Origin: Candidatus Saccharimonadota bacterium
Lineage (GTDB): Bacteria > Patescibacteriota > Saccharimonadia > Saccharimonadales > Saccharimonadaceae
Direction: 5' to 3'
DNA: 64,000 nucleotides
NCBI GenBank assembly: GCA_017404335.1
Contig: JAFRCN010000006.1
Location: forward strand, 62,001-126,000
This document shows positions 1-64,000 of this stretch, one piece after another. The notes under the pieces are model-generated. The model was given only the letters and a program-made list of their open reading frames with translations, did not search any database and was not told the DNA's origin. The position numbers were made by a program, and so were the translations under genes. Numbering within the stretch: position 1 is the first letter of the stretch; each line of letters starts with the position of its first letter.

Positions 1-428
1 CTCAGAACAATCGGATAATCCGAGTGAAGTAGCGAGGTTAGAGTTAGATAAATCAGCATTTCTAAAATCACTTAGAGAAGTAGTGCTAGCAATAGATTGG
101 AGATAAGAGTTTCCGTTCTTTAAACGTCCAGGAGTAATAGAATCGCTAGCTTTTATGCTTAATGTGTAGCCTGAGATATGGTCGGTGGAGACTCCAATTG
201 TCATTCCACTAGATTCTATGAAAGTACCAGAAGGAGTAGCAGTAGGAGCGATATTTGCTGTAACGGCATTTTCGGAGAGAGTAATAGTAAGAGTACTATC
301 GGTAGCAAAAACGGAAGGAGTTAGAAGAAATGCAAAAGCTATATATATATATATATCGGTAGGTTCTTGAATAATCTATTTGTAAGATTTAAATTCTCTA
401 GATAATTAGGCTTGTGACCTTTAGACAT
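1..428 (-). CDS. Surface protein, 5' part, frame broken at an AT tract (phase OFF?)
   Basis: Runs off the left edge. Reading from the ATG at 428-426, preceded by a good AAAGGAG site, the frame gives MSKGHKPNYLEN, then NLPIYIYI, and hits TAG at 341-339. That stop lies at the end of an alternating AT tract (340-356, 17 nt). With one AT unit fewer the same start would read on into AFAFLLTPSVFA, a hydrophobic signal-peptide core with an A-x-A-like cleavage site. That continues into a Thr/Ser-rich secreted domain (ATDSTLTITLSENAVTANI) open to the window edge. The mature N-terminus resembles that of the 1341-residue surface protein at 29839-33864. I infer a secreted adhesin-like protein switched by tract length. 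An assembly indel or a decayed gene would look the same. Confidence 0.7.
340..356. repeat. (AT)8 dinucleotide tract inside a signal-peptide coding region
   Basis: Seventeen alternating A/T bases lie in the codons for the signal-peptide h-region of the gene at 1-428. Frame arithmetic: start codon at 428, tract from codon 25, stop at codon 30. Removing 2 bp joins the start frame to the long open frame downstream. The length is typical of slippage-prone contingency tracts. Confidence 0.85.
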
Positions 429-507
429 GAAAGCTCCTTTCTATAATTCCCTAACGCTCCCCTCTTAGCTTGCATGGCTTAGCGTTACCGTTTTGTTTTA
501 TATTCCT

Positions 508-535
508 ATTATACCAAGCTACGAAAAAATGTAAA
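508..535 (-). promoter_or_regulatory. Promoter of the phase-variable surface protein
   Basis: On the minus strand TTTACA (535-530) is followed after 16 nt by TATAAT (513-508), about 80 nt upstream of the ATG at 428. The leader contains the inverted repeat TAACGCT/AGCGTTA and ends with an AAAGGAG Shine-Dalgarno site, so the gene belongs to the leader-bearing class. Confidence 0.65.
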
Positions 536-641
536 GATTTTGTAGTAATTTTAGGACTTCAGATTGACGAGCTAACGGTTTTTTGTTAAACTTAAAGTAT
601 CGGGGCGAAGCTCCTGGAAAGCGTGCGAGACGAGAAATACT

Positions 642-1895
642 ATGAGCGCACGACTGATTTCTTTATTTGCGGGTTGCATTAAAACGTTTTTTTTCGGTGA
701 GGTTTGCGATACTTGCGACGGAAAGGCGATTTATAGTCTGCTCGCGGCGATTATCCGGACTTTAGCTATCGGAGTGGGGATTTTGGCGGTGATTGGGATT
801 ATAGTGACGGGGATTTTGTACCTGAAGTCTTCGGGCAACGCCGCAAAAAAACTAAAGGCGCGGTCGCGCTTAATCAACGTCGGAATTGGTATTATTATAT
901 ATATCATATTATTCGGGATTGCGGAATTTTTGATACCTGGGGGCGTAGTCTCGCATCCGCTTACCTCAACCGACGAGACAGCGAGATGCCCAGAAGTAAC
1001 TCACACTGATACGAATTTGCGACGAGCGGGGAGTCCAGGGGATACGAGCGGGACTTCGCCGGATAGTCCTTCCAGTAGCCAGGGCGGTATCGCAGACCGG
1101 ACACATTTAAAGGGTTCGGCGCCGAAAATTGCAAAAAAATCGAGTTCGTATTCGAGTAAGGGCAAGACTCGGTCGTATGTATATATTAATATTGAAAATG
1201 CAATACCGTATATTTATTACGATGCGAGTGGGAACTTTGCTTCAATAGTTAGCAAAATTCAAAAAGGCAGGTCTAATATTTTAGTTGTTTCCAACTCTTA
1301 TCTGAATACGGGGCCAATAATCGCAAACCAGAAAATTGCGTTCGGGAAAAAGTACGGAAGCAAGCCACACCAATTATTCGTCGTAGACGAGAAAGGCAAT
1401 GTCGGGTACGCACCGCACAGGACAGCACCGAGCGATATGTTGGCTGGAAATTTTGCATTTACCGATGCTAGTACTGGAGAGACCACAACCGGACATAAAA
1501 TTTTTTCAGCGATGACGGGTTTTGGAATTTTTTTCTTAAACAATAAAGCTGATTGGCAATTTGAGCCTCCGGTTAACAAAAGACAACGTACAATACTTTG
1601 TACAAAAAGTAACGGGAGCTTTGTCTTAATAAATATGGCAAAAGACCAGAGGAACGGAAGCGGTTGGGGGTGGAACGCAAAGGAGATGGAGGCGATAGCT
1701 AGCAAGCATGGTTGTTTTTCGGCGTATAATTTCGATGGAGGAGCTTCGACCGAGCTAGCTTACCGATATAAAACTAACTCGCAATTTAATTATAGCGCCG
1801 AGACTTCGGCGTCAAAATCGCTAGGCAAAAGCGCGCGAGGATTAAGAGGGTATCTAGTTTTTACTTCTGACAATAATCCGCCTTACGTAAGGTAG
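642..1895 (+). CDS. Membrane-anchored phosphodiester glycosidase-like (NAGPA domain) protein
   Basis: 417 residues. Two hydrophobic segments at about residues 33-60 and 74-97 (the first IGVGILAVIGIIVTGILYL) resemble the small two-helix TrbC/VirB2-like arrangement. A Ser/Gly/Thr-rich linker (about 115-165) follows. The C-terminal half carries the hallmark AYNFDGGASTELAYR near residue 365, matching the N-DGG-S-T motif of the NAGPA/phosphodiester glycosidase family (PF09992), which in other bacteria acts on exported glycans. I infer an enzyme held at the cell surface that trims glycans or teichoic-type polymers. The start at 642 has no strong Shine-Dalgarno site. It converges with the SurA-like gene, one base apart. 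Family assignment is fairly firm, substrate unknown. Confidence 0.7.
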   Translation: MSARLISLFAGCIKTFFFGEVCDTCDGKAIYSLLAAIIRTLAIGVGILAVIGIIVTGILYLKSSGNAAKKLKARSRLINVGIGIIIYIILFGIAEFLIPGGVVSHPLTSTDETARCPEVTHTDTNLRRAGSPGDTSGTSPDSPSSSQGGIADRTHLKGSAPKIAKKSSSYSSKGKTRSYVYINIENAIPYIYYDASGNFASIVSKIQKGRSNILVVSNSYLNTGPIIANQKIAFGKKYGSKPHQLFVVDEKGNVGYAPHRTAPSDMLAGNFAFTDASTGETTTGHKIFSAMTGFGIFFLNNKADWQFEPPVNKRQRTILCTKSNGSFVLINMAKDQRNGSGWGWNAKEMEAIASKHGCFSAYNFDGGASTELAYRYKTNSQFNYSAETSASKSLGKSARGLRGYLVFTSDNNPPYVR

Positions 1896-1896
1896 C

Positions 1897-2943
1897 TTAG
1901 TCTTCAGGAGCTTCGACGGGATTATTCGGTTCGGAAGAAGGGTCGGGGAGATTGATATATTCCTTAATTTTCCCTTCTTCGCGGAGAGCGCTGAAGCGGG
2001 AGTTGAACTCGGTAAAAGGGACGTGAATCGAGACGAAGTTAACTTCTGTCTCAGTTTTTTTAATTAGCTTAACAAAATAGTAACCGTCGCCGTTCATCGA
2101 GACGAACTTACCGCTAGACTCGCCAGGTTCGAGCTTAAGAGCTTCGGAGGCGCGACCGCCGTCGACATTACGACCATCGACTAATCCTCCGGTTTCCTCG
2201 TAAATGATTTTTTCGCCGAAAGATTCGGCGACGGCTTTAAAGTCGCTACCGTTTTCGGCGAGGGCTTTCTCGACGGCGGAAGCGGTCTCGCTTGCGGATT
2301 CGTCGATTTTGTTTTCGACTTTGGCTTTAATTAAAGCGAGGTAGAGCATTCGGCGATATTCGGACTTAGAGAGGCCGAAATTATCTTCGATAATCTTGAC
2401 GAAACCTTCTTCGGAGCGATCGATTCCACCGACTTTGCGATGACGTTCGAACTCGGAATCGATTTCAGAATCGTCAACCTTTAAGTCTAGCTCGCGAGCA
2501 AGCTTAAGGGCGTAGGCATAACTCTCGGCTTCGTTTAGAGCGGTACGCTTATATTCGGCGAGAAGATCATCTCTTATTTCTTCGTTTTCGAACTGGGAGC
2601 TCGACTGGCGCTTAAAGGAGGTAACGCTACTGCGATAAAACATCAAGTAGTCGGAAAAGCGGACGTTTTCGGAGTCGACCGAGGCGACAGGAGTTGGGAT
2701 GATTTTTGTCACACGAAAGAGGAGGTCGTCGGTCATATTGAGGCGGTAGAGTGCGAACCAGCCGCCGACAAAAAGGAGGACGATAGTAATAATTGAGACG
2801 AGGATGGTATTTATTACGACGCGGTGGCGAGTCCATTGAAGCGGGTACTTGAATTTGCGACCTTTCGCAAGGACTTCTTCACGACGTGCTTCGACTTTTT
2901 CGGCTTCGGTCTTTTTATCGTCTTTTCTCTTGAACAGTTTCAT
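1897..2943 (-). CDS. Membrane-anchored SurA-like chaperone / parvulin-type peptidyl-prolyl isomerase
   Basis: 348 residues from the ATG at 2943, chosen because TATAAT ends 6 nt upstream (2955-2950), a spacing seen at many starts here. A basic cytoplasmic N-terminus is followed by one membrane helix (TILVSIITIVLLFVGGWFAL, about residues 45-65). An extracytoplasmic helical domain with SurA-N character comes next (SFKRQSSSQFENEEIRDDLL to MLYLALIKAKVENKI). The C-terminal part resembles a parvulin fold (FKAVAESFGEK, GGLVDGR, GESSGKFVSMNGDGYYFVKL). The family folds exported proteins or isomerises prolyl bonds. The parvulin part is weakly conserved, so catalytic activity is uncertain. Confidence 0.65.
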   Translation of the reverse strand: MKLFKRKDDKKTEAEKVEARREEVLAKGRKFKYPLQWTRHRVVINTILVSIITIVLLFVGGWFALYRLNMTDDLLFRVTKIIPTPVASVDSENVRFSDYLMFYRSSVTSFKRQSSSQFENEEIRDDLLAEYKRTALNEAESYAYALKLARELDLKVDDSEIDSEFERHRKVGGIDRSEEGFVKIIEDNFGLSKSEYRRMLYLALIKAKVENKIDESASETASAVEKALAENGSDFKAVAESFGEKIIYEETGGLVDGRNVDGGRASEALKLEPGESSGKFVSMNGDGYYFVKLIKKTETEVNFVSIHVPFTEFNSRFSALREEGKIKEYINLPDPSSEPNNPVEAPED

Positions 2944-2964
2944 GGTATAATTATAACATATCGT

Positions 2965-3040
2965 GGCTTCGTAGCTCAATGGATAGAGCAGTTCCGTCCT
3001 AAGGAAAAGGTTGTGCGTTCAAGTCGCACCGAAGTCACCA
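2965..3040 (+). tRNA. tRNA-Arg(CCU)
   Basis: 76 nt cloverleaf. Acceptor GGCTTCG pairs with CGAAGTC, D-stem GCTC/GAGC, anticodon loop GTCCTAA with anticodon CCT, T-arm GTGCG-TTCAAGT-CGCAC, encoded CCA. The first pair of the anticodon stem (G27-A43) is a mismatch. It reads AGG. Its 3' flank TTTTTGTTG is shared with the Gln and Ser tRNAs. Confidence 0.95.
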
Positions 3041-3054
3041 TTTTTGTTGAATTG

Positions 3055-3082
3055 AAAAATCCCCCGTGAGACGGGGGATTTG
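3055..3082. terminator. Bidirectional intrinsic terminator
   Basis: AAATCCCCC-gtgagac-GGGGGATTT hairpin with A/T runs on both sides. It can end the tRNA-Arg transcript and the minus-strand gene at 3103-3831. Confidence 0.8.
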
Positions 3083-3102
3083 TGGGTTGAGATTTAAAAG
3101 GC

Positions 3103-3831
3103 TTAGAAGGACGGGAGGCTTAGCCACTTCTCGCGAAGTTTCGCGTTGACCGGCAGAGAGCCGTCGGAGAACGGGACGAAAATACCCGTGTCCTTGTAGC
3201 CGGCGCGCTTCAGGCGACGGATCAGCCCGTAGCCTTTCGCGACGTAGGTCTTGCCATCGCGGTAGACGAAAACGACGAGGCCGCGGTAGCAGCTGAAGCG
3301 CCCAAGATAGTTCGACATCATCGGGTCGGGTTTCGCCTGATGCAGGACGGGCGAGATGCGCTCGTCGAAAGTCGCGTGACGAACCATCATGCCGTCTTCT
3401 GGGATTTCGAAGCATTTGCGAAGAATGGAGTGTGAAAGACGCTTGATACCATGCTCGTTCGACCAGCGTTCACAGTCGTTGATGAAGTCGTAGCGATAGG
3501 TCTCCTCGGCGAACTGGCAGAGATTCTGCCAATTTTCCACATCGTACTGCGGTAGCTCACCGGAGTCGAAAGGAACAAAGAAATTCTCCTTACGGTAACC
3601 AGAATCTTTGAGTGTCGCGATGGCGATACGTGTCCAGGGGGTAACGTACACATCTCCGTTGTAAAGATAGCAGATGGTACGATGATTCTCACCGATGGCG
3701 TAAACGCGCCGACCAGTAAAGCCTCGGATAATGTTGGTCATGTCAAGTGAATCGACGATGCCGGTCCTCGGGCAAAGAATTCCCATGCCCGGATAAACCT
3801 TCAAACTCAGTTCCTCCTTAAGGTGCTTCAT
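3103..3831 (-). CDS. Hypothetical protein with two internal repeats
   Basis: 242 residues from the ATG at 3831, which has the strong Shine-Dalgarno AGGGGGAGCT. An upstream Met at 3876 lacks one. I do not recognise the family. A unit of about 40 residues occurs twice: VYVTPWTRIAIATLKDSGYRK-ENFFVPFDSGELP in the first half and TYVAKGYGLIRRLKRAGYKD-TGIFVPFSDGSLP near the C-terminus. No signal peptide or membrane helix is visible, so it is probably cytoplasmic. It is monocistronic, with a consensus promoter, a palindrome over the predicted transcription start, and its own terminator, so it is probably tightly regulated. Confidence 0.75.
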   Translation of the reverse strand: MKHLKEELSLKVYPGMGILCPRTGIVDSLDMTNIIRGFTGRRVYAIGENHRTICYLYNGDVYVTPWTRIAIATLKDSGYRKENFFVPFDSGELPQYDVENWQNLCQFAEETYRYDFINDCERWSNEHGIKRLSHSILRKCFEIPEDGMMVRHATFDERISPVLHQAKPDPMMSNYLGRFSCYRGLVVFVYRDGKTYVAKGYGLIRRLKRAGYKDTGIFVPFSDGSLPVNAKLREKWLSLPSF

Positions 3832-3870
3832 AGCTCCCCCTCTCTGCGGTTTAAGTCCGCCGACTATGAA

Positions 3871-3929
3871 ATACATGCCGTCTCAAGACGGCATGTATAC
3901 ATTATAGCACACTTAGGCAATTTTGTCAA
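3871..3929 (-). promoter_or_regulatory. Consensus sigma-70 promoter plus palindromic operator or hairpin
   Basis: TTGACA (3929-3924), a 17 nt spacer and TATAAT (3906-3901) are a full consensus match. The predicted start point falls at the edge of a palindrome at 3871-3898 with 13-bp perfect arms (ATACATGCCGTCT/AGACGGCATGTAT). Repressor operator or 5' RNA hairpin are both possible. Confidence 0.75.
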
Positions 3930-3931
3930 TA

Positions 3932-4002
3932 GACGGGTCCTGCCACGCCCTCCTCCCCCGCTCGGCTCTCGCGGGGGTCCCCCTCCGGGCGTGTCACCCG
4001 TC
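3932..4002. repeat. Palindromic element, family C, copy C1
   Basis: Just downstream of ndk. Layout: GACGGGT-cctgc-CACGCCC, then a core of tcctccccc / GC-rich hairpin / gggggtccccctcc, then GGGCGTG-tc-ACCCGTC. The motifs cctgc, tcctccccc and gggggtccccctcc recur in copy C2 inside tlyA. The proximal stems CACGCCC/GGGCGTG are replaced there by a different self-complementary pair. It may double as the ndk terminator. Confidence 0.75.
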
Positions 4003-4008
4003 ACTTAA

Positions 4009-4524
4009 CTATCTAGTATATTTCTCGTTGAGGTCGGAGTAATCGTAGAGCTCGTTGGCGTTGAACCAGAGGTCGATTTCCTTCTCTGCTTCTTCGAGAC
4101 TGCCGGAAGCGTGGACGAGGTTTGGGACGCCGACACCCTTCGCATCGGAATAGCCGAAGGACATATGCGAGAAATCTCCACGAATTGTGCCCATCTCGGC
4201 GGACTTTGGCTCGGTCGGGCCGACAATCTTACGGACGAGAGGCTGAGCTTCGACGCCCTCGAGGACCATCGCGATAACCGGACCGCTCATCATGTATTCG
4301 ACATTGTAGCGGAAGGCGGTTTCGCCACGACGGGTAATCATTTGACCGATGTCTTCGTAGTGTTTGCGATATAATTTCTCCTCAGGCATAACCATTTTCA
4401 TGCCGACGATTTTGAGACCGACGCGCTCGAAACGCTGGATAATCTCGCCGATGATTCCCCGCTGGACAGTATCTGGCTTTAATACTACCAAAGTACGTTG
4501 AATAAAATCTTTTTCTTTTGCCAT
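4009..4524 (-). CDS. ndk: Nucleoside diphosphate kinase
   Basis: 171 residues, longer than the usual 135-150. It transfers the gamma-phosphate between nucleoside triphosphates and diphosphates through a phosphohistidine. Visible: the N-terminal TLVVLKPDTVQRGIIGEII, the phosphate-binding region RGETAFRYN, and the active-site segment NLVHASGSLEEAEKEI, where His is the phospho-acceptor and GS replaces the common GSD. The extra length is an insert around EYMMSGPVIAMVLEG-VEAQPLVRKIVGPTEPKSA and a C-terminal tail. AAAGGAG precedes the ATG, with TATAAT further upstream. Confidence 0.93.
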   Translation of the reverse strand: MAKEKDFIQRTLVVLKPDTVQRGIIGEIIQRFERVGLKIVGMKMVMPEEKLYRKHYEDIGQMITRRGETAFRYNVEYMMSGPVIAMVLEGVEAQPLVRKIVGPTEPKSAEMGTIRGDFSHMSFGYSDAKGVGVPNLVHASGSLEEAEKEIDLWFNANELYDYSDLNEKYTR

Positions 4525-4564
4525 AGTTTCTCCTTTTTGAAATTATATCATATAATAGAAGTAT

Positions 4565-5506
4565 ATGGATATAAATGAGCTAATCAATGATTTTCTGGAG
4601 CATCTTGAGATCGAGGCGGGAAGGAGCAAGAAGACGGTCGACAACTATCGACTATATCTTGAGAGGTTTTATAATATCGTGACGGAGATTTTGGATAAAA
4701 ACGACGTGAAGCCGGAGGAGATTACGAAGGAGGTTTTGCGGAAATATCGGCTGAAGCTGAATCGGTTCGGGTCGGAGAATGATAGCGAGGATTTAAAGAC
4801 GATTACACAGGCGTATCATTTAATCGCTCTAAGGGGGTTTTTAAAGTATCTCGCGAGGCGGGATATTAAGTCGCTCGACCCGTCGCTGGTGGATCTGCCG
4901 CATGTTAAGCGAAAGCAAGTGACGTTTCTACATTTCGATGAGGTCGAGGATATGCTTGAGCAGATTGATTTGTCTTCGGAAGCGGGGCTCCGGGATAGGG
5001 CGATTATTGAATTATTGTATTCGGGGGGATTACGGGTGTCGGAGCTGGTTTCGCTGAACCGGGATTCGATTAATCTCGCGCGGAGGGAGTTCGTCGTGCG
5101 CGGGAAGGGGTCGAAGGATCGGCCGATTTTTATCTCAGAAGTCTGCGCGGACAGGATTGCGGACTATCTTGATGCACGGACTGATTCCCTGCCAGCGCTG
5201 TTTTTGAACTATTCGAAACACACGCAAGAGGTTGATACATCGGGAAACTACCGGCGGATGACGGCGAGGTCGGTCGAGAGGGTAGTCGAGAAATATGCAC
5301 GACTCGCGGGGATTACGAAGCACGTTTCACCGCATACGTTGCGCCATTCGTTTGCGACGGATCTTTTGATGAATGGGGCGGATATTCGTTCAGTCCAATC
5401 GATGCTCGGTCACGCGGACATTTCGACGACGCAGATTTATACGCACGTCACGGATAAGCATCTAAAGGAAGTTCACGATAAGTTTCATAGCGAAACTAGC
5501 AGTTAA
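4565..5506 (+). CDS. xerC: Tyrosine recombinase, XerC/XerD family
   Basis: 313 residues. N-terminal SAM-like core-binding domain (about 1-110), C-terminal catalytic domain with the family residues: Arg in LYSGGLRVSEL, Lys in GKGSKDR, His-x-x-Arg in HTLRHSFATDLL, His in LGHADISTTQ and nucleophile Tyr in IYTHV. Xer proteins resolve chromosome dimers at dif. As the only one seen here it may be the single chromosomal Xer. Leaderless start: TATAAT (4551-4556) ends 8 nt before the ATG. It overlaps the convergent prepilin gene by 4 bp. Confidence 0.88.
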   Translation: MDINELINDFLEHLEIEAGRSKKTVDNYRLYLERFYNIVTEILDKNDVKPEEITKEVLRKYRLKLNRFGSENDSEDLKTITQAYHLIALRGFLKYLARRDIKSLDPSLVDLPHVKRKQVTFLHFDEVEDMLEQIDLSSEAGLRDRAIIELLYSGGLRVSELVSLNRDSINLARREFVVRGKGSKDRPIFISEVCADRIADYLDARTDSLPALFLNYSKHTQEVDTSGNYRRMTARSVERVVEKYARLAGITKHVSPHTLRHSFATDLLMNGADIRSVQSMLGHADISTTQIYTHVTDKHLKEVHDKFHSETSS

Positions 5507-7308
5507 TCGTAACCGTACCCGTATTCCATAGAACTTGTACAAGTATTTCTCTCAACTATGCTACCGTCTAGATAGGCAAATACATTCCAGTAGAGGCAGT
5601 TGGTTTTTGGAGTGGATGTAAATACTTTAGTGGGAAAATATTGACCTGAGACGGTTATCTTAATTCCAGCACCAATATTTCCTGGGGTACTCCAGTTGCG
5701 GAGAGAATAATAATAGCTTTTGCCGCCGAGGGTGTTAATAACAAATTTTTCGTAGTATATACCATTAATTCCGCCACGACCGTCTCCGTTGCCCGTAATT
5801 AACGAATAGGTTTGGTTATTATAAGTTACGTCTATGTTTCTAGTCCCCCAGTTGGCGTCCCTATAGGAATTTGTGCCCGGTAGCTGAAGTTTCATGTATG
5901 AATCGTAATCGGTGTTCGTATCCCACTCGGCCACGATAGTGATTGTCTCGTTGTGTTCTGCCCAAATTGCTTTGAGTGTAATTATTCTATTATCAGGAAA
6001 ACCGCTCGGAGTCGGTATAATGTAGCCTTTTTGATAAGTGGTGCCTTGGCAAACCCCGCCATTAATGACTTCGCCGTCACACCATCCCTTAAACACATAG
6101 CCGGAGCGAGTAATATCGTTTCGCTCAATGACGCAGCCGTCTTCTGGATTGTTATCGTCGTACGGGTTGCCATCTATGTAGCAGATTTGGGGCGCCCTAG
6201 CCCAAGCACTACCGTTTGAATCGTAATTAATTGTATATTTGATATGATCCCATACCGCATAATAGTTGAAAGTAGGATTGTTGTTGATTGAATTAGTAAT
6301 AATTTCACCAGGTTTGTAAGAATGTTCTGCTGGGCATACTCCATCTACAAGCGGTTGGTCGCAGTAGAAAAAATTCCAGCCTTTCGTATTTTCAGTGGGT
6401 TCGGGCAACATGAAGTTTTTTACGTTGTTGCTTACAGTAACGGAATCATCGCTGATATAGGATGGACCTGAAGTGCTTCCATGAACCGCTGCAGAAAACT
6501 TATAATGGGCGGATGCGACAGCGTCAGGGTTGTAAAGCCGAATGACAGTCGAGATAGTAGAGGGAGTATTGGTGCCGGCACCGTACCAGCAGGAGCGGAT
6601 ATAGAAGTCGTAGAAAGCGGATTTTTGACTTACGGCACCGGCGTTGTCGACGATGGCAGTTTTGTCTGTATCTTTAACGGCGACGATAAAAATACCTTCG
6701 GCGCGGTAAAGCCGTTTTGAAGCAGCTGAAGAGATGGATTCAATGAGATTGCTGTCTCCTGAATTGTTTCTAAAAATTAGACGAGGGTAGGTCGAAGCGG
6801 GATAAAACTGGTTGCTTTCTTTTTTGATAAAGATGGCACTATCGCCGTTGCTTGAGTTTTTGATACTAGCGCTACTACCAGCAGTAAAATCGCCGAGATA
6901 GCGTGTGTTTATAATAAAAGCGTTACTGTCATCTAGGTATTGGCCGTTATATAGAGCTTGGCAAGTTTTAGGCGTAAACTTCGCGATATCGTCGTCTTTA
7001 ACTCCGTCACCGTCTGCATCGACTTTTAGGTCAGGGTCGACGGCGAGGTTAGCGATTTCTTGCCAGAGGTTTTGGAAACGATTCTCACTGGCGTCGATGA
7101 CACCTTTGTCGTTGATGTAAGAGGATTGAATAAACCTTAGGGCTTCAGCCTGGGCGTCGATTTCTTCGCGAGCAAGAGTAGTCTCGAGGGCGGATTGAGC
7201 GCCGGAGGTACCAGCATTCATGACTGAAACGACAGCGATGGCAATCATCGAGAAAATACCAATCGCCAAAGTTACTTCGATGAGAGTGTCACCCTTTTTA
7301 TACTCCAT
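5503..7308 (-). CDS. Large prepilin-like protein with InlB-type repeats (candidate pilus-tip adhesin)
   Basis: 601 residues. The N-terminus MEYKKGDTLIEVTLAIGIFSM is a class III/type IV prepilin signal: Gly before the cleavage site, Glu at +5, then a hydrophobic stalk to about residue 30. The C-terminal region contains Listeria/Bacteroides-type repeats (SGYVFKGWCDGEV, ITLKAIWAEHN, and a related YYAVWDHIKYTINYDSNGS). Such a fusion fits a minor pilin carrying an adhesive head. It lies directly after the prepilin peptidase gene. TATAAT (7320-7315) ends 6 nt before the ATG, within the end of pilD. Confidence 0.78.
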   Translation of the reverse strand: MEYKKGDTLIEVTLAIGIFSMIAIAVVSVMNAGTSGAQSALETTLAREEIDAQAEALRFIQSSYINDKGVIDASENRFQNLWQEIANLAVDPDLKVDADGDGVKDDDIAKFTPKTCQALYNGQYLDDSNAFIINTRYLGDFTAGSSASIKNSSNGDSAIFIKKESNQFYPASTYPRLIFRNNSGDSNLIESISSAASKRLYRAEGIFIVAVKDTDKTAIVDNAGAVSQKSAFYDFYIRSCWYGAGTNTPSTISTVIRLYNPDAVASAHYKFSAAVHGSTSGPSYISDDSVTVSNNVKNFMLPEPTENTKGWNFFYCDQPLVDGVCPAEHSYKPGEIITNSINNNPTFNYYAVWDHIKYTINYDSNGSAWARAPQICYIDGNPYDDNNPEDGCVIERNDITRSGYVFKGWCDGEVINGGVCQGTTYQKGYIIPTPSGFPDNRIITLKAIWAEHNETITIVAEWDTNTDYDSYMKLQLPGTNSYRDANWGTRNIDVTYNNQTYSLITGNGDGRGGINGIYYEKFVINTLGGKSYYYSLRNWSTPGNIGAGIKITVSGQYFPTKVFTSTPKTNCLYWNVFAYLDGSIVERNTCTSSMEYGYGYD

Positions 7309-7315
7309 ATGGTTA

Positions 7316-8155
7316 TTATAACATACTTAAAAAGAAATTTGAAAACGAAAGGACGATAATAAAGGCGGAGACGAGGAAGGGGCCGAGGTAGATTTTGGCG
7401 GTTTTGCGGGACTTTTTGTTTAATTTCATGGCTGGGAGCATGACGAGGCAGGCGAGGAAGTTTGCGAGAAAGAGGGTTAGGAGGGCCAGCCAAGGATGAC
7501 CGAGGACGAGAGCCAGGGTGAGGGCGAGAAGCCAGTCACCATCGCCAACCCATTTGCCTTTAGAGACTAGATAGAGGATTAGGTAGGTGCCGGCGAGAAC
7601 GAGGACGGAGAAGATGAGTGGGAGAAGTTCTTCAAAAGAAAAGCCGGCAACGGAAAAATTGACCCACTGCCGGAGGGTTGCTAAAATTATAGCACAGATT
7701 AGAGATAAAGTCAAGCATGAGCTCGGGAGTTCGCCGTAGAGTCCGTCGTAGATGGCTAAAAAGCCTAAGGTTATAGTAAGCAATAACGCGAAGATAAATT
7801 CAGCCCAGGCGGAGAAGGTCGTAAGATTTACGAGATTGTAGTTATTCGCGATAAGGACGAAGGCGATTCCGAGACCGAGCTCGGAGAGAAATTCGGCGAG
7901 ACCGATTTTCTTTTGGCATTTTTTACATCTACCTTTTAGGAAAAGCCAAGAAATAATCGGGAGATTATCGTACCATTCTAGCTGATAGCCACAATTTAAA
8001 CAGACGGAACGTTGGCCAAGATTTTTTTTTGGCTTAGTTCCCTTTTGTTTTAGTCTTAATCTACGAGCTTGACAGCATAAAAAAGAACCGAAAGCGGAGC
8101 CGAGAATAAACATAAAGATAAGAAAAACAGAATGATAGATGAAAAAGTCTTGCAT
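7316..8155 (-). CDS. pilD: Prepilin peptidase / N-methyltransferase (A24)
   Basis: 279 residues, polytopic. It cleaves prepilin leaders on the cytoplasmic face and methylates the new N-terminus. Two CxxC pairs (CLNC near residue 53 and CKKC near 77) form the zinc site. The catalytic aspartates sit in AIYDGLYGELP and in VGDGD, the latter in place of the usual GxGDxK. The NLPIISW segment between the Cys pairs is typical. TATAAT ends 6 nt before the ATG. The next gene encodes a prepilin-like substrate. Confidence 0.93.
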   Translation of the reverse strand: MQDFFIYHSVFLIFMFILGSAFGSFLCCQARRLRLKQKGTKPKKNLGQRSVCLNCGYQLEWYDNLPIISWLFLKGRCKKCQKKIGLAEFLSELGLGIAFVLIANNYNLVNLTTFSAWAEFIFALLLTITLGFLAIYDGLYGELPSSCLTLSLICAIILATLRQWVNFSVAGFSFEELLPLIFSVLVLAGTYLILYLVSKGKWVGDGDWLLALTLALVLGHPWLALLTLFLANFLACLVMLPAMKLNKKSRKTAKIYLGPFLVSAFIIVLSFSNFFLSML

Positions 8156-8222
8156 AGTATTATTATATCATTGTTTTTTATTGTGTTTTTGGTTATAATT
8201 AAATAAGTTAAGGAGGATTTAG

Positions 8223-8786
8223 ATGAGGAAGCTTAGGGCGGGGTTTACAATAATAGAGGTCGTGTTAGTACTCGCGGTAGCGGGGTTGATATTCTTGGTG
8301 GTTTTTTCGGCGTTGCCGGCAATGCAGGTATCGTCGCGGGATACGCAGAGGCGGGAAAGTATTTCGACTTTGATTTCAAAAATTAAAGATTTTCAGACAA
8401 ACAACCGCGGAGCGTTGCCGAATGGGACTGACGTGACAGTTGTTGGGGATAATATTGAAAAATCAGTAACCTCTGTTGTTAGTGCTTCGGATAGTAGTTG
8501 GGTTGGATTCTATCGGGATTATCTCGGGAAAGCTTATCGAGATCCGCTGGGGTATATGTATAATTTAAAGGTTGTGAAATGTGAAGCGAGAAATGCGGAT
8601 CAAGAGTGTCCAAATACTGATGCGGTCAATGCAAAAAATCAGTTTTTCTCGGATAGAAATTATACAATCGTAGTTGTAACCGGGGCGACCTGTTACGGGG
8701 ATACGGCGGTAGGGACGGCGAGTCCGAGGAAAGTGGCGGCGCTATATAAACTTGAAGGGGCGGGGACGTATTGCCAAGGGACTTAG
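8223..8786 (+). CDS. Type IV pilin-like protein
   Basis: 187 residues with the prepilin motif AGFTIIEVVLVLAVAGLIFL. Cleavage is expected after Gly8, with Glu at +5 and a hydrophobic stalk. The globular domain ends in YKLEGAGTYCQGT with paired Cys, the same C-terminal pattern (YRLEGAGVYCIDDQ) as the pilin at 10273-10893, so they are paralogues. Leader-bearing: TATAAT near 8195, then AAGGAGG before the ATG. It is transcribed divergently from pilD. Confidence 0.9.
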   Translation: MRKLRAGFTIIEVVLVLAVAGLIFLVVFSALPAMQVSSRDTQRRESISTLISKIKDFQTNNRGALPNGTDVTVVGDNIEKSVTSVVSASDSSWVGFYRDYLGKAYRDPLGYMYNLKVVKCEARNADQECPNTDAVNAKNQFFSDRNYTIVVVTGATCYGDTAVGTASPRKVAALYKLEGAGTYCQGT

Positions 8787-8791
8787 GGGGT

Positions 8792-10063
8792 TTATGGCTT
8801 TAGACAGCCGATAGGGACCACATAGGCGCCGTCGGGACGACGGTAAGCGTGTTTCTCTACTCCTACTAATACCAACATGAATTTCGGTTTTTTCTCTTTC
8901 TTTTCGTCGAGATTATTTGATAGGGTTTGCATTTTTTCGATGGCGCTTTCGATTTCTTCTTCGGTGCCGCCGACTTTCATTTGAATGAGGCCATAGTCGC
9001 CGTTTGGTAGGTGGATTACGGCGTCGCATTCTAGACCGTTGCTATCTCTGTATCTAGATACGCGCCCGCCGTGGGCATCCGCGTAGACTCTTAGGTCGCG
9101 GATGCAAAGCGTTTCGAAAATAAAACCGAAAGTTTTTAAATCACTTTTTAGCCCGTCTGGGTCGATACTTAAAGCATTCGTGGCTAGCGAAGGATCAACG
9201 AAATAGCGCGCGTCGGAAGTGCGAATGGCGGTCTTAGAGCGGAGGTTCGGATTCCAGGCGGAGACGTCTTCGATTACGAAGATTTTTTTAAGGGCGTCGT
9301 GGTAGGACGTAATAGTATTAATATTCGGAGAGTCGCCGGTAATTCCGCCCATGTCTTTTTTTATTTCGGTCAGGGCGGCTTGTTCGCCTTGGAATCTAGC
9401 GTAGGAGCGGAGGAGCCTCCTGATATATTCGGGGCTACGCTTAACACCATCTAGCCGAGCTAAATCGGAATTGATGACGCCTTCTAAATAATCGCGCGAG
9501 ATGCTTAGGCTATCTTTTTTATTCTTAATCATTAAGAAAGCCGGGAAACCGCCTCGGCAAGTCACGAAGGCAAGGTCCGAGAACGAGAGAGGGTTTTCTC
9601 CGCTGATTTTTTTATTATTGAAAAGGTCTTTTAGGCTCACTTCGCCGTTCGAATCGCCTGATTCGTAAAGCGACATCGGGCGCATGCGCACCCAGGAGAA
9701 CCGGCCTACGCCGGAATGCTTTATGTTTTGGGAGTTAACGGGGACGGCGGAGCCAGTAAAAATAAATTGGCCCATTTTCCCTCTATCGTCGATTTCGGAG
9801 CGGGCGGCGTCCCAAAGCAAAGGGAGGTTTTGCCATTCGTCTATTAGCCTCGGCGTGGCGCCTTTTAAGAGAGTGTTTAGTCCGCTTAGGGCGAGAATTT
9901 TCGCGTTTTCGAGAGTGTCGGGAGAGCCTAGCTTTAACTCGCTTTTCGAGAGCTCGTGTGCGGTAGTGGTTTTACCGCACCATTTCGGACCTTCTAAAAG
10001 CACCGCGCCGGAAGTGCGAAGCTTTTGTTTGATGACTTGGTCGATGATTCTTGGTTTATACAT
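8792..10063 (-). CDS. AAA-family ATPase with DUF4143 domain
   Basis: 423 residues. Walker A EGPKWCGKTTTAHE near residue 24, Walker B-like TPRLIDEWQNLP near 90, sensor-like FIFTGSAVPV, then a C-terminal DUF4143/PD-(D/E)xK-like region with FGFIFETLCIRDLRVYAD, ECDAVIHLPNGDYGLIQMKVG. The family (AAA_14 plus DUF4143) is common in accessory DNA and has no settled role. The nuclease-like core residues E..D..Q-K are recognisable. It overlaps no neighbour and has no visible partner, and looks like an accessory single-gene unit. Confidence 0.85.
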   Translation of the reverse strand: MYKPRIIDQVIKQKLRTSGAVLLEGPKWCGKTTTAHELSKSELKLGSPDTLENAKILALSGLNTLLKGATPRLIDEWQNLPLLWDAARSEIDDRGKMGQFIFTGSAVPVNSQNIKHSGVGRFSWVRMRPMSLYESGDSNGEVSLKDLFNNKKISGENPLSFSDLAFVTCRGGFPAFLMIKNKKDSLSISRDYLEGVINSDLARLDGVKRSPEYIRRLLRSYARFQGEQAALTEIKKDMGGITGDSPNINTITSYHDALKKIFVIEDVSAWNPNLRSKTAIRTSDARYFVDPSLATNALSIDPDGLKSDLKTFGFIFETLCIRDLRVYADAHGGRVSRYRDSNGLECDAVIHLPNGDYGLIQMKVGGTEEEIESAIEKMQTLSNNLDEKKEKKPKFMLVLVGVEKHAYRRPDGAYVVPIGCLKP

Positions 10064-10120
10064 AATGGCTTTCTTTATTATATATCAATTTAGCATATTT
10101 GTAAAGAATTTTTACAGGGG

Positions 10121-10189
10121 TATTAGTGGAATTGTGGGGGATTTATTAGTGGAAATGTGGGGAGTTTATTAGGAGGATTGTGGATTTTT
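10121..10189. repeat. Three degenerate 23-bp tandem repeats, C-poor strand
   Basis: Units begin at 10121, 10144 and 10167 with TATTAGTGGAATTGTGGGG, TATTAGTGGAAATGTGGGG and TATTAGGAGGATTGTGG. The plus strand has no C across the repeats. They lie upstream of the DUF4143 ATPase (start 10063). Function not evident. Confidence 0.7.
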
Positions 10190-10224
10190 GTTGGATGACT
10201 TAATGTTAGTTTAGCGCGTCTGTC

Positions 10225-10249
10225 AAAAAACTCCCCGGGGGGAGTTTTT
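10225..10249. terminator. Terminator of the pilin gene at 10273-10893
   Basis: AAAAAACTCCCC / GGGGAGTTTTT: perfect hairpin with T runs on both strands. Confidence 0.85.
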
Positions 10250-10272
10250 GATTTGTTTGGCTTGGTTTAGTT

Positions 10273-10893
10273 CTACTGGTCGTCGATGCAGTAAACGCCG
10301 GCGCCTTCCAAGCGATAAAGAATCGCGAAGTGACGACGCTCGGATTTTTTGACATATTCACCATCACACTTACCGCCCGGGACGACAAAGATGGTATGTT
10401 CGGAGAAATAGCCTGTATTAATAGTATAGCCGTTAGTCGCATCGCCAGTTAGAGTTGCGTTTTCGCCACTAACTTTATCCCAGCTTATATTGGCATTTTC
10501 ACCCCAGTTGCTAGTGATTACTAAACTATATGGATTACCGTCTGGATCGGTAAAGCTGTTTACGGTGTTTTCTCCAGCTGCGCCAGAGTTCATATAGTCT
10601 CGAATGAACAAACAGGCAGAGTTTGAATTACAGTTCGTAGGATACGAAGTATTCCCTTTCCATGTGCCTGCCGGAGGAAGATTATTTGCCTTATTGCTGT
10701 TATTGGTTTGATATTGAACGAGCGAGGTATCGACACGAGACATGTCATTACGGCGCTGAGTATCACGCTGGGAACGCTGAAGCGCAGGAAGCGCGACGAA
10801 GACCATGAGGAAGATCAAACCCGCAATCGCGAGAACGAGAACTACCTCAATGATCGTAAAGCCTTGTTTAGAGTTAGTATTATTTTTAGCCAT
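10273..10893 (-). CDS. Type IV pilin (candidate major pilin)
   Basis: 206 residues. Prepilin signal KQGFTIIEVVLVLAIAGLIFL with Gly11 before the cleavage site and Glu at +5. The domain ends in a Cys-containing loop GGKCDGEYVKKSERRHFAILYRLEGAGVYC. It is a paralogue of the pilin at 8223-8786. As a single gene between its own promoter (10951-10979) and a strong terminator, with AAAGGAT before the ATG, it looks like the abundant subunit. That role is an inference. Confidence 0.9.
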   Translation of the reverse strand: MAKNNTNSKQGFTIIEVVLVLAIAGLIFLMVFVALPALQRSQRDTQRRNDMSRVDTSLVQYQTNNSNKANNLPPAGTWKGNTSYPTNCNSNSACLFIRDYMNSGAAGENTVNSFTDPDGNPYSLVITSNWGENANISWDKVSGENATLTGDATNGYTINTGYFSEHTIFVVPGGKCDGEYVKKSERRHFAILYRLEGAGVYCIDDQ

Positions 10894-10950
10894 GCTTTAT
10901 CCTTTCTAGATAGTTTAGCTCGTATATCTAATTGACATACTCTTGTTTTT

Positions 10951-10979
10951 ATAATAAACGATTATTTTAAAAAAAGCAA
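10951..10979 (-). promoter_or_regulatory. Promoter of the candidate major pilin
   Basis: TTGCTT (10979-10974), 17 nt spacer of mostly A/T, TATTAT (10956-10951); leader of about 50 nt to the ATG at 10893. Confidence 0.5.
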
Positions 10980-10990
10980 GAGCTTTTTAC

Positions 10991-11018
10991 AAAAAATACC
11001 CCGCGGGGCGGGGTATTT
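10991..11018. terminator. Terminator of the pyrophosphatase gene
   Basis: AAATACCCCGC / GCGGGGTATTT hairpin, followed on the minus strand by TTTTTTG. Confidence 0.85.
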
Positions 11019-11033
11019 AGGTAGTTAAGGTGC

Positions 11034-13169
11034 TTAGAGAGGAATGATTTGGTAGGCGACGAAGAGGGGGACGAGCATGATAGCGAGCATACCCATAATC
11101 TTTTCGCAGATGTCGACGCAGACAGCGGTAACATCTTTCATCCAGTCGCCGACGGTGTCGGTGTGGGTCGCGGAATCGTGGGCAGCAGTATAGCCTTCGG
11201 TTCCCTGTTCGTAGCCAACGACAAGGTTAGCTTCGTAGCGCTTCTTCGCGTTGTCGGCGAGACCGCCGGCGTTACTCATCAAAATCGCAATAAGTAAACC
11301 AGCGCCATTAACGCCGACCAACGTGCCGCCGAGGGTTTCGGGACCAAAGAGAAAGCCGATCGCTATGGTAGCGAAAACGGGGATGCTGACGGCTTGGACC
11401 ATTCGGCTGATGCCGTTTTCGGTCGAGATCCGAATACACTTATCCGAATCGGGAAGCTTACGGCCGGTTTTAACGTCTTCGTCTTCGAACTGTTTCTCAA
11501 CCTCTTTCGCCATCTTATCGGCGCCGAAAATCGTATAGAGTCCGAGGTTGCCACAGAACAGGGCCATAACACCGATGCCAAGGATGAGTCCGAAAAGAAC
11601 GTTCGGTCTGGAAATATCTAGACCGGTCGCTCCGTAGGACTTCAAGTAGGTGTTAATTTGGGCGAAAACGACGGAAGCTGCGCCGACGATGGCGTAACCT
11701 TTACCCATAGCGGCGGTAGAGTTGCCGGAGGCGTCGTTGATCGCAAGGATTTTGCGAACAATAGGGGGCAAGTTGCAAGCCTCTGCAATACCACCGGCGT
11801 TATCTGAAATCGGACCGAACGCGTCAGCGGAAATCGGTTGAGCAATGAATGAGAACATCCCGAGCGCCATAACGGCTAAGCCGTAGAGTCCGCCGATCCG
11901 GTATGATGTGACCGAACAAATGGCGACAATGATAATCTCCCAAAAACAGGAAATCAGGCCGGCGATAATCGCCATCGAGATGCATAGCCCGGTCTTTCCT
12001 CCCTTCGCCATATCGGCGACACGTATCGCCCACTTACTTTTCACATCGGTAAAGTAGTTGGCGATGAAACCGACGCTAGCGCCGGAAACGATGCCGATCG
12101 CCGAAGCGATGAAGGGCGAAATCCAACTGCCGAATTCGGTCGGCAGATCTAAACCGCTGAACAGCCGACGAGAAGCGATAAAGCTGGTCAACAAGGCGCC
12201 AGCAACAGCAATCCACATCGAAATATTCAGTTGTCGTTCGGGGTCTTCGCTCTTTTTCACGTTGGAAGCAAAGTGAAGACCAATGATACTGCTGATTAAG
12301 CCACCCAGCGCCAAGATGATGATAAAGGCGATCGAGGCTTCGAGTAAGGCGGGGTTATTGCCAAACAAATTAATAGCAGCAACGAGAGCCGTAACTGGAG
12401 TTGCGTTAAAACTTTCGCCGAGGTCGGCTTGGTTGCCGGCGATGTCGCCGACGTTATCGCCGGAAAGATCGGCAAGGACAGCAGGATTTCGCGGATCATC
12501 CTCGTCGAAATGCATGATTGTCTTGCCAATTAAGTCCGCGCCAATATCGGCGGCCTTCGTAAAAATACCGCCAGCGACACGACAAAACATCGCGACGATC
12601 GACCAGCCTAAGCCGTAGGCGGTCGCGCGGGCAGCGACGGGGATGACGATGGCTTTTTGCATCGGGATAATGCTTGAGCCGACGGCGTGCGGGTCGGTTC
12701 CGGAAATTATCAACGTGATAACGAAACCGAGAATGCCCGACCATTGGACGATCTCGCCACAAATCTTACTACCTTTTAGAGTAGTGTTTACGGTTCTCGC
12801 TCCAGCGACGTTCAGGGGCTCATTCATATTCTTATAGGCCGTAGCAGTCGCACGAACATTCGTATAGGTTCCGATACTCATGCCGACGACAACGGCGATG
12901 GTCGTGCAGACCATACCGATAAGAAAGAACAAACCGGCGTATCTCTCGATGATTAGACAGACAATGAACGCGATAATGCAAGAAACTGGCACGATGCGCT
13001 TGTATGCTGTCTTCTCGAAAGTTTCCGCTCCGCTACGGATACGTCTAGCGAGGTGGGACATCTCGGCAGTCCCCTCGTCCATCGCTTTCACGACGCGATA
13101 ACTACGAATGAGGTAGATCGCGACGAGAAAAAGAATTGCGAGGGTTATGCGGTAGACATTAGCCAACAT
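11034..13169 (-). CDS. hppA: Membrane-bound ion-pumping pyrophosphatase
   Basis: 711 residues from the ATG at 13169 (GGAG 8 nt upstream). A GTG nine bases earlier would sit on the Shine-Dalgarno site. It couples pyrophosphate hydrolysis to H+ or Na+ export, with about 16 membrane helices. Substrate-site motifs GADLIGKT, DEDDPRNPAVLADLSGDNVGD and, near the C-terminus, DNAKKRYEA are visible. In the segment GNSTAAMGKGYAI the residue that is Lys in K+-independent enzymes is Ala, which by family knowledge predicts a K+-dependent enzyme. Na+ versus H+ cannot be decided. Probably a main source of ion gradient in a fermentative cell. Confidence 0.93.
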   Translation of the reverse strand: MLANVYRITLAILFLVAIYLIRSYRVVKAMDEGTAEMSHLARRIRSGAETFEKTAYKRIVPVSCIIAFIVCLIIERYAGLFFLIGMVCTTIAVVVGMSIGTYTNVRATATAYKNMNEPLNVAGARTVNTTLKGSKICGEIVQWSGILGFVITLIISGTDPHAVGSSIIPMQKAIVIPVAARATAYGLGWSIVAMFCRVAGGIFTKAADIGADLIGKTIMHFDEDDPRNPAVLADLSGDNVGDIAGNQADLGESFNATPVTALVAAINLFGNNPALLEASIAFIIILALGGLISSIIGLHFASNVKKSEDPERQLNISMWIAVAGALLTSFIASRRLFSGLDLPTEFGSWISPFIASAIGIVSGASVGFIANYFTDVKSKWAIRVADMAKGGKTGLCISMAIIAGLISCFWEIIIVAICSVTSYRIGGLYGLAVMALGMFSFIAQPISADAFGPISDNAGGIAEACNLPPIVRKILAINDASGNSTAAMGKGYAIVGAASVVFAQINTYLKSYGATGLDISRPNVLFGLILGIGVMALFCGNLGLYTIFGADKMAKEVEKQFEDEDVKTGRKLPDSDKCIRISTENGISRMVQAVSIPVFATIAIGFLFGPETLGGTLVGVNGAGLLIAILMSNAGGLADNAKKRYEANLVVGYEQGTEGYTAAHDSATHTDTVGDWMKDVTAVCVDICEKIMGMLAIMLVPLFVAYQIIPL

Positions 13170-13189
13170 AGAGTTCACTCCTTTTCTAA

Positions 13190-13290
13190 TATGTTAAGGT
13201 ACAACTAAGCTTAGGGCTCCAGCCCAGGAAAAAGTGGGCTTTGCCCACGCTATTTTACGTACCCTCCTCGTACGTACGGAATAATAATAC
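13190..13290 (-). promoter_or_regulatory. Structured leader upstream of the pyrophosphatase
   Basis: Between pilC and hppA, the minus strand holds three short hairpins in series: TACGTAC/GTACGTA around an AGGAGG-like loop, GTGGGC-aaa-GCCCAC and GGGCT-gga-AGCCC, with GGTAC/GTACC able to pair outside. TATTAT lies just upstream near 13288. It could be a regulatory leader or another palindromic insertion. Confidence 0.4.
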
Positions 13291-13301
13291 CACTTTTTAG
13301 G

Positions 13302-14507
13302 TTATTTTGCAATGCTGTTGACGAGGGAGTAGATTGGGAGGAGAGTACCGCCGAGAACGACGCCGATGATGCCGGCCATGGCGACCATGAGAATTGGCTC
13401 AATCATGGTTGAGATGGAATTAATTTGTTCATCAAGTTCGTTTTCGTATACACCTGCTGCTTTGCCGAGCATTTCGTCGATTTTACCAGATTCCTCGCCG
13501 ATACTCGCCATTTGGGGGACAAGTGGAAGCATATAATTACGGTCTTTAATGGCTTCGGAAAGAGGTTTGCCACCTTTAATAACTTCGAGAGATTTATTAT
13601 ATTCTTCTTCGACTACGGAATTGCTAACGGCTTCGATGGCAATTTTAATAGAGTCGAGCATCGGGACGCCGGTTGCGAGCATCATCTCGGAGGTACGAGC
13701 AAACCGCGAGACATATAGTTTGCGAAAAAGTCCGCCAAAAATCGGGACGTGGATTTTGAAGGAGTCTTTAACCTTGCGGCCAGAAGGAGTACGCTTAACA
13801 TAGAGATAGATAGCGGTAATCAGAGCAATCAAAACACCACCGACTGCCCACCAGAAATTTGCGAAAAAGTCGGTCATATCAACAAGAAATTGGGAAAGAG
13901 CAGGGAGATCTTCGCCAAGGTCGCGGTAGAGATTTTTAACTTGCGGGACGACAGCAATCATCATAAAAGCGAGAACGGCAATAATAACAACGAGGATAAT
14001 CGCCGGGTAAACGAGGGCGCCTTTAATCTTGCTCATCATGGCGGCGTCTTTTTCTTCCTGGTCGGCGAGGCGCTTCAAGGCTAAATCCAAGGTACCGGAC
14101 ATTTCGCCGGCGCGGATGAGCGCAAGATAAACGCCATTAAAAACATTGGAATGCGCAGAGAAAGATTCGTAGAGACTCTTACCAGCTTCGACGCTAGTTA
14201 GGATTTCTTCGATAATGGCCTTCATTCCTTTAGCTTGGGTCTGGCCAGCGACAGTACGAAGCGAAGTTGCGAGCGGAAGACCGGCACCGATAAGGGTCGA
14301 AAGTTGACGGGTGAACATAATGCGGTCTTTATTCGTGACGCGATTCCCTCGCCCAAAAAGACCAGCACCTTCTTCAGTGATAGATTCGGGAATATAACCT
14401 TGATCAATCAAAAGTCGTCCGGCAGTGCGTTCGTTTTCAGCCTGAATGCTACCCTTTAGAATTTTACCAGATTCTTTGTCTTTGGCCTTATAGTTAAATC
14501 TTTTCAT
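13302..14507 (-). CDS. pilC: Type IV pilus inner-membrane platform protein
   Basis: 401 residues, standard length. Two T2SSF domains, each with membrane helices (VYPAIILVVIIAVLAFMMIAVVP, IEPILMVAMAGIIGVVLGGTLLP) and conserved FTRQLSTLIGAGLPL near residue 68 and RFARTSEMMLATGVPMLDS in the second half. It anchors the assembly ATPases PilB/PilT to the membrane. It is last in the pilM-to-pilC cluster, 1 nt after pilT. Confidence 0.93.
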   Translation of the reverse strand: MKRFNYKAKDKESGKILKGSIQAENERTAGRLLIDQGYIPESITEEGAGLFGRGNRVTNKDRIMFTRQLSTLIGAGLPLATSLRTVAGQTQAKGMKAIIEEILTSVEAGKSLYESFSAHSNVFNGVYLALIRAGEMSGTLDLALKRLADQEEKDAAMMSKIKGALVYPAIILVVIIAVLAFMMIAVVPQVKNLYRDLGEDLPALSQFLVDMTDFFANFWWAVGGVLIALITAIYLYVKRTPSGRKVKDSFKIHVPIFGGLFRKLYVSRFARTSEMMLATGVPMLDSIKIAIEAVSNSVVEEEYNKSLEVIKGGKPLSEAIKDRNYMLPLVPQMASIGEESGKIDEMLGKAAGVYENELDEQINSISTMIEPILMVAMAGIIGVVLGGTLLPIYSLVNSIAK

Positions 14508-14508
14508 T

Positions 14509-15591
14509 TTAACCTCTTACCAACCTGTCTAATTCAGTGATGTCGACAGCATATTCCCGCGCGGAGTCATAGGTAATCACGCCGGTTTGGACAAGCTTCG
14601 CTAAGGTGCGATCCATGGTCTGCATGCCTTGGTCGGCACCAGTCTGGATGGCGGTGTCGATTTGGTGGGTTTTACCGTCGCGAATTAGAGAGCGGATAGC
14701 AGAGTTTGCGACCATAATTTCGGCGGCAACAACACGACCACCACCGATAGCGGGGACTAGACGTTGCGCGCAGATGGCCATAAGCATATTAGCAAGCTGA
14801 GTACGGACTTGAGGCTGCTGGTGTGATGGGAAAACGTCGACCATGCGGTCGATAGACTGAGCAGCGGAATTAGTATGAAGCGTAGCGAAGACAAGGTGAC
14901 CAGTTTCGGCGATAGTAATAGCGGCCTGGATAGTTTCGAGGTCACGCATCTCGCCGATAAGGACTACATCGGGGTCTTCACGGAGAGCGGAGCGAAGCGC
15001 CGCGGCGAAAGAGAAAGTATCATAATGGACTTCGCGCTGGGCGATGACACTACGATTCGACTTATGGGTAAATTCGATTGGATCCTCAATAGTAATAATG
15101 TGGGTGGATTTTTCGCGGTTGATTTTATCGACGAGGGCAGCAAGAGTAGTAGACTTACCCGAGCCGGTTGGACCAGTGACAAGAACGAGACCGCGTGGGA
15201 AGTCGGCGAAAGTTTCGACGATAGCTGGCATACCAAGATCATTGATGGAAAGAATTTTACTCGGAATTAAGCGAAAAGCAGCGGCAAGTTTGCCACGCTC
15301 ATGAAAAGCATTAACACGGAAACGGGCGATATCGCCGAAGGCGAAGGAGTAGTCGAATTCTTTGTCTTTGATTAAGATTTTTTGCTGCTCATCATCAAGA
15401 GTAGCAAAAATTAGATTACGAATAAGGTTGTCATCGAGAGCTGGCAGATTACTAAGCGGAGTTAAGGCTCCGTCAATACGAAGGACAGGCGGAAGTCCGA
15501 CTTGGAGGTGTAAATCAGAAGCATTACGACGGACGCATTCTTCGAGTAAGGTTTCGATCTTTGGTTGTGTCAATTGCCCACTATTTTCCAT
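14509..15591 (-). CDS. pilT: Pilus retraction ATPase
   Basis: 360 residues from the ATG at 15591; TGGTATAAT ends 6 nt upstream, so it has its own leaderless promoter inside the cluster. Hexameric ATPase that depolymerises pili. Visible: Walker A GPTGSGKSTTLA near residue 128, Asp box and His box (ALREDPDVVLIGEMRD, AETGHLVFATLHTNSA), and the PilT-specific AIRSLIRDGK near residue 284. Presence of PilT predicts retractile pili and twitching. Confidence 0.94.
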   Translation of the reverse strand: MENSGQLTQPKIETLLEECVRRNASDLHLQVGLPPVLRIDGALTPLSNLPALDDNLIRNLIFATLDDEQQKILIKDKEFDYSFAFGDIARFRVNAFHERGKLAAAFRLIPSKILSINDLGMPAIVETFADFPRGLVLVTGPTGSGKSTTLAALVDKINREKSTHIITIEDPIEFTHKSNRSVIAQREVHYDTFSFAAALRSALREDPDVVLIGEMRDLETIQAAITIAETGHLVFATLHTNSAAQSIDRMVDVFPSHQQPQVRTQLANMLMAICAQRLVPAIGGGRVVAAEIMVANSAIRSLIRDGKTHQIDTAIQTGADQGMQTMDRTLAKLVQTGVITYDSAREYAVDITELDRLVRG

Positions 15592-15612
15592 AACAATATT
15601 ATACCACAAGCG

Positions 15613-17373
15613 TTATGATAAATCACTAGCCACGCGGTTGACCTCCTCCATTGATGTTAATCCTGATAAGACTTTAAGCATGCCGTCTTGGCGCATAGTG
15701 ACAGTTCCCTTTGATTTTGCGAGACGCATAATTTCGTTGGCGGTAGAATGGGAAATAATTAACTTCTGTATATCTTCGTCGACGGTAATAGTCTCGTAAA
15801 GACCGGCGCGACCAGAATAGCCGCCAGGAGTTTCTTTGGAATTCATGCCTCTTGCGAGCATGTAGTGATCTTCGCTTCTGACCGGGAGACCGGGATAGCC
15901 GAGATCTTCGGATACTTTCGCGACATCTTCTTTTTCTTTGGGCAAGAGATTGCCAATGATTTCGTTGATCCCTTTGGTTTCGATTTCGGAAGATTTATAC
16001 ATTTCACGCTTTTCGGTTAAACGACGAACGAGGCGCTGGCCGATAACGACGTTTAGGGTTGAAGCTAAAAGGAACGGCTCGATGCCCATATCGAGAAGAC
16101 GCGGGAGAATACCGGCGGCGGAATTGGTGTGGAGCGTACTAAAAACGAGATGACCGGTAAGGGCGGCTTGGACGGCGAGACCGGCAGTTTCGGAGTCACG
16201 AATTTCCCCGACCATGACGACGTCGGGGTCTTGACGAAGGATTGAACGGAGACCGGAAGCGAAAGTTAGACCGGCGTCGACGTTGACTTGAATTTGGTTG
16301 ATGCCGTCCATTTTGTACTCGACTGGGTCTTCTAGGGTCACAATGTTGATTTCTTCAGATTTGATTCTTTGGATCAAGGCATAGAGAGTGGTAGACTTAC
16401 CAGAACCAGTAGGACCGGAAGTTAGAATCATGCCGTTTGGTTTTTTGATTCCCTCTAGGACGTCACGAAGGGCGCGGCCGCTCATACCCATTTTTTCGAT
16501 TTCCATACTGACACCTTTTTTGTCGAGAAGGCGAATAACGACTTGCTCGCCCCAGGTAACCGGAGAGATAGCGATACGAAGGTCGATTTCCTTGTCGTCG
16601 ACTAGGACTGTAAATTGACCATCTTGAGGAATGCGGTGTTCATCGATTTTGAGGTTGGATAAAATTTTTACTCTCGAAACGAGCGCCGGAGCAACGGTTT
16701 TGGGAAGTTCCATGATCTTACGAAGAACACCGTCGATACGACAACGAATTATGAGGGAATCCTCGAGAGGCTCGATGTGGATATCGGAAGCTTTGGTCTT
16801 CGCGGCGTAGCTAAGAATCGTCGTGAGGGCTTTACTAATCGGCGAATCCTGAACGATGGTTTTGACGTTGGACTGGGAAGCTTCGGTTTCTTCGTTAGTT
16901 TGCTCGACTGCGTCTTTAACACCAGAAAAATCACCATGGGATTGCTCAAGGACTTCGCGAATGCCGCGTTCGCTAGCCATCCAGACACGAATTGGACGAT
17001 TGACGAGATTGGAAAGGTAGTCGGTAGTTTGGACGTTGGTGGCGTCGAGCATGGCAACGTTTAAGATGCCATCTTTTTCGCCTAGCGGAACTGCCATGAC
17101 ACGCGAGGAGGCCTCAGCAGGAATCGTGAGGAGAACGTCTTGGTCGATAGTAATATTCTTTAGCTCAACATAGGGCACGCCAATAATAGCGGCGGTAGCG
17201 TGAGCGACCATGTCATCGCTAATGATTTTGCGTTTGGTCAGTTCGGCGAGGACTGGTTTGCCGGCGCGCTCGGCGTCAGCTTTAATTGTAAAAACAACAT
17301 TAGAATCAGCCAAGCCTTCATTCAAAAGAAGGCTGATAATTCTCTCTTCAGCTTCTTTGGTCAGAAGAGCCAC
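15613..17373 (-). CDS. pilB: Pilus extension ATPase
   Basis: 586 residues. GspE/PilB N-terminal domain (about 1-150) with KPVLAELTKRKIIS, then the secretion ATPase core: Walker A TSGPTGSGKSTTLYA near residue 320, ILRQDPDVVMVGEIRDSET, TGHLVFSTLHTNSA. The four-Cys zinc motif usual between the core and the C-terminus is missing: the stretch from RLTEKREMYK to YSGRAGLYE has no Cys. It powers pilus polymerisation. The start overlaps the upstream stop by one base. Confidence 0.93.
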   Translation of the reverse strand: MALLTKEAEERIISLLLNEGLADSNVVFTIKADAERAGKPVLAELTKRKIISDDMVAHATAAIIGVPYVELKNITIDQDVLLTIPAEASSRVMAVPLGEKDGILNVAMLDATNVQTTDYLSNLVNRPIRVWMASERGIREVLEQSHGDFSGVKDAVEQTNEETEASQSNVKTIVQDSPISKALTTILSYAAKTKASDIHIEPLEDSLIIRCRIDGVLRKIMELPKTVAPALVSRVKILSNLKIDEHRIPQDGQFTVLVDDKEIDLRIAISPVTWGEQVVIRLLDKKGVSMEIEKMGMSGRALRDVLEGIKKPNGMILTSGPTGSGKSTTLYALIQRIKSEEINIVTLEDPVEYKMDGINQIQVNVDAGLTFASGLRSILRQDPDVVMVGEIRDSETAGLAVQAALTGHLVFSTLHTNSAAGILPRLLDMGIEPFLLASTLNVVIGQRLVRRLTEKREMYKSSEIETKGINEIIGNLLPKEKEDVAKVSEDLGYPGLPVRSEDHYMLARGMNSKETPGGYSGRAGLYETITVDEDIQKLIISHSTANEIMRLAKSKGTVTMRQDGMLKVLSGLTSMEEVNRVASDLS

Positions 17374-17780
17374 TAGAAGTCCTCCTCGACCTCGTTTTCG
17401 TTTTCAGTTTCGGAATTGTCGATTGGGGTCTCGGTATTATCGCCATTTTCGGATTCGTCGCTGTTTTCGGAATTATTCTGCTCGGTTTCGTTTGATGTAT
17501 TCTCTTCGACTGGAAAGTCTTCGTTTTTAGACTCGTCTAGGCAAACGCCGGTAGTTTCATCGTATTCGTCACATTCGCCAACATAGACTTCGACGGTCGG
17601 GTTGACGGCACGGAAGTTGAAAATATCAGCGTTTGGCTCCGTTAAATTAACGGTTAGATTCGGGTCAACGGAGCTAATAGAAACATCTTCGATTTCGCCA
17701 AAGAGCAAACCTACGAGAAAATAGGAAGCAACGACGCCAATGACAGCAGTTATAATTGCAGTGGCTAAGTCATTTTTCAT
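17373..17780 (-). CDS. Pilus-cluster single-pass protein with acidic tail
   Basis: 135 residues, unrecognised family. One membrane helix (LATAIITAVIGVVASYFLVGLLFG, about residues 5-28), a small extracytoplasmic part (VSISSVDPNLTVNLTEPNADIFNFR, C..C near 80-90), then a very acidic Glu/Asn/Ser tail from residue 95. Its place between pilO- and pilB-like genes, overlapping both, suggests a PilP-like or alignment-complex subunit. That is inferred from position only. Confidence 0.75.
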   Translation of the reverse strand: MKNDLATAIITAVIGVVASYFLVGLLFGEIEDVSISSVDPNLTVNLTEPNADIFNFRAVNPTVEVYVGECDEYDETTGVCLDESKNEDFPVEENTSNETEQNNSENSDESENGDNTETPIDNSETENENEVEEDF

Positions 17781-18652
17781 TTTTTGCCCTCCTCGGCTTT
17801 AATAGTTGTGGTGATCTCGTTCAAGGTACTCTCATCCATATAATAGGCGGTGGCTTGGGCTTGGAGGTTAAGACCACCGGAGCTCCACTCGATAGTGGCG
17901 CGATCGATATTGAATTCACGAATAGAGTGTTCGATATTGTTTAGGATTCGGAGAGTCGTTTCGGAGCCGGCGTTTTCAACGGAAAGGCGGACGGAGAGAG
18001 CATTCATGCCCGTGCCGAAGGAAGCGGATGAAGTCGAACCGCTAGGACTTAAAGAATCAGGCTGCCAGTTGGAGATGTTAAAAATTTTGTTCAAGCTAGC
18101 GAGAAGGGCTTCCTCGTTTTTAAAGGCGGGGAGAGCATCGGGGATGACACGAAGAGCCGAACAGCTTTTAATTAGACTACTGGCCGTACGACGTTCTTCG
18201 CTACTTTTAGCATCGTCGTAACGCTTATTTAGTTCTTCATAGGTATAATCTTTACCGGTTGCCTGATTGACGCAACTACGGGCGTTGATAGTCGAAACGG
18301 AGCTGAGAGCGGAATTCGAAGCTACATCTTCTAGAATGTTCGCGCGGAGAGTGCCCGGGATATCATCAACATCTATTTCATCTGGATTGCAATTCTTTAA
18401 TTCCTCGTCTGAGTAAACTTCGCCTTTAGGACTTTTACAAATCCCGGTCTGTTTAATAGCGTTCGAGTAAGCGACGATAGATTGGTCTTCGGCTGAAATG
18501 ACCTTTGCGTTGAAGGAAATCTGTTTAATCATGTGCATACCGAAAGAGAGAGCTGCACCAAGAAAGATTGAAGCGCCAAGGACCGCTAGAATCATGATTT
18601 GCTGAGCTTCGGAGATTTTAGCGCGTTTTTCGACTGCTACTTCTTTGGCCAT
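17777..18652 (-). CDS. pilO: PilO-like pilus alignment protein
   Basis: 291 residues from the ATG at 18652 (AAAGGAGGAAACTAAA upstream, strong); a Met ten codons earlier lies in the previous gene. Cytoplasmic N-terminus, one membrane helix (MILAVLGASIFLGAALSFGM, about 20-40), coiled region, and a C-terminal ferredoxin-like portion (MNALSVRLSVENAGSETTLRILNNIEHSIREF). The last part fits PilO: a pairwise subunit-interaction domain beside PilN. Sequence similarity is weak, so the name rests on topology and order. Confidence 0.72.
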   Translation of the reverse strand: MAKEVAVEKRAKISEAQQIMILAVLGASIFLGAALSFGMHMIKQISFNAKVISAEDQSIVAYSNAIKQTGICKSPKGEVYSDEELKNCNPDEIDVDDIPGTLRANILEDVASNSALSSVSTINARSCVNQATGKDYTYEELNKRYDDAKSSEERRTASSLIKSCSALRVIPDALPAFKNEEALLASLNKIFNISNWQPDSLSPSGSTSSASFGTGMNALSVRLSVENAGSETTLRILNNIEHSIREFNIDRATIEWSSGGLNLQAQATAYYMDESTLNEITTTIKAEEGKK

Positions 18653-18653
18653 T

Positions 18654-19805
18654 TTAGTTTCCTCCTTTGCAGGCAGTATCACCTTCTACGCAATCTGTGG
18701 CACGGGCGCCGAACATAGCTTGGATTTGAGTATACGAATCAGTTACGTTATAACGACCTTCTGGCCCAATTGCCAACATATGCTTATTATTAAATTTGTA
18801 CACTTCGGGATTTAATGTAATTTTGGCGGAAAAGCGGAGAACAAGCTCTTCGTTGGCGCTTTTGCCATTGGAAGAATCAGTAATATTAATACCATCAATA
18901 CCGCCAGGTACAAGAAGACAGGCGAGGTTGGACGATTCCCATTTTAGAGTTCCGCTATCGTCTTTAGTGGCAAAATAGGTTGTACATTTGCTTTCAAAAT
19001 GAGGGATACCAGAGATTGAGCCGTTTTCGGTAAGATACTTGGCATTATACCAATCGGAGTACTGAGGCGTGCGCCAGATACGAACGACCTGTTGACCTTG
19101 GTAGTCCTCAAAGGAATAGCTACCGTCGGTAGTTTTTGAGTTCTCTGATTCTTTAAGAGTTTCTGTGGAGGTAGACGGATTGCAACCATCAATATTGATA
19201 GTCCAAAAGGCATACATGCCTCGCCCTGGTTCAGTAAAAGTAGCGCCATCGAGACCGGACTCAACTATACAATAGGCAGGAATTTCATTGCCGTCTTTAT
19301 CAACGTAACGTCCGTAATCGTAGCGCATATACTGCATACTCTTTTTGAAGGAATCTAATACATTGTAATCAATATATGGTTCACTACCGGCATTGGCCTG
19401 GGCATCAAAAGTGAAAGAAGGTTCTTGATCGGATAAGTTGACACTTAGCTCGGAAATCGTGATTGTGTCGGCGCCTTTTGGAAGCAGAGCAGTTAAGATT
19501 CCAAAGGTGCGGGAGAGAACTTTTTTGTTGTCGGCGATGTTCTGAATATTACCAAGTTGGTCTTTAATGGTGAGGAAGTCGGTCAGGTCGGAATAGGTTT
19601 TTACTTTTGCCGAAAGAGCTTCGACGGTAGATTTTTTGCCGTCAACTGCGAGTTGTTGGCCACCAACAACGGCACCTAAAATAGCAACTATACCAACGCT
19701 AGCTGCGGCTACGATGATACAAAGAAACAGAATAAAATTGCGGAGCTTAAGTGTCTTTATCATCTCACCCTTGATATCGGGAACAAGGTTTATTTCGCGG
19801 GCCAT
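18654..19805 (-). CDS. pilN: PilN-like pilus alignment protein
   Basis: 383 residues. The N-terminal MAREINLVPDIKGEM carries the conserved INL-P motif that PilN inserts into PilM. A membrane helix follows (FILFLCIIVAAASVGIVAIL, about 25-47), then a coiled segment and a periplasm-type domain. It is about twice the usual PilN length, with a Cys- and Asn-rich insert (about 170-300) that may be a lineage addition. Overlaps pilM by one base. Confidence 0.8.
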   Translation of the reverse strand: MAREINLVPDIKGEMIKTLKLRNFILFLCIIVAAASVGIVAILGAVVGGQQLAVDGKKSTVEALSAKVKTYSDLTDFLTIKDQLGNIQNIADNKKVLSRTFGILTALLPKGADTITISELSVNLSDQEPSFTFDAQANAGSEPYIDYNVLDSFKKSMQYMRYDYGRYVDKDGNEIPAYCIVESGLDGATFTEPGRGMYAFWTINIDGCNPSTSTETLKESENSKTTDGSYSFEDYQGQQVVRIWRTPQYSDWYNAKYLTENGSISGIPHFESKCTTYFATKDDSGTLKWESSNLACLLVPGGIDGINITDSSNGKSANEELVLRFSAKITLNPEVYKFNNKHMLAIGPEGRYNVTDSYTQIQAMFGARATDCVEGDTACKGGN

Positions 19806-20851
19806 TAGTCATTACTCCTTTCCGCTAAGCCGATTGCAACAGCAAATTCATTAGCCACAGGACTCAGAGCGCGCCTTTGGTCTTCTTTTAGCCTGACGGC
19901 TTGCCATGGATTGCCCTTCATGGTAGATATACCAGTCTTTGCTTCGATATATTCGGGGAAAAGTGGAATCATACTCGCAAAGCCTGATAAAACAATACCA
20001 CCGACTTTGCCATTGATGTACTTTGTTTGGAAGAAACGGACAGATTTTGCGAGCTCGGAAGCATAGTTGTCGAGCGGACCGTTGAGGACCTTGAAGACTT
20101 GGCCTTCGACTTTGTCTTGGGAGAGACCGAATTTTAAGATAAATTGCCGGGCCTGATCTTCGCGGACATTCATACTGGCGGCGACTGAATGGACTAGGAC
20201 GTCGAAACCGCCCGGGATGGAACGGACTAGGCGGGGGTGGTTCTTAAAAACGATCACGAGGTCGGTCGATTTTTCGCCAAAATCTACTACCATGGTGGCG
20301 TCAATAGCGCCAGGGATACTTAGGCTTCTCGCCATGGCGAGAGGCTCAGGTTCCATGGCGATAATGTTTAGCCCAGTTTTTTCGACAACTTCCATGGCTG
20401 ATTCGGCATAATCTTTAGCCACTGAAGAAACAATGACTTCGGTTAGTTGAGAATCGTTCGGACTAGGACCTAATATAATATAGTCGGCCTTAGCGTCGCT
20501 AATCGACATCGGGACGTATTTATCGAGTTCATATTTAAAGGATTTTCTAAGCTCTTTTTCGGGAAGGGTTGCTGTTTCGACAATCGAAGTAAAAGTCTTT
20601 CCCGCCGGGAGACCAAGTGCAACGTTTTTAGTCTTGATGCCGGCTTGGTTTACAGCACCCATAATCGCCTCGCCGAGACGTTTTTTGCCGAGTTCGGAAG
20701 AATCCTGGATTAATTTTTGGTCGATGGGGACATAGGCATATTTTTGGAGAGTCCAACCGTGTTGGCTAGTACCAGAAAGTTGCACGATTCGCATCGAGTT
20801 CGTCCCGATATCTAGGGAGAAGAAGTCGCCCACGCCATGCAATAAGTTCAT
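19805..20851 (-). CDS. pilM: PilM, actin-like pilus assembly protein
   Basis: 348 residues from the ATG at 20851; TATAAT ends 7 nt upstream, making this the probable main promoter of the pilM-N-O-x-B cluster. FtsA/actin fold ATPase at the inner membrane face. Visible: phosphate-1 FFSLDIGTNSMRIVQL, phosphate-2 MVVDFGEKSTDLVIV near residue 190, and IVLSGFASMIPLFPEYIE for the adenosine site. It binds the PilN N-terminal peptide. Confidence 0.92.
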   Translation of the reverse strand: MNLLHGVGDFFSLDIGTNSMRIVQLSGTSQHGWTLQKYAYVPIDQKLIQDSSELGKKRLGEAIMGAVNQAGIKTKNVALGLPAGKTFTSIVETATLPEKELRKSFKYELDKYVPMSISDAKADYIILGPSPNDSQLTEVIVSSVAKDYAESAMEVVEKTGLNIIAMEPEPLAMARSLSIPGAIDATMVVDFGEKSTDLVIVFKNHPRLVRSIPGGFDVLVHSVAASMNVREDQARQFILKFGLSQDKVEGQVFKVLNGPLDNYASELAKSVRFFQTKYINGKVGGIVLSGFASMIPLFPEYIEAKTGISTMKGNPWQAVRLKEDQRRALSPVANEFAVAIGLAERSND

Positions 20852-20929
20852 ACTTTTAATTATAAGCACTTTCGTAAAAAAATGCAAGAGAAAATGACTG
20901 ATAAACCTAACAAAATAACCTAATTTGTC

Positions 20930-21094
20930 AACTAAACTAAACTACTATTTTCTCAGCGGTAAAATTACGCCAAGATAAAAATTACAACATTCGTCGGTTC
21001 TCGAACTGGAACCTTCCAGTTCTCGAACCGGAAAAGTTGTAATTTTTATATGGGTAATTTTACATGCTTCGAAAATAGTAGCTTAGTTTAGTTT
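20930..21094. repeat. Palindromic element, family D, copy D1
   Basis: Between pilM and tlyA. Outer arms CTACTATTTTC / GAAAATAGTAG continue with CTAA/TTAG repeats (20930-20952 and 21071-21094) and are specific to this site. The 118-nt core (tcagcGGTAAAATTAC ... GGTAATTTTAC-atgcttc) is shared with copy D2. Inner stems ATAAAAATTACAAC/GTTGTAATTTTTAT are conserved, while the apical stem (GGTTC..GAACTGGA / TCCAGTTC..GAACC) differs between copies yet stays paired. Confidence 0.9.
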
Positions 21095-21097
21095 CAA

Positions 21098-21796
21098 CTA
21101 TTTTTCTTTTACCAGTTTTAGCCAGTAGAATCTTTCTTTGTTGCCATGTTTACCCTGTAGGGAGTTGTCGCGTTTTTTGATAATTATGAAGCCATTTTTT
21201 CTAAGCCAGGTTTCGAAATTTTTGATAATGTCGCGACGGATGGATTCGTTTTTGACGATGCCTTTATTAAGTTGGTCGGGCCTAGCCTCAAATTGAGGCT
21301 TCAACATGACAAGAAAGTCCGTATTGCTACGAGCTAGGTTTATTTTAGCATACTTTAAGATTTTTGTCAAGGATAAGAACGATACATCTGCCAAAATAAT
21401 ATCTGTTTTTGTGACAACATCGAAAATGTCAGTTTTTTCGTGGAGGTCGATACGGGGGTCGAACCTTAAGGGTTTTTCCATTTGGTTGGTTCCCTTTTCG
21501 ACGGCGATGACTTTTTTCGCGCCTTTTTCTAAGGCAAACTTCGTAAAACCGCCGGTAGAGGAACCGATGTCTAAAACTACTTTATTTCTGAAATCGAAAT
21601 TAAAAGCTTTATTGGCATCTTGTATTTTAGTATAGCCACGTATTGGTACTTCAGCGGGGGTCCTGCCGGGCTTTCCTCCCCCAAAATTTTTACTTCGTAA
21701 AACATTTTGGGGGTCCCCCTCCAAGCCCGTCACCCTCCTTGCTGTGTGCGACAGAATATCAACTCTAGAGACTCCTCTAAGTACCATTCTTGCCAT
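21098..21796 (-). CDS. tlyA: TlyA-family rRNA 2'-O-methyltransferase with an element insertion
   Basis: 232 residues. SAM-dependent methyltransferase core with motif I VVLDIGSSTGGFTKFALEKGAK near residue 75, IILADVSFLSLTKIL and FLVMLKPQFEA, as in TlyA/FtsJ-like enzymes that methylate 16S/23S rRNA. The S4 RNA-binding domain normally in front is absent or reduced. Instead residues about 22-48 (GLEGDPQNVLRSKNFGGGKPGR) are encoded by palindromic element C2. Last in the rpsF-ssb-rpsR-efp run. The start is uncertain because the N-terminus is atypical. Confidence 0.8.
   Translation of the reverse strand: MARMVLRGVSRVDILSHTARRVTGLEGDPQNVLRSKNFGGGKPGRTPAEVPIRGYTKIQDANKAFNFDFRNKVVLDIGSSTGGFTKFALEKGAKKVIAVEKGTNQMEKPLRFDPRIDLHEKTDIFDVVTKTDIILADVSFLSLTKILKYAKINLARSNTDFLVMLKPQFEARPDQLNKGIVKNESIRRDIIKNFETWLRKNGFIIIKKRDNSLQGKHGNKERFYWLKLVKEK
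21654..21735. repeat. Palindromic element, family C, copy C2 (inside tlyA)
   Basis: Same order of blocks as C1: GGGGT-cctgc-CGGGCTT, tcctccccc, a locus-specific hairpin (AAAATtttTAC-ttc-GTAaaacATTTT), gggggtccccctcc, AAGCCCG-tc-ACCC. The proximal stem CGGGCTT/AAGCCCG replaces CACGCCC/GGGCGTG of C1. It leaves the tlyA reading frame open. Confidence 0.8.
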
Positions 21797-21819
21797 CCCT
21801 TACGCCCGTCCGTGTTGAT

Positions 21820-22380
21820 CTATTTTTTTCTTTCGCGGTAGGCATAGGTTTCTGTGTCGACGGAGATGACGTCGCCTTGTTTGATGAAGGCCGGGACTTT
21901 AATGACGACGCCGGTCTCGAGGGTCGCATCTTTCATGACTGAAGTCGAAGTGTCACCTTTGACAGCGGTTTCGGTGTAAGTAACTTCGAGCCACAGGTTT
22001 TTTGGAAGTTGTAGGTTAATCGGCGTACCGTTGTAGAATTGAATTTCCATTTCGTCGCCGTCTTTCATGAAATCCTTGGAGTCACCGACCATATCAGCGG
22101 CGAGCTCGTATTGCTCGAAAGTCTCTGGGTCCATGAAGTAGAACTTCGCGTCGTCCTTATAAAGATACTGAACCTTTTTCGTCGTAACCTCAGCGGGCTC
22201 GATTTTTTCTTGGCCCTTAAAGGTCTTGGGGAGGAGGGCGCCGGTAATCAAGTTTTTAACCTTGACGTTGACGATAGAGCCGCCACGACCCATGACTTTT
22301 TGGGAGTATTCTACCACCTTATACGGTTGACCGTCTAAAGTGATAAGGGTGTTTTTCTTTAGATCTGTTGGTCCGTACAT
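21820..22380 (-). CDS. efp: Elongation factor P
   Basis: 186 residues, full length, three beta-barrel domains. It binds between P and E sites and rescues polyproline stalls. The loop that carries the modified residue reads KVMGRGGSIVNV, so the tip is Arg32 instead of the Lys34 of E. coli, and the usual Pro is replaced by Met. C-terminal signature GDVISVDTETYAYRER. In other bacteria an Arg here is rhamnosylated by EarP. No such gene is in the window, so it may be unmodified. ATG preceded by AGGAG, 8 nt after rpsR. Confidence 0.93.
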   Translation of the reverse strand: MYGPTDLKKNTLITLDGQPYKVVEYSQKVMGRGGSIVNVKVKNLITGALLPKTFKGQEKIEPAEVTTKKVQYLYKDDAKFYFMDPETFEQYELAADMVGDSKDFMKDGDEMEIQFYNGTPINLQLPKNLWLEVTYTETAVKGDTSTSVMKDATLETGVVIKVPAFIKQGDVISVDTETYAYRERKK

Positions 22381-22388
22381 TTTTCTCC

Positions 22389-22583
22389 TTATTTAGTTAC
22401 AAATGGTAATAGAGCGATGTGGCGCGCGCGCTTAACGGCGACAGCGAGCTGGCGTTGTTGCTTAGCGCTAAGACCGGTTTTAGAAATCGGCTCGATGCGA
22501 CCGTAGCTATCGAGATAACGGCCGAGCGTCTTAGGATCGCGATAATCGAAATATAGATTCGGATCATTCTTATATTTTTTCAT
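22389..22583 (-). CDS. rpsR: 30S ribosomal protein bS18
   Basis: 64 residues, short for the family. Conserved [21 protein letters not shown] and [21 protein letters not shown]. It pairs with bS6 in the 30S platform. Third gene of the rpsF-ssb-rpsR operon, AGGAGA before the ATG. Confidence 0.95.
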
Positions 22584-22606
22584 AATTTCTCCTTCGTTTT
22601 TTATCC

Positions 22607-23077
22607 TTAGAATGGCACTTCGTCCATGTTAATTTCTTCGGGGATATCGTCAGGAATGTCGCTAGACGATGCACTCGAAGAGGTAGAGCTTCCGCCACCG
22701 AAGTTCGACGAGTAGGAAGAAGAGCTTCCTCCGCCGTCGCGGTTTGCGGAACCGATAAAGTTGAAATCTTCGACGACAATTTCAACACGGGAGCGTTTGC
22801 CGCCACCGTTTTTATCTTCCCAGCTACGTTGGTCGAGACGACCGGAGACGAGAACGCCGGAACCCTTTTTAGCGTATTGGCTAATCATCTCGGCGAGACG
22901 GCCCCAAGCGGAGCAATCGAGATAGGAAACGTCTTCCTTTTGCTCGCCGTTGGAATCTTTGTAAACCCTATTAACGGCGACTGAGAAGCTACAGACGCTG
23001 GCACCGTTAGGGGTAGTCCTTAGCTCTGGGTCGCGAGTTAGGTTACCGGTAATGATTGCTTTTGAAAATCCGCGCAT
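22607..23077 (-). CDS. ssb: Single-stranded DNA-binding protein
   Basis: 156 residues. OB fold at 1-105 ([63 protein letters not shown]), a Gly/Ser-rich linker, and the acidic C-terminal tip EINMDEVPF that recruits repair and replication partners (canonical DDDIPF). It starts 2 nt after rpsF. Confidence 0.96.
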
Positions 23078-23079
23078 GA

Positions 23080-23433
23080 TTATTCTCCTTTTTCTTCGTC
23101 GGTTTTAGTAGTAGCCTTTGCGTTACGGCGAGCTTCAAGCTTCGCTTTCCTTGGGTCGACTTTAACTAAAATATAGCGTAAGATTTCGTCGGTGATATTA
23201 AATACGTCAGAAATCTTTTTCGGAGCTTCAGGCGAAAGCTCGAGGTCGATATAGTAGTAGACCGCGAAAGTCTGACCCTTCAGGGTATAAGCTGTACGCT
23301 TTTTACCGTCGTTTAGTTCGTTAGTAATTTTTGCACCGGCTTGGTCAAGAATCTTCTTAACTTTAGCGATGGCTGGGTCGAGATTCATCTCGAGGTCGGG
23401 ATGAAAGAGGACCGTCAATTCGTAGTTTTTCAT
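23080..23433 (-). CDS. rpsF: 30S ribosomal protein bS6
   Basis: 117 residues. MKNYELTVLFHPDLE, GKKRTAYTLKGQTFAVYYYIDLE and ILRYILVKVD are typical. First gene of the operon; ATG preceded by AAAGGAG. Confidence 0.95.
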   Translation of the reverse strand: MKNYELTVLFHPDLEMNLDPAIAKVKKILDQAGAKITNELNDGKKRTAYTLKGQTFAVYYYIDLELSPEAPKKISDVFNITDEILRYILVKVDPRKAKLEARRNAKATTKTDEEKGE

Positions 23434-23501
23434 AAAACTCCTTTGGTTAAAGCAAACACAGAACGTCTTGTTTGCTGAGCTAATAATATGGATTAATTAT
23501 A
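23434..23501 (-). promoter_or_regulatory. Promoter and hairpin leader of the rpsF operon
   Basis: TATAAT at 23501-23496, then a leader of about 60 nt with a perfect 8-bp hairpin (AGCAAACA, 23451-23458, with TGTTTGCT, 23469-23476) before AAAGGAG. In many bacteria the S6:S18 complex binds the rpsF leader; this hairpin is the candidate site, by position. Confidence 0.55.
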
Positions 23502-23629
23502 TCATAAGGTGAAAAAAAAGAAAAGAGGACAAGGCTTGATTATGTTTCCGTTTATGCTATACTTGAAGTAATAAAGGTCAATTGCAAAAAGGCTATACTT
23601 GGGTGGATAACAACCAAAATTAAATAATA

Positions 23630-25351
23630 ATGGGAGAAAACTTTGTGAGTAATATTCTTAGAGTTATTATTTCAGATGCGTCTTCAAATGAAGGTAACGC
23701 TACCGGTGAAATAACTACTACTGCTCCTGAAACAGGAAGTTTTACGGGTGAAAAAAATAATTTAACCAGCGGACAAGCCTCGTTAAATGGTTTTTTCATC
23801 GCAATAGCTATAATAATTTTCGCTTTTGTTTTGGGAATTGGCGTAATATTATCTAGGAGAGCAAAAATCCATAGGTTAAGAAAGACAGAAGTAAATAATA
23901 TTAACCATTTTAAAATTAACGCCAGAATAAAAAAAGCAGGTTTATATGGTTTGGCTTTTATAGTTTTATTTGGCACTTTGGGGCTATTGTTTAGTTGGTT
24001 AGTGCGGATACAAAAAGAAGCTCGGGCGACTGGACTTTCAATTGTGACAGAAGACACAACCATCATGATAGAAAGGGACGGAGGTCCGGTTTTTGCAACA
24101 GCGAGTTCGACTATTACTTTTAACGAAGCAACAGATTATGGATTTGTACTGAGAGTCTCAGCTTTGGGTGATAATAGTCTAAAGTTAGTCGGAGGGACGA
24201 AAAAAATTGAGTCATTAGAAGAAGTGAAGTTTGCTGGCGAAGGCAAAACTCTTTCTCCAAATACCTACGGGTTGCTTGCTGATTGGGAAAACTATGTTTA
24301 CATTGCGGGTTATAAGATGGAATACGATCAACCAATTTGGGGTGGCATACCGGTGCGGAGTGAAGAAAACTCAGGGCATCTAATTCGCAACTATTCGTCC
24401 TCTACGCAGATTGGGGATACGGAAACGATTGATTTTGGGATATATGTAGATGAGACGATTCCAGCGGGAACTTATGAGGTAGAGATTGAATATGTGGCAA
24501 CAAAGCATGTTAGAAAAAGTTTAGAGGATGCCTATAGGGAAGCTGGAAAGGTTAAATATAATAACTATTACGCGATGCAGGATATGGACAGAAAGATCTG
24601 TAGTGCAGTTGAAGAAGAAGAGTCCAAGCTTCAAGTAATAGACAAGCGAGACGACAAAATCTATACAATTGCAAAACTGAAAGACGGGGAATGTTGGATG
24701 ACGCAGAATATGGACTTGGCGGGTGGAACGGAACTATATAGCGACGATTCTAATGTACCTGACGGCTATACGAGAGCGGACGGAGTGCCTTACTATACTT
24801 TGCCGACGTCAAGCGAGATAGGGTTTAACGATAATGCGGGAGCTTATGTCTACAATACACCCGATGAATCAGAGGATAAAACAGATTGCGGACAAGGTCA
24901 TCCCTGTTATTCTTATTATTCGTGGCTAGCTGCCACGGCGGGAGGGGAGACTATCGAAAGTCCATTTGAGGGGAGTAGACATAAAATTGCGACCTCTAGT
25001 GTCTGCCCAAAAAATTGGAAACTACCTACTGGGGCCGGTTATAATAGTAGTTTTGCGCCAGACCCTTATGAAGAACAAAGAGCTAGCAATCTCTACAAAA
25101 TTGTGATGGCGTATTATGGTGTATATAATTTTAGCACTTACGCGGGTCCGGGTTCAATGGCCAACTTCGTCAATAGTGGAATTTTTGCGTATAATACTTT
25201 TTACGATGATGAAACTAGTTATGCATCGTCTTCTTTAACTGATTCGGGCAGTCAATCTGTTGCATTACAAATAAAAAGAGGATATACTACTTATTCTTAC
25301 TTCGCTCCACTTCCATATGGATTATCGGTGCGTTGCGTAGTAGCGAATTAG
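23630..25351 (+). CDS. Membrane-anchored FISUMP-domain protein
   Basis: 573 residues from the ATG at 23630; a GTG at 23645 with GGAGA in front is an alternative. Two membrane helices (FFIAIAIIIFAFVLGIGVIL, about 45-67; AGLYGLAFIVLFGTLGLLFSW, about 103-125) bracket a basic loop. A beta-rich extracellular part (130-310) follows, then a FISUMP (Fibrobacter succinogenes major paralogous) domain: YTIAKLKDGECWMTQNMDLAGG, SVCPKNWKLPTGAGY, YGLSVRCVVAN. The 1341-residue protein has two such domains. Probably a surface or adhesion protein. Monocistronic, with a terminator. Confidence 0.8.
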   Translation: MGENFVSNILRVIISDASSNEGNATGEITTTAPETGSFTGEKNNLTSGQASLNGFFIAIAIIIFAFVLGIGVILSRRAKIHRLRKTEVNNINHFKINARIKKAGLYGLAFIVLFGTLGLLFSWLVRIQKEARATGLSIVTEDTTIMIERDGGPVFATASSTITFNEATDYGFVLRVSALGDNSLKLVGGTKKIESLEEVKFAGEGKTLSPNTYGLLADWENYVYIAGYKMEYDQPIWGGIPVRSEENSGHLIRNYSSSTQIGDTETIDFGIYVDETIPAGTYEVEIEYVATKHVRKSLEDAYREAGKVKYNNYYAMQDMDRKICSAVEEEESKLQVIDKRDDKIYTIAKLKDGECWMTQNMDLAGGTELYSDDSNVPDGYTRADGVPYYTLPTSSEIGFNDNAGAYVYNTPDESEDKTDCGQGHPCYSYYSWLAATAGGETIESPFEGSRHKIATSSVCPKNWKLPTGAGYNSSFAPDPYEEQRASNLYKIVMAYYGVYNFSTYAGPGSMANFVNSGIFAYNTFYDDETSYASSSLTDSGSQSVALQIKRGYTTYSYFAPLPYGLSVRCVVAN

Positions 25352-25363
25352 AAACGTTTTGCA

Positions 25364-25401
25364 AACAAAAAAGTAGCATAACGCCACTTTTTTGTTTACT
25401 G
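25364..25401 (+). terminator. Terminator after the FISUMP protein
   Basis: AAACAAAAAAGT..GG / CCACTTTTTTGTTT hairpin with a T run. Confidence 0.75.
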
Positions 25402-25439
25402 CGTTGGTGATTGTTTTACTGTATGTAGGTATTTATTTT

Positions 25440-27629
25440 TTACAAATTACTTAATTGGTCAAACTCGTCCATCGAGGTGATTAAGAGGTCGCGGGGTTTG
25501 TTGCCGTTTTGGGGGCCGATGACGCCGATTTCTTCGAACCAAATCGCGAGACCGGAGACGAAGCCGTGGCCCTTGCCGAGGTAGGTTTGTAACATCGCGG
25601 TACTGAATTTACCTTTGCTGAGGCTGATTTCGACAGCCTTTCTTACGACCGGGTCGTTCGGGTCGTAGCGACGACCGAGATCGCCGATGGAACCACCGTC
25701 AGCCGGGCCCATGCCTTTAATCGCGACAGTTTGGGCGACAACTTCGGAGTTGTACTCCGGCGGACGCTGGGCGCGGAGGAAGTCGGTAACTTTATTAATA
25801 TCATCATCAGAGGCCCAGGCGCCCTGGATGCGACGGGGTTTACCCATCATTTCAGTAGTAAGTAGGAGCATATCACCTTTACCGAGTAGCTTCTCGGCGC
25901 CACCTTGGTCGAGCATGATACGAGAGTCCATTTGGGAGCCGACGGCGAAGGCGATACGGCCTGGGATATTGGCTTTAATGAGACCGGTAATGACCTTAAC
26001 TTCTGGACGCTGAGTCGCTAATACTAGATGGATACCGGCGGCGCGACCCTTTTGGGCGATACGGACGATAAGCATTTCGAGGTCTTTGCCTGCCATCATC
26101 ATGAGGTCGGCCATCTCGTCGATAATTACGACGATGTAAGGCATTTTACCCTCTTTTTCGGGGTTTTCTTCGGAAGATTTAGCCATTTTGGCGTTGTAGT
26201 CGGCGATGTTTTTGACTTTTTCTTCCGCCATTAGGGTATAACGGCGTTCCATTTCGCCGACTGCCCATTTCATCGCGGAGAGGGCCTTTTCCGTGCTAGT
26301 AATAATCGGGGTGAGAAGATGGGGGATGTCTTGGTATTGGGCCATTTCGACCTGCTTTGGGTCGACGATAATGAGCTTCATGTCGCTCGGGGAGTTGCGG
26401 TAAAGGAGCGAGGTAATTAAGGTATTCGTCATGACGGACTTACCGGAACCGGTAGTACCGGCGATCAAGAGATGAGGCATTTTCGCGAGATTTGCGACGA
26501 CAGATTTACCGGAAATATCCTTACCGACGGCAAAGGTGAGCGGGTCGGTGTTTTTCTTCCAATCCTGACTTTCGAGGACACCGCGAAGACGAACATCGGC
26601 GGAGCGAGCATTTGGGATTTCGACGCCAACAGAGCGGGTGCCAGGAATCGGGGCTTCGATACGAATCTTATCAACAGCGAGATTTAGAGCGAGCTCTTTG
26701 TCGCGGGCGAGGATTTTAGAGAGATTGACGCCGGCCGGGGGCTTCATGGTGTATTGCGTGACGCGAGGACCGACGTTGGCGCCTTCCATTTCGACGTCGA
26801 TGCCGAACTCGGCGAGAGTAGATTTAATAATATAGGCGTTTTGTTGGATATTGCCGGCGTCGGCAGGAGATTGCTTCTTTTCGAGAAGGTCGGTGGTCGG
26901 CTTCTTCCAATCGGGGTCGGAGACGGCGACGAGGGCCTTTTCTTCTTTGACTGGTTCAGGAGCTTTGTCGGGGGTACCGTTGAGGTGTTTCCCTTTTGCG
27001 GGCTCGGGGGCGGAATCGGAAGTAGCAAGACCGGAGTTGACTTTGATTTCGAGCTGACCAAATTTTTTGTTCTTTTTGTCGGAAGCGGAATCACCTTCGG
27101 CGGATTTTTTGGGTCCGTTTTTGACGATGTTTTTAGTGCCTTTGAAGAGAGTTAGAGGAGAAAGCTGGAGAATAAAGAGAGCAGTTACAAAAATCAGCAC
27201 AATATATATAAATATCACGAGAGCTTGGTCGAGGAGATTGAGGAAGAGGCCGTTAAGCCAGTGCCCTACTAGGCCGCCGGATTTCCAGATTTCGGCGATA
27301 CCGGAAAGCCAGAGGAGCATGAGGACGCTCGCGAAGTAGACGGGGATAGCGACGCGGTTATTCTCGGAACGGAAAATTTTGACGGCGAGATAGACCAAGA
27401 GAAGCGGGACGAAATAGGTCGCGAAACCGATACCGGAATAGACGATTTTGTGGACTTCGTTTAGAACGGTGCCACCATGACCGAACCAGGTCATGACAAA
27501 AAAGAGGGCTAAGGCAATCATGAGAACAGCGACGATTTGGCGCCAAAAACCGCCGGGGAGCTCGTGCTCGACAGGGGCTTCTTTTTTTCTGGTCGATTTA
27601 CGGGTCGTTTTTCTTTTTTTAGTAGCCAT
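25440..27629 (-). CDS. ftsK: DNA translocase FtsK/SpoIIIE
   Basis: 729 residues from the ATG at 27629 (TACAAT ends 6 nt upstream). Four N-terminal membrane helices (about 22-170), a short charged linker, the motor domain with Walker A IAGTTGSGKSVMTN, Walker B PYIVVIIDEMADLMMM and VLATQRPEVKVITGLIKANIP, and a C-terminal winged-helix gamma domain (KAVEISLSKGKFSTAMLQTYL). It pumps DNA at the septum and activates Xer recombination, fitting the Xer gene at 4565. The linker is short compared with E. coli. Confidence 0.95.
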   Translation of the reverse strand: MATKKRKTTRKSTRKKEAPVEHELPGGFWRQIVAVLMIALALFFVMTWFGHGGTVLNEVHKIVYSGIGFATYFVPLLLVYLAVKIFRSENNRVAIPVYFASVLMLLWLSGIAEIWKSGGLVGHWLNGLFLNLLDQALVIFIYIVLIFVTALFILQLSPLTLFKGTKNIVKNGPKKSAEGDSASDKKNKKFGQLEIKVNSGLATSDSAPEPAKGKHLNGTPDKAPEPVKEEKALVAVSDPDWKKPTTDLLEKKQSPADAGNIQQNAYIIKSTLAEFGIDVEMEGANVGPRVTQYTMKPPAGVNLSKILARDKELALNLAVDKIRIEAPIPGTRSVGVEIPNARSADVRLRGVLESQDWKKNTDPLTFAVGKDISGKSVVANLAKMPHLLIAGTTGSGKSVMTNTLITSLLYRNSPSDMKLIIVDPKQVEMAQYQDIPHLLTPIITSTEKALSAMKWAVGEMERRYTLMAEEKVKNIADYNAKMAKSSEENPEKEGKMPYIVVIIDEMADLMMMAGKDLEMLIVRIAQKGRAAGIHLVLATQRPEVKVITGLIKANIPGRIAFAVGSQMDSRIMLDQGGAEKLLGKGDMLLLTTEMMGKPRRIQGAWASDDDINKVTDFLRAQRPPEYNSEVVAQTVAIKGMGPADGGSIGDLGRRYDPNDPVVRKAVEISLSKGKFSTAMLQTYLGKGHGFVSGLAIWFEEIGVIGPQNGNKPRDLLITSMDEFDQLSNL

Positions 27630-27686
27630 AAGATTATTGTAGCATATTTTGATTTTTCGGGGAAGTGTGGTAGAATCTAGATAGAT

Positions 27687-27761
27687 TAGGCTGTCGCCAA
27701 GTGGTAAGTCAACGGGTTTTGGTCCCGTCATTCGTAGGTTCGAATCCTACCAGCCTAGCCA
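27687..27761 (+). tRNA. tRNA-Gln(UUG)
   Basis: 75 nt. Acceptor TAGGCTG/CAGCCTA, anticodon stem ACGGG/CCCGT around TTTTGGT (anticodon TTG), T-arm GTAGG-TTCGAAT-CCTAC, discriminator G, encoded CCA. An extended -10 (TGGTAGAAT) lies about 10 nt upstream. Confidence 0.95.
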
Positions 27762-27774
27762 TTTTTGTTGCACA

Positions 27775-27803
27775 AAAAATAGCCGGGGGACCCGACTATT
27801 TGG
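27775..27803. terminator. Terminator between tRNA-Gln and the convergent small gene
   Basis: AAATAGcCGGG-gga-CCCGaCTATTT imperfect hairpin. It is preceded by the TTTTTGT-tgc-ACAAAAA mini-hairpin found after two tRNAs. Confidence 0.65.
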
Positions 27804-27807
27804 TCAT

Positions 27808-28035
27808 TTAGTAGTTGCGGGAGTTCAGACGCTTTTTCAGCTTGGCGTCGGTTCGCTTTTTCCTAAGATGACGAACGAAACTCGGTACGGGAAGCGTGCG
27901 CTTCAGGGCAAAGACTGCGCCGATGAGGGCGAAAGTTGCGCAAAACGCAAACGTAATCGCCAACCAAGACGGACCGGCCAGGATGATGACACCGGTCGCT
28001 GCGGCCGGAACCGCAATCGGAACTTGACTATACAT
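27808..28035 (-). CDS. Small two-helix membrane protein
   Basis: 75 residues from the ATG at 28035, which has AAAGGAGGGAAACAG in front; a Met at 28053 lacks such a site. Two hydrophobic segments (IAVPAAATGVIILAG; LAITFAFCATFALIGAVFAL) and a very basic C-terminal tail (RHLRKKRTDAKLKKRLNSR). Family not recognised. It follows the glycosyltransferase in the same transcript and may be its membrane partner (inferred). Confidence 0.7.
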   Translation of the reverse strand: MYSQVPIAVPAAATGVIILAGPSWLAITFAFCATFALIGAVFALKRTLPVPSFVRHLRKKRTDAKLKKRLNSRNY

Positions 28036-28049
28036 CTGTTTCCCTCCTT

Positions 28050-29111
28050 TCACCAGTTTTTCTTGGCTCTTCTTAGAACATCAGAAAAAGCCAATAAATG
28101 GACAACTTGTAAAGAAATGTCGTAAAACATTTCTACTACAAGAGTGCCAGCGAGAAGAGCTTGAAGCGGACCGCGACGGCTGACCGTCACACAGCGCTCC
28201 ACTACGTAGATTAGAGTTACGACAAGCCAAAGTAGCTTTAAATGAAAGCTATTTGTCGCGAGGGCGTAAACTAGCGTGAAAAGATAGATTAGGGTCGCTA
28301 TGATGCCGAGAAATCCCCAAACTTGGAGACCCCAATACTTCGCTGTGACCTTCGTGAAGCCGTATTGGAGATTATTCTCAATAGCGCCGCGCTTCCAGCG
28401 CCGACGCTGATGCCAAAGCTGGCGCCAAGTCGGCATGACTTCGGTAGAGAGACTACAACTCACCGGAGCGATAATCATATGGCCAAGATGAAGAAGAGCG
28501 AAGGTTAATTCGTTGTCTTCGGTTAGGGCACCGGTGTCGTAGACATGGGCCTCGCCGTCGATACAATTAATCTTGCCTTCTCTTCTTTTTTCGACCACTT
28601 CTTTTAGCGGGCCGACTAGAAAAACCGTTGCGGTGCCGGTAAGGACCAGGGTTTTTCCGTCCTTTCGCTCGATATCTCGCTCGTAGCGAGCGTATTCGTT
28701 TCTCTGGAACATGCCGACGATGCCACCGCCGGGTTTGCCCCGGAAGACTCCGCCACAGGCGGAATAGCCTTGTTCGATTTTTTCTATCGCATTTTCCAAG
28801 AAGTTTTGATCGAGGGTACTGTCGGCATCCATGACTAGGATTAAGTCCGAGTCGGGAAGTTCGAATAAGTTCTGATCGAGCCATTGGTTGAGACCGCCGG
28901 CCTTCTTTTTCTTATTGTTTGCCGTCTCGAAAAGCTTAACCTCTGGAAATTCCCCGGCGACTTTCGCTGTGTTGTCGGTACAGTTGTCGAGAATAACCGT
29001 AATCTCATCGGGTAGTCGAGTTTGGCTCATTAGAGACTCAAGAGTCTCTTTAATCTGCGCTTCCTCGTTGTGTGCTGGAATCAGCACGTAGAGTTTCCTG
29101 TGAACGAACAA
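28050..29111 (-). CDS. GT2-family processive glycosyltransferase
   Basis: 353 residues. TTG start at 29111, supported by GGAGGGG five bases upstream; the nearby ATG (29116) is out of frame. GT-A fold: VLIPAHNEEAQIKETLESL, DADSTLD (nucleotide-sugar/metal), EDNELTFAL (general base) and QRRRWKRG, the D,D,D,QxxRW set of processive synthases. C-terminal membrane helices from about residue 255 (FLGIIATLIYLFTLVYAL and others). Probably builds or exports a surface glycan; sugar unknown. Own TATAAT promoter near 29150. Confidence 0.88.
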   Translation of the reverse strand: MFVHRKLYVLIPAHNEEAQIKETLESLMSQTRLPDEITVILDNCTDNTAKVAGEFPEVKLFETANNKKKKAGGLNQWLDQNLFELPDSDLILVMDADSTLDQNFLENAIEKIEQGYSACGGVFRGKPGGGIVGMFQRNEYARYERDIERKDGKTLVLTGTATVFLVGPLKEVVEKRREGKINCIDGEAHVYDTGALTEDNELTFALLHLGHMIIAPVSCSLSTEVMPTWRQLWHQRRRWKRGAIENNLQYGFTKVTAKYWGLQVWGFLGIIATLIYLFTLVYALATNSFHLKLLWLVVTLIYVVERCVTVSRRGPLQALLAGTLVVEMFYDISLQVVHLLAFSDVLRRAKKNW

Positions 29112-29165
29112 GACATCCCCTCCTTTATGCCATTTTCACAGACCTTGTTATTATTATATCACAAA

Positions 29166-29189
29166 AGTAAAAGCCCCGCAAGGGGGCTT
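29166..29189 (-). terminator. Terminator overlapping the sortase stop codon
   Basis: AAGCCCC-gca-GGGGCTT hairpin followed on the minus strand by TTTTACTTTT. Confidence 0.75.
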
Positions 29190-29754
29190 AGGATTTGAAG
29201 GATTCTAAATTGGCTACTACGACGATATTGTGTTTCGCGGCTCTTCGGTTGTACTTTTCTTTGGTCCAGCAACTGACTAGAAGTAAGCGTCCTTCCCTGT
29301 TTAAGGTAACTCTTTCGTCTTCGAGAAAAGCGGACTTTTCGAGAATGAAAACTTCTTCGACTTTATAGTCGAAATCGCCGATATCGGTGACGATAGTGAT
29401 GGCGTCGCCTGGCTCCATGAGCTTTAGGTCGTCGAAAACAACTTTGCGGCTAAGGTTATTTGAGGCGTGACCAAAAAGGTAGGTCGTGAGGTTTTCGCTG
29501 TTTTGCGGCGTCGAACTAGGACAGCCGCCACCGGTCCACCAGATTACATCCCACCAAGAACTAGGGTTGATGATGTCGTTGTCGTCACAGGGGTCGATAG
29601 GTTGGTCGATACTTAGCGAATCGATAACTATTCTCTCTGGTATACAGAGAGGGAGCGCGCCTAGGAATGACGGGAGTTCGTCGGCGGATGAAGGTTGGGC
29701 GGTAAGCGAGAGGAGTAGTGAAACAAGAAGCAAGAGTAAAATATGCTTTTTCAA
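29188..29754 (-). CDS. Sortase-family transpeptidase
   Basis: 188 residues, TTG start with AAAGGAGGG seven bases upstream. Signal peptide KKHILLLLLVSLLLSLTAQPSSA. Catalytic His in YLFGHASNN (near residue 95), Cys in RLLLVSCWTK (near 162), Arg in RRAAKHNIVVVA (near 175). Sortases attach proteins to peptidoglycan or polymerise pilins. The TLxTC consensus is changed to LLVSC. No LPxTG-like tail occurs in the surface proteins fully visible here, so substrates lie elsewhere or use another signal. Confidence 0.88.
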   Translation of the reverse strand: MKKHILLLLLVSLLLSLTAQPSSADELPSFLGALPLCIPERIVIDSLSIDQPIDPCDDNDIINPSSWWDVIWWTGGGCPSSTPQNSENLTTYLFGHASNNLSRKVVFDDLKLMEPGDAITIVTDIGDFDYKVEEVFILEKSAFLEDERVTLNREGRLLLVSCWTKEKYNRRAAKHNIVVVANLESFKS

Positions 29755-29838
29755 CTCGGAACCCTCCTTTTAAGATACGATGACCTTTTTATTATTATAA
29801 CATATATCTAGAAATGTGGGAAGGCTTGATTAGCTATT

Positions 29839-32800
29839 TTAATTTGCAAGGGTGAAGGACCTACCCGAAGGCGGAGTAGCAGTCACCGAAGTAGTGTTGC
29901 CGTAAAGATTGGAAGCGGTATTGGGGATAGGACCGGTAGCGGTACCATTGTTGGTTTTAGAGATGGTGATGGACCAGGTGGTGGCATTGTAGCCGGTAGA
30001 GGAGAACATACTAGACATATTTGTTACGTTAGAAGTATCCCAAGAGGAGAGGTCTAGAGTGAAAGTGGTGGCATTGTAGCCGGTAGAGAGGAACATACTA
30101 GACATATTTGTTACGTTAGAAGTATCCCAAGAGGAGAGGTCTAGAGTGAAGGTGGTGGCATTGTAGCCGGTAGATAAGAACATGCCATACATAGTACTTA
30201 CTTTAATCGTACGCCAAGTAGAAATGGTAGATAGGTCGGATAGGACGAACATCCCGCGGAAGAGATCGTTGGAATTATTATTCATAAATATATTTGTAGC
30301 TTCGGAATAATAATAGATAGTAGTACTTTCCGAATTATACCAAGCATAGATTGGAATTGATGAAGAACTATGAGAGATAGTGTTTGCCGCATTAGGATTA
30401 AAACCGTCTGGTAAAGTATCGGAACGGATGAGAGCGGTAATGGCATTATCCTGAGTCGTATACGAAGCGGAATTGTTACCAGCTAGACGTTTTAATTTTT
30501 GGTTTACAGTAGAACCAGCGCTTAGATAAGCCCCCTCTGCCCAAACTGCATAGAGAGTAATAGTATCACCAGTAGTAGTGAGGTTAGTAACCTGTTGGCT
30601 ATCGCTATAGAAGGTGCCGGTACCGTCAGCGCTGGTATTCCAACCGATGAAGATGTGGCCAGCAAGAGTAAAGGTATTGGTTTTAATAGTGGTAGCTACG
30701 TCTCGTACGACCGTTTGGTTGGTCATAGTGCCAGTGCCGCCATTAGCGTTAAAGGCTATATAATAGATTTCATCCCACTGGGCATAGAGGGTAACAATAT
30801 CGCCATTTGAGACGATTGAGGATAATAGGGTGTTGGGGGTTACGGTCATACCACTACCGTCAGCACGAGTGTTCCATTCCCTAAACTGGCTACCAGCCGG
30901 AGCAGTAAATGCGTTGGAGTCAATAGAGATTGAGTTAATATCGCCAATCTGGACCGGCATTGTACCAGAACCGCCATTGGCATCATAATGAATAGTCGCT
31001 GTACCATTACTGGCGACACAACGGACGGATTCGCCATAGCGTTTGTAGTTGCCGAAATAATCGGCAATACCGTAGGCAGTTGAATAATAAGCATATGGAG
31101 AGTTAAAGTTGGTAGAAGTCCATAATCTAAGGATGTTAGTTTGAGAATTAAAGCTAGTACCATTCCTGTAACCTGCATAAATGAAGCTATATGGCGCGGC
31201 ATTCATCTTGGCAAACGTAGTATTACCTGATGCCGTTCTTAGGTTATTGTATATAGCACTAGTTGGTAAGTCCCAACCTTTAGGACAGATGGAGGTAGTG
31301 ATGTTTTGATTGGAACTACTATAAGCATCAGTAGAAGCAATAGCGGCAGCATAGCTATAATAGCCGCCATAAGTATTATCAGTAAGAATCTTGGGACTGA
31401 TATAGGTATCATTATTGTTGGTAGTTTCAAAAGCTGTAGTAGAAGCTGGGGCTTTAAAGGTAGTACCGGATGGAAGGTCTGTATCGTAAGAGGTTAATAA
31501 TGCATCGTTGGTACCACCATAGTTTAAGTTCTTAGTAAGCCAGAGATTACCATCGGCGAGTTTAGCCACGGTGTAAGATTGTCCGTCACGAGCATCGATG
31601 AGGTTATAAGTGCCAATAGTTGCATCGGCTATAGGAAGGCTAGCTTTCATACTGGGCTTTACGTCTTGAAGACATACTGCATCGGTAGTAGTATTGCCGG
31701 TACCGATAGTGGTAGCGGTAGGATTACAGCTATTATTAGTCCAGATGGCATAGAGAACGGCATTCTGATCTTTAGTCCTAAAAGTACCTCCAGGTTGGAC
31801 TTCATTGCCTTTTTCATCCGTCCAGCCTGCGAAAGTGTAGCCGGAGCGGGTAGGAGTGGTGTTACTGATGGTGAATGTAACTAGACCGTTAGCAGAAATG
31901 GGCTCTGGTGAACTTGGAGCATTTGAGCCACCGTTGGCATTATAGGTAAGAGTATGGGTTTCTGGGTCAGAGGAGATGCACCTAATGCTGTAGCCATAGT
32001 TCTTAACCGTAGTGTTTGTGCCTGGTTTAACTGTATAATTATCTAGAGTTAGTTCATACGAATTGTTTACGTTTGACGCAGTGGACGACCAATAATTTCC
32101 GCTACCAGCATTACTAGACAACGAATAATCATAATAACCGGAGTAGAGGAAATTATTCGGGAAGTCTCTAAAGGCAGCTGAAGCGATTTTGCCGGCGATA
32201 TTAGTAGTGTATGGTGTGTAATAAGACTGTCCTGCATTTGGCCAATCTTCATAGGCAGTCATTATTTCATTCATAATTTTATAACCTAGATTATAAAATT
32301 CACGAAAGGTAGACATGTCTCCAGTTACGTTTACGCCACTAGTATTGCCACTTGCATAGGCCATACCTCCTGTGGGCAAGTGCCAGCCAACAGGACAAAG
32401 TGAGGTTCCGGTGGTAGAGTTATTGTTGGTGCTGTTTGTGGCCAAGTTGGCTATAGCTGCATGCCAAGTGTAATAGTTGCCATATGAGTACATGGCACTA
32501 CCGTTAGTAGTTGGATTGATGGCTCTATTAGTAGTATTGGTGTTATTATAACGGGGCATACGATTGGATGAATAGCTCGTACCGATATTTATGATGGCAG
32601 TTCCGCTTTGGGTCCCACTATAATATATACTATTCGGCGTAGTATTAAAAAAGCTACCAGACTCTGAATCAGCTAGACCAATAAAATTACCATAAGTTGA
32701 AGATTTGCCATAGCCTTGAGCTAGGAACTCATTGGTTAGAGACGGGTCGTTTTGGTTATTGCCTCTTGTAGCTTCAGCATCTAGCCTTAAATTTTCTATC

Positions 32801-33864
32801 ATCCAACATTTACCATCAGCTAGTCTAGCGATGGCGTAGACGTCGTTGTCTCTTTGGTCAGTTAAGGCGGTGATGCTTCTTTTGGTAAGGTCTAGAGCGC
32901 CAGTCGTAGCGTCATAAGTGGCAGTATCTAAATCATTACAACCTGTCCAACCTTGTAAGTCGCCTTGACTCGGTATCCAAACAGCATAGAGCTCTACTAT
33001 TCCGTCGTTGTCAGTATCATTATCTAGGAAGCCTTCTGGGATAGTGACGGATTCTTGGGGACCATAGACGATAGGATTATTAGTAGTATCGTTATCTATG
33101 AGTTTGGTCCCAGCATCGGGATCGGTGCTCCAACCAGCGAAGCCGTAACCATTTCTGCTAAAATTGGAGGCAATTAAGTTTACGGTGTCGCCTTCACGTA
33201 CACCACTATGAACGGCCGCCATGGTACCTTCATCGGCATTGTTGCCATCATAGGTAATATCTACCATAGTGCAAGTAGGGTCCATGGTCAAATAGTAGAC
33301 GATAGCACCGGGAACGCTGCTTTCTACTGGCATAGTATACGAACCAGGTTTGGCAATATTGGAAAGTTTAACGCCATAATAGACATCTAGGTTTTGGTTG
33401 GTAGCAGAAGTAGAGGAGGAAGACAAAACAGAAATCGTAGGGGAAAGACCAGTAAAACTACCAGAAATCGAGTTGCTGGCAGTACTGTAGCCCCACTCAT
33501 TAGTACTGAGAGTATCGGTACCAGAGACGGGATTAATTACAACATTATTGCTACTGCTCGTGTTATTAGTATCACCATTTAGATACAAACTAGCACTGGA
33601 AGAAGAACTACTGATTCCTAGATTGTAGCCCGCCGTGCAAGTAGTAGAGATAGTGAGGGTGTCTTTTCCTACACCAGTAGTATCACTGGAAGGATTAGGC
33701 GCGAGATTTAAGACGATATCGCCAGAAGTTGAGAGACTGACAAAGTGAGCGTGAGTGGGAGTAGAATATAATAGAGCAAAAAAGCACAAAAATAGACCCG
33801 CAACGACAAAATTTGAGGTCTTTTTAAATAGTTTTGTTTGTGTATGACGTGTTTTTGTTGACAT
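29839..33864 (-). CDS. Giant modular surface protein (InlB repeats, FISUMP and BspA-type domains)
   Basis: 1341 residues. Signal peptide with h-region VVAGLFLCFFALLYSTPTHA. In order: N-terminal beta domain (45-190); InlB-type repeat (GYGFAGWSTDPDAG, VELYAVWIP); FISUMP domain 1 (YAIARLADGKCWMIENLRLD, SLCPVGWHLPTGG, GYSIRCISSD); InlB repeat (GYTFAGWTDEKG); FISUMP domain 2 (YTVAKLADGNLWLTKNLNYG, SICPKGWDLPTSA, GESVRCVAS); two InlB repeats (about 965-1110); and BspA-like repeats (WDTSNVTNMSSMF). No cell-wall anchor or transmembrane tail. Start supported by CGGAG. Probably an adhesin for host bacteria (inference). Confidence 0.88.
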   Translation of the reverse strand: MSTKTRHTQTKLFKKTSNFVVAGLFLCFFALLYSTPTHAHFVSLSTSGDIVLNLAPNPSSDTTGVGKDTLTISTTCTAGYNLGISSSSSSASLYLNGDTNNTSSSNNVVINPVSGTDTLSTNEWGYSTASNSISGSFTGLSPTISVLSSSSTSATNQNLDVYYGVKLSNIAKPGSYTMPVESSVPGAIVYYLTMDPTCTMVDITYDGNNADEGTMAAVHSGVREGDTVNLIASNFSRNGYGFAGWSTDPDAGTKLIDNDTTNNPIVYGPQESVTIPEGFLDNDTDNDGIVELYAVWIPSQGDLQGWTGCNDLDTATYDATTGALDLTKRSITALTDQRDNDVYAIARLADGKCWMIENLRLDAEATRGNNQNDPSLTNEFLAQGYGKSSTYGNFIGLADSESGSFFNTTPNSIYYSGTQSGTAIINIGTSYSSNRMPRYNNTNTTNRAINPTTNGSAMYSYGNYYTWHAAIANLATNSTNNNSTTGTSLCPVGWHLPTGGMAYASGNTSGVNVTGDMSTFREFYNLGYKIMNEIMTAYEDWPNAGQSYYTPYTTNIAGKIASAAFRDFPNNFLYSGYYDYSLSSNAGSGNYWSSTASNVNNSYELTLDNYTVKPGTNTTVKNYGYSIRCISSDPETHTLTYNANGGSNAPSSPEPISANGLVTFTISNTTPTRSGYTFAGWTDEKGNEVQPGGTFRTKDQNAVLYAIWTNNSCNPTATTIGTGNTTTDAVCLQDVKPSMKASLPIADATIGTYNLIDARDGQSYTVAKLADGNLWLTKNLNYGGTNDALLTSYDTDLPSGTTFKAPASTTAFETTNNNDTYISPKILTDNTYGGYYSYAAAIASTDAYSSSNQNITTSICPKGWDLPTSAIYNNLRTASGNTTFAKMNAAPYSFIYAGYRNGTSFNSQTNILRLWTSTNFNSPYAYYSTAYGIADYFGNYKRYGESVRCVASNGTATIHYDANGGSGTMPVQIGDINSISIDSNAFTAPAGSQFREWNTRADGSGMTVTPNTLLSSIVSNGDIVTLYAQWDEIYYIAFNANGGTGTMTNQTVVRDVATTIKTNTFTLAGHIFIGWNTSADGTGTFYSDSQQVTNLTTTGDTITLYAVWAEGAYLSAGSTVNQKLKRLAGNNSASYTTQDNAITALIRSDTLPDGFNPNAANTISHSSSSIPIYAWYNSESTTIYYYSEATNIFMNNNSNDLFRGMFVLSDLSTISTWRTIKVSTMYGMFLSTGYNATTFTLDLSSWDTSNVTNMSSMFLSTGYNATTFTLDLSSWDTSNVTNMSSMFSSTGYNATTWSITISKTNNGTATGPIPNTASNLYGNTTSVTATPPSGRSFTLAN
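29981..30175. repeat. 87-bp in-frame tandem repeat in the surface protein
   Basis: Units start at 29981 and 30068, with a partial third at 30155; the spacing is exactly 87 bp (29 codons). They encode TGYNATTFTLDLSSWDTSNV followed by TNMSSMF. The copies are almost identical, so the duplication is recent and copy number may vary. Confidence 0.9.
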
Positions 33865-33936
33865 GTTGTCTCCGGTTTGTCTGATTTATAGTATAGCAAT
33901 GTTAATTATAGCATAAGTTTTTTATAACACAAGGGA

Positions 33937-33965
33937 TTGACTTTTTATTTATTGTATGATATAAT
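33937..33965 (+). promoter_or_regulatory. Promoter of the coiled-coil protein gene
   Basis: TTGACT (33937-33942), 17 nt spacer, TATAAT (33960-33965). About 95 nt of leader precede the ATG at 34066. Confidence 0.75.
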
Positions 33966-34065
33966 TAATATATGGTCTGTTTTGGGTCTTGGGAGGGGGT
34001 GTTTTTATTTTGAGGCCGTAAGCGGACAGAACTTTACCAAAAAACTAGAAACAGGGGGTTATTCC

Positions 34066-34926
34066 ATGAACAAAGTCAAAATGAATAACTTGAAACATCT
34101 CAACGGAAGGATTCTCTGGAGCATGATTAACGCCGGGGCGACGCCCGATGAGCTGTGCGCTCGGTTTCGCTGCACGGAGAACCAGCTGAATCAGAAGATT
34201 TTTGATATCTATGGAAGGAGGCAGGAGAGCACCCGTGGAGTTTGGAAGGCGTTCGAAAAGAACGCTGCTGCGAAAGCGACTCAGGAGAAGACTACCAAGG
34301 CGGCGGCGATTGTGGAACCGCCGAAGAAGACCGATGAGGTTAGCAAGGCTGAGTGGCTTGAGCAGGAGTTTGAGCGACTGAACAATGAGCTGGATGAGGT
34401 TGCCCAGGAGATTAGCAGTCAGGAAGCGAAATGGAATGACTGCAAAAAACGCGCCAGAGAGGCGATGCGAAAGATGGACGAGGCATGGTCGGATTACCGC
34501 TTGAAGAAGCAGAAATACGATGATTTGCTCGGCATCGCCGATCAGATGAAGAGCGAGTGGGATGCGTTGAATTTAAAACGGGCAGGACTCGGGTCAGAAC
34601 TCGCCAAAGTTCAGGACGAACTCGACGAGCTGATGCGGATTTCGATTGGCATCGACGTCGAAGCGGACGAGATTATGATTCTCGACGGGGGCGAAGTCGC
34701 GTTCTCTGAAGAGGGCAAGGACGAAATCTTTGCGCAACTCGTACGCCGGTCGGATTGCCGGGAGTTCCAGGTGCGCGAGCTTCTCACCATCGCACGGGCG
34801 ATGGCGATTCTCTACAACCTGGGGTCGACGTCGTTCGAAGTCGTCTTCTCCGATGATCGCTGGCAGCCGGTGTTCGAGGCCGCTTTTGCGTCGATTGAGA
34901 TGCCGAAAGAAGCATGCGTGGTTTAG
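34066..34926 (+). CDS. Coiled-coil protein with HTH-like N-terminus, unknown function
   Basis: 286 residues from the ATG at 34066, chosen for AGGGGGTTATTCC in front. Residues 1-55 include a helix-turn-helix-like stretch (TPDELCARFRCTENQLNQKIF). A Lys/Ala-rich linker comes next, then a long coiled coil (about 90-210, AEWLEQEFERLNNELDEVAQ). A small acidic C-terminal domain ends the protein. No membrane segment. The base composition is richer in G+C than adjacent genes. Own promoter and terminator. Family not recognised; a DNA-binding or structural role would be a guess. Confidence 0.78.
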   Translation: MNKVKMNNLKHLNGRILWSMINAGATPDELCARFRCTENQLNQKIFDIYGRRQESTRGVWKAFEKNAAAKATQEKTTKAAAIVEPPKKTDEVSKAEWLEQEFERLNNELDEVAQEISSQEAKWNDCKKRAREAMRKMDEAWSDYRLKKQKYDDLLGIADQMKSEWDALNLKRAGLGSELAKVQDELDELMRISIGIDVEADEIMILDGGEVAFSEEGKDEIFAQLVRRSDCREFQVRELLTIARAMAILYNLGSTSFEVVFSDDRWQPVFEAAFASIEMPKEACVV

Positions 34927-34936
34927 TTTCTATTTT

Positions 34937-34966
34937 CATTGGGTCGCCCAGACGGGTGGCCCTATT
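34937..34966 (+). terminator. Terminator after the coiled-coil gene
   Basis: GGGtCGCC-cagac-GGgtGgCCC hairpin followed by TATTTTTTA. Confidence 0.75.
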
Positions 34967-34997
34967 TTTTATGGGCGTTTTTTGGTATAATGTGAGA

Positions 34998-36233
34998 GTG
35001 AAAATTTTAGGGATTGAGACGAGTTGTGACGAGACGGCGGCTTCGGTGGTTCTAGACGGGGTTACGATTTTGTCGAACGTCGTGGTGTCGCAGATTGATA
35101 TTTTTGCTGAGTATGGAGGAGTGATACCGGAGGTCGCGGCACGGAGTCATTTAGAGGCGATTTTACCGGTGATTGATAAGGCACTTTCTGATGCTAACTG
35201 TACTTGGGATAATATAGACGCGATTGCGGTGACGCATGCGCCGGGGCTTCTTGGGTCGCTGCTTATTGGGACTTTGACTGCTAGAACTCTTGCGATTTTG
35301 CATTCGAAACCGCTATATGCGGTGCATCATTTGAAAAGTCATGTGTATGCGAATTGGCTAAACACAGAGAATCAGAATAATATTTTCGCGACGCGCTCGC
35401 GCCGTCCCGTCGTTACGGGCGGCGCTTCGCTCGTTCCCTCCCCGTTGGTCGGGCATGGTCGCGAAAAAATTCATTCTGATTCTCCACGGTTCCCTTTGCT
35501 TGCATTGGTGGTTTCGGGAGGACATACGCAGATTTTGTATATGAAGGGGCATAATCAGTTTGAAATCATTGGAACGACGCGTGATGATGCGGTCGGAGAG
35601 TGCTTTGATAAAGTCGCAAAAATACTCGGACTGCCGTATCCGGGAGGACCATCAATAGCGAAGGCCGCAAAAGGAAAGATGTCGGTAGGCACAGCGTGCC
35701 CTTCGGGCACGCTCCGGGCCGCTCTGGCCAAGTCTTCATGTCCCGCAGGACACACCGTGCCTACCGACATCTTTCCTGGTGATCCCGATCGATATCGGTT
35801 TCCGCATCCGAAAGTTGAGGGGTTGGATTTTTCGTTTTCGGGGCTCAAGACGGCTGTGCTTCGCGAGGTGCAGAAGGAAGTCGGGGTGCCGATTTCGTAT
35901 CCGTCTTTTAAGCTAAAAGAGTTGCTTAGCCCACAACAGGTTTGTGATTTTGCAGCGTCGTTTCAGAGGGAAGCAATAGAGATTTTGGCTGAGAAGGTCG
36001 AGAAGGCGGTCTCGATGTATTTGGACGCTCGGTCGATTGTGGTCGCCGGAGGAGTAAGTGCGAATGAAGAGCTAAGAAAGAGACTTAAAGACGCTTACTT
36101 CCCTGCCCCGAAACTCTCGGGGGACAATGGGGCGATGGTGGGAGCGGCGGCGTATTATGAAATTATTTCAGGAGTGGAGCCGACCGACCCGTATGCTCTC
36201 AATATCTATCCGCGGGTTTCGATCGAAAGCTAG
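34998..36233 (+). CDS. tsaD: tRNA A37 threonylcarbamoyltransferase, with two in-frame element insertions
   Basis: 411 residues from a GTG at 34998; TATAAT (34986-34991) ends 6 nt upstream. TsaD completes t6A37 on ANN-decoding tRNAs. Visible: VKILGIETSCDETAASVV, metal site HHLKSH, LALVVSGGHTQIL, DDAVGECFDKVAKILGLPYPGGP, DFSFSGLKTAVLREV, VVAGGVSANEELR and the final SGDNGAMVGAAAYYE. Relative to normal TsaD there are two extra segments. One is after ANWLNTENQNN (element B1), the other after GPSIAKAAKG (element A1), each about 30-35 residues in a surface-loop position. All core motifs remain. Confidence 0.93.
   Translation: MKILGIETSCDETAASVVLDGVTILSNVVVSQIDIFAEYGGVIPEVAARSHLEAILPVIDKALSDANCTWDNIDAIAVTHAPGLLGSLLIGTLTARTLAILHSKPLYAVHHLKSHVYANWLNTENQNNIFATRSRRPVVTGGASLVPSPLVGHGREKIHSDSPRFPLLALVVSGGHTQILYMKGHNQFEIIGTTRDDAVGECFDKVAKILGLPYPGGPSIAKAAKGKMSVGTACPSGTLRAALAKSSCPAGHTVPTDIFPGDPDRYRFPHPKVEGLDFSFSGLKTAVLREVQKEVGVPISYPSFKLKELLSPQQVCDFAASFQREAIEILAEKVEKAVSMYLDARSIVVAGGVSANEELRKRLKDAYFPAPKLSGDNGAMVGAAAYYEIISGVEPTDPYALNIYPRVSIES
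35367..35484. repeat. Palindromic element, family B, copy B1 (inside tsaD)
   Basis: Arms GAGAATCAGAAT...TTTTCGCGAC (35367-35392) and their inverse complement (35458-35484) enclose a core with the family hairpin CCCGT-cgtt-ACGGG and the GCGCTTCGCTCG block. The arms resemble no other copy. The frame stays open (peptide RSRRPVVTGGAS). Confidence 0.88.
35673..35776. repeat. Palindromic element, family A, copy A1 (inside tsaD)
   Basis: Perfect 20-bp inverted arms (35673-35692 and 35757-35776, beginning GGAAAGATGTCGG) flank a core of about 60 bp that is nearly identical in A2 and A3. Core hairpins: GTGCCC-ttc-GGGCAC, GGCC-gctct-GGCC, and a GTCxT...AGGAC stem. It encodes GTACPSGTLRAALAKSSCPA in frame. 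Confidence 0.92.
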
Positions 36234-36637
36234 TAGGTTAGGAGACGGGCGACGTCGGATTGGCGGGCGAATTTTTGGTCGAAAGTCCAGAGAGGGAGGG
36301 CGCCTTTAGTCTCGGCGCGAGCCTCGAGGACACAATCGTCGAAAGAGAGAGACGGATGGGAAGCATATTTTTCAAAAATGGGGTCGAAGAATTTTCGGTC
36401 ATAAATAATCATTGGGTTATTTAGAATGAGCTGGACGTCTTGATGGATTTTTTCTCTGGGGACGTGTTCTCTGGTAAGAACATGGACGACCTCCATAATC
36501 GCAGTGTCGTCGACATAGAAATCTTGGCCATTCAATAAGAGATCCCGAGCGAGGTTTCGTTGCTCGGTATTATCGTTGCGAATAAGTCGTAAGATAATGC
36601 AGCTATCTAGAGAGGCAATTCTATAGTTTAATTCCAT
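36230..36637 (-). CDS. PIN-domain toxin (VapC-like)
   Basis: 135 residues from the ATG at 36637. PIN ribonuclease fold: first acidic residue in IASLDSCIILRLIRND, Glu in AIMEVVHVLTR, Asp pair in SLSFDDCVLEARAE, Asp in LWTFDQKFARQ. Such toxins cleave tRNA or rRNA. It overlaps the upstream AbrB-type antitoxin by 17 bp, and its stop overlaps the tsaD stop. It is a paralogue of the toxin at 42844-43263 (shared LWTFDxK ending). Confidence 0.87.
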   Translation of the reverse strand: MELNYRIASLDSCIILRLIRNDNTEQRNLARDLLLNGQDFYVDDTAIMEVVHVLTREHVPREKIHQDVQLILNNPMIIYDRKFFDPIFEKYASHPSLSFDDCVLEARAETKGALPLWTFDQKFARQSDVARLLTY

Positions 36638-36983
36638 ATTCTTCCTCGAATTCTTTCTTCCCCTCTTCGGTTTCGTAGTAAGCATCCATAACCTCCTCGT
36701 AATCCATTCCCTTATATTTTTCGAAGGCTTCGGCAAACTTGGGATTCGTTCGTTTCAATTTTTCGTTGCTGTCCCAAATCTTTTTTAGGGATTCTTCGAG
36801 TAATTCTTTACGGGATTTTTCTTTGCCGAGGATGACTTTTTTATCTTTGATGTCGAAAGTGAGGCGGTTTTCGCCCGGGATAATACCGAGTAAGTCGCGG
36901 ACGGCTTTCGGGATAGTCGCCTGACCCGAAGAATTAATGGCGACAGCGTAAGTCATGGTTTCTCCTTGTTTAGATTTTTTCAT
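36621..36983 (-). CDS. AbrB/SpoVT-type antitoxin
   Basis: 120 residues from the ATG at 36983 (AAAGGAG upstream). A second candidate at 36956 (AAGGAGAAACC before MTYAVAI) would give a more typical N-terminus. Swapped-hairpin DNA-binding domain AVAINSSGQATIPKAVRDLLGIIPGENRLTF, then a long charged C-terminal part for toxin binding. It should bind the TATGAAT repeats just upstream and repress its own operon. Confidence 0.86.
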   Translation of the reverse strand: MKKSKQGETMTYAVAINSSGQATIPKAVRDLLGIIPGENRLTFDIKDKKVILGKEKSRKELLEESLKKIWDSNEKLKRTNPKFAEAFEKYKGMDYEEVMDAYYETEEGKKEFEEEYGIKL

Positions 36984-36996
36984 AGCATCTCCTTTG

Positions 36997-37064
36997 GTAT
37001 GAATTATATATTATTCATAGTTGATTGTAAAGTATGAATCTAGCTAGTTTTTATGAAATTCATA
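36997..37064 (-). promoter_or_regulatory. Operator/promoter of the AbrB-PIN operon
   Basis: Within 65 bp there are repeated half-sites TATGAAT/ATTCATA: a near-palindrome at 36999-37020, a half-site near 37033, and TATGAAATTCATA near 37051. The -10-like TATAAT lies inside the first palindrome. Confidence 0.65.
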
Positions 37065-37066
37065 AT

Positions 37067-39280
37067 TTAGGGGAGGAAGAAGAGGGTGCGGGCGAGGGGG
37101 AGGACAAGTGAGGTCGCAAAGAGGAAGAAGATAAGCATTAAGAGGGAGGCGCGGAAATAATTGAGGGGTTTAGAGATGCGATAGATTAGGACGAAGCCGA
37201 TGACGAAAACTACGAGAGAGGAGAGGGCGGTCAGTTCGGAGCGAGAGATGTCGAAAACGGCGGCGAGGATTGAAAGGGTGAGGGCGGAGACGGCAACAAG
37301 AAGGCCGGTTGGAACGGAATAATGCTTGATATTGTTGACGAATTGGTTTTTGATTCTTTCGGTGTTGTTTTCGAGGGCGAGAGCGAGGCCGGGGAGGCCG
37401 ATGCAGAGGAAGTTTAGAAGGGACATCTCAATCGGGGAGAAGGGATATTCGAAGGGCAAGACAACGAAGAGGACGGCAAGGAGAGAGGCGTAAACAGTTT
37501 TACTGAGGAAGAGGGTGGCGGAGCGTTCGAGATTATTGATTGATCTTCTGCCCTCCGCGATAATGCTGGGGACGGATTTGAAATCGGAATCTAGGAGGAC
37601 GAGCTTCGCGGAACGACGGGCGGCGTCGGAACCTTCGCCGATGGCGATGGAAACGTCGGCTTCTTTCATGGCCAAGATGTCGTTCACGCCGTCGCCGGTC
37701 ATGGCGAGGGTTTTGCCTTGCTTTTTTAGAGCTTTAATCAGGGAACGTTTCTCGGATGGAGTGACGCGGGTGAAGATGTTGTAGTTTTTTACGAGCTCGG
37801 CGTAGTTTTTAGTTTTTACGTCGGAGAGGTTAATGGCGTTGACGCCCCTTAGGCCGACTTTTTCGGCGATTTTTTCTACGGCGGATTTGTCGTCGCCAGA
37901 GATAATTTTGACGTCGATGTTGTTGTCGTAGAAGTACTTGATAATTTCTTTAGCATCGGGGCGGAGTTCGTCTTCGAGGCGGATGAAACCGAGCAACTTA
38001 TCTGTTTGAACGCGAGAATACCCGTCGTTCTCGGAACGCTCCCTCGCGCCCGTCGTTACGGGGCTCGGTCGCTCCGTATTTTCCCCGTCGGAAAATATGC
38101 TCCTCGAACGAGGGTATTCCTCGCGTTTAACCACGGCTAGAGTACGGTAGGTGGCGGAGGATTGTTTGACCTGGTTGATGATTTCTGGGTCGGAGGTGAT
38201 GAAGTCGATGGCGCCGAGGAGGTAGGTGGCATTTTTTGTCTTGATGCCGGAGTATTTGCGGTCGGAGGAGAAGTCGATGACCTCGGTAATGCCATTTATT
38301 TCGTCAAATTTGGCATTTTTTAGGAACTTTTGCTTCAAAGCGGTTATGGTAGCGTTGTCGGCGGATTGATGGCTTAGAATCGACGCTAGGACCCTCTCAA
38401 ACGATTTATCGAGGGTGGTATAGTCATGGACTTTCATTTTGCCGGTCGTGAGGGTGCCGGTCTTGTCGAGGGCGATGCAATCGACCCGGGCGAGAGTTTC
38501 GATCGAATAGAGGTCTTGGACGAGGACTTTTTGTTTGGATAGTCTAATCGTTGCGAGAGCAAGGACGGAGCTCGTTAGGAGGACGAGGCCCTCGGGAATC
38601 ATGTTGATAAGAGCGGCGACGGTGCTGGTCACGGCGACTTCGGTAGTCGTATCAGGGACGCGGAATCTCGACCAAAGGAGGAGAGCGCCAATGGGGATGA
38701 GGGCAATAGAGATGTATTTTACAATATTGTTCATGATTGTAAAGAGCTTGCTGTCGGCGGTTTTGATGGTTTTGGCGGAGCTTTCGAGCTTGGAGATGAG
38801 CGAATCGTTTACGTCGGTCGTTGCGAGGGCTTTACAGGAGCCGGAGATGACGAAGCTACCAGAGAGGAGCCGGTCGCCTTTATTCTTATGGATATTGTCC
38901 TGCTCGCCGGTGATGAAGGATTCGTTGACTTCGATAGTTCCCTGCTCGACGGTCGCGTCGACGAGGATTTGGTCGCCGAGGGCGAGAGACATTAAATCAC
39001 CCTTTTTGATCTCGCTTGCGGGGATTTGGTAGGATTTACCATCTCGTATGACGGTCGGTTTTTGCTCGGAGAGGAGACGGAGTTTATCGATAGTTCTTTT
39101 TGCGCGGATTTCATTGATGATGCTGATTAGGGTGTTTGCGATGGCGATGAGGATAAAAAGGAGGTTTTTGTAGGAGCCTACAGAGATAATCATCAGGGCG
39201 AGGATGAGGTTGACGAGATTAAAAATCGTACAGAGGTTTTTAAGAATAATCTTCGGGTACCCATTTAATTTTTGACTCAT
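37067..39280 (-). CDS. P-type cation ATPase, with an in-frame element insertion
   Basis: 737 residues from the ATG at 39280 (TATAAT ends 6 nt upstream). Motifs: TGEQ in the actuator (ESFITGEQDNIHKNKGD), phosphorylation site CIALDKTGTLTTGKM, VKIISGDDKSAVEKI, MTGDGVNDILAMKEADVSIAIGEG. Membrane helix 4 has NMIPEGLVLLTS, the PEGL type, not the CPx of heavy-metal pumps, so a Ca/Mg/K-type cation is more likely. No N-terminal metal domain. Residues near 390-430 (SPVTTGARERSENDG) come from palindromic element B2 within the nucleotide-binding domain. Confidence 0.88.
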   Translation of the reverse strand: MSQKLNGYPKIILKNLCTIFNLVNLILALMIISVGSYKNLLFILIAIANTLISIINEIRAKRTIDKLRLLSEQKPTVIRDGKSYQIPASEIKKGDLMSLALGDQILVDATVEQGTIEVNESFITGEQDNIHKNKGDRLLSGSFVISGSCKALATTDVNDSLISKLESSAKTIKTADSKLFTIMNNIVKYISIALIPIGALLLWSRFRVPDTTTEVAVTSTVAALINMIPEGLVLLTSSVLALATIRLSKQKVLVQDLYSIETLARVDCIALDKTGTLTTGKMKVHDYTTLDKSFERVLASILSHQSADNATITALKQKFLKNAKFDEINGITEVIDFSSDRKYSGIKTKNATYLLGAIDFITSDPEIINQVKQSSATYRTLAVVKREEYPRSRSIFSDGENTERPSPVTTGARERSENDGYSRVQTDKLLGFIRLEDELRPDAKEIIKYFYDNNIDVKIISGDDKSAVEKIAEKVGLRGVNAINLSDVKTKNYAELVKNYNIFTRVTPSEKRSLIKALKKQGKTLAMTGDGVNDILAMKEADVSIAIGEGSDAARRSAKLVLLDSDFKSVPSIIAEGRRSINNLERSATLFLSKTVYASLLAVLFVVLPFEYPFSPIEMSLLNFLCIGLPGLALALENNTERIKNQFVNNIKHYSVPTGLLVAVSALTLSILAAVFDISRSELTALSSLVVFVIGFVLIYRISKPLNYFRASLLMLIFFLFATSLVLPLARTLFFLP
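38009..38127. repeat. Palindromic element, family B, copy B2 (inside the P-type ATPase)
   Basis: Arms AACGCGAGAATACCCGTCGTTC (as 38009-38030) and the matching inverse at 38106-38127, two small gaps. The core has gcgCCCGT-cgtt-ACGGGgctcg, and then a second hairpin TATTTTCC-ccgtc-GGAAAATA specific to this copy. Reading frame kept. Confidence 0.87.
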
Positions 39281-39353
39281 GGGGAAATTATAGCATAAAT
39301 TGCACTGCCGTGATATTCGGTTTGTAAACCATATCATGAGGTATAATGGTTGT

Positions 39354-39791
39354 ATGATTAGGATTATTTGCGGGGGGAGAAAAAATGCGGGGGCTTTTGC
39401 GGAAATTATTGCCGAGTACGAAAAAAGGCTTCGGAAGCCGTTTAATGTGAGTTGGGAGTTTTATGACGAAGAGAAGCTAATTTCTCGACTGGAGAAGGAG
39501 TGGTCGTTTTCGCATACGGTTCAGTTTGTGATCGTCTGCGATGAGCGTGGCAAAATTATATCATCAGATGAATATTCTCTCTTGATTTCTAAAGCGTTTT
39601 TGAACACGCGGGAGGTCGTAATACTGATTGGTGGGGCGTATGGGTTTTCGGATGTTATCCGAGAAAAGGCTGATTTTGTGTGGAGTTTTTCGAAGTTGGT
39701 GTTTCCTCATATGCTGTTTCGGGCGATGGTGGCTGAGCAGATTTATCGGGCGCAAGAAATACATGATGGCGGGAAGTACCATCATGTATAA
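39354..39791 (+). CDS. rlmH: 23S rRNA pseudouridine-1915 N3-methyltransferase
   Basis: 145 residues from the ATG at 39354 (TATAAT ends 6 nt upstream). SPOUT methyltransferase acting on assembled 70S ribosomes. Visible: MIRIICGGRKN, IAEYEKRLRKPF, VVILIGGAYGFSD (SAM knot), FPHMLFRAMVAEQIYRAQEIHDGGKYHH (C-terminal signature). Divergent from the P-type ATPase. Confidence 0.94.
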   Translation: MIRIICGGRKNAGAFAEIIAEYEKRLRKPFNVSWEFYDEEKLISRLEKEWSFSHTVQFVIVCDERGKIISSDEYSLLISKAFLNTREVVILIGGAYGFSDVIREKADFVWSFSKLVFPHMLFRAMVAEQIYRAQEIHDGGKYHHV

Positions 39792-39832
39792 TTTATTCGT
39801 ATGGTGAGATAATTTCTCTTTAGCTTCAGTTA

Positions 39833-39871
39833 TAAAAAGTGCCCCGGGTGCATTGCGTGCATTGCCGGGGC
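39833..39871 (-). terminator. Terminator after the SH3-like small gene
   Basis: GCCCCGG..CCGGGGC with an inner TGCA-rich stem, followed on the minus strand by ACTTTTTATAA. Confidence 0.8.
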
Positions 39872-39881
39872 TGACGGGGGG

Positions 39882-40160
39882 TTAGATTTTGGTGAGTCTG
39901 GCTTCTTTGACGTAGCCGGACTGGCCATTATCCATCATGATGTGGAAGTGGTGATCCGTGCGGTCACGGCGAATTTCGATGATTTTGCCGTAGCCGGGCG
40001 TCGTGATGCCGGGACAGATATATCCCCTATAGCTATCACCAGTGACCATAACTCGGTCGCCCACACTGAACTTCAGTCTCCCGTTTTCTTGGAATCCCAC
40101 TGGGGTTTCGTTCGAAGTTGTAACGAGAAAGCAATTCGAATAGATAGTTCTTTCCAACAT
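39882..40160 (-). CDS. Small SH3/KOW-like protein, unknown function
   Basis: 92 residues; AAGGAGGAGAGGTT before the ATG. Beta-rich, with KFSVGDRVMVTGDSYRGYI and GYGKIIEIRR plus DNGQSGYVKEARLTKI, which look like an SH3 or KOW barrel. No signal peptide. Monocistronic, with a full-consensus promoter and a terminator, like the gene at 3103-3831. A regulator, RNA-binding or inhibitor role cannot be told from sequence. Confidence 0.78.
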   Translation of the reverse strand: MLERTIYSNCFLVTTSNETPVGFQENGRLKFSVGDRVMVTGDSYRGYICPGITTPGYGKIIEIRRDRTDHHFHIMMDNGQSGYVKEARLTKI

Positions 40161-40164
40161 AACC

Positions 40165-40238
40165 TCTCCTCCTTAATGTACATTAGCTTAACGCTAGCGG
40201 AATGATTCAATTATATCACACCTTCTTATTTTTGTCAA
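40165..40238 (-). promoter_or_regulatory. Consensus promoter and leader of the SH3-like gene
   Basis: TTGACA (40238-40233), 17 nt, TATAAT (40215-40210). The leader contains CCGCTAGCGTTAAGCTAATG with self-complementary TAGC/GCTA elements, then the Shine-Dalgarno site. Confidence 0.75.
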
Positions 40239-40246
40239 GGTCTATT

Positions 40247-41401
40247 TTAGGGATGGAGTTTTTGGAGGAGTTTGTGGAGGTGGAAGAAGGGGGAGAGAGG
40301 GGCTTCGTGGGCGCCAATAAGCTCAGTTACACGGCCGGTTTCTTCGGAGGTAAAACCTTTTTTGAAGTCGTAGATGCCGTAGTCTTTGGAACTTGGATCG
40401 GGAAGACCGTTGATGCCGTAGAAATTGTAACGCTTGAAACCTTGATCGGCTGCGAATTTGATCATGTGCCACTGGATTAGGTATTGGGCGTTGTAGTCTT
40501 TCATGTATTTTTCGTCGCTACCGGAGAAAAGGTAAATCACCTCGTCGCCGTAGAGCATAAACATGGCTGCGGATAAAGGAATTGGGGTGACAGAATGCAC
40601 TGCGTGCCCTTCGGGCACGCTCCGGGCCGCTCTGGCCAAGTCCTCATGTCCCGCAGAACACGTAGCGCATTCTGCCACCCCAGTTGCTTCTGCGAGCATG
40701 AATTTCACTTCGCCGCGGGGGGTGAAGAGGTCATACATTTGTTCGTAGTAGGAGAGGGGTTTGTCGGAGAAGTGGCGTCGGAGTGAGGTAGATTCGGTGA
40801 TTTGTTTGAAAATTTTGAGTTCTTCCCTTTTTAGCTCGCGGACTTTGACGCCCATTTTTTCGGCTTTCCGAATGTGGTTTCTGGTGTTTCGTTTCATCTC
40901 AGCGAAAATTTGGTCTTTTGTACGGTTTTTTATGTCGAGAACGAAGCTATACTTAGGTTGGCCCGAGCCGGGAGCGGGTTTAAAACCGAGGTTTTTTAGG
41001 TTTTCTTCGGCTATTTTGTGGTTAAAGCCGTTTTCGGCGACTTCGCCGTTTCTTTTTCGTTCAACAACTTCGTAATATGGATCAATGCGGAGGACGTAGC
41101 CGTTATGAGTTTTAGCGAATTTTTTAAGGTTTTTTAGGAAAAAGTCGGTTAAGGGCTTATTTTCGAGATCGAGTAAGGGGCCGCCTGGGGCGATGAAAGT
41201 AGATTTACCGAGGAAAGTTGGTTTTGCGATAAGGAGGGTTGCGGCGAGAAGTTTGCCATCTTCTTCGACACCTAAGTAATAAGCAGTCCAGCCGGAGCTT
41301 TCGCGGTGTTTCGCGATTTCGGGGGTTTCGGCGAAGGATTTATAGGGAGAGGTTTTCGCAAAATTTCTAAATTCTGTTTCGGTTAGGCTTCTAAATCTCA
41401 T
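40247..41401 (-). CDS. FemAB-like aminoacyltransferase, with an in-frame element insertion
   Basis: 384 residues. GNAT-type FemA/B/X fold: FAKTSPYKSFAETPEIA, YVLRIDPYYEV, FAEMKRNTRNHIRKAEKMGVKV, AAMFMLYGDEVIYLFSGSDEKYM, WHMIKFAADQGFKRYNFYGING, FKKGF. FemAB proteins add interpeptide-bridge amino acids from aminoacyl-tRNA to peptidoglycan precursors. Residues about 240-270 (AECATCSAGHEDLARAARSV) come from palindromic element A2. It follows its paralogue with a 4-bp overlap. Confidence 0.88.
   Translation of the reverse strand: MRFRSLTETEFRNFAKTSPYKSFAETPEIAKHRESSGWTAYYLGVEEDGKLLAATLLIAKPTFLGKSTFIAPGGPLLDLENKPLTDFFLKNLKKFAKTHNGYVLRIDPYYEVVERKRNGEVAENGFNHKIAEENLKNLGFKPAPGSGQPKYSFVLDIKNRTKDQIFAEMKRNTRNHIRKAEKMGVKVRELKREELKIFKQITESTSLRRHFSDKPLSYYEQMYDLFTPRGEVKFMLAEATGVAECATCSAGHEDLARAARSVPEGHAVHSVTPIPLSAAMFMLYGDEVIYLFSGSDEKYMKDYNAQYLIQWHMIKFAADQGFKRYNFYGINGLPDPSSKDYGIYDFKKGFTSEETGRVTELIGAHEAPLSPFFHLHKLLQKLHP
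40584..40681. repeat. Palindromic element, family A, copy A2 (inside a FemAB gene)
   Basis: Arms GGGGTGACAGAATGC.. (40584-40604) and ..GCATTCTGCCACCCC (40661-40681) match over 18 of 21 bp. The core is nearly identical to A1 and A3 but is read in the opposite orientation relative to the host gene compared with tsaD, and is still open. Confidence 0.92.
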
Positions 41402-42309
41402 TTGATTTTCCTTATTAAGCGATTGAGTTTTCGGGTTAGCTGGTAGAGGTGGTATTTTAGAGGATTTTCTACTATGTCATATGTTCCGAGATAGTCCTTT
41501 TCGTAGCCGGCGAAGGTCTTTTTAAAATTGGTGAAGCCGGCCCAGGGGTGATCTTTTGGAGCGTTTTCGGGGGCGATACCCCAAAAGTCGAAGAGTTTTT
41601 TGCCATCTCTTTTGGCATCTTCGATTAGTTTGATGGTTAAAATACCAGTGGCGTGGAACTTTTTTCCTTCTTCGGATTGAGCGCCTTGGAGATTGTATCT
41701 CGTGTCTTTATAATCGAAAACGAGGCCGGCTGCAATTACTGTTTCTTCCCACACAACTAAATAAAGTGTCGCGAAGGGTTGTTTTAGCTCGGTTTTGAGG
41801 TAATTCTCTGAAAAAGTACTGATTCCCTTTTCTTTCGCGAGGGCTTTTTGGAGATCTAGGAGATATTTAATTTCGTCGGGGTTTTTAGATGTTTTAATTG
41901 TTAGGCCGTTTTTTCCGGCATTTTTGTAATATCTTAAGAGGCGGGAGGGGAGTTTTTTCTTTAAATCGTCTTCAGTTCCGGTTAAATCGAGGAGCCAAGT
42001 TTCTTTTGGGTTTAAATCCTTTGATTTTTTAGCGTTTTTGGGGAGTTTTAGTGACGAATTTTGGGGTTCAATACGTGTAAAAATCACGTTGTTGCACTTC
42101 GCTAAGGCTTTTATTGATTTTAAGGCTCTATTAAATGATGTTTGGTCCTTAACGACTGGGCCGTAAGGAAGATAAAGGTAATTCCCTATCGGAGTTTTCT
42201 TCAGAATGGCTAGATAATGAAAATTTTCACCAGTTTCTTCGAAACTAGTTTCATTTAAATCATCCTGGAGGGTCTTCCAGAGGTGAGATTGGGCAATTGG
42301 GTCTTCCAT
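41398..42309 (-). CDS. FemAB-like aminoacyltransferase
   Basis: 303 residues. Same fold as its neighbour: QSHLWKTLQDDL, YLPYGPVVKD, LLDLTGTEDDLKKKLPSRLLRYYKNAGKNGL, GAQSEEGKKFHATGIL, FDFWGIAPENAPKDHPWAGFTNFKKTFAG. TATAAT ends 8 nt before the ATG, so it is the first gene of the pair. Two tandem enzymes suggest a two-step peptide bridge. Confidence 0.88.
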   Translation of the reverse strand: MEDPIAQSHLWKTLQDDLNETSFEETGENFHYLAILKKTPIGNYLYLPYGPVVKDQTSFNRALKSIKALAKCNNVIFTRIEPQNSSLKLPKNAKKSKDLNPKETWLLDLTGTEDDLKKKLPSRLLRYYKNAGKNGLTIKTSKNPDEIKYLLDLQKALAKEKGISTFSENYLKTELKQPFATLYLVVWEETVIAAGLVFDYKDTRYNLQGAQSEEGKKFHATGILTIKLIEDAKRDGKKLFDFWGIAPENAPKDHPWAGFTNFKKTFAGYEKDYLGTYDIVENPLKYHLYQLTRKLNRLIRKIK

Positions 42310-42334
42310 TTATCTAAATTATAGCACAATTTAA

Positions 42335-42486
42335 AATCTTGGTCCGCCGTGAAATTTGTTGACTTTAATTCCCTTTTATTGTTTGGGTATCAAAATTTAC
42401 CGATTTTAAAGTCGGCGGATGCTAAAATAACTCGTTTTACTCCCAACTGCTGTCCACACAGCAACAGTTGTTATTTTCATTTTAGC
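42335..42486. repeat. Intergenic palindromes
   Basis: Two structures occupy this 290-bp gap. TCCGCCG..ACTTTAA (near 42341) pairs with TTAAAGTCGGCGGA (42406-42419). GCTAAAATAAC (42421-42431) pairs with GTTATTTT and TTTTAGC (to 42486), enclosing AACTGCTGT-ccac-ACAGCAaCAGTT. They may be further element copies or degenerate ones; no core matches families A-D. Confidence 0.6.
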
Positions 42487-42600
42487 TTGGGCGTCTTGTT
42501 TTGTCAAGTGCGGTTGCTAGGCTAGTCGGTTGCTAAACATAAGGGAAATAGGGAATTATGGGTTATTCTTCTTGTGCAAAACATGGTATAATTCGGGTAT

Positions 42601-42811
42601 GGCTTATATTCGGAAATTTAAAACGACGAGCGGGGCGACGGGAGTGCAGGTTTGCTACAAGGAAGGGAATCAAGTAGTAAAAACCGTCCATGTCGGATCT
42701 TCTGCTTCGGAAAAAGGTTTGGAAAAGTTAATCCGGAAGGCGCGGGGAATTATCGACAGCGAAAAGGGAAGGCCAATGTTTAATCTCGATAAGTTTAACG
42801 CAAAAAAATAG
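42601..42811 (+). CDS. Small protein resembling the N-terminus of an IS1634-type transposase
   Basis: 70 residues from the ATG at 42601 (GGTATAAT ends 6 nt upstream). MAYIRKFKTTSGATGVQVCY and VHVGSSASEKGLEKLIRKAR look like the N-terminal part of IS1634/IS4-group transposases. The DDE catalytic part is absent and a terminator follows at once, so this is a remnant or a domesticated small DNA-binding protein. The comparison is from memory of the family pattern. Confidence 0.6.
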
Positions 42812-42829
42812 CCCGCGGGGGCTATTTTT
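42803..42829. terminator. Terminator overlapping the stop of the 70-residue gene
   Basis: AAAAAATAGCCC-gcg-GGGCTATTTTT, T runs on both strands; it also faces the toxin gene at 42844. Confidence 0.85.
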
Positions 42830-42843
42830 CGTAGGGAACTGTT

Positions 42844-43263
42844 TTAGAGCTCTTTGGCGACGGGACATTTTAAGGCGAGTTTGTGGTCGAAAGTCCAGAG
42901 GGGCTTTTCGCCGGATAGATTAGTCACGGCAGCGAGGTAACAGTCGACATAAGATAAACTCGGATTGGCAACGTAGAGGTCGAGGGAATCTTCGATGAGA
43001 CCTTTGTTGCAGACGAGATTAGGGAGGAGCATTGCTGTTTTGATTCCGGCTGCGACTTGTTCTCTATTTTTGTTATATATCGAGCCCGAAAGAACATAAA
43101 CCAGCTCCATCATAGCTGAGTCTTCAAAAACATAGAGTTTCTCTTTGTGTGAAAAGAGTTTTTTGGCTTTTTTGGTTAATTTTGGGTCGTCTTCTGTTAT
43201 CATGCGAACTAAAATATTCGTATCAACATGTTCGATGCCATCTTTTCTACTAATTATACCCAT
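42844..43263 (-). CDS. PIN-domain toxin (VapC-like)
   Basis: 139 residues. Acidic residues in EHVDTNILVRMITEDD, MMELVYVLS, SLSYVDCYLAAV and LWTFDHKLALK form the PIN metal site. It overlaps its AbrB-type antitoxin by 10 bp. Second copy of this toxin-antitoxin type in the window; similarity to the first is limited to motifs. Confidence 0.87.
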   Translation of the reverse strand: MGIISRKDGIEHVDTNILVRMITEDDPKLTKKAKKLFSHKEKLYVFEDSAMMELVYVLSGSIYNKNREQVAAGIKTAMLLPNLVCNKGLIEDSLDLYVANPSLSYVDCYLAAVTNLSGEKPLWTFDHKLALKCPVAKEL

Positions 43264-43547
43264 GTATCATTCTCCAAGGGATGCTTTTTTAGCTCTTCTT
43301 CTACCATTTCCCCTACTGTCATCTTCGTCGAACGCGGGTCTGGTTTCGGCCCCTCCTTACTTAGCCTTTCTAATTCATCGAAGATTTCATCTACGGTCGG
43401 TTGCCTTTTTAGAGTGAGGGTCTTTTTCTTTTCGTCGACTTCGTAGCCCAGCTTCGCTCCTTTTTCGAGACCAAGAAGTTTACGAATCTTACGAGGGATA
43501 GTAATCTGGCCGACGGAGCTTAGAGTTAAAGTTTGACGCGGTTCCAT
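43254..43547 (-). CDS. AbrB/SpoVT-type antitoxin
   Basis: 97 residues. TLTLSSVGQITIPRKIRKLLGLEKGAKLGYEV is the AbrB DNA-binding domain; the acidic tail (DEIFDELERLSKEG) is the toxin-binding part. AAAGGAG precedes the ATG. The promoter is a near-consensus TTGACA-N16-TATAAT. Confidence 0.87.
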   Translation of the reverse strand: MEPRQTLTLSSVGQITIPRKIRKLLGLEKGAKLGYEVDEKKKTLTLKRQPTVDEIFDELERLSKEGPKPDPRSTKMTVGEMVEEELKKHPLENDTWV

Positions 43548-43559
43548 TTTAATTCTCCT

Positions 43560-43634
43560 TTTTAATTTAATTTTTAGATTATTTTTAAAATTCTAATTTA
43601 GTTTTAATTATATTGATGATTCAAAAAATGTCAA
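43560..43634 (-). promoter_or_regulatory. Promoter and AT-rich leader of the second toxin-antitoxin operon
   Basis: TTGACA (43634-43629), 16 nt, TATAAT (43612-43607). Repeated AATTTTAAA/TTTAAAATT-like words downstream could be antitoxin sites. Confidence 0.7.
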
Positions 43635-43670
43635 GAGGGTAAAAAGAATCTTTTTAGGGGTTTTCTGGTT

Positions 43671-44597
43671 TTATTTACTGAAGAGCTTACGATTAAGAGA
43701 AAGCTGGTCGACGAAGTCGGTGATCGTCTTAATATCGGAGGCGATTTTGGCGTTTTCGACAGCTTCGTCGAGCGACTTCGTCGCTTTCGGAGGTTCGAAG
43801 GAATCTTTGCCGTCATTCAAACCAATAATGAGGCGGTTTTCGATAAAGCAAAAGATGTTTTTGTAATCGTGAGCACTCGAAATGTCTTGGATTTTGATCA
43901 TGAAGGCGGGGTCTAAGAGGTAGAAAGCCTCGAAGCCGTCTTCGGCGAAGATGCGAAAGGATTTATTGAATTCGCCGGATTCGGTGGAAATTTTTTGCAT
44001 CTTGCGACCGGTGGCAGGGTTTTTGCCGGGGACACGGTAGGCGTGGAATTTCTTGCCGACAAGTTCGAGCTTAAAGGAGAACTTTTTGGGGAATTCGAAA
44101 ATCATGAATTTACCCCTAAAAATCGTGACATAGGTCGTATTGCCGTCGGAGTCGGTGTGTTCTTCTTGGATATGAACGTCGGCCTGGGAAAAGGCGACGT
44201 CTTTGTATCTACCAGAGGCGAAGTCGTTGGAATGATAGACATCGCCGGTATTAATCATGCCGGTACTTCTTAGGACTGCTTCGCTGAGTCCGAGGGTATG
44301 GTCGTATCTTAAATCGGAGAAGATGAGGCTGAGGTTTCGTGCGACGAAGTAGGATTTGTAAGTTTCTTTGTAAGCGGTAGCGACTTTGCGGTTGAGGAAA
44401 TAGGAGATGATTAGGTAGAATGTTCCGAAGAAAAATAGTATGAATAAGAGACCAAAAAGGGAAAGGGGACTAGATAGTCCGCCAGTCACGAGATAAATGA
44501 TAGCGGCGATACCGGCAATGACGCCAAAAACCGTCCATTCTTGTTTGATTTTTTCGTGATACGCCTTGCGGGCGGACTCTACCTCGGCAAATGTCAT
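43671..44597 (-). CDS. DUF3137-like membrane protein
   Basis: 308 residues, TATAAT ends 6 nt before the ATG. Two membrane helices at about 24-42 and 47-68 (VIAGIAAIIYLVTGGL; LFGLLFILFFFGTFYLII). The cytoplasmic domain has DVAFSQADVHIQEEHTDSDG and TTYVTIFRGKFMIFEFPK, a pattern I associate with DUF3137. Role unknown. Downstream of valS. Confidence 0.72.
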   Translation of the reverse strand: MTFAEVESARKAYHEKIKQEWTVFGVIAGIAAIIYLVTGGLSSPLSLFGLLFILFFFGTFYLIISYFLNRKVATAYKETYKSYFVARNLSLIFSDLRYDHTLGLSEAVLRSTGMINTGDVYHSNDFASGRYKDVAFSQADVHIQEEHTDSDGNTTYVTIFRGKFMIFEFPKKFSFKLELVGKKFHAYRVPGKNPATGRKMQKISTESGEFNKSFRIFAEDGFEAFYLLDPAFMIKIQDISSAHDYKNIFCFIENRLIIGLNDGKDSFEPPKATKSLDEAVENAKIASDIKTITDFVDQLSLNRKLFSK

Positions 44598-44616
44598 GGA
44601 AATATTATAACACGTT

Positions 44617-47427
44617 TTAAATGAGGGAGAGTTGTTGCTTTAAGCGGTCGATGAGAGCGGATTTTTCTTTAATGGCGTCTTCGGTTTCTTTGACGAGATT
44701 TCTGGGGGCCTTATCGACGTAATTCGGGTTCATCATGCGGGCGTTCAGAGAATCGAGCTCACGACCGACGGCTAAGATTTTTTCGGTTAGGGCGTCTTTA
44801 TAGGCGTTGACGGTTTTTTCGTCGACGTCGAGATAGAGCTCGTGGTTGGCGAGAGCGAGTCTTAGGCCTCTAGGAGCGCCGCTAAGGGCGTTAATCGCCG
44901 GGACCTTGGTAAGAGTGCGGATTAAGAGCAGATTATCCTCTACGAGGCTGTCCTTGTCGTAAAGTAGGTTAAATTTCTTGTCCTTATTGGCGCCTGGGAG
45001 GCTCGCTAAGGTGCCTCTGACTTCGGAGACGATAGTTCTTATGCTTTCGAAGTTCTCGGCCGAAATTGGGTCAAATTCGAGCCGAGAAGGCCATTTTTCG
45101 GCGATAATGAGGCCGGAAGTCCAGGATAAGTTCTGCCAAATCGTCTCGGTGACGAAAGGAGCGAAAGGATGAAGGGCGATTAATAGAGTTTCGAGGGTTT
45201 TCTTTAAGAGGCCGACATTTTTGTATAGCTTTTGGCTCTCGAGGAACCAGTCGGCGTATTTGTCCCAAATGGTTGAATAGAGAGTTTCGACGGCTTCGGA
45301 GAAACGGTAATTTTTCATCGAGGTTTCGAGTTGGTCTAAACAGGCGTTAATTTCGCGACAGATCCAGTCTTCGCCCATGTTATCAGTCTGACACGACAAA
45401 AGAACAGAGCCTCTCGTCGCCTCCTCGCTCGCGCCCGTCGTTACGGGGCTCGCTTCGTCGTTCGCTCCCGTTGTCGCGAATGCTCCTCGAGACTCTGTTC
45501 CTTTGTCATCATCGACGATGCCTTGGATGAGGCGAGAGATGTTCCAGAGTTTGTTGCAGAGGTTGCGGCCGGAGATGACGGATTGCTCGGAGAAAGCTTG
45601 GTTTAGGCCAGCGGAGCGGCCGCGAAGGATGCCGAGGCGGAAGGCGTCGGAACCGTACTTCGTAACGAGGTCCATCGGGTTAATCACGTTGCCCTTGGAT
45701 TTACTCATTTTCTTGCCGTGTTCGTCTAGGACAAGGCCATGCAAATATACCTCGCGGAAGGGAACTTCGCCAGTCACATAGAGACCCATCATAATCATGC
45801 GGGCGACCCAGGCGAAGAGGATGTCGGCGCCGGTTTCCATGACGTTTAATGGATAGTAGGGGTTGAAGTTTTCCTCGGTCCAATTAGTGCAGATGATAGG
45901 CCAGTGACTAGAGGAGAACCAGGTGTCAAAGGTATCTTCGTCGCGGATGTATTTGACGCCGGATTTTTCAATTTCTTTGAGGTTGGTGCGGCGGTCAAAA
46001 ATCCATTCGGGCTCGTCAGTAGCCTCTGCCGTGGCGTTCCTAAACATAGGAATGGCGATACCCCAAGGAATTTGGCGGGAAATGTTCCAGTCTTTTAAGT
46101 TTTCGAGATAGTTGATGATAATGTTTTTCTTCGAGGCGGGGTGGAATTTGATTTCGTCATTCTTGAGATGCTCGATGGCGGTTTTGGCGAGAGATTTGAC
46201 GTCGACGAACCACTGGTTTTTGAGCATGGGCTCAATCGTCGTGCCACATTTATAACAATGGGCGACGGAATGAGTAATCTTTTTCTCACCTTTTAGAAGA
46301 CCTTGGTCTTTTAGGTCTTTTAAAACTTGCTTACGACATTCCGCCGTGGTTAGACCTTCGTATTTTTCGGGGACGTTGATCATTTTGCCGTCTTCGGAGA
46401 TGACTTGGATACGTTCGAGATTATGGCGATTTCCGACTTCAAAATCATCGAAATCGTGCGCCGGAGTGATTTTTACGGCGCCGGAGCCGTATTCGGGGTC
46501 AGCGTGTTCGTCGGTGATAATCGGAATTTCACGGTCGGTTAGAGGAAGATGGACGGTTTTGCCGATTAGGTCTTTATAACGGTCGTCGTTCGGGTTCACC
46601 GCAACGGCAGTATCGCCGAACAGGGTCTCTGGGCGAGTAGTAGAAACAATAATATCGTCGTAAGCGATGTCCCAAAGAGTGCCGGGTTCGTCGAGGTGGT
46701 CGACTTCGATGTCGGCGAAGGCGGTCTGGTGCTTTGGACAGAAATTGACGAGCTTTTTGTCGCGGTAAATGAGGCCGTCGTTCCACATTTTTTCGAAGGT
46801 TGTATAGACGTGGTCGATGACGTTTTCGTCGAGGGTAAAGGTCAGGTCGTCCCAAGTGCAGGAGGCGCCGAGGGCGCGGAGCTGGAGCTCCATGTTGCCA
46901 CGTTGCTCGGCGACGAAGTTCCATACCCTAGAATAAAGCTCGTCGCGAGAGAATTCAAAGCGAGTGTGGCCGTGCTTTTCGAGCTCACGCTCGTAGACGA
47001 CCCAGGTTTCGAAACCAGCGTGATCGGCGCCAGGGATGAACCAGGCGGATTTGCCTTTAAGGCGGTAGTAGCGAGTAAGGGAGTCTTCGAGAGCAATCGT
47101 GAGACCGTGACCGATGTGGAGGTTGCCGTTGGCGTTCGGAGGAGGCATGACGATAGAGAAAGTTGAAGAAGCTGAATCGGAGCTTCTCGTCGCCTCCTCG
47201 CTCGCGCCTGTCGTTACAGGGCTCGCTTCGTCGTTCGCTCCCGTTGTCGCGAATGCTCCTCGAAACTCTGATTCAGCTTCTCTTAATTCCTCTCTATCGT
47301 CGTGACCGCTGGCGTCATCGTCGACGGGGACAGTGGGGATGGTGGGGTCGAAGACGCCGGAAGTTTCCCAGGCGGCGTAAATATCGGATTCGTATTGGTT
47401 CGGTTCGTAACTACTCGCAAATTTCAT
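44617..47427 (-). CDS. valS: Valyl-tRNA synthetase, with two in-frame element insertions
   Basis: 936 residues. Class I synthetase: HIGH as NGNLHIGHGLTIALEDSLTRY near residue 103, editing domain with TTRPETLFGDTAVAVNP, PHxE region and KMSKSKGNVINPMDL near 570, anticodon-binding and C-terminal coiled arm (KEKSALIDRLKQQLSLI). Two nearly identical peptides (GAFATTGANDEASPVTTGA) lie before the catalytic domain and at its junction with the anticodon-binding domain; they are encoded by elements B4 and B3. TGCTAAAAT ends 6 nt before the ATG. Confidence 0.94.
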   Translation of the reverse strand: MKFASSYEPNQYESDIYAAWETSGVFDPTIPTVPVDDDASGHDDREELREAESEFRGAFATTGANDEASPVTTGASEEATRSSDSASSTFSIVMPPPNANGNLHIGHGLTIALEDSLTRYYRLKGKSAWFIPGADHAGFETWVVYERELEKHGHTRFEFSRDELYSRVWNFVAEQRGNMELQLRALGASCTWDDLTFTLDENVIDHVYTTFEKMWNDGLIYRDKKLVNFCPKHQTAFADIEVDHLDEPGTLWDIAYDDIIVSTTRPETLFGDTAVAVNPNDDRYKDLIGKTVHLPLTDREIPIITDEHADPEYGSGAVKITPAHDFDDFEVGNRHNLERIQVISEDGKMINVPEKYEGLTTAECRKQVLKDLKDQGLLKGEKKITHSVAHCYKCGTTIEPMLKNQWFVDVKSLAKTAIEHLKNDEIKFHPASKKNIIINYLENLKDWNISRQIPWGIAIPMFRNATAEATDEPEWIFDRRTNLKEIEKSGVKYIRDEDTFDTWFSSSHWPIICTNWTEENFNPYYPLNVMETGADILFAWVARMIMMGLYVTGEVPFREVYLHGLVLDEHGKKMSKSKGNVINPMDLVTKYGSDAFRLGILRGRSAGLNQAFSEQSVISGRNLCNKLWNISRLIQGIVDDDKGTESRGAFATTGANDEASPVTTGASEEATRGSVLLSCQTDNMGEDWICREINACLDQLETSMKNYRFSEAVETLYSTIWDKYADWFLESQKLYKNVGLLKKTLETLLIALHPFAPFVTETIWQNLSWTSGLIIAEKWPSRLEFDPISAENFESIRTIVSEVRGTLASLPGANKDKKFNLLYDKDSLVEDNLLLIRTLTKVPAINALSGAPRGLRLALANHELYLDVDEKTVNAYKDALTEKILAVGRELDSLNARMMNPNYVDKAPRNLVKETEDAIKEKSALIDRLKQQLSLI
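45395..45507. repeat. Palindromic element, family B, copy B3 (inside valS)
   Basis: Arms GACAAAAGAACAGAG (from 45395) and CTCTGTTCCTTTGTC (to 45507), one mismatch. The core of about 75 nt equals B4 except for a compensatory pair in the hairpin: CCCGT/ACGGG here, CCTGT/ACAGG in B4. Confidence 0.92.
47167..47283. repeat. Palindromic element, family B, copy B4 (inside valS)
   Basis: Arms GAAGCTGAATCGGAG (from about 47169) and CTCTGATTCAGCTTC (to about 47280). Same core as B3 but different arms. Located between the N-terminus and the HIGH motif of ValRS. Confidence 0.92.
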
Positions 47428-47535
47428 AGTTTTATTTTAGCATATTTTCCGATAATATGATAATATTGTAGGGGAGGTTTTATTTTGGGTGTTTAAAATC
47501 TTTCGTCTCTAGAACGACTAAAAAGGAGGGGTAGT

Positions 47536-47748
47536 ATGATAGAAGAATACTCTACGGTTCTGGAAAATGGACGAGAGTACGCCGAAGCGATGGCGCAAGA
47601 GTTCAAGAACAAAGGCTTCAAAGTCTCGCCGATTGAGGAGACCATGGTGCCGAGGTATGAGAATCAATACGTGCGCGGATTTCGCTTCACGGTAGATGAC
47701 GGGAAACCGCCGTACCGACCCATCATCGAGAGTTCGTACATTATTTAG
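47536..47748 (+). CDS. Small soluble protein, unknown
   Basis: 70 residues; AAAGGAGGGGTAGT before the ATG is a very strong Shine-Dalgarno site. MIEEYSTVLENGREYAEAMA then QEFKNKGFKVSPIEETMVPR suggest an alpha/beta fold. No membrane segment. Leader-bearing and followed by its own terminator, like the other small accessory genes. Family not recognised. Confidence 0.75.
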   Translation: MIEEYSTVLENGREYAEAMAQEFKNKGFKVSPIEETMVPRYENQYVRGFRFTVDDGKPPYRPIIESSYII

Positions 47749-47760
47749 GGTTTTTCCCAA

Positions 47761-47790
47761 ATGCGTCGCTAGAATAGCGGCGCATTTTTT
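47761..47790. terminator. Terminator between the 70-residue gene and hit
   Basis: ATGCGtCGCT-agaat-AGCGgCGCAT followed by TTTTTT. Confidence 0.85.
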
Positions 47791-48250
47791 ATTCCGAAGG
47801 ATTTAGCTCTTCGGCTTCGGCCTCGCGCGAGGTTAGGGGGGCGAAGGGGTCGGTTTTTTCGATTTCGTGCTTTTCTTCGAGCTTTAGATTAAACTGGAGT
47901 TCGCGGAACTTCTCGGGTGTGGTCGCGACGACGCGACCGTGATACCAGGTCGGGTCATAAGGAGTAAGGTGGACGTGAGCATGAGGAACGTCGGTACCGA
48001 CGACTTTCCAGAGGATGCGTGCGCCGAGCTTTTGTTCGAGATGCTTGGAGAGCTTTTTGACCGTATGCATGAGAGCGTCGAAATAATCGTCGGGGAGATC
48101 GTAAATCTTATCGACTTCGAGCTTCGGAATTACGAGAGTGTGGCCCGGGGTCTCGGGGTGGATGTCGAGGAAGGCGAGGGTTTTAGCGTCTTCATAGATT
48201 TTATAGCAAGGAATCTCGCCGTTGATAATTTGGGTGAAAGTTGAACTCAT
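47789..48250 (-). CDS. HIT-family nucleotide hydrolase/transferase
   Basis: 153 residues. HIT motif DVPHAHVHLTPYD near residue 91, with N-terminal FTQIINGEIPCYKIYED and TPGHTLVIPKLEV as in HinT-type proteins, which hydrolyse nucleoside phosphoramidates or similar. The start overlaps the PAP2 stop (ATGA). Confidence 0.92.
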   Translation of the reverse strand: MSSTFTQIINGEIPCYKIYEDAKTLAFLDIHPETPGHTLVIPKLEVDKIYDLPDDYFDALMHTVKKLSKHLEQKLGARILWKVVGTDVPHAHVHLTPYDPTWYHGRVVATTPEKFRELQFNLKLEEKHEIEKTDPFAPLTSREAEAEELNPSE

Positions 48251-48723
48251 TTTTTAGGCTCCTTTATGATTAAATAATAGATCAGCGCATTAATCGCGGC
48301 GAAGCCGAGGGCGCCGGCTACGTCGGAAGGCCAGTGTTTATTCGCGAGGACGCGACCGACAGAGACGAGGACAGTTAGGGCGAGCATAAGAAGATAGAGG
48401 ACGGCGCGGGCGGTTTTAGACTTCACGTACGACGGAAGGGCGATAGCGACGAGGGCGAAAATCGTTGCGACGGCGAGGACGTGGGAGGAAGGGAAGGAGG
48501 GCTCACCGGAGCCGTCGGGGCGGACGTTTAGAATCCAGAATTTGTCGAAGACGATATAGGTAATCGCGGTCAGGGCCAGCGGGATAAGCATTCTAAGGAG
48601 AGGCTTGTCGACTTTTTTGAGGGATTTTCGCGTTATTAGCTCGACTAGGCCGAGGACGCCGAAAACGGCGAGAATGAGAAAGCTTGAGAGTAAGATGACG
48701 TTCGTAATTAAATCCCAATTCAT
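48247..48723 (-). CDS. PAP2-family membrane phosphatase
   Basis: 158 residues from the ATG at 48723 (TATAAT ends 6 nt upstream). Four or five helices. Phosphatase motifs: RPDGSGEPSFPSSH (motifs 1-2) and SVGRVLANKHWPSDV (motif 3, with the SR of SRxxxxxHxxxD replaced by GR). Likely dephosphorylates undecaprenyl pyrophosphate or another lipid phosphate at the outer face. Co-transcribed with the HIT gene. Confidence 0.9.
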   Translation of the reverse strand: MNWDLITNVILLSSFLILAVFGVLGLVELITRKSLKKVDKPLLRMLIPLALTAITYIVFDKFWILNVRPDGSGEPSFPSSHVLAVATIFALVAIALPSYVKSKTARAVLYLLMLALTVLVSVGRVLANKHWPSDVAGALGFAAINALIYYLIIKEPKK

Positions 48724-48737
48724 AGATTCATTATAAC

Positions 48738-48759
48738 AAAAAAGACCCGGAGGGTCTAG
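48738..48759 (-). terminator. Terminator upstream of PAP2
   Basis: AGACCC-tcc-GGGTCT followed by TTTTTT on the minus strand; stops read-through from the tRNA-Arg side. Confidence 0.7.
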
Positions 48760-48762
48760 AAA

Positions 48763-48781
48763 TTGGTACACCCGGCACGAT
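48763..48781 (-). repeat. Displaced copy of the tRNA-Arg 3' end
   Basis: 19 bp identical to 48844-48862 (TTGGTACACCCGGCACGAT on plus), that is the T-arm 3' half, acceptor strand and CCA of the tRNA-Arg next to it. It is followed by a GC-rich inverse (GCCGGGCGGTAC at 48791-48802), giving a small palindrome. Confidence 0.85.
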
Positions 48782-48804
48782 AGGGATCTAGCCGGGCGGT
48801 ACAC

Positions 48805-48845
48805 AAAATCAAAAAACCGAGAGCAAGCTCTCGTTTTTCGATTTT
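48805..48845. terminator. Terminator of tRNA-Arg(GCG)
   Basis: AAAATC.AAAAA.CGAGAG-caag-CTCTCG.TTTTT.GATTTT, a long nearly perfect hairpin that begins at the CCA end. Confidence 0.85.
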
Positions 48846-48921
48846 GGTACACCCGGCACGATTCGAACGTGTGACCTTTGGCTCCGCAAGCCAACGCTCT
48901 ATCCAACTGAGCTACGGGTGC
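48845..48921 (-). tRNA. tRNA-Arg(GCG)
   Basis: 77 nt. Acceptor GCACCCG/CGGGTGT, D-arm GCTC-AGTTGGATA-GAGC, anticodon stem TTGGC/GCCAA around TTGCGGA (anticodon GCG), T-arm ACACG-TTCGAAT-CGTGC, encoded CCA. Most bacteria read CGN with an ACG anticodon edited to inosine; GCG reads CGC and CGU directly. Confidence 0.9.
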
Positions 48922-49047
48922 AAATGCGGATGTTTTACCATCCGCCTAGAAATTAAATGAGCATCGCATGACTGCGACAGTATTATTATAACATATTTTA
49001 TGGTCTAAAGGTAGATTTTTTGCGAAATATGTGCTAAAATTGGTAGC

Positions 49048-49137
49048 GGAAGAGTGGCCGAGTGGTTGAAGGCGCACGACTCGAAATCGTGTGGGCTCGC
49101 AAGAGTCTCGGAGGTTCGAATCCTCTCTCTTCCGCCA
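49048..49137 (+). tRNA. tRNA-Ser(CGA)
   Basis: 90 nt with long variable arm. Acceptor GGAAGAG/CTCTTCC, anticodon stem CACGA/TCGTG around CTCGAAA (anticodon CGA), variable stem with GCTCGCAAGAGT, T-arm GGAGG-TTCGAAT-CCTCT, encoded CCA. TGCTAAAAT lies just upstream. Confidence 0.95.
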
Positions 49138-49192
49138 TTTTTGTTGCACAAAAACTCAAAAAGCGAGATTCGGATCTCGCTGACGCTTGATG

Positions 49193-49221
49193 CGAATCCT
49201 CTCTCTTCTGCCATTTTTGTT
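49193..49221 (+). repeat. Displaced copy of the tRNA-Ser 3' end
   Basis: 29 bp matching 49117-49145 with one C/T change: the end of the T-loop, acceptor strand, CCA and the TTTTTGTT flank. A hairpin AGCGAGAT-tcgg-ATCTCGCT lies between the two copies. Confidence 0.85.
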
Positions 49222-49231
49222 TTAGGAGAAT

Positions 49232-49262
49232 TAAAAAACGAGCTGTATGCTCGTTTATTTTG
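49232..49262 (+). terminator. Terminator after the tRNA-Ser region
   Basis: AAAAAACGAGC-tgtat-GCTCGTTTATTTT. Confidence 0.75.
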
Positions 49263-49273
49263 TATGGTTGGGG

Positions 49274-49378
49274 TTAGCGGCCGTTTTTGAGGCGCGGGTG
49301 CTTGCGCTTGTCGCTATGCTTATGGTTATTATTGCGGTTTTGTTTTGAAACCGGTTTCATCGTAAATTTTCTTGCCAT
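49274..49378 (-). CDS. Very small basic protein (34 residues)
   Basis: Starts at the ATG 49378 with TGTTATAAT ending 6 nt upstream, the same architecture as the leaderless genes here. Sequence begins MARKFTMKPVSKQNRNNNHK and ends KHPRLKNGR; about a third of residues are Lys/Arg/His. Size and charge recall small ribosome-associated or nucleic-acid-binding peptides, but no family is recognised. The promoter makes it more than a chance ORF. Confidence 0.6.
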   Translation of the reverse strand: MARKFTMKPVSKQNRNNNHKHSDKRKHPRLKNGR

Positions 49379-49424
49379 AGGGAGATTATAACATAGATTG
49401 GAAAATTTGTCTTGGGGTAATATG

Positions 49425-49447
49425 AAAATCCCCCGCGGGGCGGGGGA
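49425..49447 (-). terminator. Terminator after the 88-residue membrane protein
   Basis: AATCCCCCGC/GCGGGGGA hairpin with TTTT on the minus strand. Confidence 0.75.
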
Positions 49448-49466
49448 GAGGTTAGGCTGTTTTAGT

Positions 49467-49733
49467 TTATGGAATGTTAAGGAGAAAACTGAATCCGACG
49501 ATGGCGAGCATGACGCCCGTGACGATAAAAGGAATAAAGTCGCGGTCGTATTCTTCGTCGAAATCGGGGTCCTCAAACATTGCTGGAGGCGGGGTGCCGA
49601 TAAGCACCATCATCGGAAGATAAATCCGACGAGCGAGCTCCCTGAAAACACCCGAAACCGCCATGTAGATACCTAGGGAGGCATAAGTAGAGCCGAGGAT
49701 GACCAAAATAAACCTAGCAAAGAAAAGTGCCAT
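49467..49733 (-). CDS. Small two-helix membrane protein
   Basis: 88 residues. Hydrophobic segments at about 3-28 (FARFILVILGSTYASLGIYM) and 66-86 (FIPFIVTGVMLAIVGFSFLL) flank a soluble loop with an acidic run (FEDPDFDEEYDRDF). Family not recognised. Promoter TTGACT-N17-TATAAT (49792-49764) and AAAAGGGGG before the ATG; own terminator. Another member of the small leader-bearing gene class. Confidence 0.75.
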   Translation of the reverse strand: MALFFARFILVILGSTYASLGIYMAVSGVFRELARRIYLPMMVLIGTPPPAMFEDPDFDEEYDRDFIPFIVTGVMLAIVGFSFLLNIP

Positions 49734-49763
49734 TACGATACCCCCTTTTTATAATATCTTTAT

Positions 49764-49792
49764 ATTATAGCACGGATAGATTAAAAAGTCAA
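49764..49792 (-). promoter_or_regulatory. Promoter of the 88-residue membrane protein
   Basis: TTGACT, 17 nt, TATAAT; followed by ATAAAGATATTATAAAAAGG with an ATAxxxxTAT inverted repeat near the start point. Confidence 0.72.
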
Positions 49793-49865
49793 GATTTACA
49801 GGCGTTTATGGGGGTTGTCCAGAGGGGGTTATGTGATATAATGGGGGTAATAAGGGAGGTTTCCG

Positions 49866-50858
49866 ATGGAAGAGGAAAAGAGGATTGAGATTTACCAGGG
49901 GGCAGAAGGGGAGGTAATTTTCGATGTCGATACGGAGGGGGAGACGATTTGGGCGACACAGGAGCAAATAGCGCAGTTATTCGGAGTTAATAGAACTGTT
50001 ATTGGGCGGCATATTCGTAACATTATCAAAGAGGGCGAACTAGAGGAGAAGAGCATATGTGCAAAAAATGCACATATGGTCAATAATCGTATTTACGAAG
50101 CTACTGTTTATAACCTTGACGCGATTATTTCGGTCGGGTATCGGGTGAATTCGAAAAAGGCGACGAATTTTCGGATTTGGGCGACGTCGGTACTGAGGCG
50201 GTTTGTGACGGACGGGGTAGCGGTAAACGAGCGGAGGCTCCTGACATTACGCGAGAGGAAAGATTTAAAGAAATTACGGGACGTCGAAGAGGTGATGGGA
50301 CTGGTACGGAGACTGACGGAGCGGAGCTTACTCGACGCGGGGGAGGCGAACGGGATTATTGAGGTGATTTCGAAATACGCGGGGAGTTTTAAGACTTTGG
50401 AGGAATACGACGAGGGACATATCGACCTTTCGTTTATGAATGCGAAGAAGCGAGGGAGGGAACTCACGATAGAGACGTGCCAGAAGGCGGTCTCGCAACT
50501 TCGTGAGAACGTCAAGGGGTCGGAATTTTTTGGGAAGGAGAGAAACGGGAGTTTCGCAGGGAGTTTATCGGCAATATTTCAGAGTTTTAATGGGAAGGAG
50601 CTGTACCCGAGCGTTGCAGAGAAGGCGGCGAATCTTTTGTATTTTATTATAAAGGGCCACCCATTTTACGACGGAAATAAGCGGATTGGGGCGCTTTTAT
50701 TTGTCTTATTTTTAACTTTGAACGATTATCATCTGACCGATAAGGGAGAAACAAAGATTTCGGACCGGGCGCTGACGGCGATTGCGCTTCTCATCGCGGA
50801 GAGTGAGCCGAAAGAGAAGGGGCTGATTACTAGTTTAGTTTGCCGACTGCTAGAGTAA
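49866..50858 (+). CDS. RhuM-Fic fusion protein
   Basis: 330 residues. N-terminal RhuM domain (about 8-120): IWATQEQIAQLFGVNRTVIG (HTH-like), YEATVYNLDAIISVGYRVNS, FRIWATSVLRRFV. C-terminal Fic/Doc domain with the active-site HPFYDGNKRIGALLF near residue 265 (HxFx-D-GN-R). Fic domains transfer AMP or phosphate to target proteins, and the Doc-like form is a toxin. No separate antitoxin is adjacent; the RhuM part may be regulatory. GGGAGG before the ATG, TATAAT at 49837-49842. Confidence 0.87.
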   Translation: MEEEKRIEIYQGAEGEVIFDVDTEGETIWATQEQIAQLFGVNRTVIGRHIRNIIKEGELEEKSICAKNAHMVNNRIYEATVYNLDAIISVGYRVNSKKATNFRIWATSVLRRFVTDGVAVNERRLLTLRERKDLKKLRDVEEVMGLVRRLTERSLLDAGEANGIIEVISKYAGSFKTLEEYDEGHIDLSFMNAKKRGRELTIETCQKAVSQLRENVKGSEFFGKERNGSFAGSLSAIFQSFNGKELYPSVAEKAANLLYFIIKGHPFYDGNKRIGALLFVLFLTLNDYHLTDKGETKISDRALTAIALLIAESEPKEKGLITSLVCRLLE

Positions 50859-50879
50859 ATATGATATAATGGAGGTATT

Positions 50880-51629
50880 ATGGCTAAGCGCGAGAAAACT
50901 ACAGAGAAAAATAAAAAAGGTGGATTAAAGATTGGCGCGCAGAAATTGCGGGCGAAGCTTCTAAAATCGTATTACGGAAACCCGATTAAAGACATGAAGC
51001 TGATTGCAATTACAGGGACGACCGGAAAAACAACAGTCGCGCACTATGTTCATGAGATTTTAAAGGTGGCGGGGGAGCAGGTTGCGGTACTGGCGTCGGA
51101 TCAGCCGTTTAAAATCGGGATGCTACATAAGTTTTTGTCGGACGCCTGGAAGGCGGGGGCAAATTATGTCGTCGTAACCGTGCCGGCGGAGGGGCTTCGT
51201 GATAACGTATTTTACGGACTTCCGATTACGGTCGCGGCAATGACAAATTTCGTCGCAACGTCGAGCTTTTCGGATATGACGCCGGAGGAGTTTTTGGAAA
51301 ATGAAAAGACCTTGTTTGACATGAATCCGGAAATTGTAATTTTAAATCATGATGATTTGAATTATTCTACATTTGAGACGTTTAAAGGTAAGAAAAAGAC
51401 GCTGACTTTTGGTCATACGAGTTCGGACGTAAAGATTCTGAATTCGAAACTGTATCCAAAGGGGACGGAGGCGACGCTCTCGATTAATTCGGAAGTGACT
51501 ACGGTCGCGACGTTCGTGCCAGGAGAGACGGCAACCTCGTACATGGCGGCAGCGGCGGCGATTGCGTCTAGTCTCGGAGTTGGCAACGAGAGGATTATCG
51601 AAGGGGTGGCGGAGTATAATCCGGAATAA
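50880..51629 (+). CDS. Truncated Mur-ligase-like protein
   Basis: 249 residues, about half a Mur ligase. P-loop MKLIAITGTTGKTTVAHYVHEIL near residue 42 and the central fold are present (AAMTNFVATSSFSDMTPEEF, PEIVILNHDDLNYSTF). The THEHLDYH-type active-site segment of MurE is replaced by VATSSFSDM, and the C-terminal amino-acid-binding domain is missing. It may bind ATP without ligating. It is upstream of a MurI-like gene and the MurE gene. TATAATGGAGG lies just before the ATG. Confidence 0.78.
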   Translation: MAKREKTTEKNKKGGLKIGAQKLRAKLLKSYYGNPIKDMKLIAITGTTGKTTVAHYVHEILKVAGEQVAVLASDQPFKIGMLHKFLSDAWKAGANYVVVTVPAEGLRDNVFYGLPITVAAMTNFVATSSFSDMTPEEFLENEKTLFDMNPEIVILNHDDLNYSTFETFKGKKKTLTFGHTSSDVKILNSKLYPKGTEATLSINSEVTTVATFVPGETATSYMAAAAAIASSLGVGNERIIEGVAEYNPE

Positions 51630-51757
51630 GTTTTTTCGGGGGATTTTTAAGATTTTTTGGATTTATGCAACTTAAGTTGCATAAAATTTTGGTTCGGGAG
51701 ATTTTTTATGAAATGTTGTGATAAAATTCGAGGAACGGAGGAGAATAGGAGTTTTTG

Positions 51758-52414
51758 ATGCTAAAGGTCGTGGTTTTTGATTCGGGATTCGGAGGGGAAT
51801 TATTTGCGGATTATTTTGAAGAAGAGATGCCAGTCGTAGAGGTAATTCGAGTGATTGACTGGCGGAATGCGAATGGGTATCTAAAAGGATCGCAGACGGC
51901 GCGGAAGTTGGCGCGCGAAGCGATACGACCATATATTGGGAGGGTAGATTTGATAGTCATAGCGAACCAGCTAGTTTCGATTACGAGCTTAAAATATTTT
52001 AGGCGGAAATATAGAGGGCAAAAGTTCATCGGGCTCGGGCTAAAGGAGCCGGAAGGGTTTTTGCCGAGGGAGGTTTTAGTTTTAACGACACGAGCGGTGG
52101 CACAGACGATAAATTATAAGATGTTTCTTTTTCGAATGAAGCGGAAGGTCGGGACGATGACGGTAGACGAATGGCTCGGGAAAATCGATGACGGGGAACT
52201 ATCTACGGGAGAAGTAGAGGACGCGGTGCGACTCGCAACACGGAGTTTTAGGCCGGAGGAGGTCGTACTCGCGGCGTCGCAACTTGTCGACATCAAAAGG
52301 GAATTACAAGAAATTATGGGGCGAAACGTAAAGATTTATGATAGTTTTCGGGATACTCTGAGAAAGGCCTGTAAGGCTCTAGGGATTCGGGGTGGGACAG
52401 GAAAAAAGCGGTAG
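51758..52414 (+). CDS. MurI-like protein lacking both catalytic cysteines
   Basis: 218 residues from the ATG at 51758 (AGGAG six bases upstream). Glutamate racemase fold: LKVVVFDSGFGGELFADYF (family VFDSGVGG), DLIVIANQLVSITSLKYF where racemases have ACNTAS, and EEVVLAASQLVDI where they have LGCTHYP. Both Cys acid/base residues are therefore gone. C-terminus basic (RGGTGKKR). Probably not a racemase; binding or regulatory role possible. Lies between the Mur-like gene and convergent murE. Confidence 0.75.
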   Translation: MLKVVVFDSGFGGELFADYFEEEMPVVEVIRVIDWRNANGYLKGSQTARKLAREAIRPYIGRVDLIVIANQLVSITSLKYFRRKYRGQKFIGLGLKEPEGFLPREVLVLTTRAVAQTINYKMFLFRMKRKVGTMTVDEWLGKIDDGELSTGEVEDAVRLATRSFRPEEVVLAASQLVDIKRELQEIMGRNVKIYDSFRDTLRKACKALGIRGGTGKKR

Positions 52415-52416
52415 GA

Positions 52417-53658
52417 TTAGAGGGATTTGAGAAGCTCGCGGGTGACTTTTAGGTCTTCGAAAGGGTGCGGGCCGTCGGCGCGAAGGATGGATTTTTCGTG
52501 GCCTTTGCCAAGAATTAGAACGACGTCGCCTTTTTTGGCGGTTTTTAGGGCTAGGGCGATGGCTTTTTTACGGTCGAGCTCTTTGAAGAGGTTTTTATTT
52601 AAGACTTTGCCGGCTTTTTCGGCGCCTTTGATGAAAGATTCTGCGATTTTCTCGGGGTCTTCGTCACGAGAGTCATCTTCGGTAATAATTACGATGTCGG
52701 AGTGCTGGCCGAGGATTTCGCCACGAGGAGCGCGAGTAGAAGGGTCGCGACGACCGGCACCGCCGTGGACGGAGATAATCTTGCCGTCGATTTTGGGAAG
52801 GGAAGTGAAGACTTTTTCTAGGGCGTCGGGAGCATGGGCATAGTCGACGATTACGGTAAAAGGCTGACCCTCGTCAACGATATTCATACGGCCTTCGACG
52901 GAGTCGAGAGAAAGGAGGCCTTCGCGGATTTTGCCGGGTTTGACGTTTAATTTCTCGGCAGTAAGGATAGCGGCGAGAGAATTATAGACATTAAACTCGC
53001 CGGGGATTTTTGTCTCGTAGGTTATATCATGGAGTGAATATTTTACGCCGGTTTTGAGGAGTTTTAGGTTTTCTGGGCGATTTTTGCCGGTTTTAATACC
53101 ATAGGATGCATAATTTTTTGATAGTTTTTCGTAGAATTTCGCGTTTTTGTCGTCGGCGTTGATAATGCTAAATTTTGCTTTTTTGAAGAGTTTACCCTTG
53201 GCTTTGCGGTATTTTGCGAAGGTTTTGTGGTAGTCGAGATGTTCGTGGGTAAGGTTGGTAAAAACTGCGATTTCAATCGGAATGCCGAGAGTGCGATACT
53301 CGGCGAGGGCGTGAGAGGTCGTCTCGAGAACGAGATATTTTGCGCCCTCCTTTTTGAGAGCTTTAATACGCTTGTTTAGCGTAAAGGCATCGACGGTAGT
53401 CATATGATTTAGTTCAGGTTTTAGTTTATCGACGCCGTAGGCGACGGTAGTCATGAGTCCGGTCTTTAAACCGGCATGATTAAGGATTTTCCAGAGCATG
53501 AAACAGGTAGTAGTTTTACCGTTCGTGCCGGTGACGGCAATGACGTGGAGATTTTTCGCGGGACGTCGATAAATCAGATTCGCCAAAATAGCTTGTAAAA
53601 AATGATAAGGTAAAACTAAAGTATTATAAAACGGAATTTTTTCTAAAAATTTCTTCAT
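52417..53658 (-). CDS. murE: UDP-MurNAc-tripeptide synthetase-like Mur ligase
   Basis: 413 residues, TATAAT ends 6 nt before the ATG. VIAVTGTNGKTTTCFMLWKIL (P-loop), LVLETTSHALAEYR, TNLTHEHLDYHKTFAKYRKAK, VIVDYAHAPDALEKVF, SVHGGAGRRDP, VLILGKGHEKS. It adds the third peptide residue to UDP-MurNAc-dipeptide. The specificity motif that is DNPR in meso-Dap enzymes reads DDSR (TEDDSRDEDPEKI), so the amino acid added is not predictable. It lacks much of the N-terminal UDP-binding domain of longer MurE proteins. Confidence 0.88.
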   Translation of the reverse strand: MKKFLEKIPFYNTLVLPYHFLQAILANLIYRRPAKNLHVIAVTGTNGKTTTCFMLWKILNHAGLKTGLMTTVAYGVDKLKPELNHMTTVDAFTLNKRIKALKKEGAKYLVLETTSHALAEYRTLGIPIEIAVFTNLTHEHLDYHKTFAKYRKAKGKLFKKAKFSIINADDKNAKFYEKLSKNYASYGIKTGKNRPENLKLLKTGVKYSLHDITYETKIPGEFNVYNSLAAILTAEKLNVKPGKIREGLLSLDSVEGRMNIVDEGQPFTVIVDYAHAPDALEKVFTSLPKIDGKIISVHGGAGRRDPSTRAPRGEILGQHSDIVIITEDDSRDEDPEKIAESFIKGAEKAGKVLNKNLFKELDRKKAIALALKTAKKGDVVLILGKGHEKSILRADGPHPFEDLKVTRELLKSL

Positions 53659-53681
53659 ATAACAATTATACCATCTCTCTT

Positions 53682-53841
53682 GAAACTAGGCTTATATTTT
53701 TCTCAGCGGTAAAATTACGCCAAGATAAAAATTACAACGTTCGTCGGCTTTCGAGCTGGTACTTTCCAGCTCTCAAGCCGGAAAGTTGTAATTTTTATAT
53801 GGGTAATTTTTACATGCTTCGAAAAATAAAAACCTAGTTTC
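53682..53841. repeat. Palindromic element, family D, copy D2
   Basis: Upstream of murE. Outer arms (53682-53702 and 53821-53841, GAAACTAGG...TATTTTTC) match each other at 19 of 21 positions and differ from those of D1. The core matches D1 closely, with the apical stem changed on both sides (GGCTT..GAGCTGG / CCAGCTC..AAGCC). Confidence 0.9.
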
Positions 53842-53889
53842 TATAATTATTTTCTAATAATGTCCCTCGATTGTGCGAATTGCGTAATA

Positions 53890-55122
53890 CTATCTGTAGT
53901 GTTTTAGGGAGTCGATGGGGTTTTTGGAGGCGGCTTTGAGGGCGGGGTAGATGCCGAAGATAAGGCCGACGACGAGGGCGGTGAGGAAAGTGACGGCGAG
54001 GATTTCCCAACTGATGAATGGGTTAAATGGAGTAATCGAAGAGAGGAGAAAGGCGAGGACGTAGCCGAGGATGAGACCGAAAATTCCGCCGAGACAGGAT
54101 AAAATCAGAGCTTCGAGGAGGAACTGGATTAAAATATTCGAGCTTGAGGCGCCTACGGCTTTTCTTACGCCGATTTCATGCGAACGCTCGGCAACGGAAA
54201 CGAGCATAATATTCATCACGCCGATGCCGCCGACGATAAGAGAAATCGCGGCAACGAGAGTTAGCATACCGGAGATAATCGTAAAGAGGCTGGAAGCGGG
54301 ATGGGTGATTTCGTCGCCGTAGAGGACGGAGAAATTCTTGTCACCCTGTTTTGCGGTAGTCAGAGTTTCTTTAATACTGTCTGAGACGGCCGGAAGGGAA
54401 TCGACGTTTTCGGCTTTGACGTTGATTTGCTGAATCTGGACGGAGCCGGTTAGCTTATTTAATAGCTCGATATCCATAATCATCGCATTGTCGAAGTCGA
54501 TACTGTCGAAATTAATCGGTTTCTCGACTTCCTCGAGGACGCCGACAATCATTAGCTTTTCGCCCATGATGGTGATAGTCTTACCGATAGTGCTGTTAAT
54601 TGTGCGGAAAAGGGTTAGGGAGAGAGCCGAGCCGAGGACGACAGAATGGTCTTTATTGTTTTCGTTAATAAAGGCGCCGTATTTAAGAGGGAGGTTCTCG
54701 ATCGCGGGGAAATCAAGGGAAGTGCCGAGGATGGGAACTGAGTCGATAGTGTCTTTCTCGCCGGAGACGGTGTTATTCGCGACGGCGATAGGGGCGACGG
54801 CGGAAATATGCTCGAGTTTTTTAATTTCGGTTGCGTCGGAGATGGTTAGGTTGGACTTCTGGAAGGCGTTGGCTGAAGTTAACTCTTCGACGATGTTTGA
54901 AATAGTATCCTTCGTGGTGTTCGGGCGAACGACGAGGAGGTCGGCGCCGATTTCGTTGACTTGGGTTTTAACGAGATTTGATACACTACCCATAAGGGAA
55001 AGAATGAGGATAATACTTGCGACACCGATAGCAATGCCGAGACAGGTCAGGAAAGACCGGGTGCGGTTCTCGCGAATACTGATACGAGCGAGATGGAGAT
55101 GGGTTTTAAAAAGCATGCTCAT
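53890..55122 (-). CDS. MacB/FtsX-type ABC transporter permease
   Basis: 410 residues. One N-terminal helix (FLTCLGIAIGVASIILILSLMG), a MacB periplasmic-core-type extracellular domain (about 45-275) and three C-terminal helices with GIMNIMLVSVAERSHEIGVRKAVGA-type signature (here GVMNIMLVSVAERSHEIG). Exports peptides or lipoproteins or acts as a mechanotransmitter. Overlaps its ATPase by 4 bp. Confidence 0.9.
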   Translation of the reverse strand: MSMLFKTHLHLARISIRENRTRSFLTCLGIAIGVASIILILSLMGSVSNLVKTQVNEIGADLLVVRPNTTKDTISNIVEELTSANAFQKSNLTISDATEIKKLEHISAVAPIAVANNTVSGEKDTIDSVPILGTSLDFPAIENLPLKYGAFINENNKDHSVVLGSALSLTLFRTINSTIGKTITIMGEKLMIVGVLEEVEKPINFDSIDFDNAMIMDIELLNKLTGSVQIQQINVKAENVDSLPAVSDSIKETLTTAKQGDKNFSVLYGDEITHPASSLFTIISGMLTLVAAISLIVGGIGVMNIMLVSVAERSHEIGVRKAVGASSSNILIQFLLEALILSCLGGIFGLILGYVLAFLLSSITPFNPFISWEILAVTFLTALVVGLIFGIYPALKAASKNPIDSLKHYR

Positions 55123-55952
55123 TTGCGCCTCCTTTTAGATTTTTTGCGCTTTTTCTTGGAAGGTTTTGCGAAGGAGATAAAGACTTCTTCTTTTTCTTTT
55201 TTTTCGGATTTTTTCTTTTTGATTTTTACGTCGATGGGTTGGGGGAGATTTTGGTCGGCGACGGTCTTGATATCGGTATCAATGGCGCCGTCGAGCATGT
55301 TAATCACGCGGGTCGCATAGACGGTAAGAGAAGGGTTATGAGTCACCATAATAATAGTGTTGCCTTCGCTATGGATGGCTTTTAGCTCGTCCATCACTAG
55401 CTTGGAGGAGCGGGAGTCGAGATTACCAGTCGGCTCGTCGGCGAGAATAATCTCGGGTTTACCGACAATCGCGCGAGCGATAGCGGCGCGCTGTTGTTGG
55501 CCGCCGGAGAGCTGACTCGGGAGATAATATTCCTTTTCTTGGAGGCGGAAGCGAGAGAGGGCGTTAGAGGCGTCTTTTAGTCGAGCGGTTTTCGGCATAC
55601 CCGTATAGACAAGAGGGAGGGCGACGTTCTCAAGAATTGGGAGGTCTTCAATTAGATTAAAGTTTTGGAAAACGAAACCGATTTTTTTCGCGCGGAGTTT
55701 CGCGGAGCGGCGAGCAGAAATACCAGCGACATCTTCGCCATTTAGGTAGTATTCGCCTTCGGTTGCGCGGTCGAGGAGGCCGATGATGTTGAGTAGGGTT
55801 GTCTTACCGCAACCGGAAGGGCCCATGATCATGATAAATTCGCCACGTTTAATCGTGAGGTCGAAATCTTTCAGCGCAAAGGACTCGGTATCGCCGTAGC
55901 CGTACCGCTTCGTTAGACCTTTGAGCTCAATTACGATATTTTTTTCTTCCAT
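55119..55952 (-). CDS. ABC transporter ATP-binding protein (MacB/LolD type)
   Basis: 277 residues. Walker [14 protein letters not shown] near residue 42, Q-loop [13 protein letters not shown], signature [16 protein letters not shown], Walker [16 protein letters not shown], His switch VTHNP. A Lys/Glu-rich tail of about 45 residues ([27 protein letters not shown]) is added after the usual end. The ATG lies only 10 nt after the CCA of tRNA-Ser(GGA), with no promoter between, so the two are probably co-transcribed. Confidence 0.92.
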
Positions 55953-55962
55953 AATCTTCTCG

Positions 55963-56052
55963 TGGCGGAAAGGACAGGATTCGAACCTGCGAAAGAGTTG
56001 CCCCTTTACACGCTTTCCAAGCGTGCGCCTTAAACCGCTCGGCCACCTTTCC
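55963..56052 (-). tRNA. tRNA-Ser(GGA)
   Basis: 90 nt, class II with long variable arm. Acceptor GGAAAGG/CCTTTCC, anticodon stem CACGC/GCGTG around TTGGAAA (anticodon GGA), T-arm GCAGG-TTCGAAT-CCTGT, discriminator G, encoded CCA. Confidence 0.95.
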
Positions 56053-56092
56053 GTTCCTTTTATCGTAACACGTTTTTATCTTAAAATAAAGA

Positions 56093-57325
56093 CTATTTTT
56101 CTGCTAAGATGACGAGATTTTCGATATGAGGAGTGCGAGGGAAGAAGTTGAAGGTTTTTACTGTTTTGATTTGATAATTTTTGAGTAAAAGTTTTACGTC
56201 GCGAGCTTGGGTGGAAGTGTTGCAGGATAAATAGATGATTTTTGCGGGTTTTACTTCATTTAGCTTATCAATTAACTTTCGATCGCAACCGGCGCGAGGA
56301 GGATCTAATATGACTGTTTGGTTGGGCTCGAGATAATTCGTCACGTTTTCGGATTTATCTAATAATGCAAGAATATTTCCATTTCGGACACGCTCGCGCC
56401 CGCCCGTCGTTACGGGGGGCGCTTCGCTTCGTCCGCTCCTCGTTAGTCGCGGAGATTCCTCAATGAAAATATTCTTGCTTAGTTCCATAAAAGCAAATTT
56501 ATCAATCTCAACCAAGGTGAGTTGTCGGTTGGGGGCGACGGAGAGGCCGATGGTGCCGACGCCGGAGTAGAGGTCGAGAACCTTGTCGGTGGTGACGTGT
56601 TTCTCAATCTCTTTGAGGGCGAGTTCGTAGACGGGGAGGTTGATTTGGAAAAAGCCGTTCGGGGAATAGGAATATTCTTGGCCGAGGATTTTATCGGTGA
56701 GGTTGTTGAAAGTCGGGTGGGGCTGGTTGTTTTCGTAGAGACCGCCTTCGACTTTACCGTCTTGGTTACACCTTAGAAGAAGAGATTGGTATTTGCGGGC
56801 TTCTTCGCCTCTTTTGTTTAATTCATTTACAATTTCGGTGGCGCGGGCGAAGATTTCGGGGCGTTCGATAGAGGAGCTTTTAATCGGGAGCTTTCGATGG
56901 GAACCGCGGGCGCGGAAGGCGAGGTCGATTCTATTGGTTTCATTATCATAATAGAGGGAATATTCCATCTTATTGCGGTAGAAATATTCTTTGCCGTCGG
57001 TAATAACTTCGGGAGGTTCTATTTCGATTTTTTCTTCGCGGAAGGATTCGACGACGAGGTCGGACTTTACTTTGTTTTCGGTCGCAAAATTGAGGATTTG
57101 CCAAGGAGAAGTAGAGAGAAAACAATCGTCTCTTGGATTGACGCGGTCTTTCGAAGGGTTGGTAATCTTCGTAGCGATGGCTTCGGAATATTTCGACTTG
57201 TTCTTCGTAATTTTATACTCTTCGACAATTTCGCCAGGAAGGGCGTTCCAGAAAAAGATTTTCTTGCCAGAGTCGTCGGTCGCGAGGGTCATGCCACCAG
57301 GGATAAATTTCTCGATTTTTAGCAT
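56093..57325 (-). CDS. RNA m5U methyltransferase (RlmCD/TrmA family), with an in-frame element insertion
   Basis: 410 residues, TATAAT ends 6 nt before the ATG. TRAM-like N-terminus, then the methyltransferase: FFQINLPVYELAL, VLDLYSGVGTIGLSVAP (SAM), VILDPPRAGCDRKL, and catalytic Cys in IIYLSCNTSTQARD. It methylates C5 of uridine in 23S rRNA or tRNA. The usual iron-sulfur Cys set is not evident. Between ELSKNIFIEESP and NGNILALLDK lies an extra peptide (SEAPPVTTGGRERVR) from palindromic element B5. Confidence 0.88.
   Translation of the reverse strand: MLKIEKFIPGGMTLATDDSGKKIFFWNALPGEIVEEYKITKNKSKYSEAIATKITNPSKDRVNPRDDCFLSTSPWQILNFATENKVKSDLVVESFREEKIEIEPPEVITDGKEYFYRNKMEYSLYYDNETNRIDLAFRARGSHRKLPIKSSSIERPEIFARATEIVNELNKRGEEARKYQSLLLRCNQDGKVEGGLYENNQPHPTFNNLTDKILGQEYSYSPNGFFQINLPVYELALKEIEKHVTTDKVLDLYSGVGTIGLSVAPNRQLTLVEIDKFAFMELSKNIFIEESPRLTRSGRSEAPPVTTGGRERVRNGNILALLDKSENVTNYLEPNQTVILDPPRAGCDRKLIDKLNEVKPAKIIYLSCNTSTQARDVKLLLKNYQIKTVKTFNFFPRTPHIENLVILAEK
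56367..56478. repeat. Palindromic element, family B, copy B5 (inside the m5U methyltransferase)
   Basis: Arms GCAAGAATATTTCCATT (from 56367) and the inverse AATGAAAATATTCTTGC (to 56478), one mismatch over 17. The core has GCGCCCGCCCGT-cgtt-ACGGGGGGCGC. Frame kept. Confidence 0.9.
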
Positions 57326-57371
57326 TTTTATATTATAGCATAAACCTGTAAATTATGTTATAATATATAGT

Positions 57372-59681
57372 ATGGACTCGGAAGAGTTTTTAAGGGAGTA
57401 TGAGGAGTCTGCGCTCGAGGAAAATTCGGGTGAGGAGATTGTTTTGCATGTCTCGGGAAAAAGAAAAAATTCTTTCGGAAATAAAAAGAAGGGTGGGAAA
57501 TTAAAGAAGTTCGGAGCGATGGGATTTCTCACGGCGATGTTGGTGGTTTTTGTCGTTTTGTTTTCGTCGGGGAATTTAATTCCGGCGGCGTTGTCGGATA
57601 GGCTGGTCGAGGAAACGGATGTACAATACGCGGACGCGATGGAGAGTAAGAAATTAGTGTTTCAACAAGCGCTTTATTCTGGGTCGGTACCGAAAGACAC
57701 GACGGAGCTACTGAAGAATCGGGGGGTGCTGGTCGGATACGAGGAAAACGGTGAGTTTATTGAAACGAATCAGCGGGAGGGGGAGCTTTCTTTGAAAGTT
57801 GATAACGAGATTATATCGGCGAAGGATTTTGTAAAGGCGGAATGGGAGAATGTTAAACTGTACGACGCTTTTAACGAGGCGACGTATGGGCGGGCGGCGT
57901 ATTATTACGACGCGTCAGCGAGAAATGTGTTTTCGAGAATTGGGACGACACGAAATAATTATACGAGTGAATCGGATTTCGACGTAGTAATGGATAGGAT
58001 GATGGGGGAAGGAAGTTCGATTTCAGTGAATGATGTGGAGTTAGTTGAAAAAACACAGGAGCTCGAGGATGGGACGATTGAAAAATATAATGATTATGAG
58101 CTTGGGGGGTCGGCGGTAGGGTCTGGGTCGGCGAGTGGGTTTATTGAGGGGATAAGCGGGAAGAATACCGCCGGGTCAGTCACGGCGGCGACTTTAAACA
58201 CGGCGGATAGTTTAAAAGTCGCGGATACGATAGCGAAGGAAAAGCGGTCGAGTTTGTTTTTCCTTGGAGTGATGGAGAATATTTCGAAGATGAAGGCGGG
58301 GGAGGGAAGCGAATCGAAGTTAAACGAGGCAATGAATTATCTATATGAGCCGGCGACGACGGAGGTGGTAGATGTTAAAACTGGGGAAGTAGTGAAAGTC
58401 TCGGGGACGGCATTCGATTCGCCGAGTCTTTCGGCGATTCTGTCCGGGGATAAGGTTTTGGCAGAGAATGTCGAAAATTATTCCTCGGATAGAGTGCTCC
58501 GGACAGTGGAAAATCAACTTGGATTAGAAACGGCGGCGGTAAGTGGAGTTTCATCAGCGACGAGAGAAGCGATGGCCGGGACGGTGGCTTCGGCAGGGGC
58601 GTCTAATGGCTCTGGTTATGGTGGAGCTTCTCGCGGGTCGGGGATTCTCGGAGCGATCGGGAGGTTTTTCTCGGGAGGCGCGGAAAGAGCGAGTCAGGAA
58701 ATTGTAAATTTAGTTTCACCGACGATTTCTCGGTCGCTTGTAGATAATTCATTCAAGACGGTACGAGGGGTGGAAGCGGGAGAGTTTTTGGTCGAGGGGG
58801 CGATAAACGTCGGAAAGGAACTCGCGAAGGCGAGCGGGGCAACGGCGGGAGACTCGGGAGCGGTTTTGGCATATTTAAACTTACAGAATGCGACGCTCGC
58901 GATGGACGCGAAAGTGGATAGGATGAAGCGAAGTCCGTTTGATATTACTTCGAGAAATACGTTTCTTGGGTCGATTATGTATAAACTTGCGATTTTTTCA
59001 ATGAAAAATCGGAGTCTTAGCGGGTTTTCGACGTTAATTCGGGGAGTAAGGAATTTTTCAAGTATGACTTCGTCGGCGATTTTAAGTTTTACGCCGGGGG
59101 CATATGCAGACGAGAGTGAGGGGTATCTTTCGACTTTTGGGGAATGTAAGACGCTCGCGATGGCGGGGGCGGTCGGGTCGGCGGGATGCGCGATGATTGC
59201 GACGTTTGATACTTCGACGCTTAATGACACGTTTAATGATTCAGGGTTTCAGGCGTTTGTCGAAGCGAACACAAGCCTAGAGAGTGGGACGAGGAGAGTC
59301 TTAGAAGGGTCGAATCTCGCGAAATTTATTGATTATAATAACGAGAGGGTGCTTCCGGTTGGAGTATTAGACGGGGCGGCGATGAGTGGGTCGAAAGGGT
59401 TTTTCGCGGATATTCTCAGTATGATTAAAAGTTGGTTAGGGGCGGGGGAGTCGGAGAAGCGGATTGCGACAGGAGCGGCATTTACAAATACTTCGAGTAA
59501 TTATGATTGGAATACTTATAAATATGCGCAGAGGTATGTGTCACTGGCGCGAGCGACGGAGGCTTTGAAAATGTTTACGAACGACGCGACGGCGTATAGT
59601 ATTCCGTACTTTGAAGGCAATGAAAATCCGGTGATTGCGTATATAAACAGGTATAGCAACGTTGCAATAAAGCAGGAATAG
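57372..59681 (+). CDS. Large single-pass membrane protein, unknown
   Basis: 769 residues. TATAAT (57359-57364) ends 7 nt before the ATG. Acidic N-terminus, Lys/Gly-rich stretch, one clear helix near residues 55-75 (MGFLTAMLVVFVVLFSSGNL), then a long Ser/Gly/Ala-rich region. Possible second hydrophobic part near 530-560. A Cys pair (FGECKTLAM, GSAGCAMIA) occurs near residues 595-615. No enzymatic motif recognised. Amphipathic Ala/Ser repeats suggest an extracytoplasmic structural or secretion-system protein. Convergent with recF across element A3. Confidence 0.75.
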   Translation: MDSEEFLREYEESALEENSGEEIVLHVSGKRKNSFGNKKKGGKLKKFGAMGFLTAMLVVFVVLFSSGNLIPAALSDRLVEETDVQYADAMESKKLVFQQALYSGSVPKDTTELLKNRGVLVGYEENGEFIETNQREGELSLKVDNEIISAKDFVKAEWENVKLYDAFNEATYGRAAYYYDASARNVFSRIGTTRNNYTSESDFDVVMDRMMGEGSSISVNDVELVEKTQELEDGTIEKYNDYELGGSAVGSGSASGFIEGISGKNTAGSVTAATLNTADSLKVADTIAKEKRSSLFFLGVMENISKMKAGEGSESKLNEAMNYLYEPATTEVVDVKTGEVVKVSGTAFDSPSLSAILSGDKVLAENVENYSSDRVLRTVENQLGLETAAVSGVSSATREAMAGTVASAGASNGSGYGGASRGSGILGAIGRFFSGGAERASQEIVNLVSPTISRSLVDNSFKTVRGVEAGEFLVEGAINVGKELAKASGATAGDSGAVLAYLNLQNATLAMDAKVDRMKRSPFDITSRNTFLGSIMYKLAIFSMKNRSLSGFSTLIRGVRNFSSMTSSAILSFTPGAYADESEGYLSTFGECKTLAMAGAVGSAGCAMIATFDTSTLNDTFNDSGFQAFVEANTSLESGTRRVLEGSNLAKFIDYNNERVLPVGVLDGAAMSGSKGFFADILSMIKSWLGAGESEKRIATGAAFTNTSSNYDWNTYKYAQRYVSLARATEALKMFTNDATAYSIPYFEGNENPVIAYINRYSNVAIKQE

Positions 59682-59770
59682 TTTTCAGGCGTGCCCTTCG
59701 GGCACGCTCCGGGCCGCTCTGGCCAAGTCCTCATGTCCCTTAGGACACATCTGAAAACTATTCCTGCTTT
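59669..59770. repeat. Palindromic element, family A, copy A3 (between two convergent genes)
   Basis: Perfect 20-bp arms (59669-59688, AAAGCAGGAATAGTTTTCAG, and 59751-59770). The left arm contains the last codons and stop of the 769-residue gene; the right arm ends at the recF stop codon. Core as in A1/A2 with GCAGGAC changed to TTAGGAC. It could serve as a bidirectional terminator. Confidence 0.93.
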
Positions 59771-60771
59771 TATAAAAGCACATCCTCTACACTAGTAATA
59801 ATCACCTGGTTGTTTTTGAAATTTTTGACGAGGGATTGGCGGCGAGGGGGGTCGAGCTCGGAGAAGACGTCGTCGAGGAGGATGAGGGGTTTTTTCGCGG
59901 TTTTTTGATAAATTAAGTCGGATTCGATAAATTTTAGGGCGAGGATAATCGAGCGGGACTCGCCACGCGAGGCGGAGCCGTCTGCAGGCTTTTGATTAAA
60001 TTTAAAAACAAAATCGTCGCGGTGGACGCCGAAGGAAGTGTGGCCGAGATAAGAGTCGCGCATGAAATTTTCTTCAAGTTTTTTTAAATAGGCGTTTTCG
60101 GTTAAATTATTTATTTCGGATGTATAAGAAATTTCTATTTCGTCGGAGTTTTCGGCGATAGAACGGTAGGTTTTGGTGAGATGGGTGTTGATTTCATCTA
60201 TAAAAAGTTTGCGCAGGCGAGAAATTTCGGCGCCATACTTCGCGAGGAGAAGATTCCAAGAAAAAAGGGAAGGGTTGGAAACTTGGTCGGCTTTTAAAAG
60301 TTCGTTTCGCTGCTTCAAGGCCTTTTCATAGCGGGAGACGTCGCTACTGTAATTTTCGTTAAACTCACCAAATACACGGTCGAAATAGTCGCGGCGACGG
60401 CCAGGAGAAGAGCTGATGAGGTTTAGGTCGGAGGGAAGGAAGAGGACGACGGGGTACTTGGATTTTTTTGGGAGGCGACGAGATTTTTTATCGAGTGAGA
60501 TAAAAGTTTTGACCGAGCCATCGTAGGTTGCGAGGATTTTTTCGCCGTTTTCATACTCTAGTTCGATGCGATAGAATTTTTCGCCGCGTTTTAAGATTTC
60601 GGAGTCAGTAGCGCGGAAGCTTTTGCCGCGAGTTAAAATGTAGATTGCCTCAAGGACGGATGTTTTACCACATCCGTTCGGACCAAGAATAAGAGTCGTA
60701 TCGGGATTACAACCGAGAAAAAATTCGGAATGGTTGCGGAAATTAATAATTTTGATGCTTTTAATAATCAT
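59770..60771 (-). CDS. recF: DNA replication/repair protein RecF
   Basis: 333 residues. SMC-like ATPase: N-terminal IKSIKIINFRNHSEFFL, Walker A LGPNGCGKTSVLEAI, signature SRGESRSIILALKF, Walker B PLILLDDVFSELD, final NQVIITSVEDV. It loads RecA at gaps with RecO/RecR. Standard dnaA-dnaN-recF order. Confidence 0.95.
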   Translation of the reverse strand: MIIKSIKIINFRNHSEFFLGCNPDTTLILGPNGCGKTSVLEAIYILTRGKSFRATDSEILKRGEKFYRIELEYENGEKILATYDGSVKTFISLDKKSRRLPKKSKYPVVLFLPSDLNLISSSPGRRRDYFDRVFGEFNENYSSDVSRYEKALKQRNELLKADQVSNPSLFSWNLLLAKYGAEISRLRKLFIDEINTHLTKTYRSIAENSDEIEISYTSEINNLTENAYLKKLEENFMRDSYLGHTSFGVHRDDFVFKFNQKPADGSASRGESRSIILALKFIESDLIYQKTAKKPLILLDDVFSELDPPRRQSLVKNFKNNQVIITSVEDVLL

Positions 60772-60824
60772 TGGGGATTTTAATAATTAGGGTGGAGATT
60801 CATAATTATGGTTATTATTAATAA

Positions 60825-61925
60825 TTAGGAGTTCAGAGGCATGATGATGTGGACGTATTTATCGCTCTTTTTATTCCTGAGGACGATTGGCTTGACTCCA
60901 TCAGAGAATTCGAAGAGGATATCTTTTTCTTCGAGAGCGTTTAGAGCGTCGATTAAGAAGCGGGAATTGAGGCGGGTTTTAGACTCTTTTTCAACTTTGG
61001 TTTCAATATCGGAAGCGTTTTCGCCGAATTCGTTAGCGATAGATTTTACACTAAAGGTATCGGGGAGTTTCGTCTCACAAACAATAGAGCCGCCGACCGA
61101 GCGAGCAAAGAGAGCGGCGAGCTTCGTAACTCGGGAAAGCTCTTCACGGTTTAGAGTGATTTTAGAATCGTTTTCTTTCGGGATAAGTTTTAGATAGTCT
61201 GGGTAGGAAGCGTCGATGAGTTTAGAGATGATCTCGACTTCGCCGAGACGGAAACGAACTAGATCTTCGGTAAAAGAGATTTCGATTTCTTCGACGTCGT
61301 CACTTAGAGAGCGGAGGACTTCCTGAAGAGAGGAGGAGGGGACGATGGCTTTAATTTCGCTTTCGACGCCAGAGATGAGCTTTTTTTCGGCAAGACGATA
61401 GCCGTCGGTTGCGGCAATAGCGAGAGTATTATCGTAAGTATTGAAGAAGACACCGGTCAAAGCGGGGCGAGTGAGATCGTTTGAGCTCGCGATGATGACT
61501 TCGGAGACGCCGGCTTTGAAATCGTCGATATTAATCTTAAAGGTGGCGGCCTTTTTTTCGTCTAGCTCGGGGAGCTCAGGGAAATCATCGGCGAGAGCGC
61601 CGTTAATTGTAGAGGAATAGCGACCAGCGGAGATGGTGACTTTTGTATCGGAGGCGGAGATTTTAATAGTTTCGCCTTTGGGGAGATTAGAGACAAAGTC
61701 GGCGAGGAGTTTTGCGGGGACAGTTACGGTACCGTCTTTAGAGTTAGAAGTGGGGAGAAAGTCAATTACCGCCATATCTAAGTTGGTGGTAGTGAGGGAG
61801 ACTTTCTTCTTATCTACCCTAATCAAGACATTGTTTAAGACTGGTAGAGTTACACGACCAATTGCTATACGACTAACATTGTTTAAGGCTCGGCTAAGTT
61901 TTTCTTGAGTCACTTCGATTTCCAT
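60825..61925 (-). CDS. dnaN: DNA polymerase III beta subunit (sliding clamp)
   Basis: 366 residues, three clamp domains. MEIEVTQEKLSRALNNVSRI, TVPAKLLADFVSNLP, DNTLAIAATDGYRLAEKKL and the C-terminal YVHIIMPLNS (usual MPMRL) are recognisable. GAAAGGAAATAAA before the ATG. Confidence 0.96.
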   Translation of the reverse strand: MEIEVTQEKLSRALNNVSRIAIGRVTLPVLNNVLIRVDKKKVSLTTTNLDMAVIDFLPTSNSKDGTVTVPAKLLADFVSNLPKGETIKISASDTKVTISAGRYSSTINGALADDFPELPELDEKKAATFKINIDDFKAGVSEVIIASSNDLTRPALTGVFFNTYDNTLAIAATDGYRLAEKKLISGVESEIKAIVPSSSLQEVLRSLSDDVEEIEISFTEDLVRFRLGEVEIISKLIDASYPDYLKLIPKENDSKITLNREELSRVTKLAALFARSVGGSIVCETKLPDTFSVKSIANEFGENASDIETKVEKESKTRLNSRFLIDALNALEEKDILFEFSDGVKPIVLRNKKSDKYVHIIMPLNS

Positions 61926-62176
61926 TTTATTTCCTTTCTATTAAATTATTTATAGTAGTTATAGTAGGGGCTGTGGAATTGTTGAAAAGTAGGGTTAAAT
62001 ATAGAGGTCGGGAGGGTGTTAAAAAGTGGGAGGAAAAGCGCGGGGAAAGTTGCGAGAAAGTGGGGAGTTTTGCACGGGATTTGGCTGGATAAAAGTTTTG
62101 CACGGTTTTTTGCAAATAATTTGCGCAGGGTTTTGCGGAGGGTTTTACACAAGATTTACACATTTCAGTATTGTTT
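61926..62176. other. dnaA-dnaN spacer with DnaA-box-like array
   Basis: No convincing gene. On the plus strand TTTTGCACG at 62068 and 62096, TTTTACACA at 62143 and ATTTACACA at 62154 resemble the DnaA-box consensus TTWTNCACA, interspersed with TTTTGCGGAGGG/TTTGCGCAGGG-like words. It may be part of the origin or of dnaA/dnaN control. Confidence 0.6.
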
Positions 62177-63529
62177 TTAGCCATAGATTTTCTCCTTGAT
62201 TTCGGCGATTTGATCGCGGAGGGTGAAGTTTAATTTGAGGTCTTGTTCAATTTTTTTAATGCCGTGCATGACGGTGGTGTGATCCTTAACGCCAACTTCG
62301 GAGGCGATTTTGGGGGTAGACATGGAAAGCTCTTTACTTAAAATGAACATGGCGACTTGGCGGGCGGTTTTAATATTCGCGACGCGAGACTTGCCGCACA
62401 TTTCTTTGACGGGAAGATTGTAATACTTCGCGACTTTTTCGACGACTTGCTTCGGGGCGAGGGGGCGAAGCTTGGAAGAACGGCTGACGGAGACGGAGCC
62501 GTTTCGGATGAGCTCGAGCGGGGTTAAACCGCGGACTTCGGACATTAATAATATAGTGGAAAATTCACCTTCGAGGTCACGTATATTGGTGTTGACGTTT
62601 TCGGCGATGTATTCGATTGCTTCGGGTTCGATTTCGGCGCCGATTTGGTCGGCTTTGGCGCGGAGGATGGCGCATTTATCTTCGAATTTGGGGAGTTGGA
62701 TGTCGAAGGCGCCACCCATAGTGAGACGAGAAGCGAGGCGTTCATCGACGGATTTAATTTGGGAAGGGAGACGGTCGCTAGTAATAATGATTTGTTTGTT
62801 GAGTTGGTAGAGGTCGTTGAAGATATTGAAGAATTCTTCTTGAGACTTTTCCTTACCGACGATAAATTGGAAGTCGTCGATAATGAGGCAGTCAAGTTTT
62901 TGGAATTTGCGGTTGAATTCTTTACCTTTGCCATTTCGGATGGATTCGACGAAGTCGGAGTAAAAATGAGAAATTGGAGTGTAGAGAATTTTGAGGTCGG
63001 GGTCACGCTTTAAGAGTTCGTTGCCGATGGCTTGAGCGAGGTGGGTTTTACCGAGACCGGGTCCGCCGTAAAGGAAGAATGGGTTGTAACGGGAGCCGGG
63101 AGCGTCGATAATACTGCGAGCGGCTCCGACGGCGAGGTCGTTATTCGAGCCGACGACGAAAGTTTCGAGAGTATATTTTTGATTAAGGCCATTTTCGGAA
63201 GTAGTGGAGTTGTTTTTAAGTGAAGGGGTGCGTTTTTTAATTAGATCGTCGGCTTTAGTGACCTCACGGGAACGGACTTTGGGCTTAGAGCTTGAGTTGA
63301 CTTCGAAGTCGATAGAGTTAACTTCGAGACCGTTGTTCTCGAGAGCAGTTTTTATAATATCGAGATAGCGGGCGCGGAGTTGTTTGACGTAGAAAGTGTT
63401 TTTGACACCGATTTTAATCTCGCCGTTTTCGGTAGAGAGGAGGGAAGTGTTTTGGAACCAAGTTGAAAAATTGGCAGGGGAAATTTTCTGTTCGATTTCA
63501 GCTAAGGCGTTTTTCCACACGTCGTACAT
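62177..63529 (-). CDS. dnaA: Chromosomal replication initiator DnaA
   Basis: 450 residues. Domain I (WKNALAEIEQKISPANFSTWF), linker, AAA+ domain III with NPFFLYGGPGLGKTHLAQAI (Walker A), LDCLIIDDFQFIVGKE (Walker B), and domain IV ending DHTTVMHGIKKIEQDL (DnaA signature). GGAGG ten bases before the ATG; TGCTATAAT near 63560. Confidence 0.96.
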   Translation of the reverse strand: MYDVWKNALAEIEQKISPANFSTWFQNTSLLSTENGEIKIGVKNTFYVKQLRARYLDIIKTALENNGLEVNSIDFEVNSSSKPKVRSREVTKADDLIKKRTPSLKNNSTTSENGLNQKYTLETFVVGSNNDLAVGAARSIIDAPGSRYNPFFLYGGPGLGKTHLAQAIGNELLKRDPDLKILYTPISHFYSDFVESIRNGKGKEFNRKFQKLDCLIIDDFQFIVGKEKSQEEFFNIFNDLYQLNKQIIITSDRLPSQIKSVDERLASRLTMGGAFDIQLPKFEDKCAILRAKADQIGAEIEPEAIEYIAENVNTNIRDLEGEFSTILLMSEVRGLTPLELIRNGSVSVSRSSKLRPLAPKQVVEKVAKYYNLPVKEMCGKSRVANIKTARQVAMFILSKELSMSTPKIASEVGVKDHTTVMHGIKKIEQDLKLNFTLRDQIAEIKEKIYG

Positions 63530-63578
63530 TTATGTTTAACCTCCTTGTATGAGTATTATTATAGCACGTGGAGGGGAG

Positions 63579-63709
63579 TTTTGCACAGGGTTTTGGTGGA
63601 AATTTTATTATGGTGTAATATGTTGAAGGAGAAACAGATTGAAGTTTTTCCACATTTTAAAGTGAGCCTCTAAAAAAGCTGTGGAAAACGGGTTGAAAAT
63701 TGTGGAAAA
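63579..63709. promoter_or_regulatory. Candidate oriC between dnaA and rpmH
   Basis: DnaA-box-like TTTTGCACA at 63579-63587 (+), TTTTCCACA at 63646-63654 (+), 63680-63688 (-) and 63701-63709 (-), in an AT-rich 235-bp gap at the rpmH-dnaA junction, a usual origin position. The rpmH promoter (TATACT near 63716) follows. Confidence 0.72.
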
Positions 63710-63766
63710 ATGAGGTATACTATATAAAGAATTTGAAATAAATTAAAATTTAAGGAATAATATATT

Positions 63767-63907
63767 ATGACTACAAAAAGAACATATCAGCCACACAAAA
63801 GGCAGCGAAAAGTCGAGCATGGATTTATGAAACGTAATGCGACAAAGAATGGGCGAAAGGTTCTCGCGCGTAGGAGACTGAAAGGCCGAGCTAGGTTGAC
63901 GGCTTAA
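63767..63907 (+). CDS. rpmH: 50S ribosomal protein bL34
   Basis: 46 residues: [20 protein letters not shown] followed by [20 protein letters not shown], the family signature. AAGGAATAATATATT precedes the ATG. Overlaps rnpA start (TAATG). Confidence 0.97.
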
Positions 63908-64000
63908 TGTTGAGTAAGAGGTACCGGTTTCATTCGCGTGGGGGGGTAAGGTATGTGTACCAAAAGGGGAAGACGGTTCGGAAACCGAAGATGTCTTTAA
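63907..64000 (+). CDS. rnpA: Ribonuclease P protein component, 5' part
   Basis: Starts at the ATG that shares its A with the rpmH stop and runs off the window. [20 protein letters not shown] followed by GKTVRKP is the usual RnpA N-terminus. Confidence 0.92.
   Translation, partial: MLSKRYRFHSRGGVRYVYQKGKTVRKPKMSL

Follow-up and report, generated by a model that had tools for sequence, protein, structure and literature searches.

The valyl-tRNA synthetase gene (valS) of a member of the Saccharibacteria contains two palindromic insertions, here called B3 and B4, that differ from each other by compensatory base-pair changes. We show here that they belong to a family of dispersed, mostly intragenic palindromes whose tips and site-specific outer arms change in concert, without any preference for G.U pairs on the mRNA strand. 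Taken as a whole, these observations are probably best explained by hairpin-templated (quasi-palindrome) correction, which would both keep the complementarity of the elements and build their arms.

Paired differences between two insertions in valS

The window, which is the whole stretch of 64,000 nucleotides that was analysed, comes from a genome whose closest relatives with a name are Saccharibacteria from the rumen and the gut, Candidatus Nanosyncoccus alces among them. Orthologues of valS were found in 60 genomes of the genus and in 80 loci of named Saccharibacteria. The gene and its two insertions have the following features:

44617..47427, minus strand: valS (valyl-tRNA synthetase), 936 aa, interrupted in frame by two palindromic insertions, from the open reading frame, its translation and orthologues
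45395..45507, minus strand: B3 element, strict stem consisting of the core and part of the site-specific arms (stem scan, fold z -6.1)
45434..45447, minus strand: B3 tip hairpin CCCGT-CGTT-ACGGG, in which the pair 45436/45445 is C-G
45411/45491, minus strand: second compensatory pair of B3, C-G; the B4 counterpart 47184/47264 is T-A
47146..47304, minus strand: B4 element, strict stem with arms (stem scan, fold z -6.2)
47207..47220, minus strand: B4 tip hairpin CCTGT-CGTT-ACAGG, in which the pair 47209/47218 is T-A

B3 and B4 have a 91-nt part in common (45407-45497 and 47180-47270, respectively), of which 87 positions are identical. The other four bases pair with one another, as 45436/45445 and 45411/45491, each pair being C-G in B3 and T-A in B4; no difference between the two copies is thus left without a compensating partner. 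An earlier note on this DNA had described the tip change as synonymous on both sides and the cores as otherwise almost identical, and the sequence letters bear it out. In the sense orientation CCC becomes CCT (Pro) and ACG becomes ACA (Thr), and translation yields SPVTTGA in both copies, within an inserted peptide that reads RGAFATTGANDEASPVTTGASEEATR in one and nearly the same in the other. The remaining two differences (45411 C/T and 45491 G/A), which the note did not include, pair with each other and are non-synonymous on both sides, replacing S by F (ESRG to SEFRG) and G by S (TRGS to TRSS). This second pair makes the confirmed observation a stronger one. The probability that four random sites would land on two pairs is ~1.3e-4, and the requirement of complementarity adds a further factor of 1/9. 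Compared with shuffled sequence, the folds of B3 and B4 reach z = -6.1 and -6.2, and none of 200 shuffles was equally good.

In the valS loci L025-L134 we found three hot spots, at protein positions ~48-84, 256 and 646-671, whose loops hold, from species to species, many different palindromic inserts in varied frames and orientations; L055 is a locus with B-type inserts in each of them.

Anatomy and distribution of the palindromic families

The B core occurs in 17 copies in the 0.69-Mb genome, on both strands and mostly intragenic and in frame, the genes being valS (twice), tsaD, obg, ychF, queA, truB, argS, a P-type ATPase gene and others. These are unrelated conserved genes, and for the several genes that were compared there are orthologues with empty sites. 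On either strand the core is translated in several different frames, and no sense frame containing TAA (GCC CCG TAA) was seen among them. With their arms the elements measure ~100-150 bp, and the median stem span is 120 nt. Outside the core lie complementary arms of ~15-30 bp that are different at each site. Indeed, copies whose cores are as much as 97-100% identical can have unrelated arms, as with AGTGCTTGAAATAGTACC (L016), GACGCTAGATAATAACCC (L013) and GGGACCGAGAAGGCATC (L015). Of the 143 genera sampled in the order, just one contains the exact core tip, namely the genus studied here, in which 82 of 174 genomes have it. We regard the B family as short, non-autonomous palindromic insertions in the genes and intergenic DNA of this genus that are tolerated in protein loops.

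Long stems (score >= 30) numbered 155 in 1.14 Mb, 10 of them in the window, and only one was found after block shuffling; base composition alone thus does not yield such stems. Besides B3 and B4, the window contains the following B elements and copies of a second palindrome family:

35367..35484, plus strand: B element in tsaD, in frame, with unique arms GAGAATCAGAAT.. / ..ATTCTGATTCTC
38003..38133, minus strand: B element in the P-type ATPase gene, in frame, with arms common to the obg copy
56354..56491, minus strand: B element in an RNA-methyltransferase-like gene, in frame, with unique arms
35672..35777, plus strand: second family (core GCGTGCCCTTCGGGCACGC...) in tsaD, with perfect 21-bp outer arms
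40576..40689, no strand assigned: second family, another copy, with unrelated arms
59669..59770, no strand assigned: second family, third copy, with perfect 20-bp arms AAAGCAGGAATAGTTTTCAG

The window has two more families of palindromes that are built to the same design as B. The three copies of the second family (core GCGTGCCCTTCGGGCACGCTCCGGGCCGCTCTGGCC...) have long, near-perfect arms that are unrelated between sites, and its tsaD host also carries a B element. A long AT-rich palindrome is present twice (20930-21093 and 53682-53841), with 65-68 paired positions and site-specific ends; the two copies are 82% identical over 128 nt, and no open frame runs through them. Another family (GACGGGTCCTGTCGTCGCCTCC...GGCGACACCACCCGTC, L018-L024), which came from a search of the source genome, is mostly intergenic and is found once in a cysteine-desulfurase-like gene (L019).

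The obg copy (L012, G000:C6:91637) and the P-type ATPase copy (L014, 38003-38133) are one element at two loci, arms included, and their peptides are near-identical (REEYPRSRSIFSD.ENTERPSPVTTGARERSENDGYSRV). Arms can therefore move together with the core. In another genome (L150, G009:C1:2928-3605), a B core joins ychF to the gene in which L006 has its B element, and misassembly at the repeat is a more likely cause of this fusion than recombination between elements. Elsewhere in the window, three tandem 87-nt repeats (29978-30238) lie within an ORF of 1341 aa (29839-33864), possibly encoding a surface protein. A viral origin of the elements was considered and rejected, as IMG/VR yielded just one match (L257), which lacks the hairpin of the elements (its best stem scores 14) and arose by chance.

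Concerted change at the tip and in the arms

Across the 174 genomes of the genus we recovered 310 copies of the tip pair, 289 of them C-G and 20 T-A. Independent one-sided substitution, the pattern that would speak against the reading of the earlier note, was looked for here and amounted to a single C.A copy, with no T.G copy. The T-A copies fall into at least seven different core backgrounds, and for several of them the nearest copy is C-G and not another T-A, indicating that the double change arose repeatedly. It occurs where it is synonymous (SPVTTGA, APVVTGL), where it is doubly non-synonymous (EPRNDGR to EPCNDRR) and where the copy lacks an open frame, and thus selection on the peptide cannot explain it. 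The claim that what is maintained is not merely the peptide is upheld by these same contexts. One might still suppose that B3 and B4 are simply two subfamilies, shaped by peptide selection or plain inheritance, whose differences are incidental. The synonymous tip change in valS would agree with this, as would the duplication of an element with its arms in obg and the P-type ATPase gene. However, given that all four differences between B3 and B4 are paired, and given the varied backgrounds, frames and nearest neighbours of the T-A copies, we consider this explanation extremely improbable.

Selection and templating were weighed against each other by comparing filled with empty sites in valS (110 sequences), ychF and queA. 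About 35 empty sites in queA lack a comparable stem where the insertion would lie. In five species that carry one element family in queA, host codons ([KQC]-L-[TFI]-I) make up the left arm, and the right arm, an additional, inverted copy, tracks them base by base where they vary between the species (AAACTT/AAGTTT, CAGCTT/AAGCTG, TGTCTT/AAGACA), non-synonymous changes included. At valS site 1, pairing of the flanking host codons was 6.4 of 9 in filled and 5.4 of 9 in empty sites, a difference that shuffling showed to be non-significant (p = 0.17). The unique arms of most recent copies suggest that local sequence is the source from which arms are written, either during insertion or later.

To count concerted changes we used 15 groups of same-family insertions at the same site, which are presumed to be orthologous. 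Given a change in the left arm, the right arm became complementary with a probability of 0.68, as against 0.09 expected from the right partner's own rate of change. Concerted changes made up 51% of the changed pairs, compared with 4-7% when the partners were slid by 1-3 columns; the members of the groups were picked for having a stem, which inflates concertedness, and the slid controls are under the same selection. In total, 217 arm changes were concerted and 165 one-sided. Adjacent double changes numbered 13, with 9.5 expected (p = 0.12), and with one genome per species a change in a single step looks the same as two quick steps. Where insertions have part of their arms in common, these arms changed in concert once the insertion was in place (L135/L140, the five queA copies and L028/L115/L033). 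In two core-less remnants (L188 and L193) the arms are still paired, so pairing is not kept for mobility alone.

These last observations bear on the idea that DNA hairpins are selected for mobility, with a trans-acting enzyme spreading the well-paired copies and with arms that are made once, as an inverted copy of the flank, and then decay. Near-identical cores with unrelated arms would be expected from such a process, equal numbers of G.T and A.C mismatches (see below) are the expectation for double-stranded DNA, and the obg and P-type ATPase copies did carry their arms along. However, arms that change in concert after insertion and stay paired after loss of the core are at odds with it. In addition, the REP-type Y1 transposase (PF01797) had no match in the source genome, whereas 5 of 14 control genomes were positive. 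Selection for mobility is therefore an unlikely cause of the pairing.

Compensatory base-pair change is usually taken as the gold standard for a functional RNA, and a hairpin needed in the mRNA, for its stability, its processing or the shielding of the insert, could be compensated one base at a time. The strong folds of B3 and B4 and the real covariation of tips and arms would both fit this explanation. However, the mismatches do not. In a stem search whose scoring weighted all mismatch types alike, the arms of 119 distinct coding elements had 3076 Watson-Crick pairs, and the mismatches on the mRNA strand were 64 G.T and 72 A.C (p = 0.55), which is to say no preference for G.U over A.C. The remaining elements had 68 G.T and 62 A.C, and copies without an open frame show the covariation too. 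As a loose control, ARAGORN favouring standard pairs, 40 tRNAs from the same DNA had 98 G.U and no A.C. There is also no G.U intermediate among the 310 tip copies. An Rfam search of the window returned tRNAs only, with no match at the elements. Structured RNA would be marked by G.U well above A.C and by a match to a known family, and neither was seen. Furthermore, the elements lie in unrelated genes and in several reading frames, which gives no hint of an RNA function common to them all. That the secondary structure of the RNA is under selection is accordingly very unlikely. Since G.T and A.C are about equally frequent in the arms, the process that keeps them paired most likely acts on DNA.

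Probable templated correction and known palindromic systems

Changes on both sides that restore complementarity, with no preference for G.U whichever strand is transcribed, are among the signs by which quasi-palindrome correction is recognised, and both are found in these elements. The earlier note had proposed either maintenance of secondary structure or hairpin-templated correction, in addition to the peptide. That pairing is kept, and not only for the peptide, has stood; of its two alternatives the evidence favours the second, as a process at the level of DNA, while templating specifically is what we infer. Under hairpin-templated correction, the nascent strand would fold back on itself during replication, and one arm would be copied onto the other by replication template switching. 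A change in one arm would then appear in the other in one step, whether it is synonymous, non-synonymous or non-coding. New arms may be built in the same way from local flank sequence.

SbcCD is a hairpin nuclease that attacks such structures in other bacteria. In 40 genomes of the genus no match to SbcD was found above the cut-off, while 13 of 14 control genomes were positive. By this search SbcCD appears to be missing, and its apparent lack in these reduced genomes may let palindromes survive and recombine. The elements might even spread without a transposase, if a core hairpin entered a gap at the replication fork and fold-back sealing wrote an inverted copy of the flank as new arms. We put this forward only tentatively, as a doubtful possibility. 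If true, insertion, arm formation and arm maintenance would be one process, namely template switching. To our knowledge, a transposition route by template switching has not been described for bacteria.

The elements provide a large natural case (174 genomes and hundreds of copies with known frames) in which strong covariation appears to be mutational, arising through templated copying, and not the result of RNA selection. The G.U/A.C asymmetry, the coding and non-coding copies, and the empty and filled sites offer material to separate mutation from selection. The elements also give rise to paired, non-synonymous changes in the proteins of Saccharibacteria, and the genes they interrupt are a challenge for assembly and annotation.

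The Rickettsia palindromic elements (RPE) and the protein-coding palindromic repeats of Wolbachia are hairpins of 100-150 bp, in several families, that are inserted in frame in unrelated conserved genes, where they are translated, and in intergenic DNA of small host-associated genomes (PMC2229807, PMC10969869). B elements resemble them in being dispersed palindromes of ~100-150 bp that interrupt many genes of a reduced genome without breaking the frame. However, B elements occur in another phylum, and their outer arms are site-specific and co-varying, which is not reported for RPE in either source (PMC2229807, PMC10969869). From their anatomy we class them as RPE-like and do not file them as RPE. 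REP/RAYT elements, which are MITE-like and mobilised by a Y1 enzyme, are likewise dispersed short palindromes without an enzyme of their own. In contrast, the genome studied here has no Y1_Tnp gene, and its elements are intragenic and have unique arms.

In the mitochondria of Nematomorpha, coding genes contain inverted repeats whose arms evolve in concert, for which template switching has been proposed, and a paired non-synonymous double substitution was found between individuals (PMC6649704). Those palindromes, however, are perfect repeats within conserved gene sequence and do not have a mobile core shared between genes, as B elements do. Quasi-palindrome template switching in E. coli, yeast and rRNA genes shows how one arm templates the other, with multi-base compensatory changes per event and homogenisation of arms, coding genes included, with non-synonymous effect (PMC7202029, PMC8604942, PMC8794818). 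The known cases mostly concern short arms, single loci or laboratory reporters, whereas B elements are a dispersed family with long arms in genes, at a density of 1-2 per 10 kb. The open-access literature that we searched had nothing relevant on palindromic elements of Saccharibacteria or of the candidate phyla radiation. Thus, coding palindromes and homogenisation by template switching are both already known; what is new is their combination with site-specific, co-varying arms, their occurrence in Saccharibacteria and the quantitative case for a covariation that is mutational and acts at the level of DNA.
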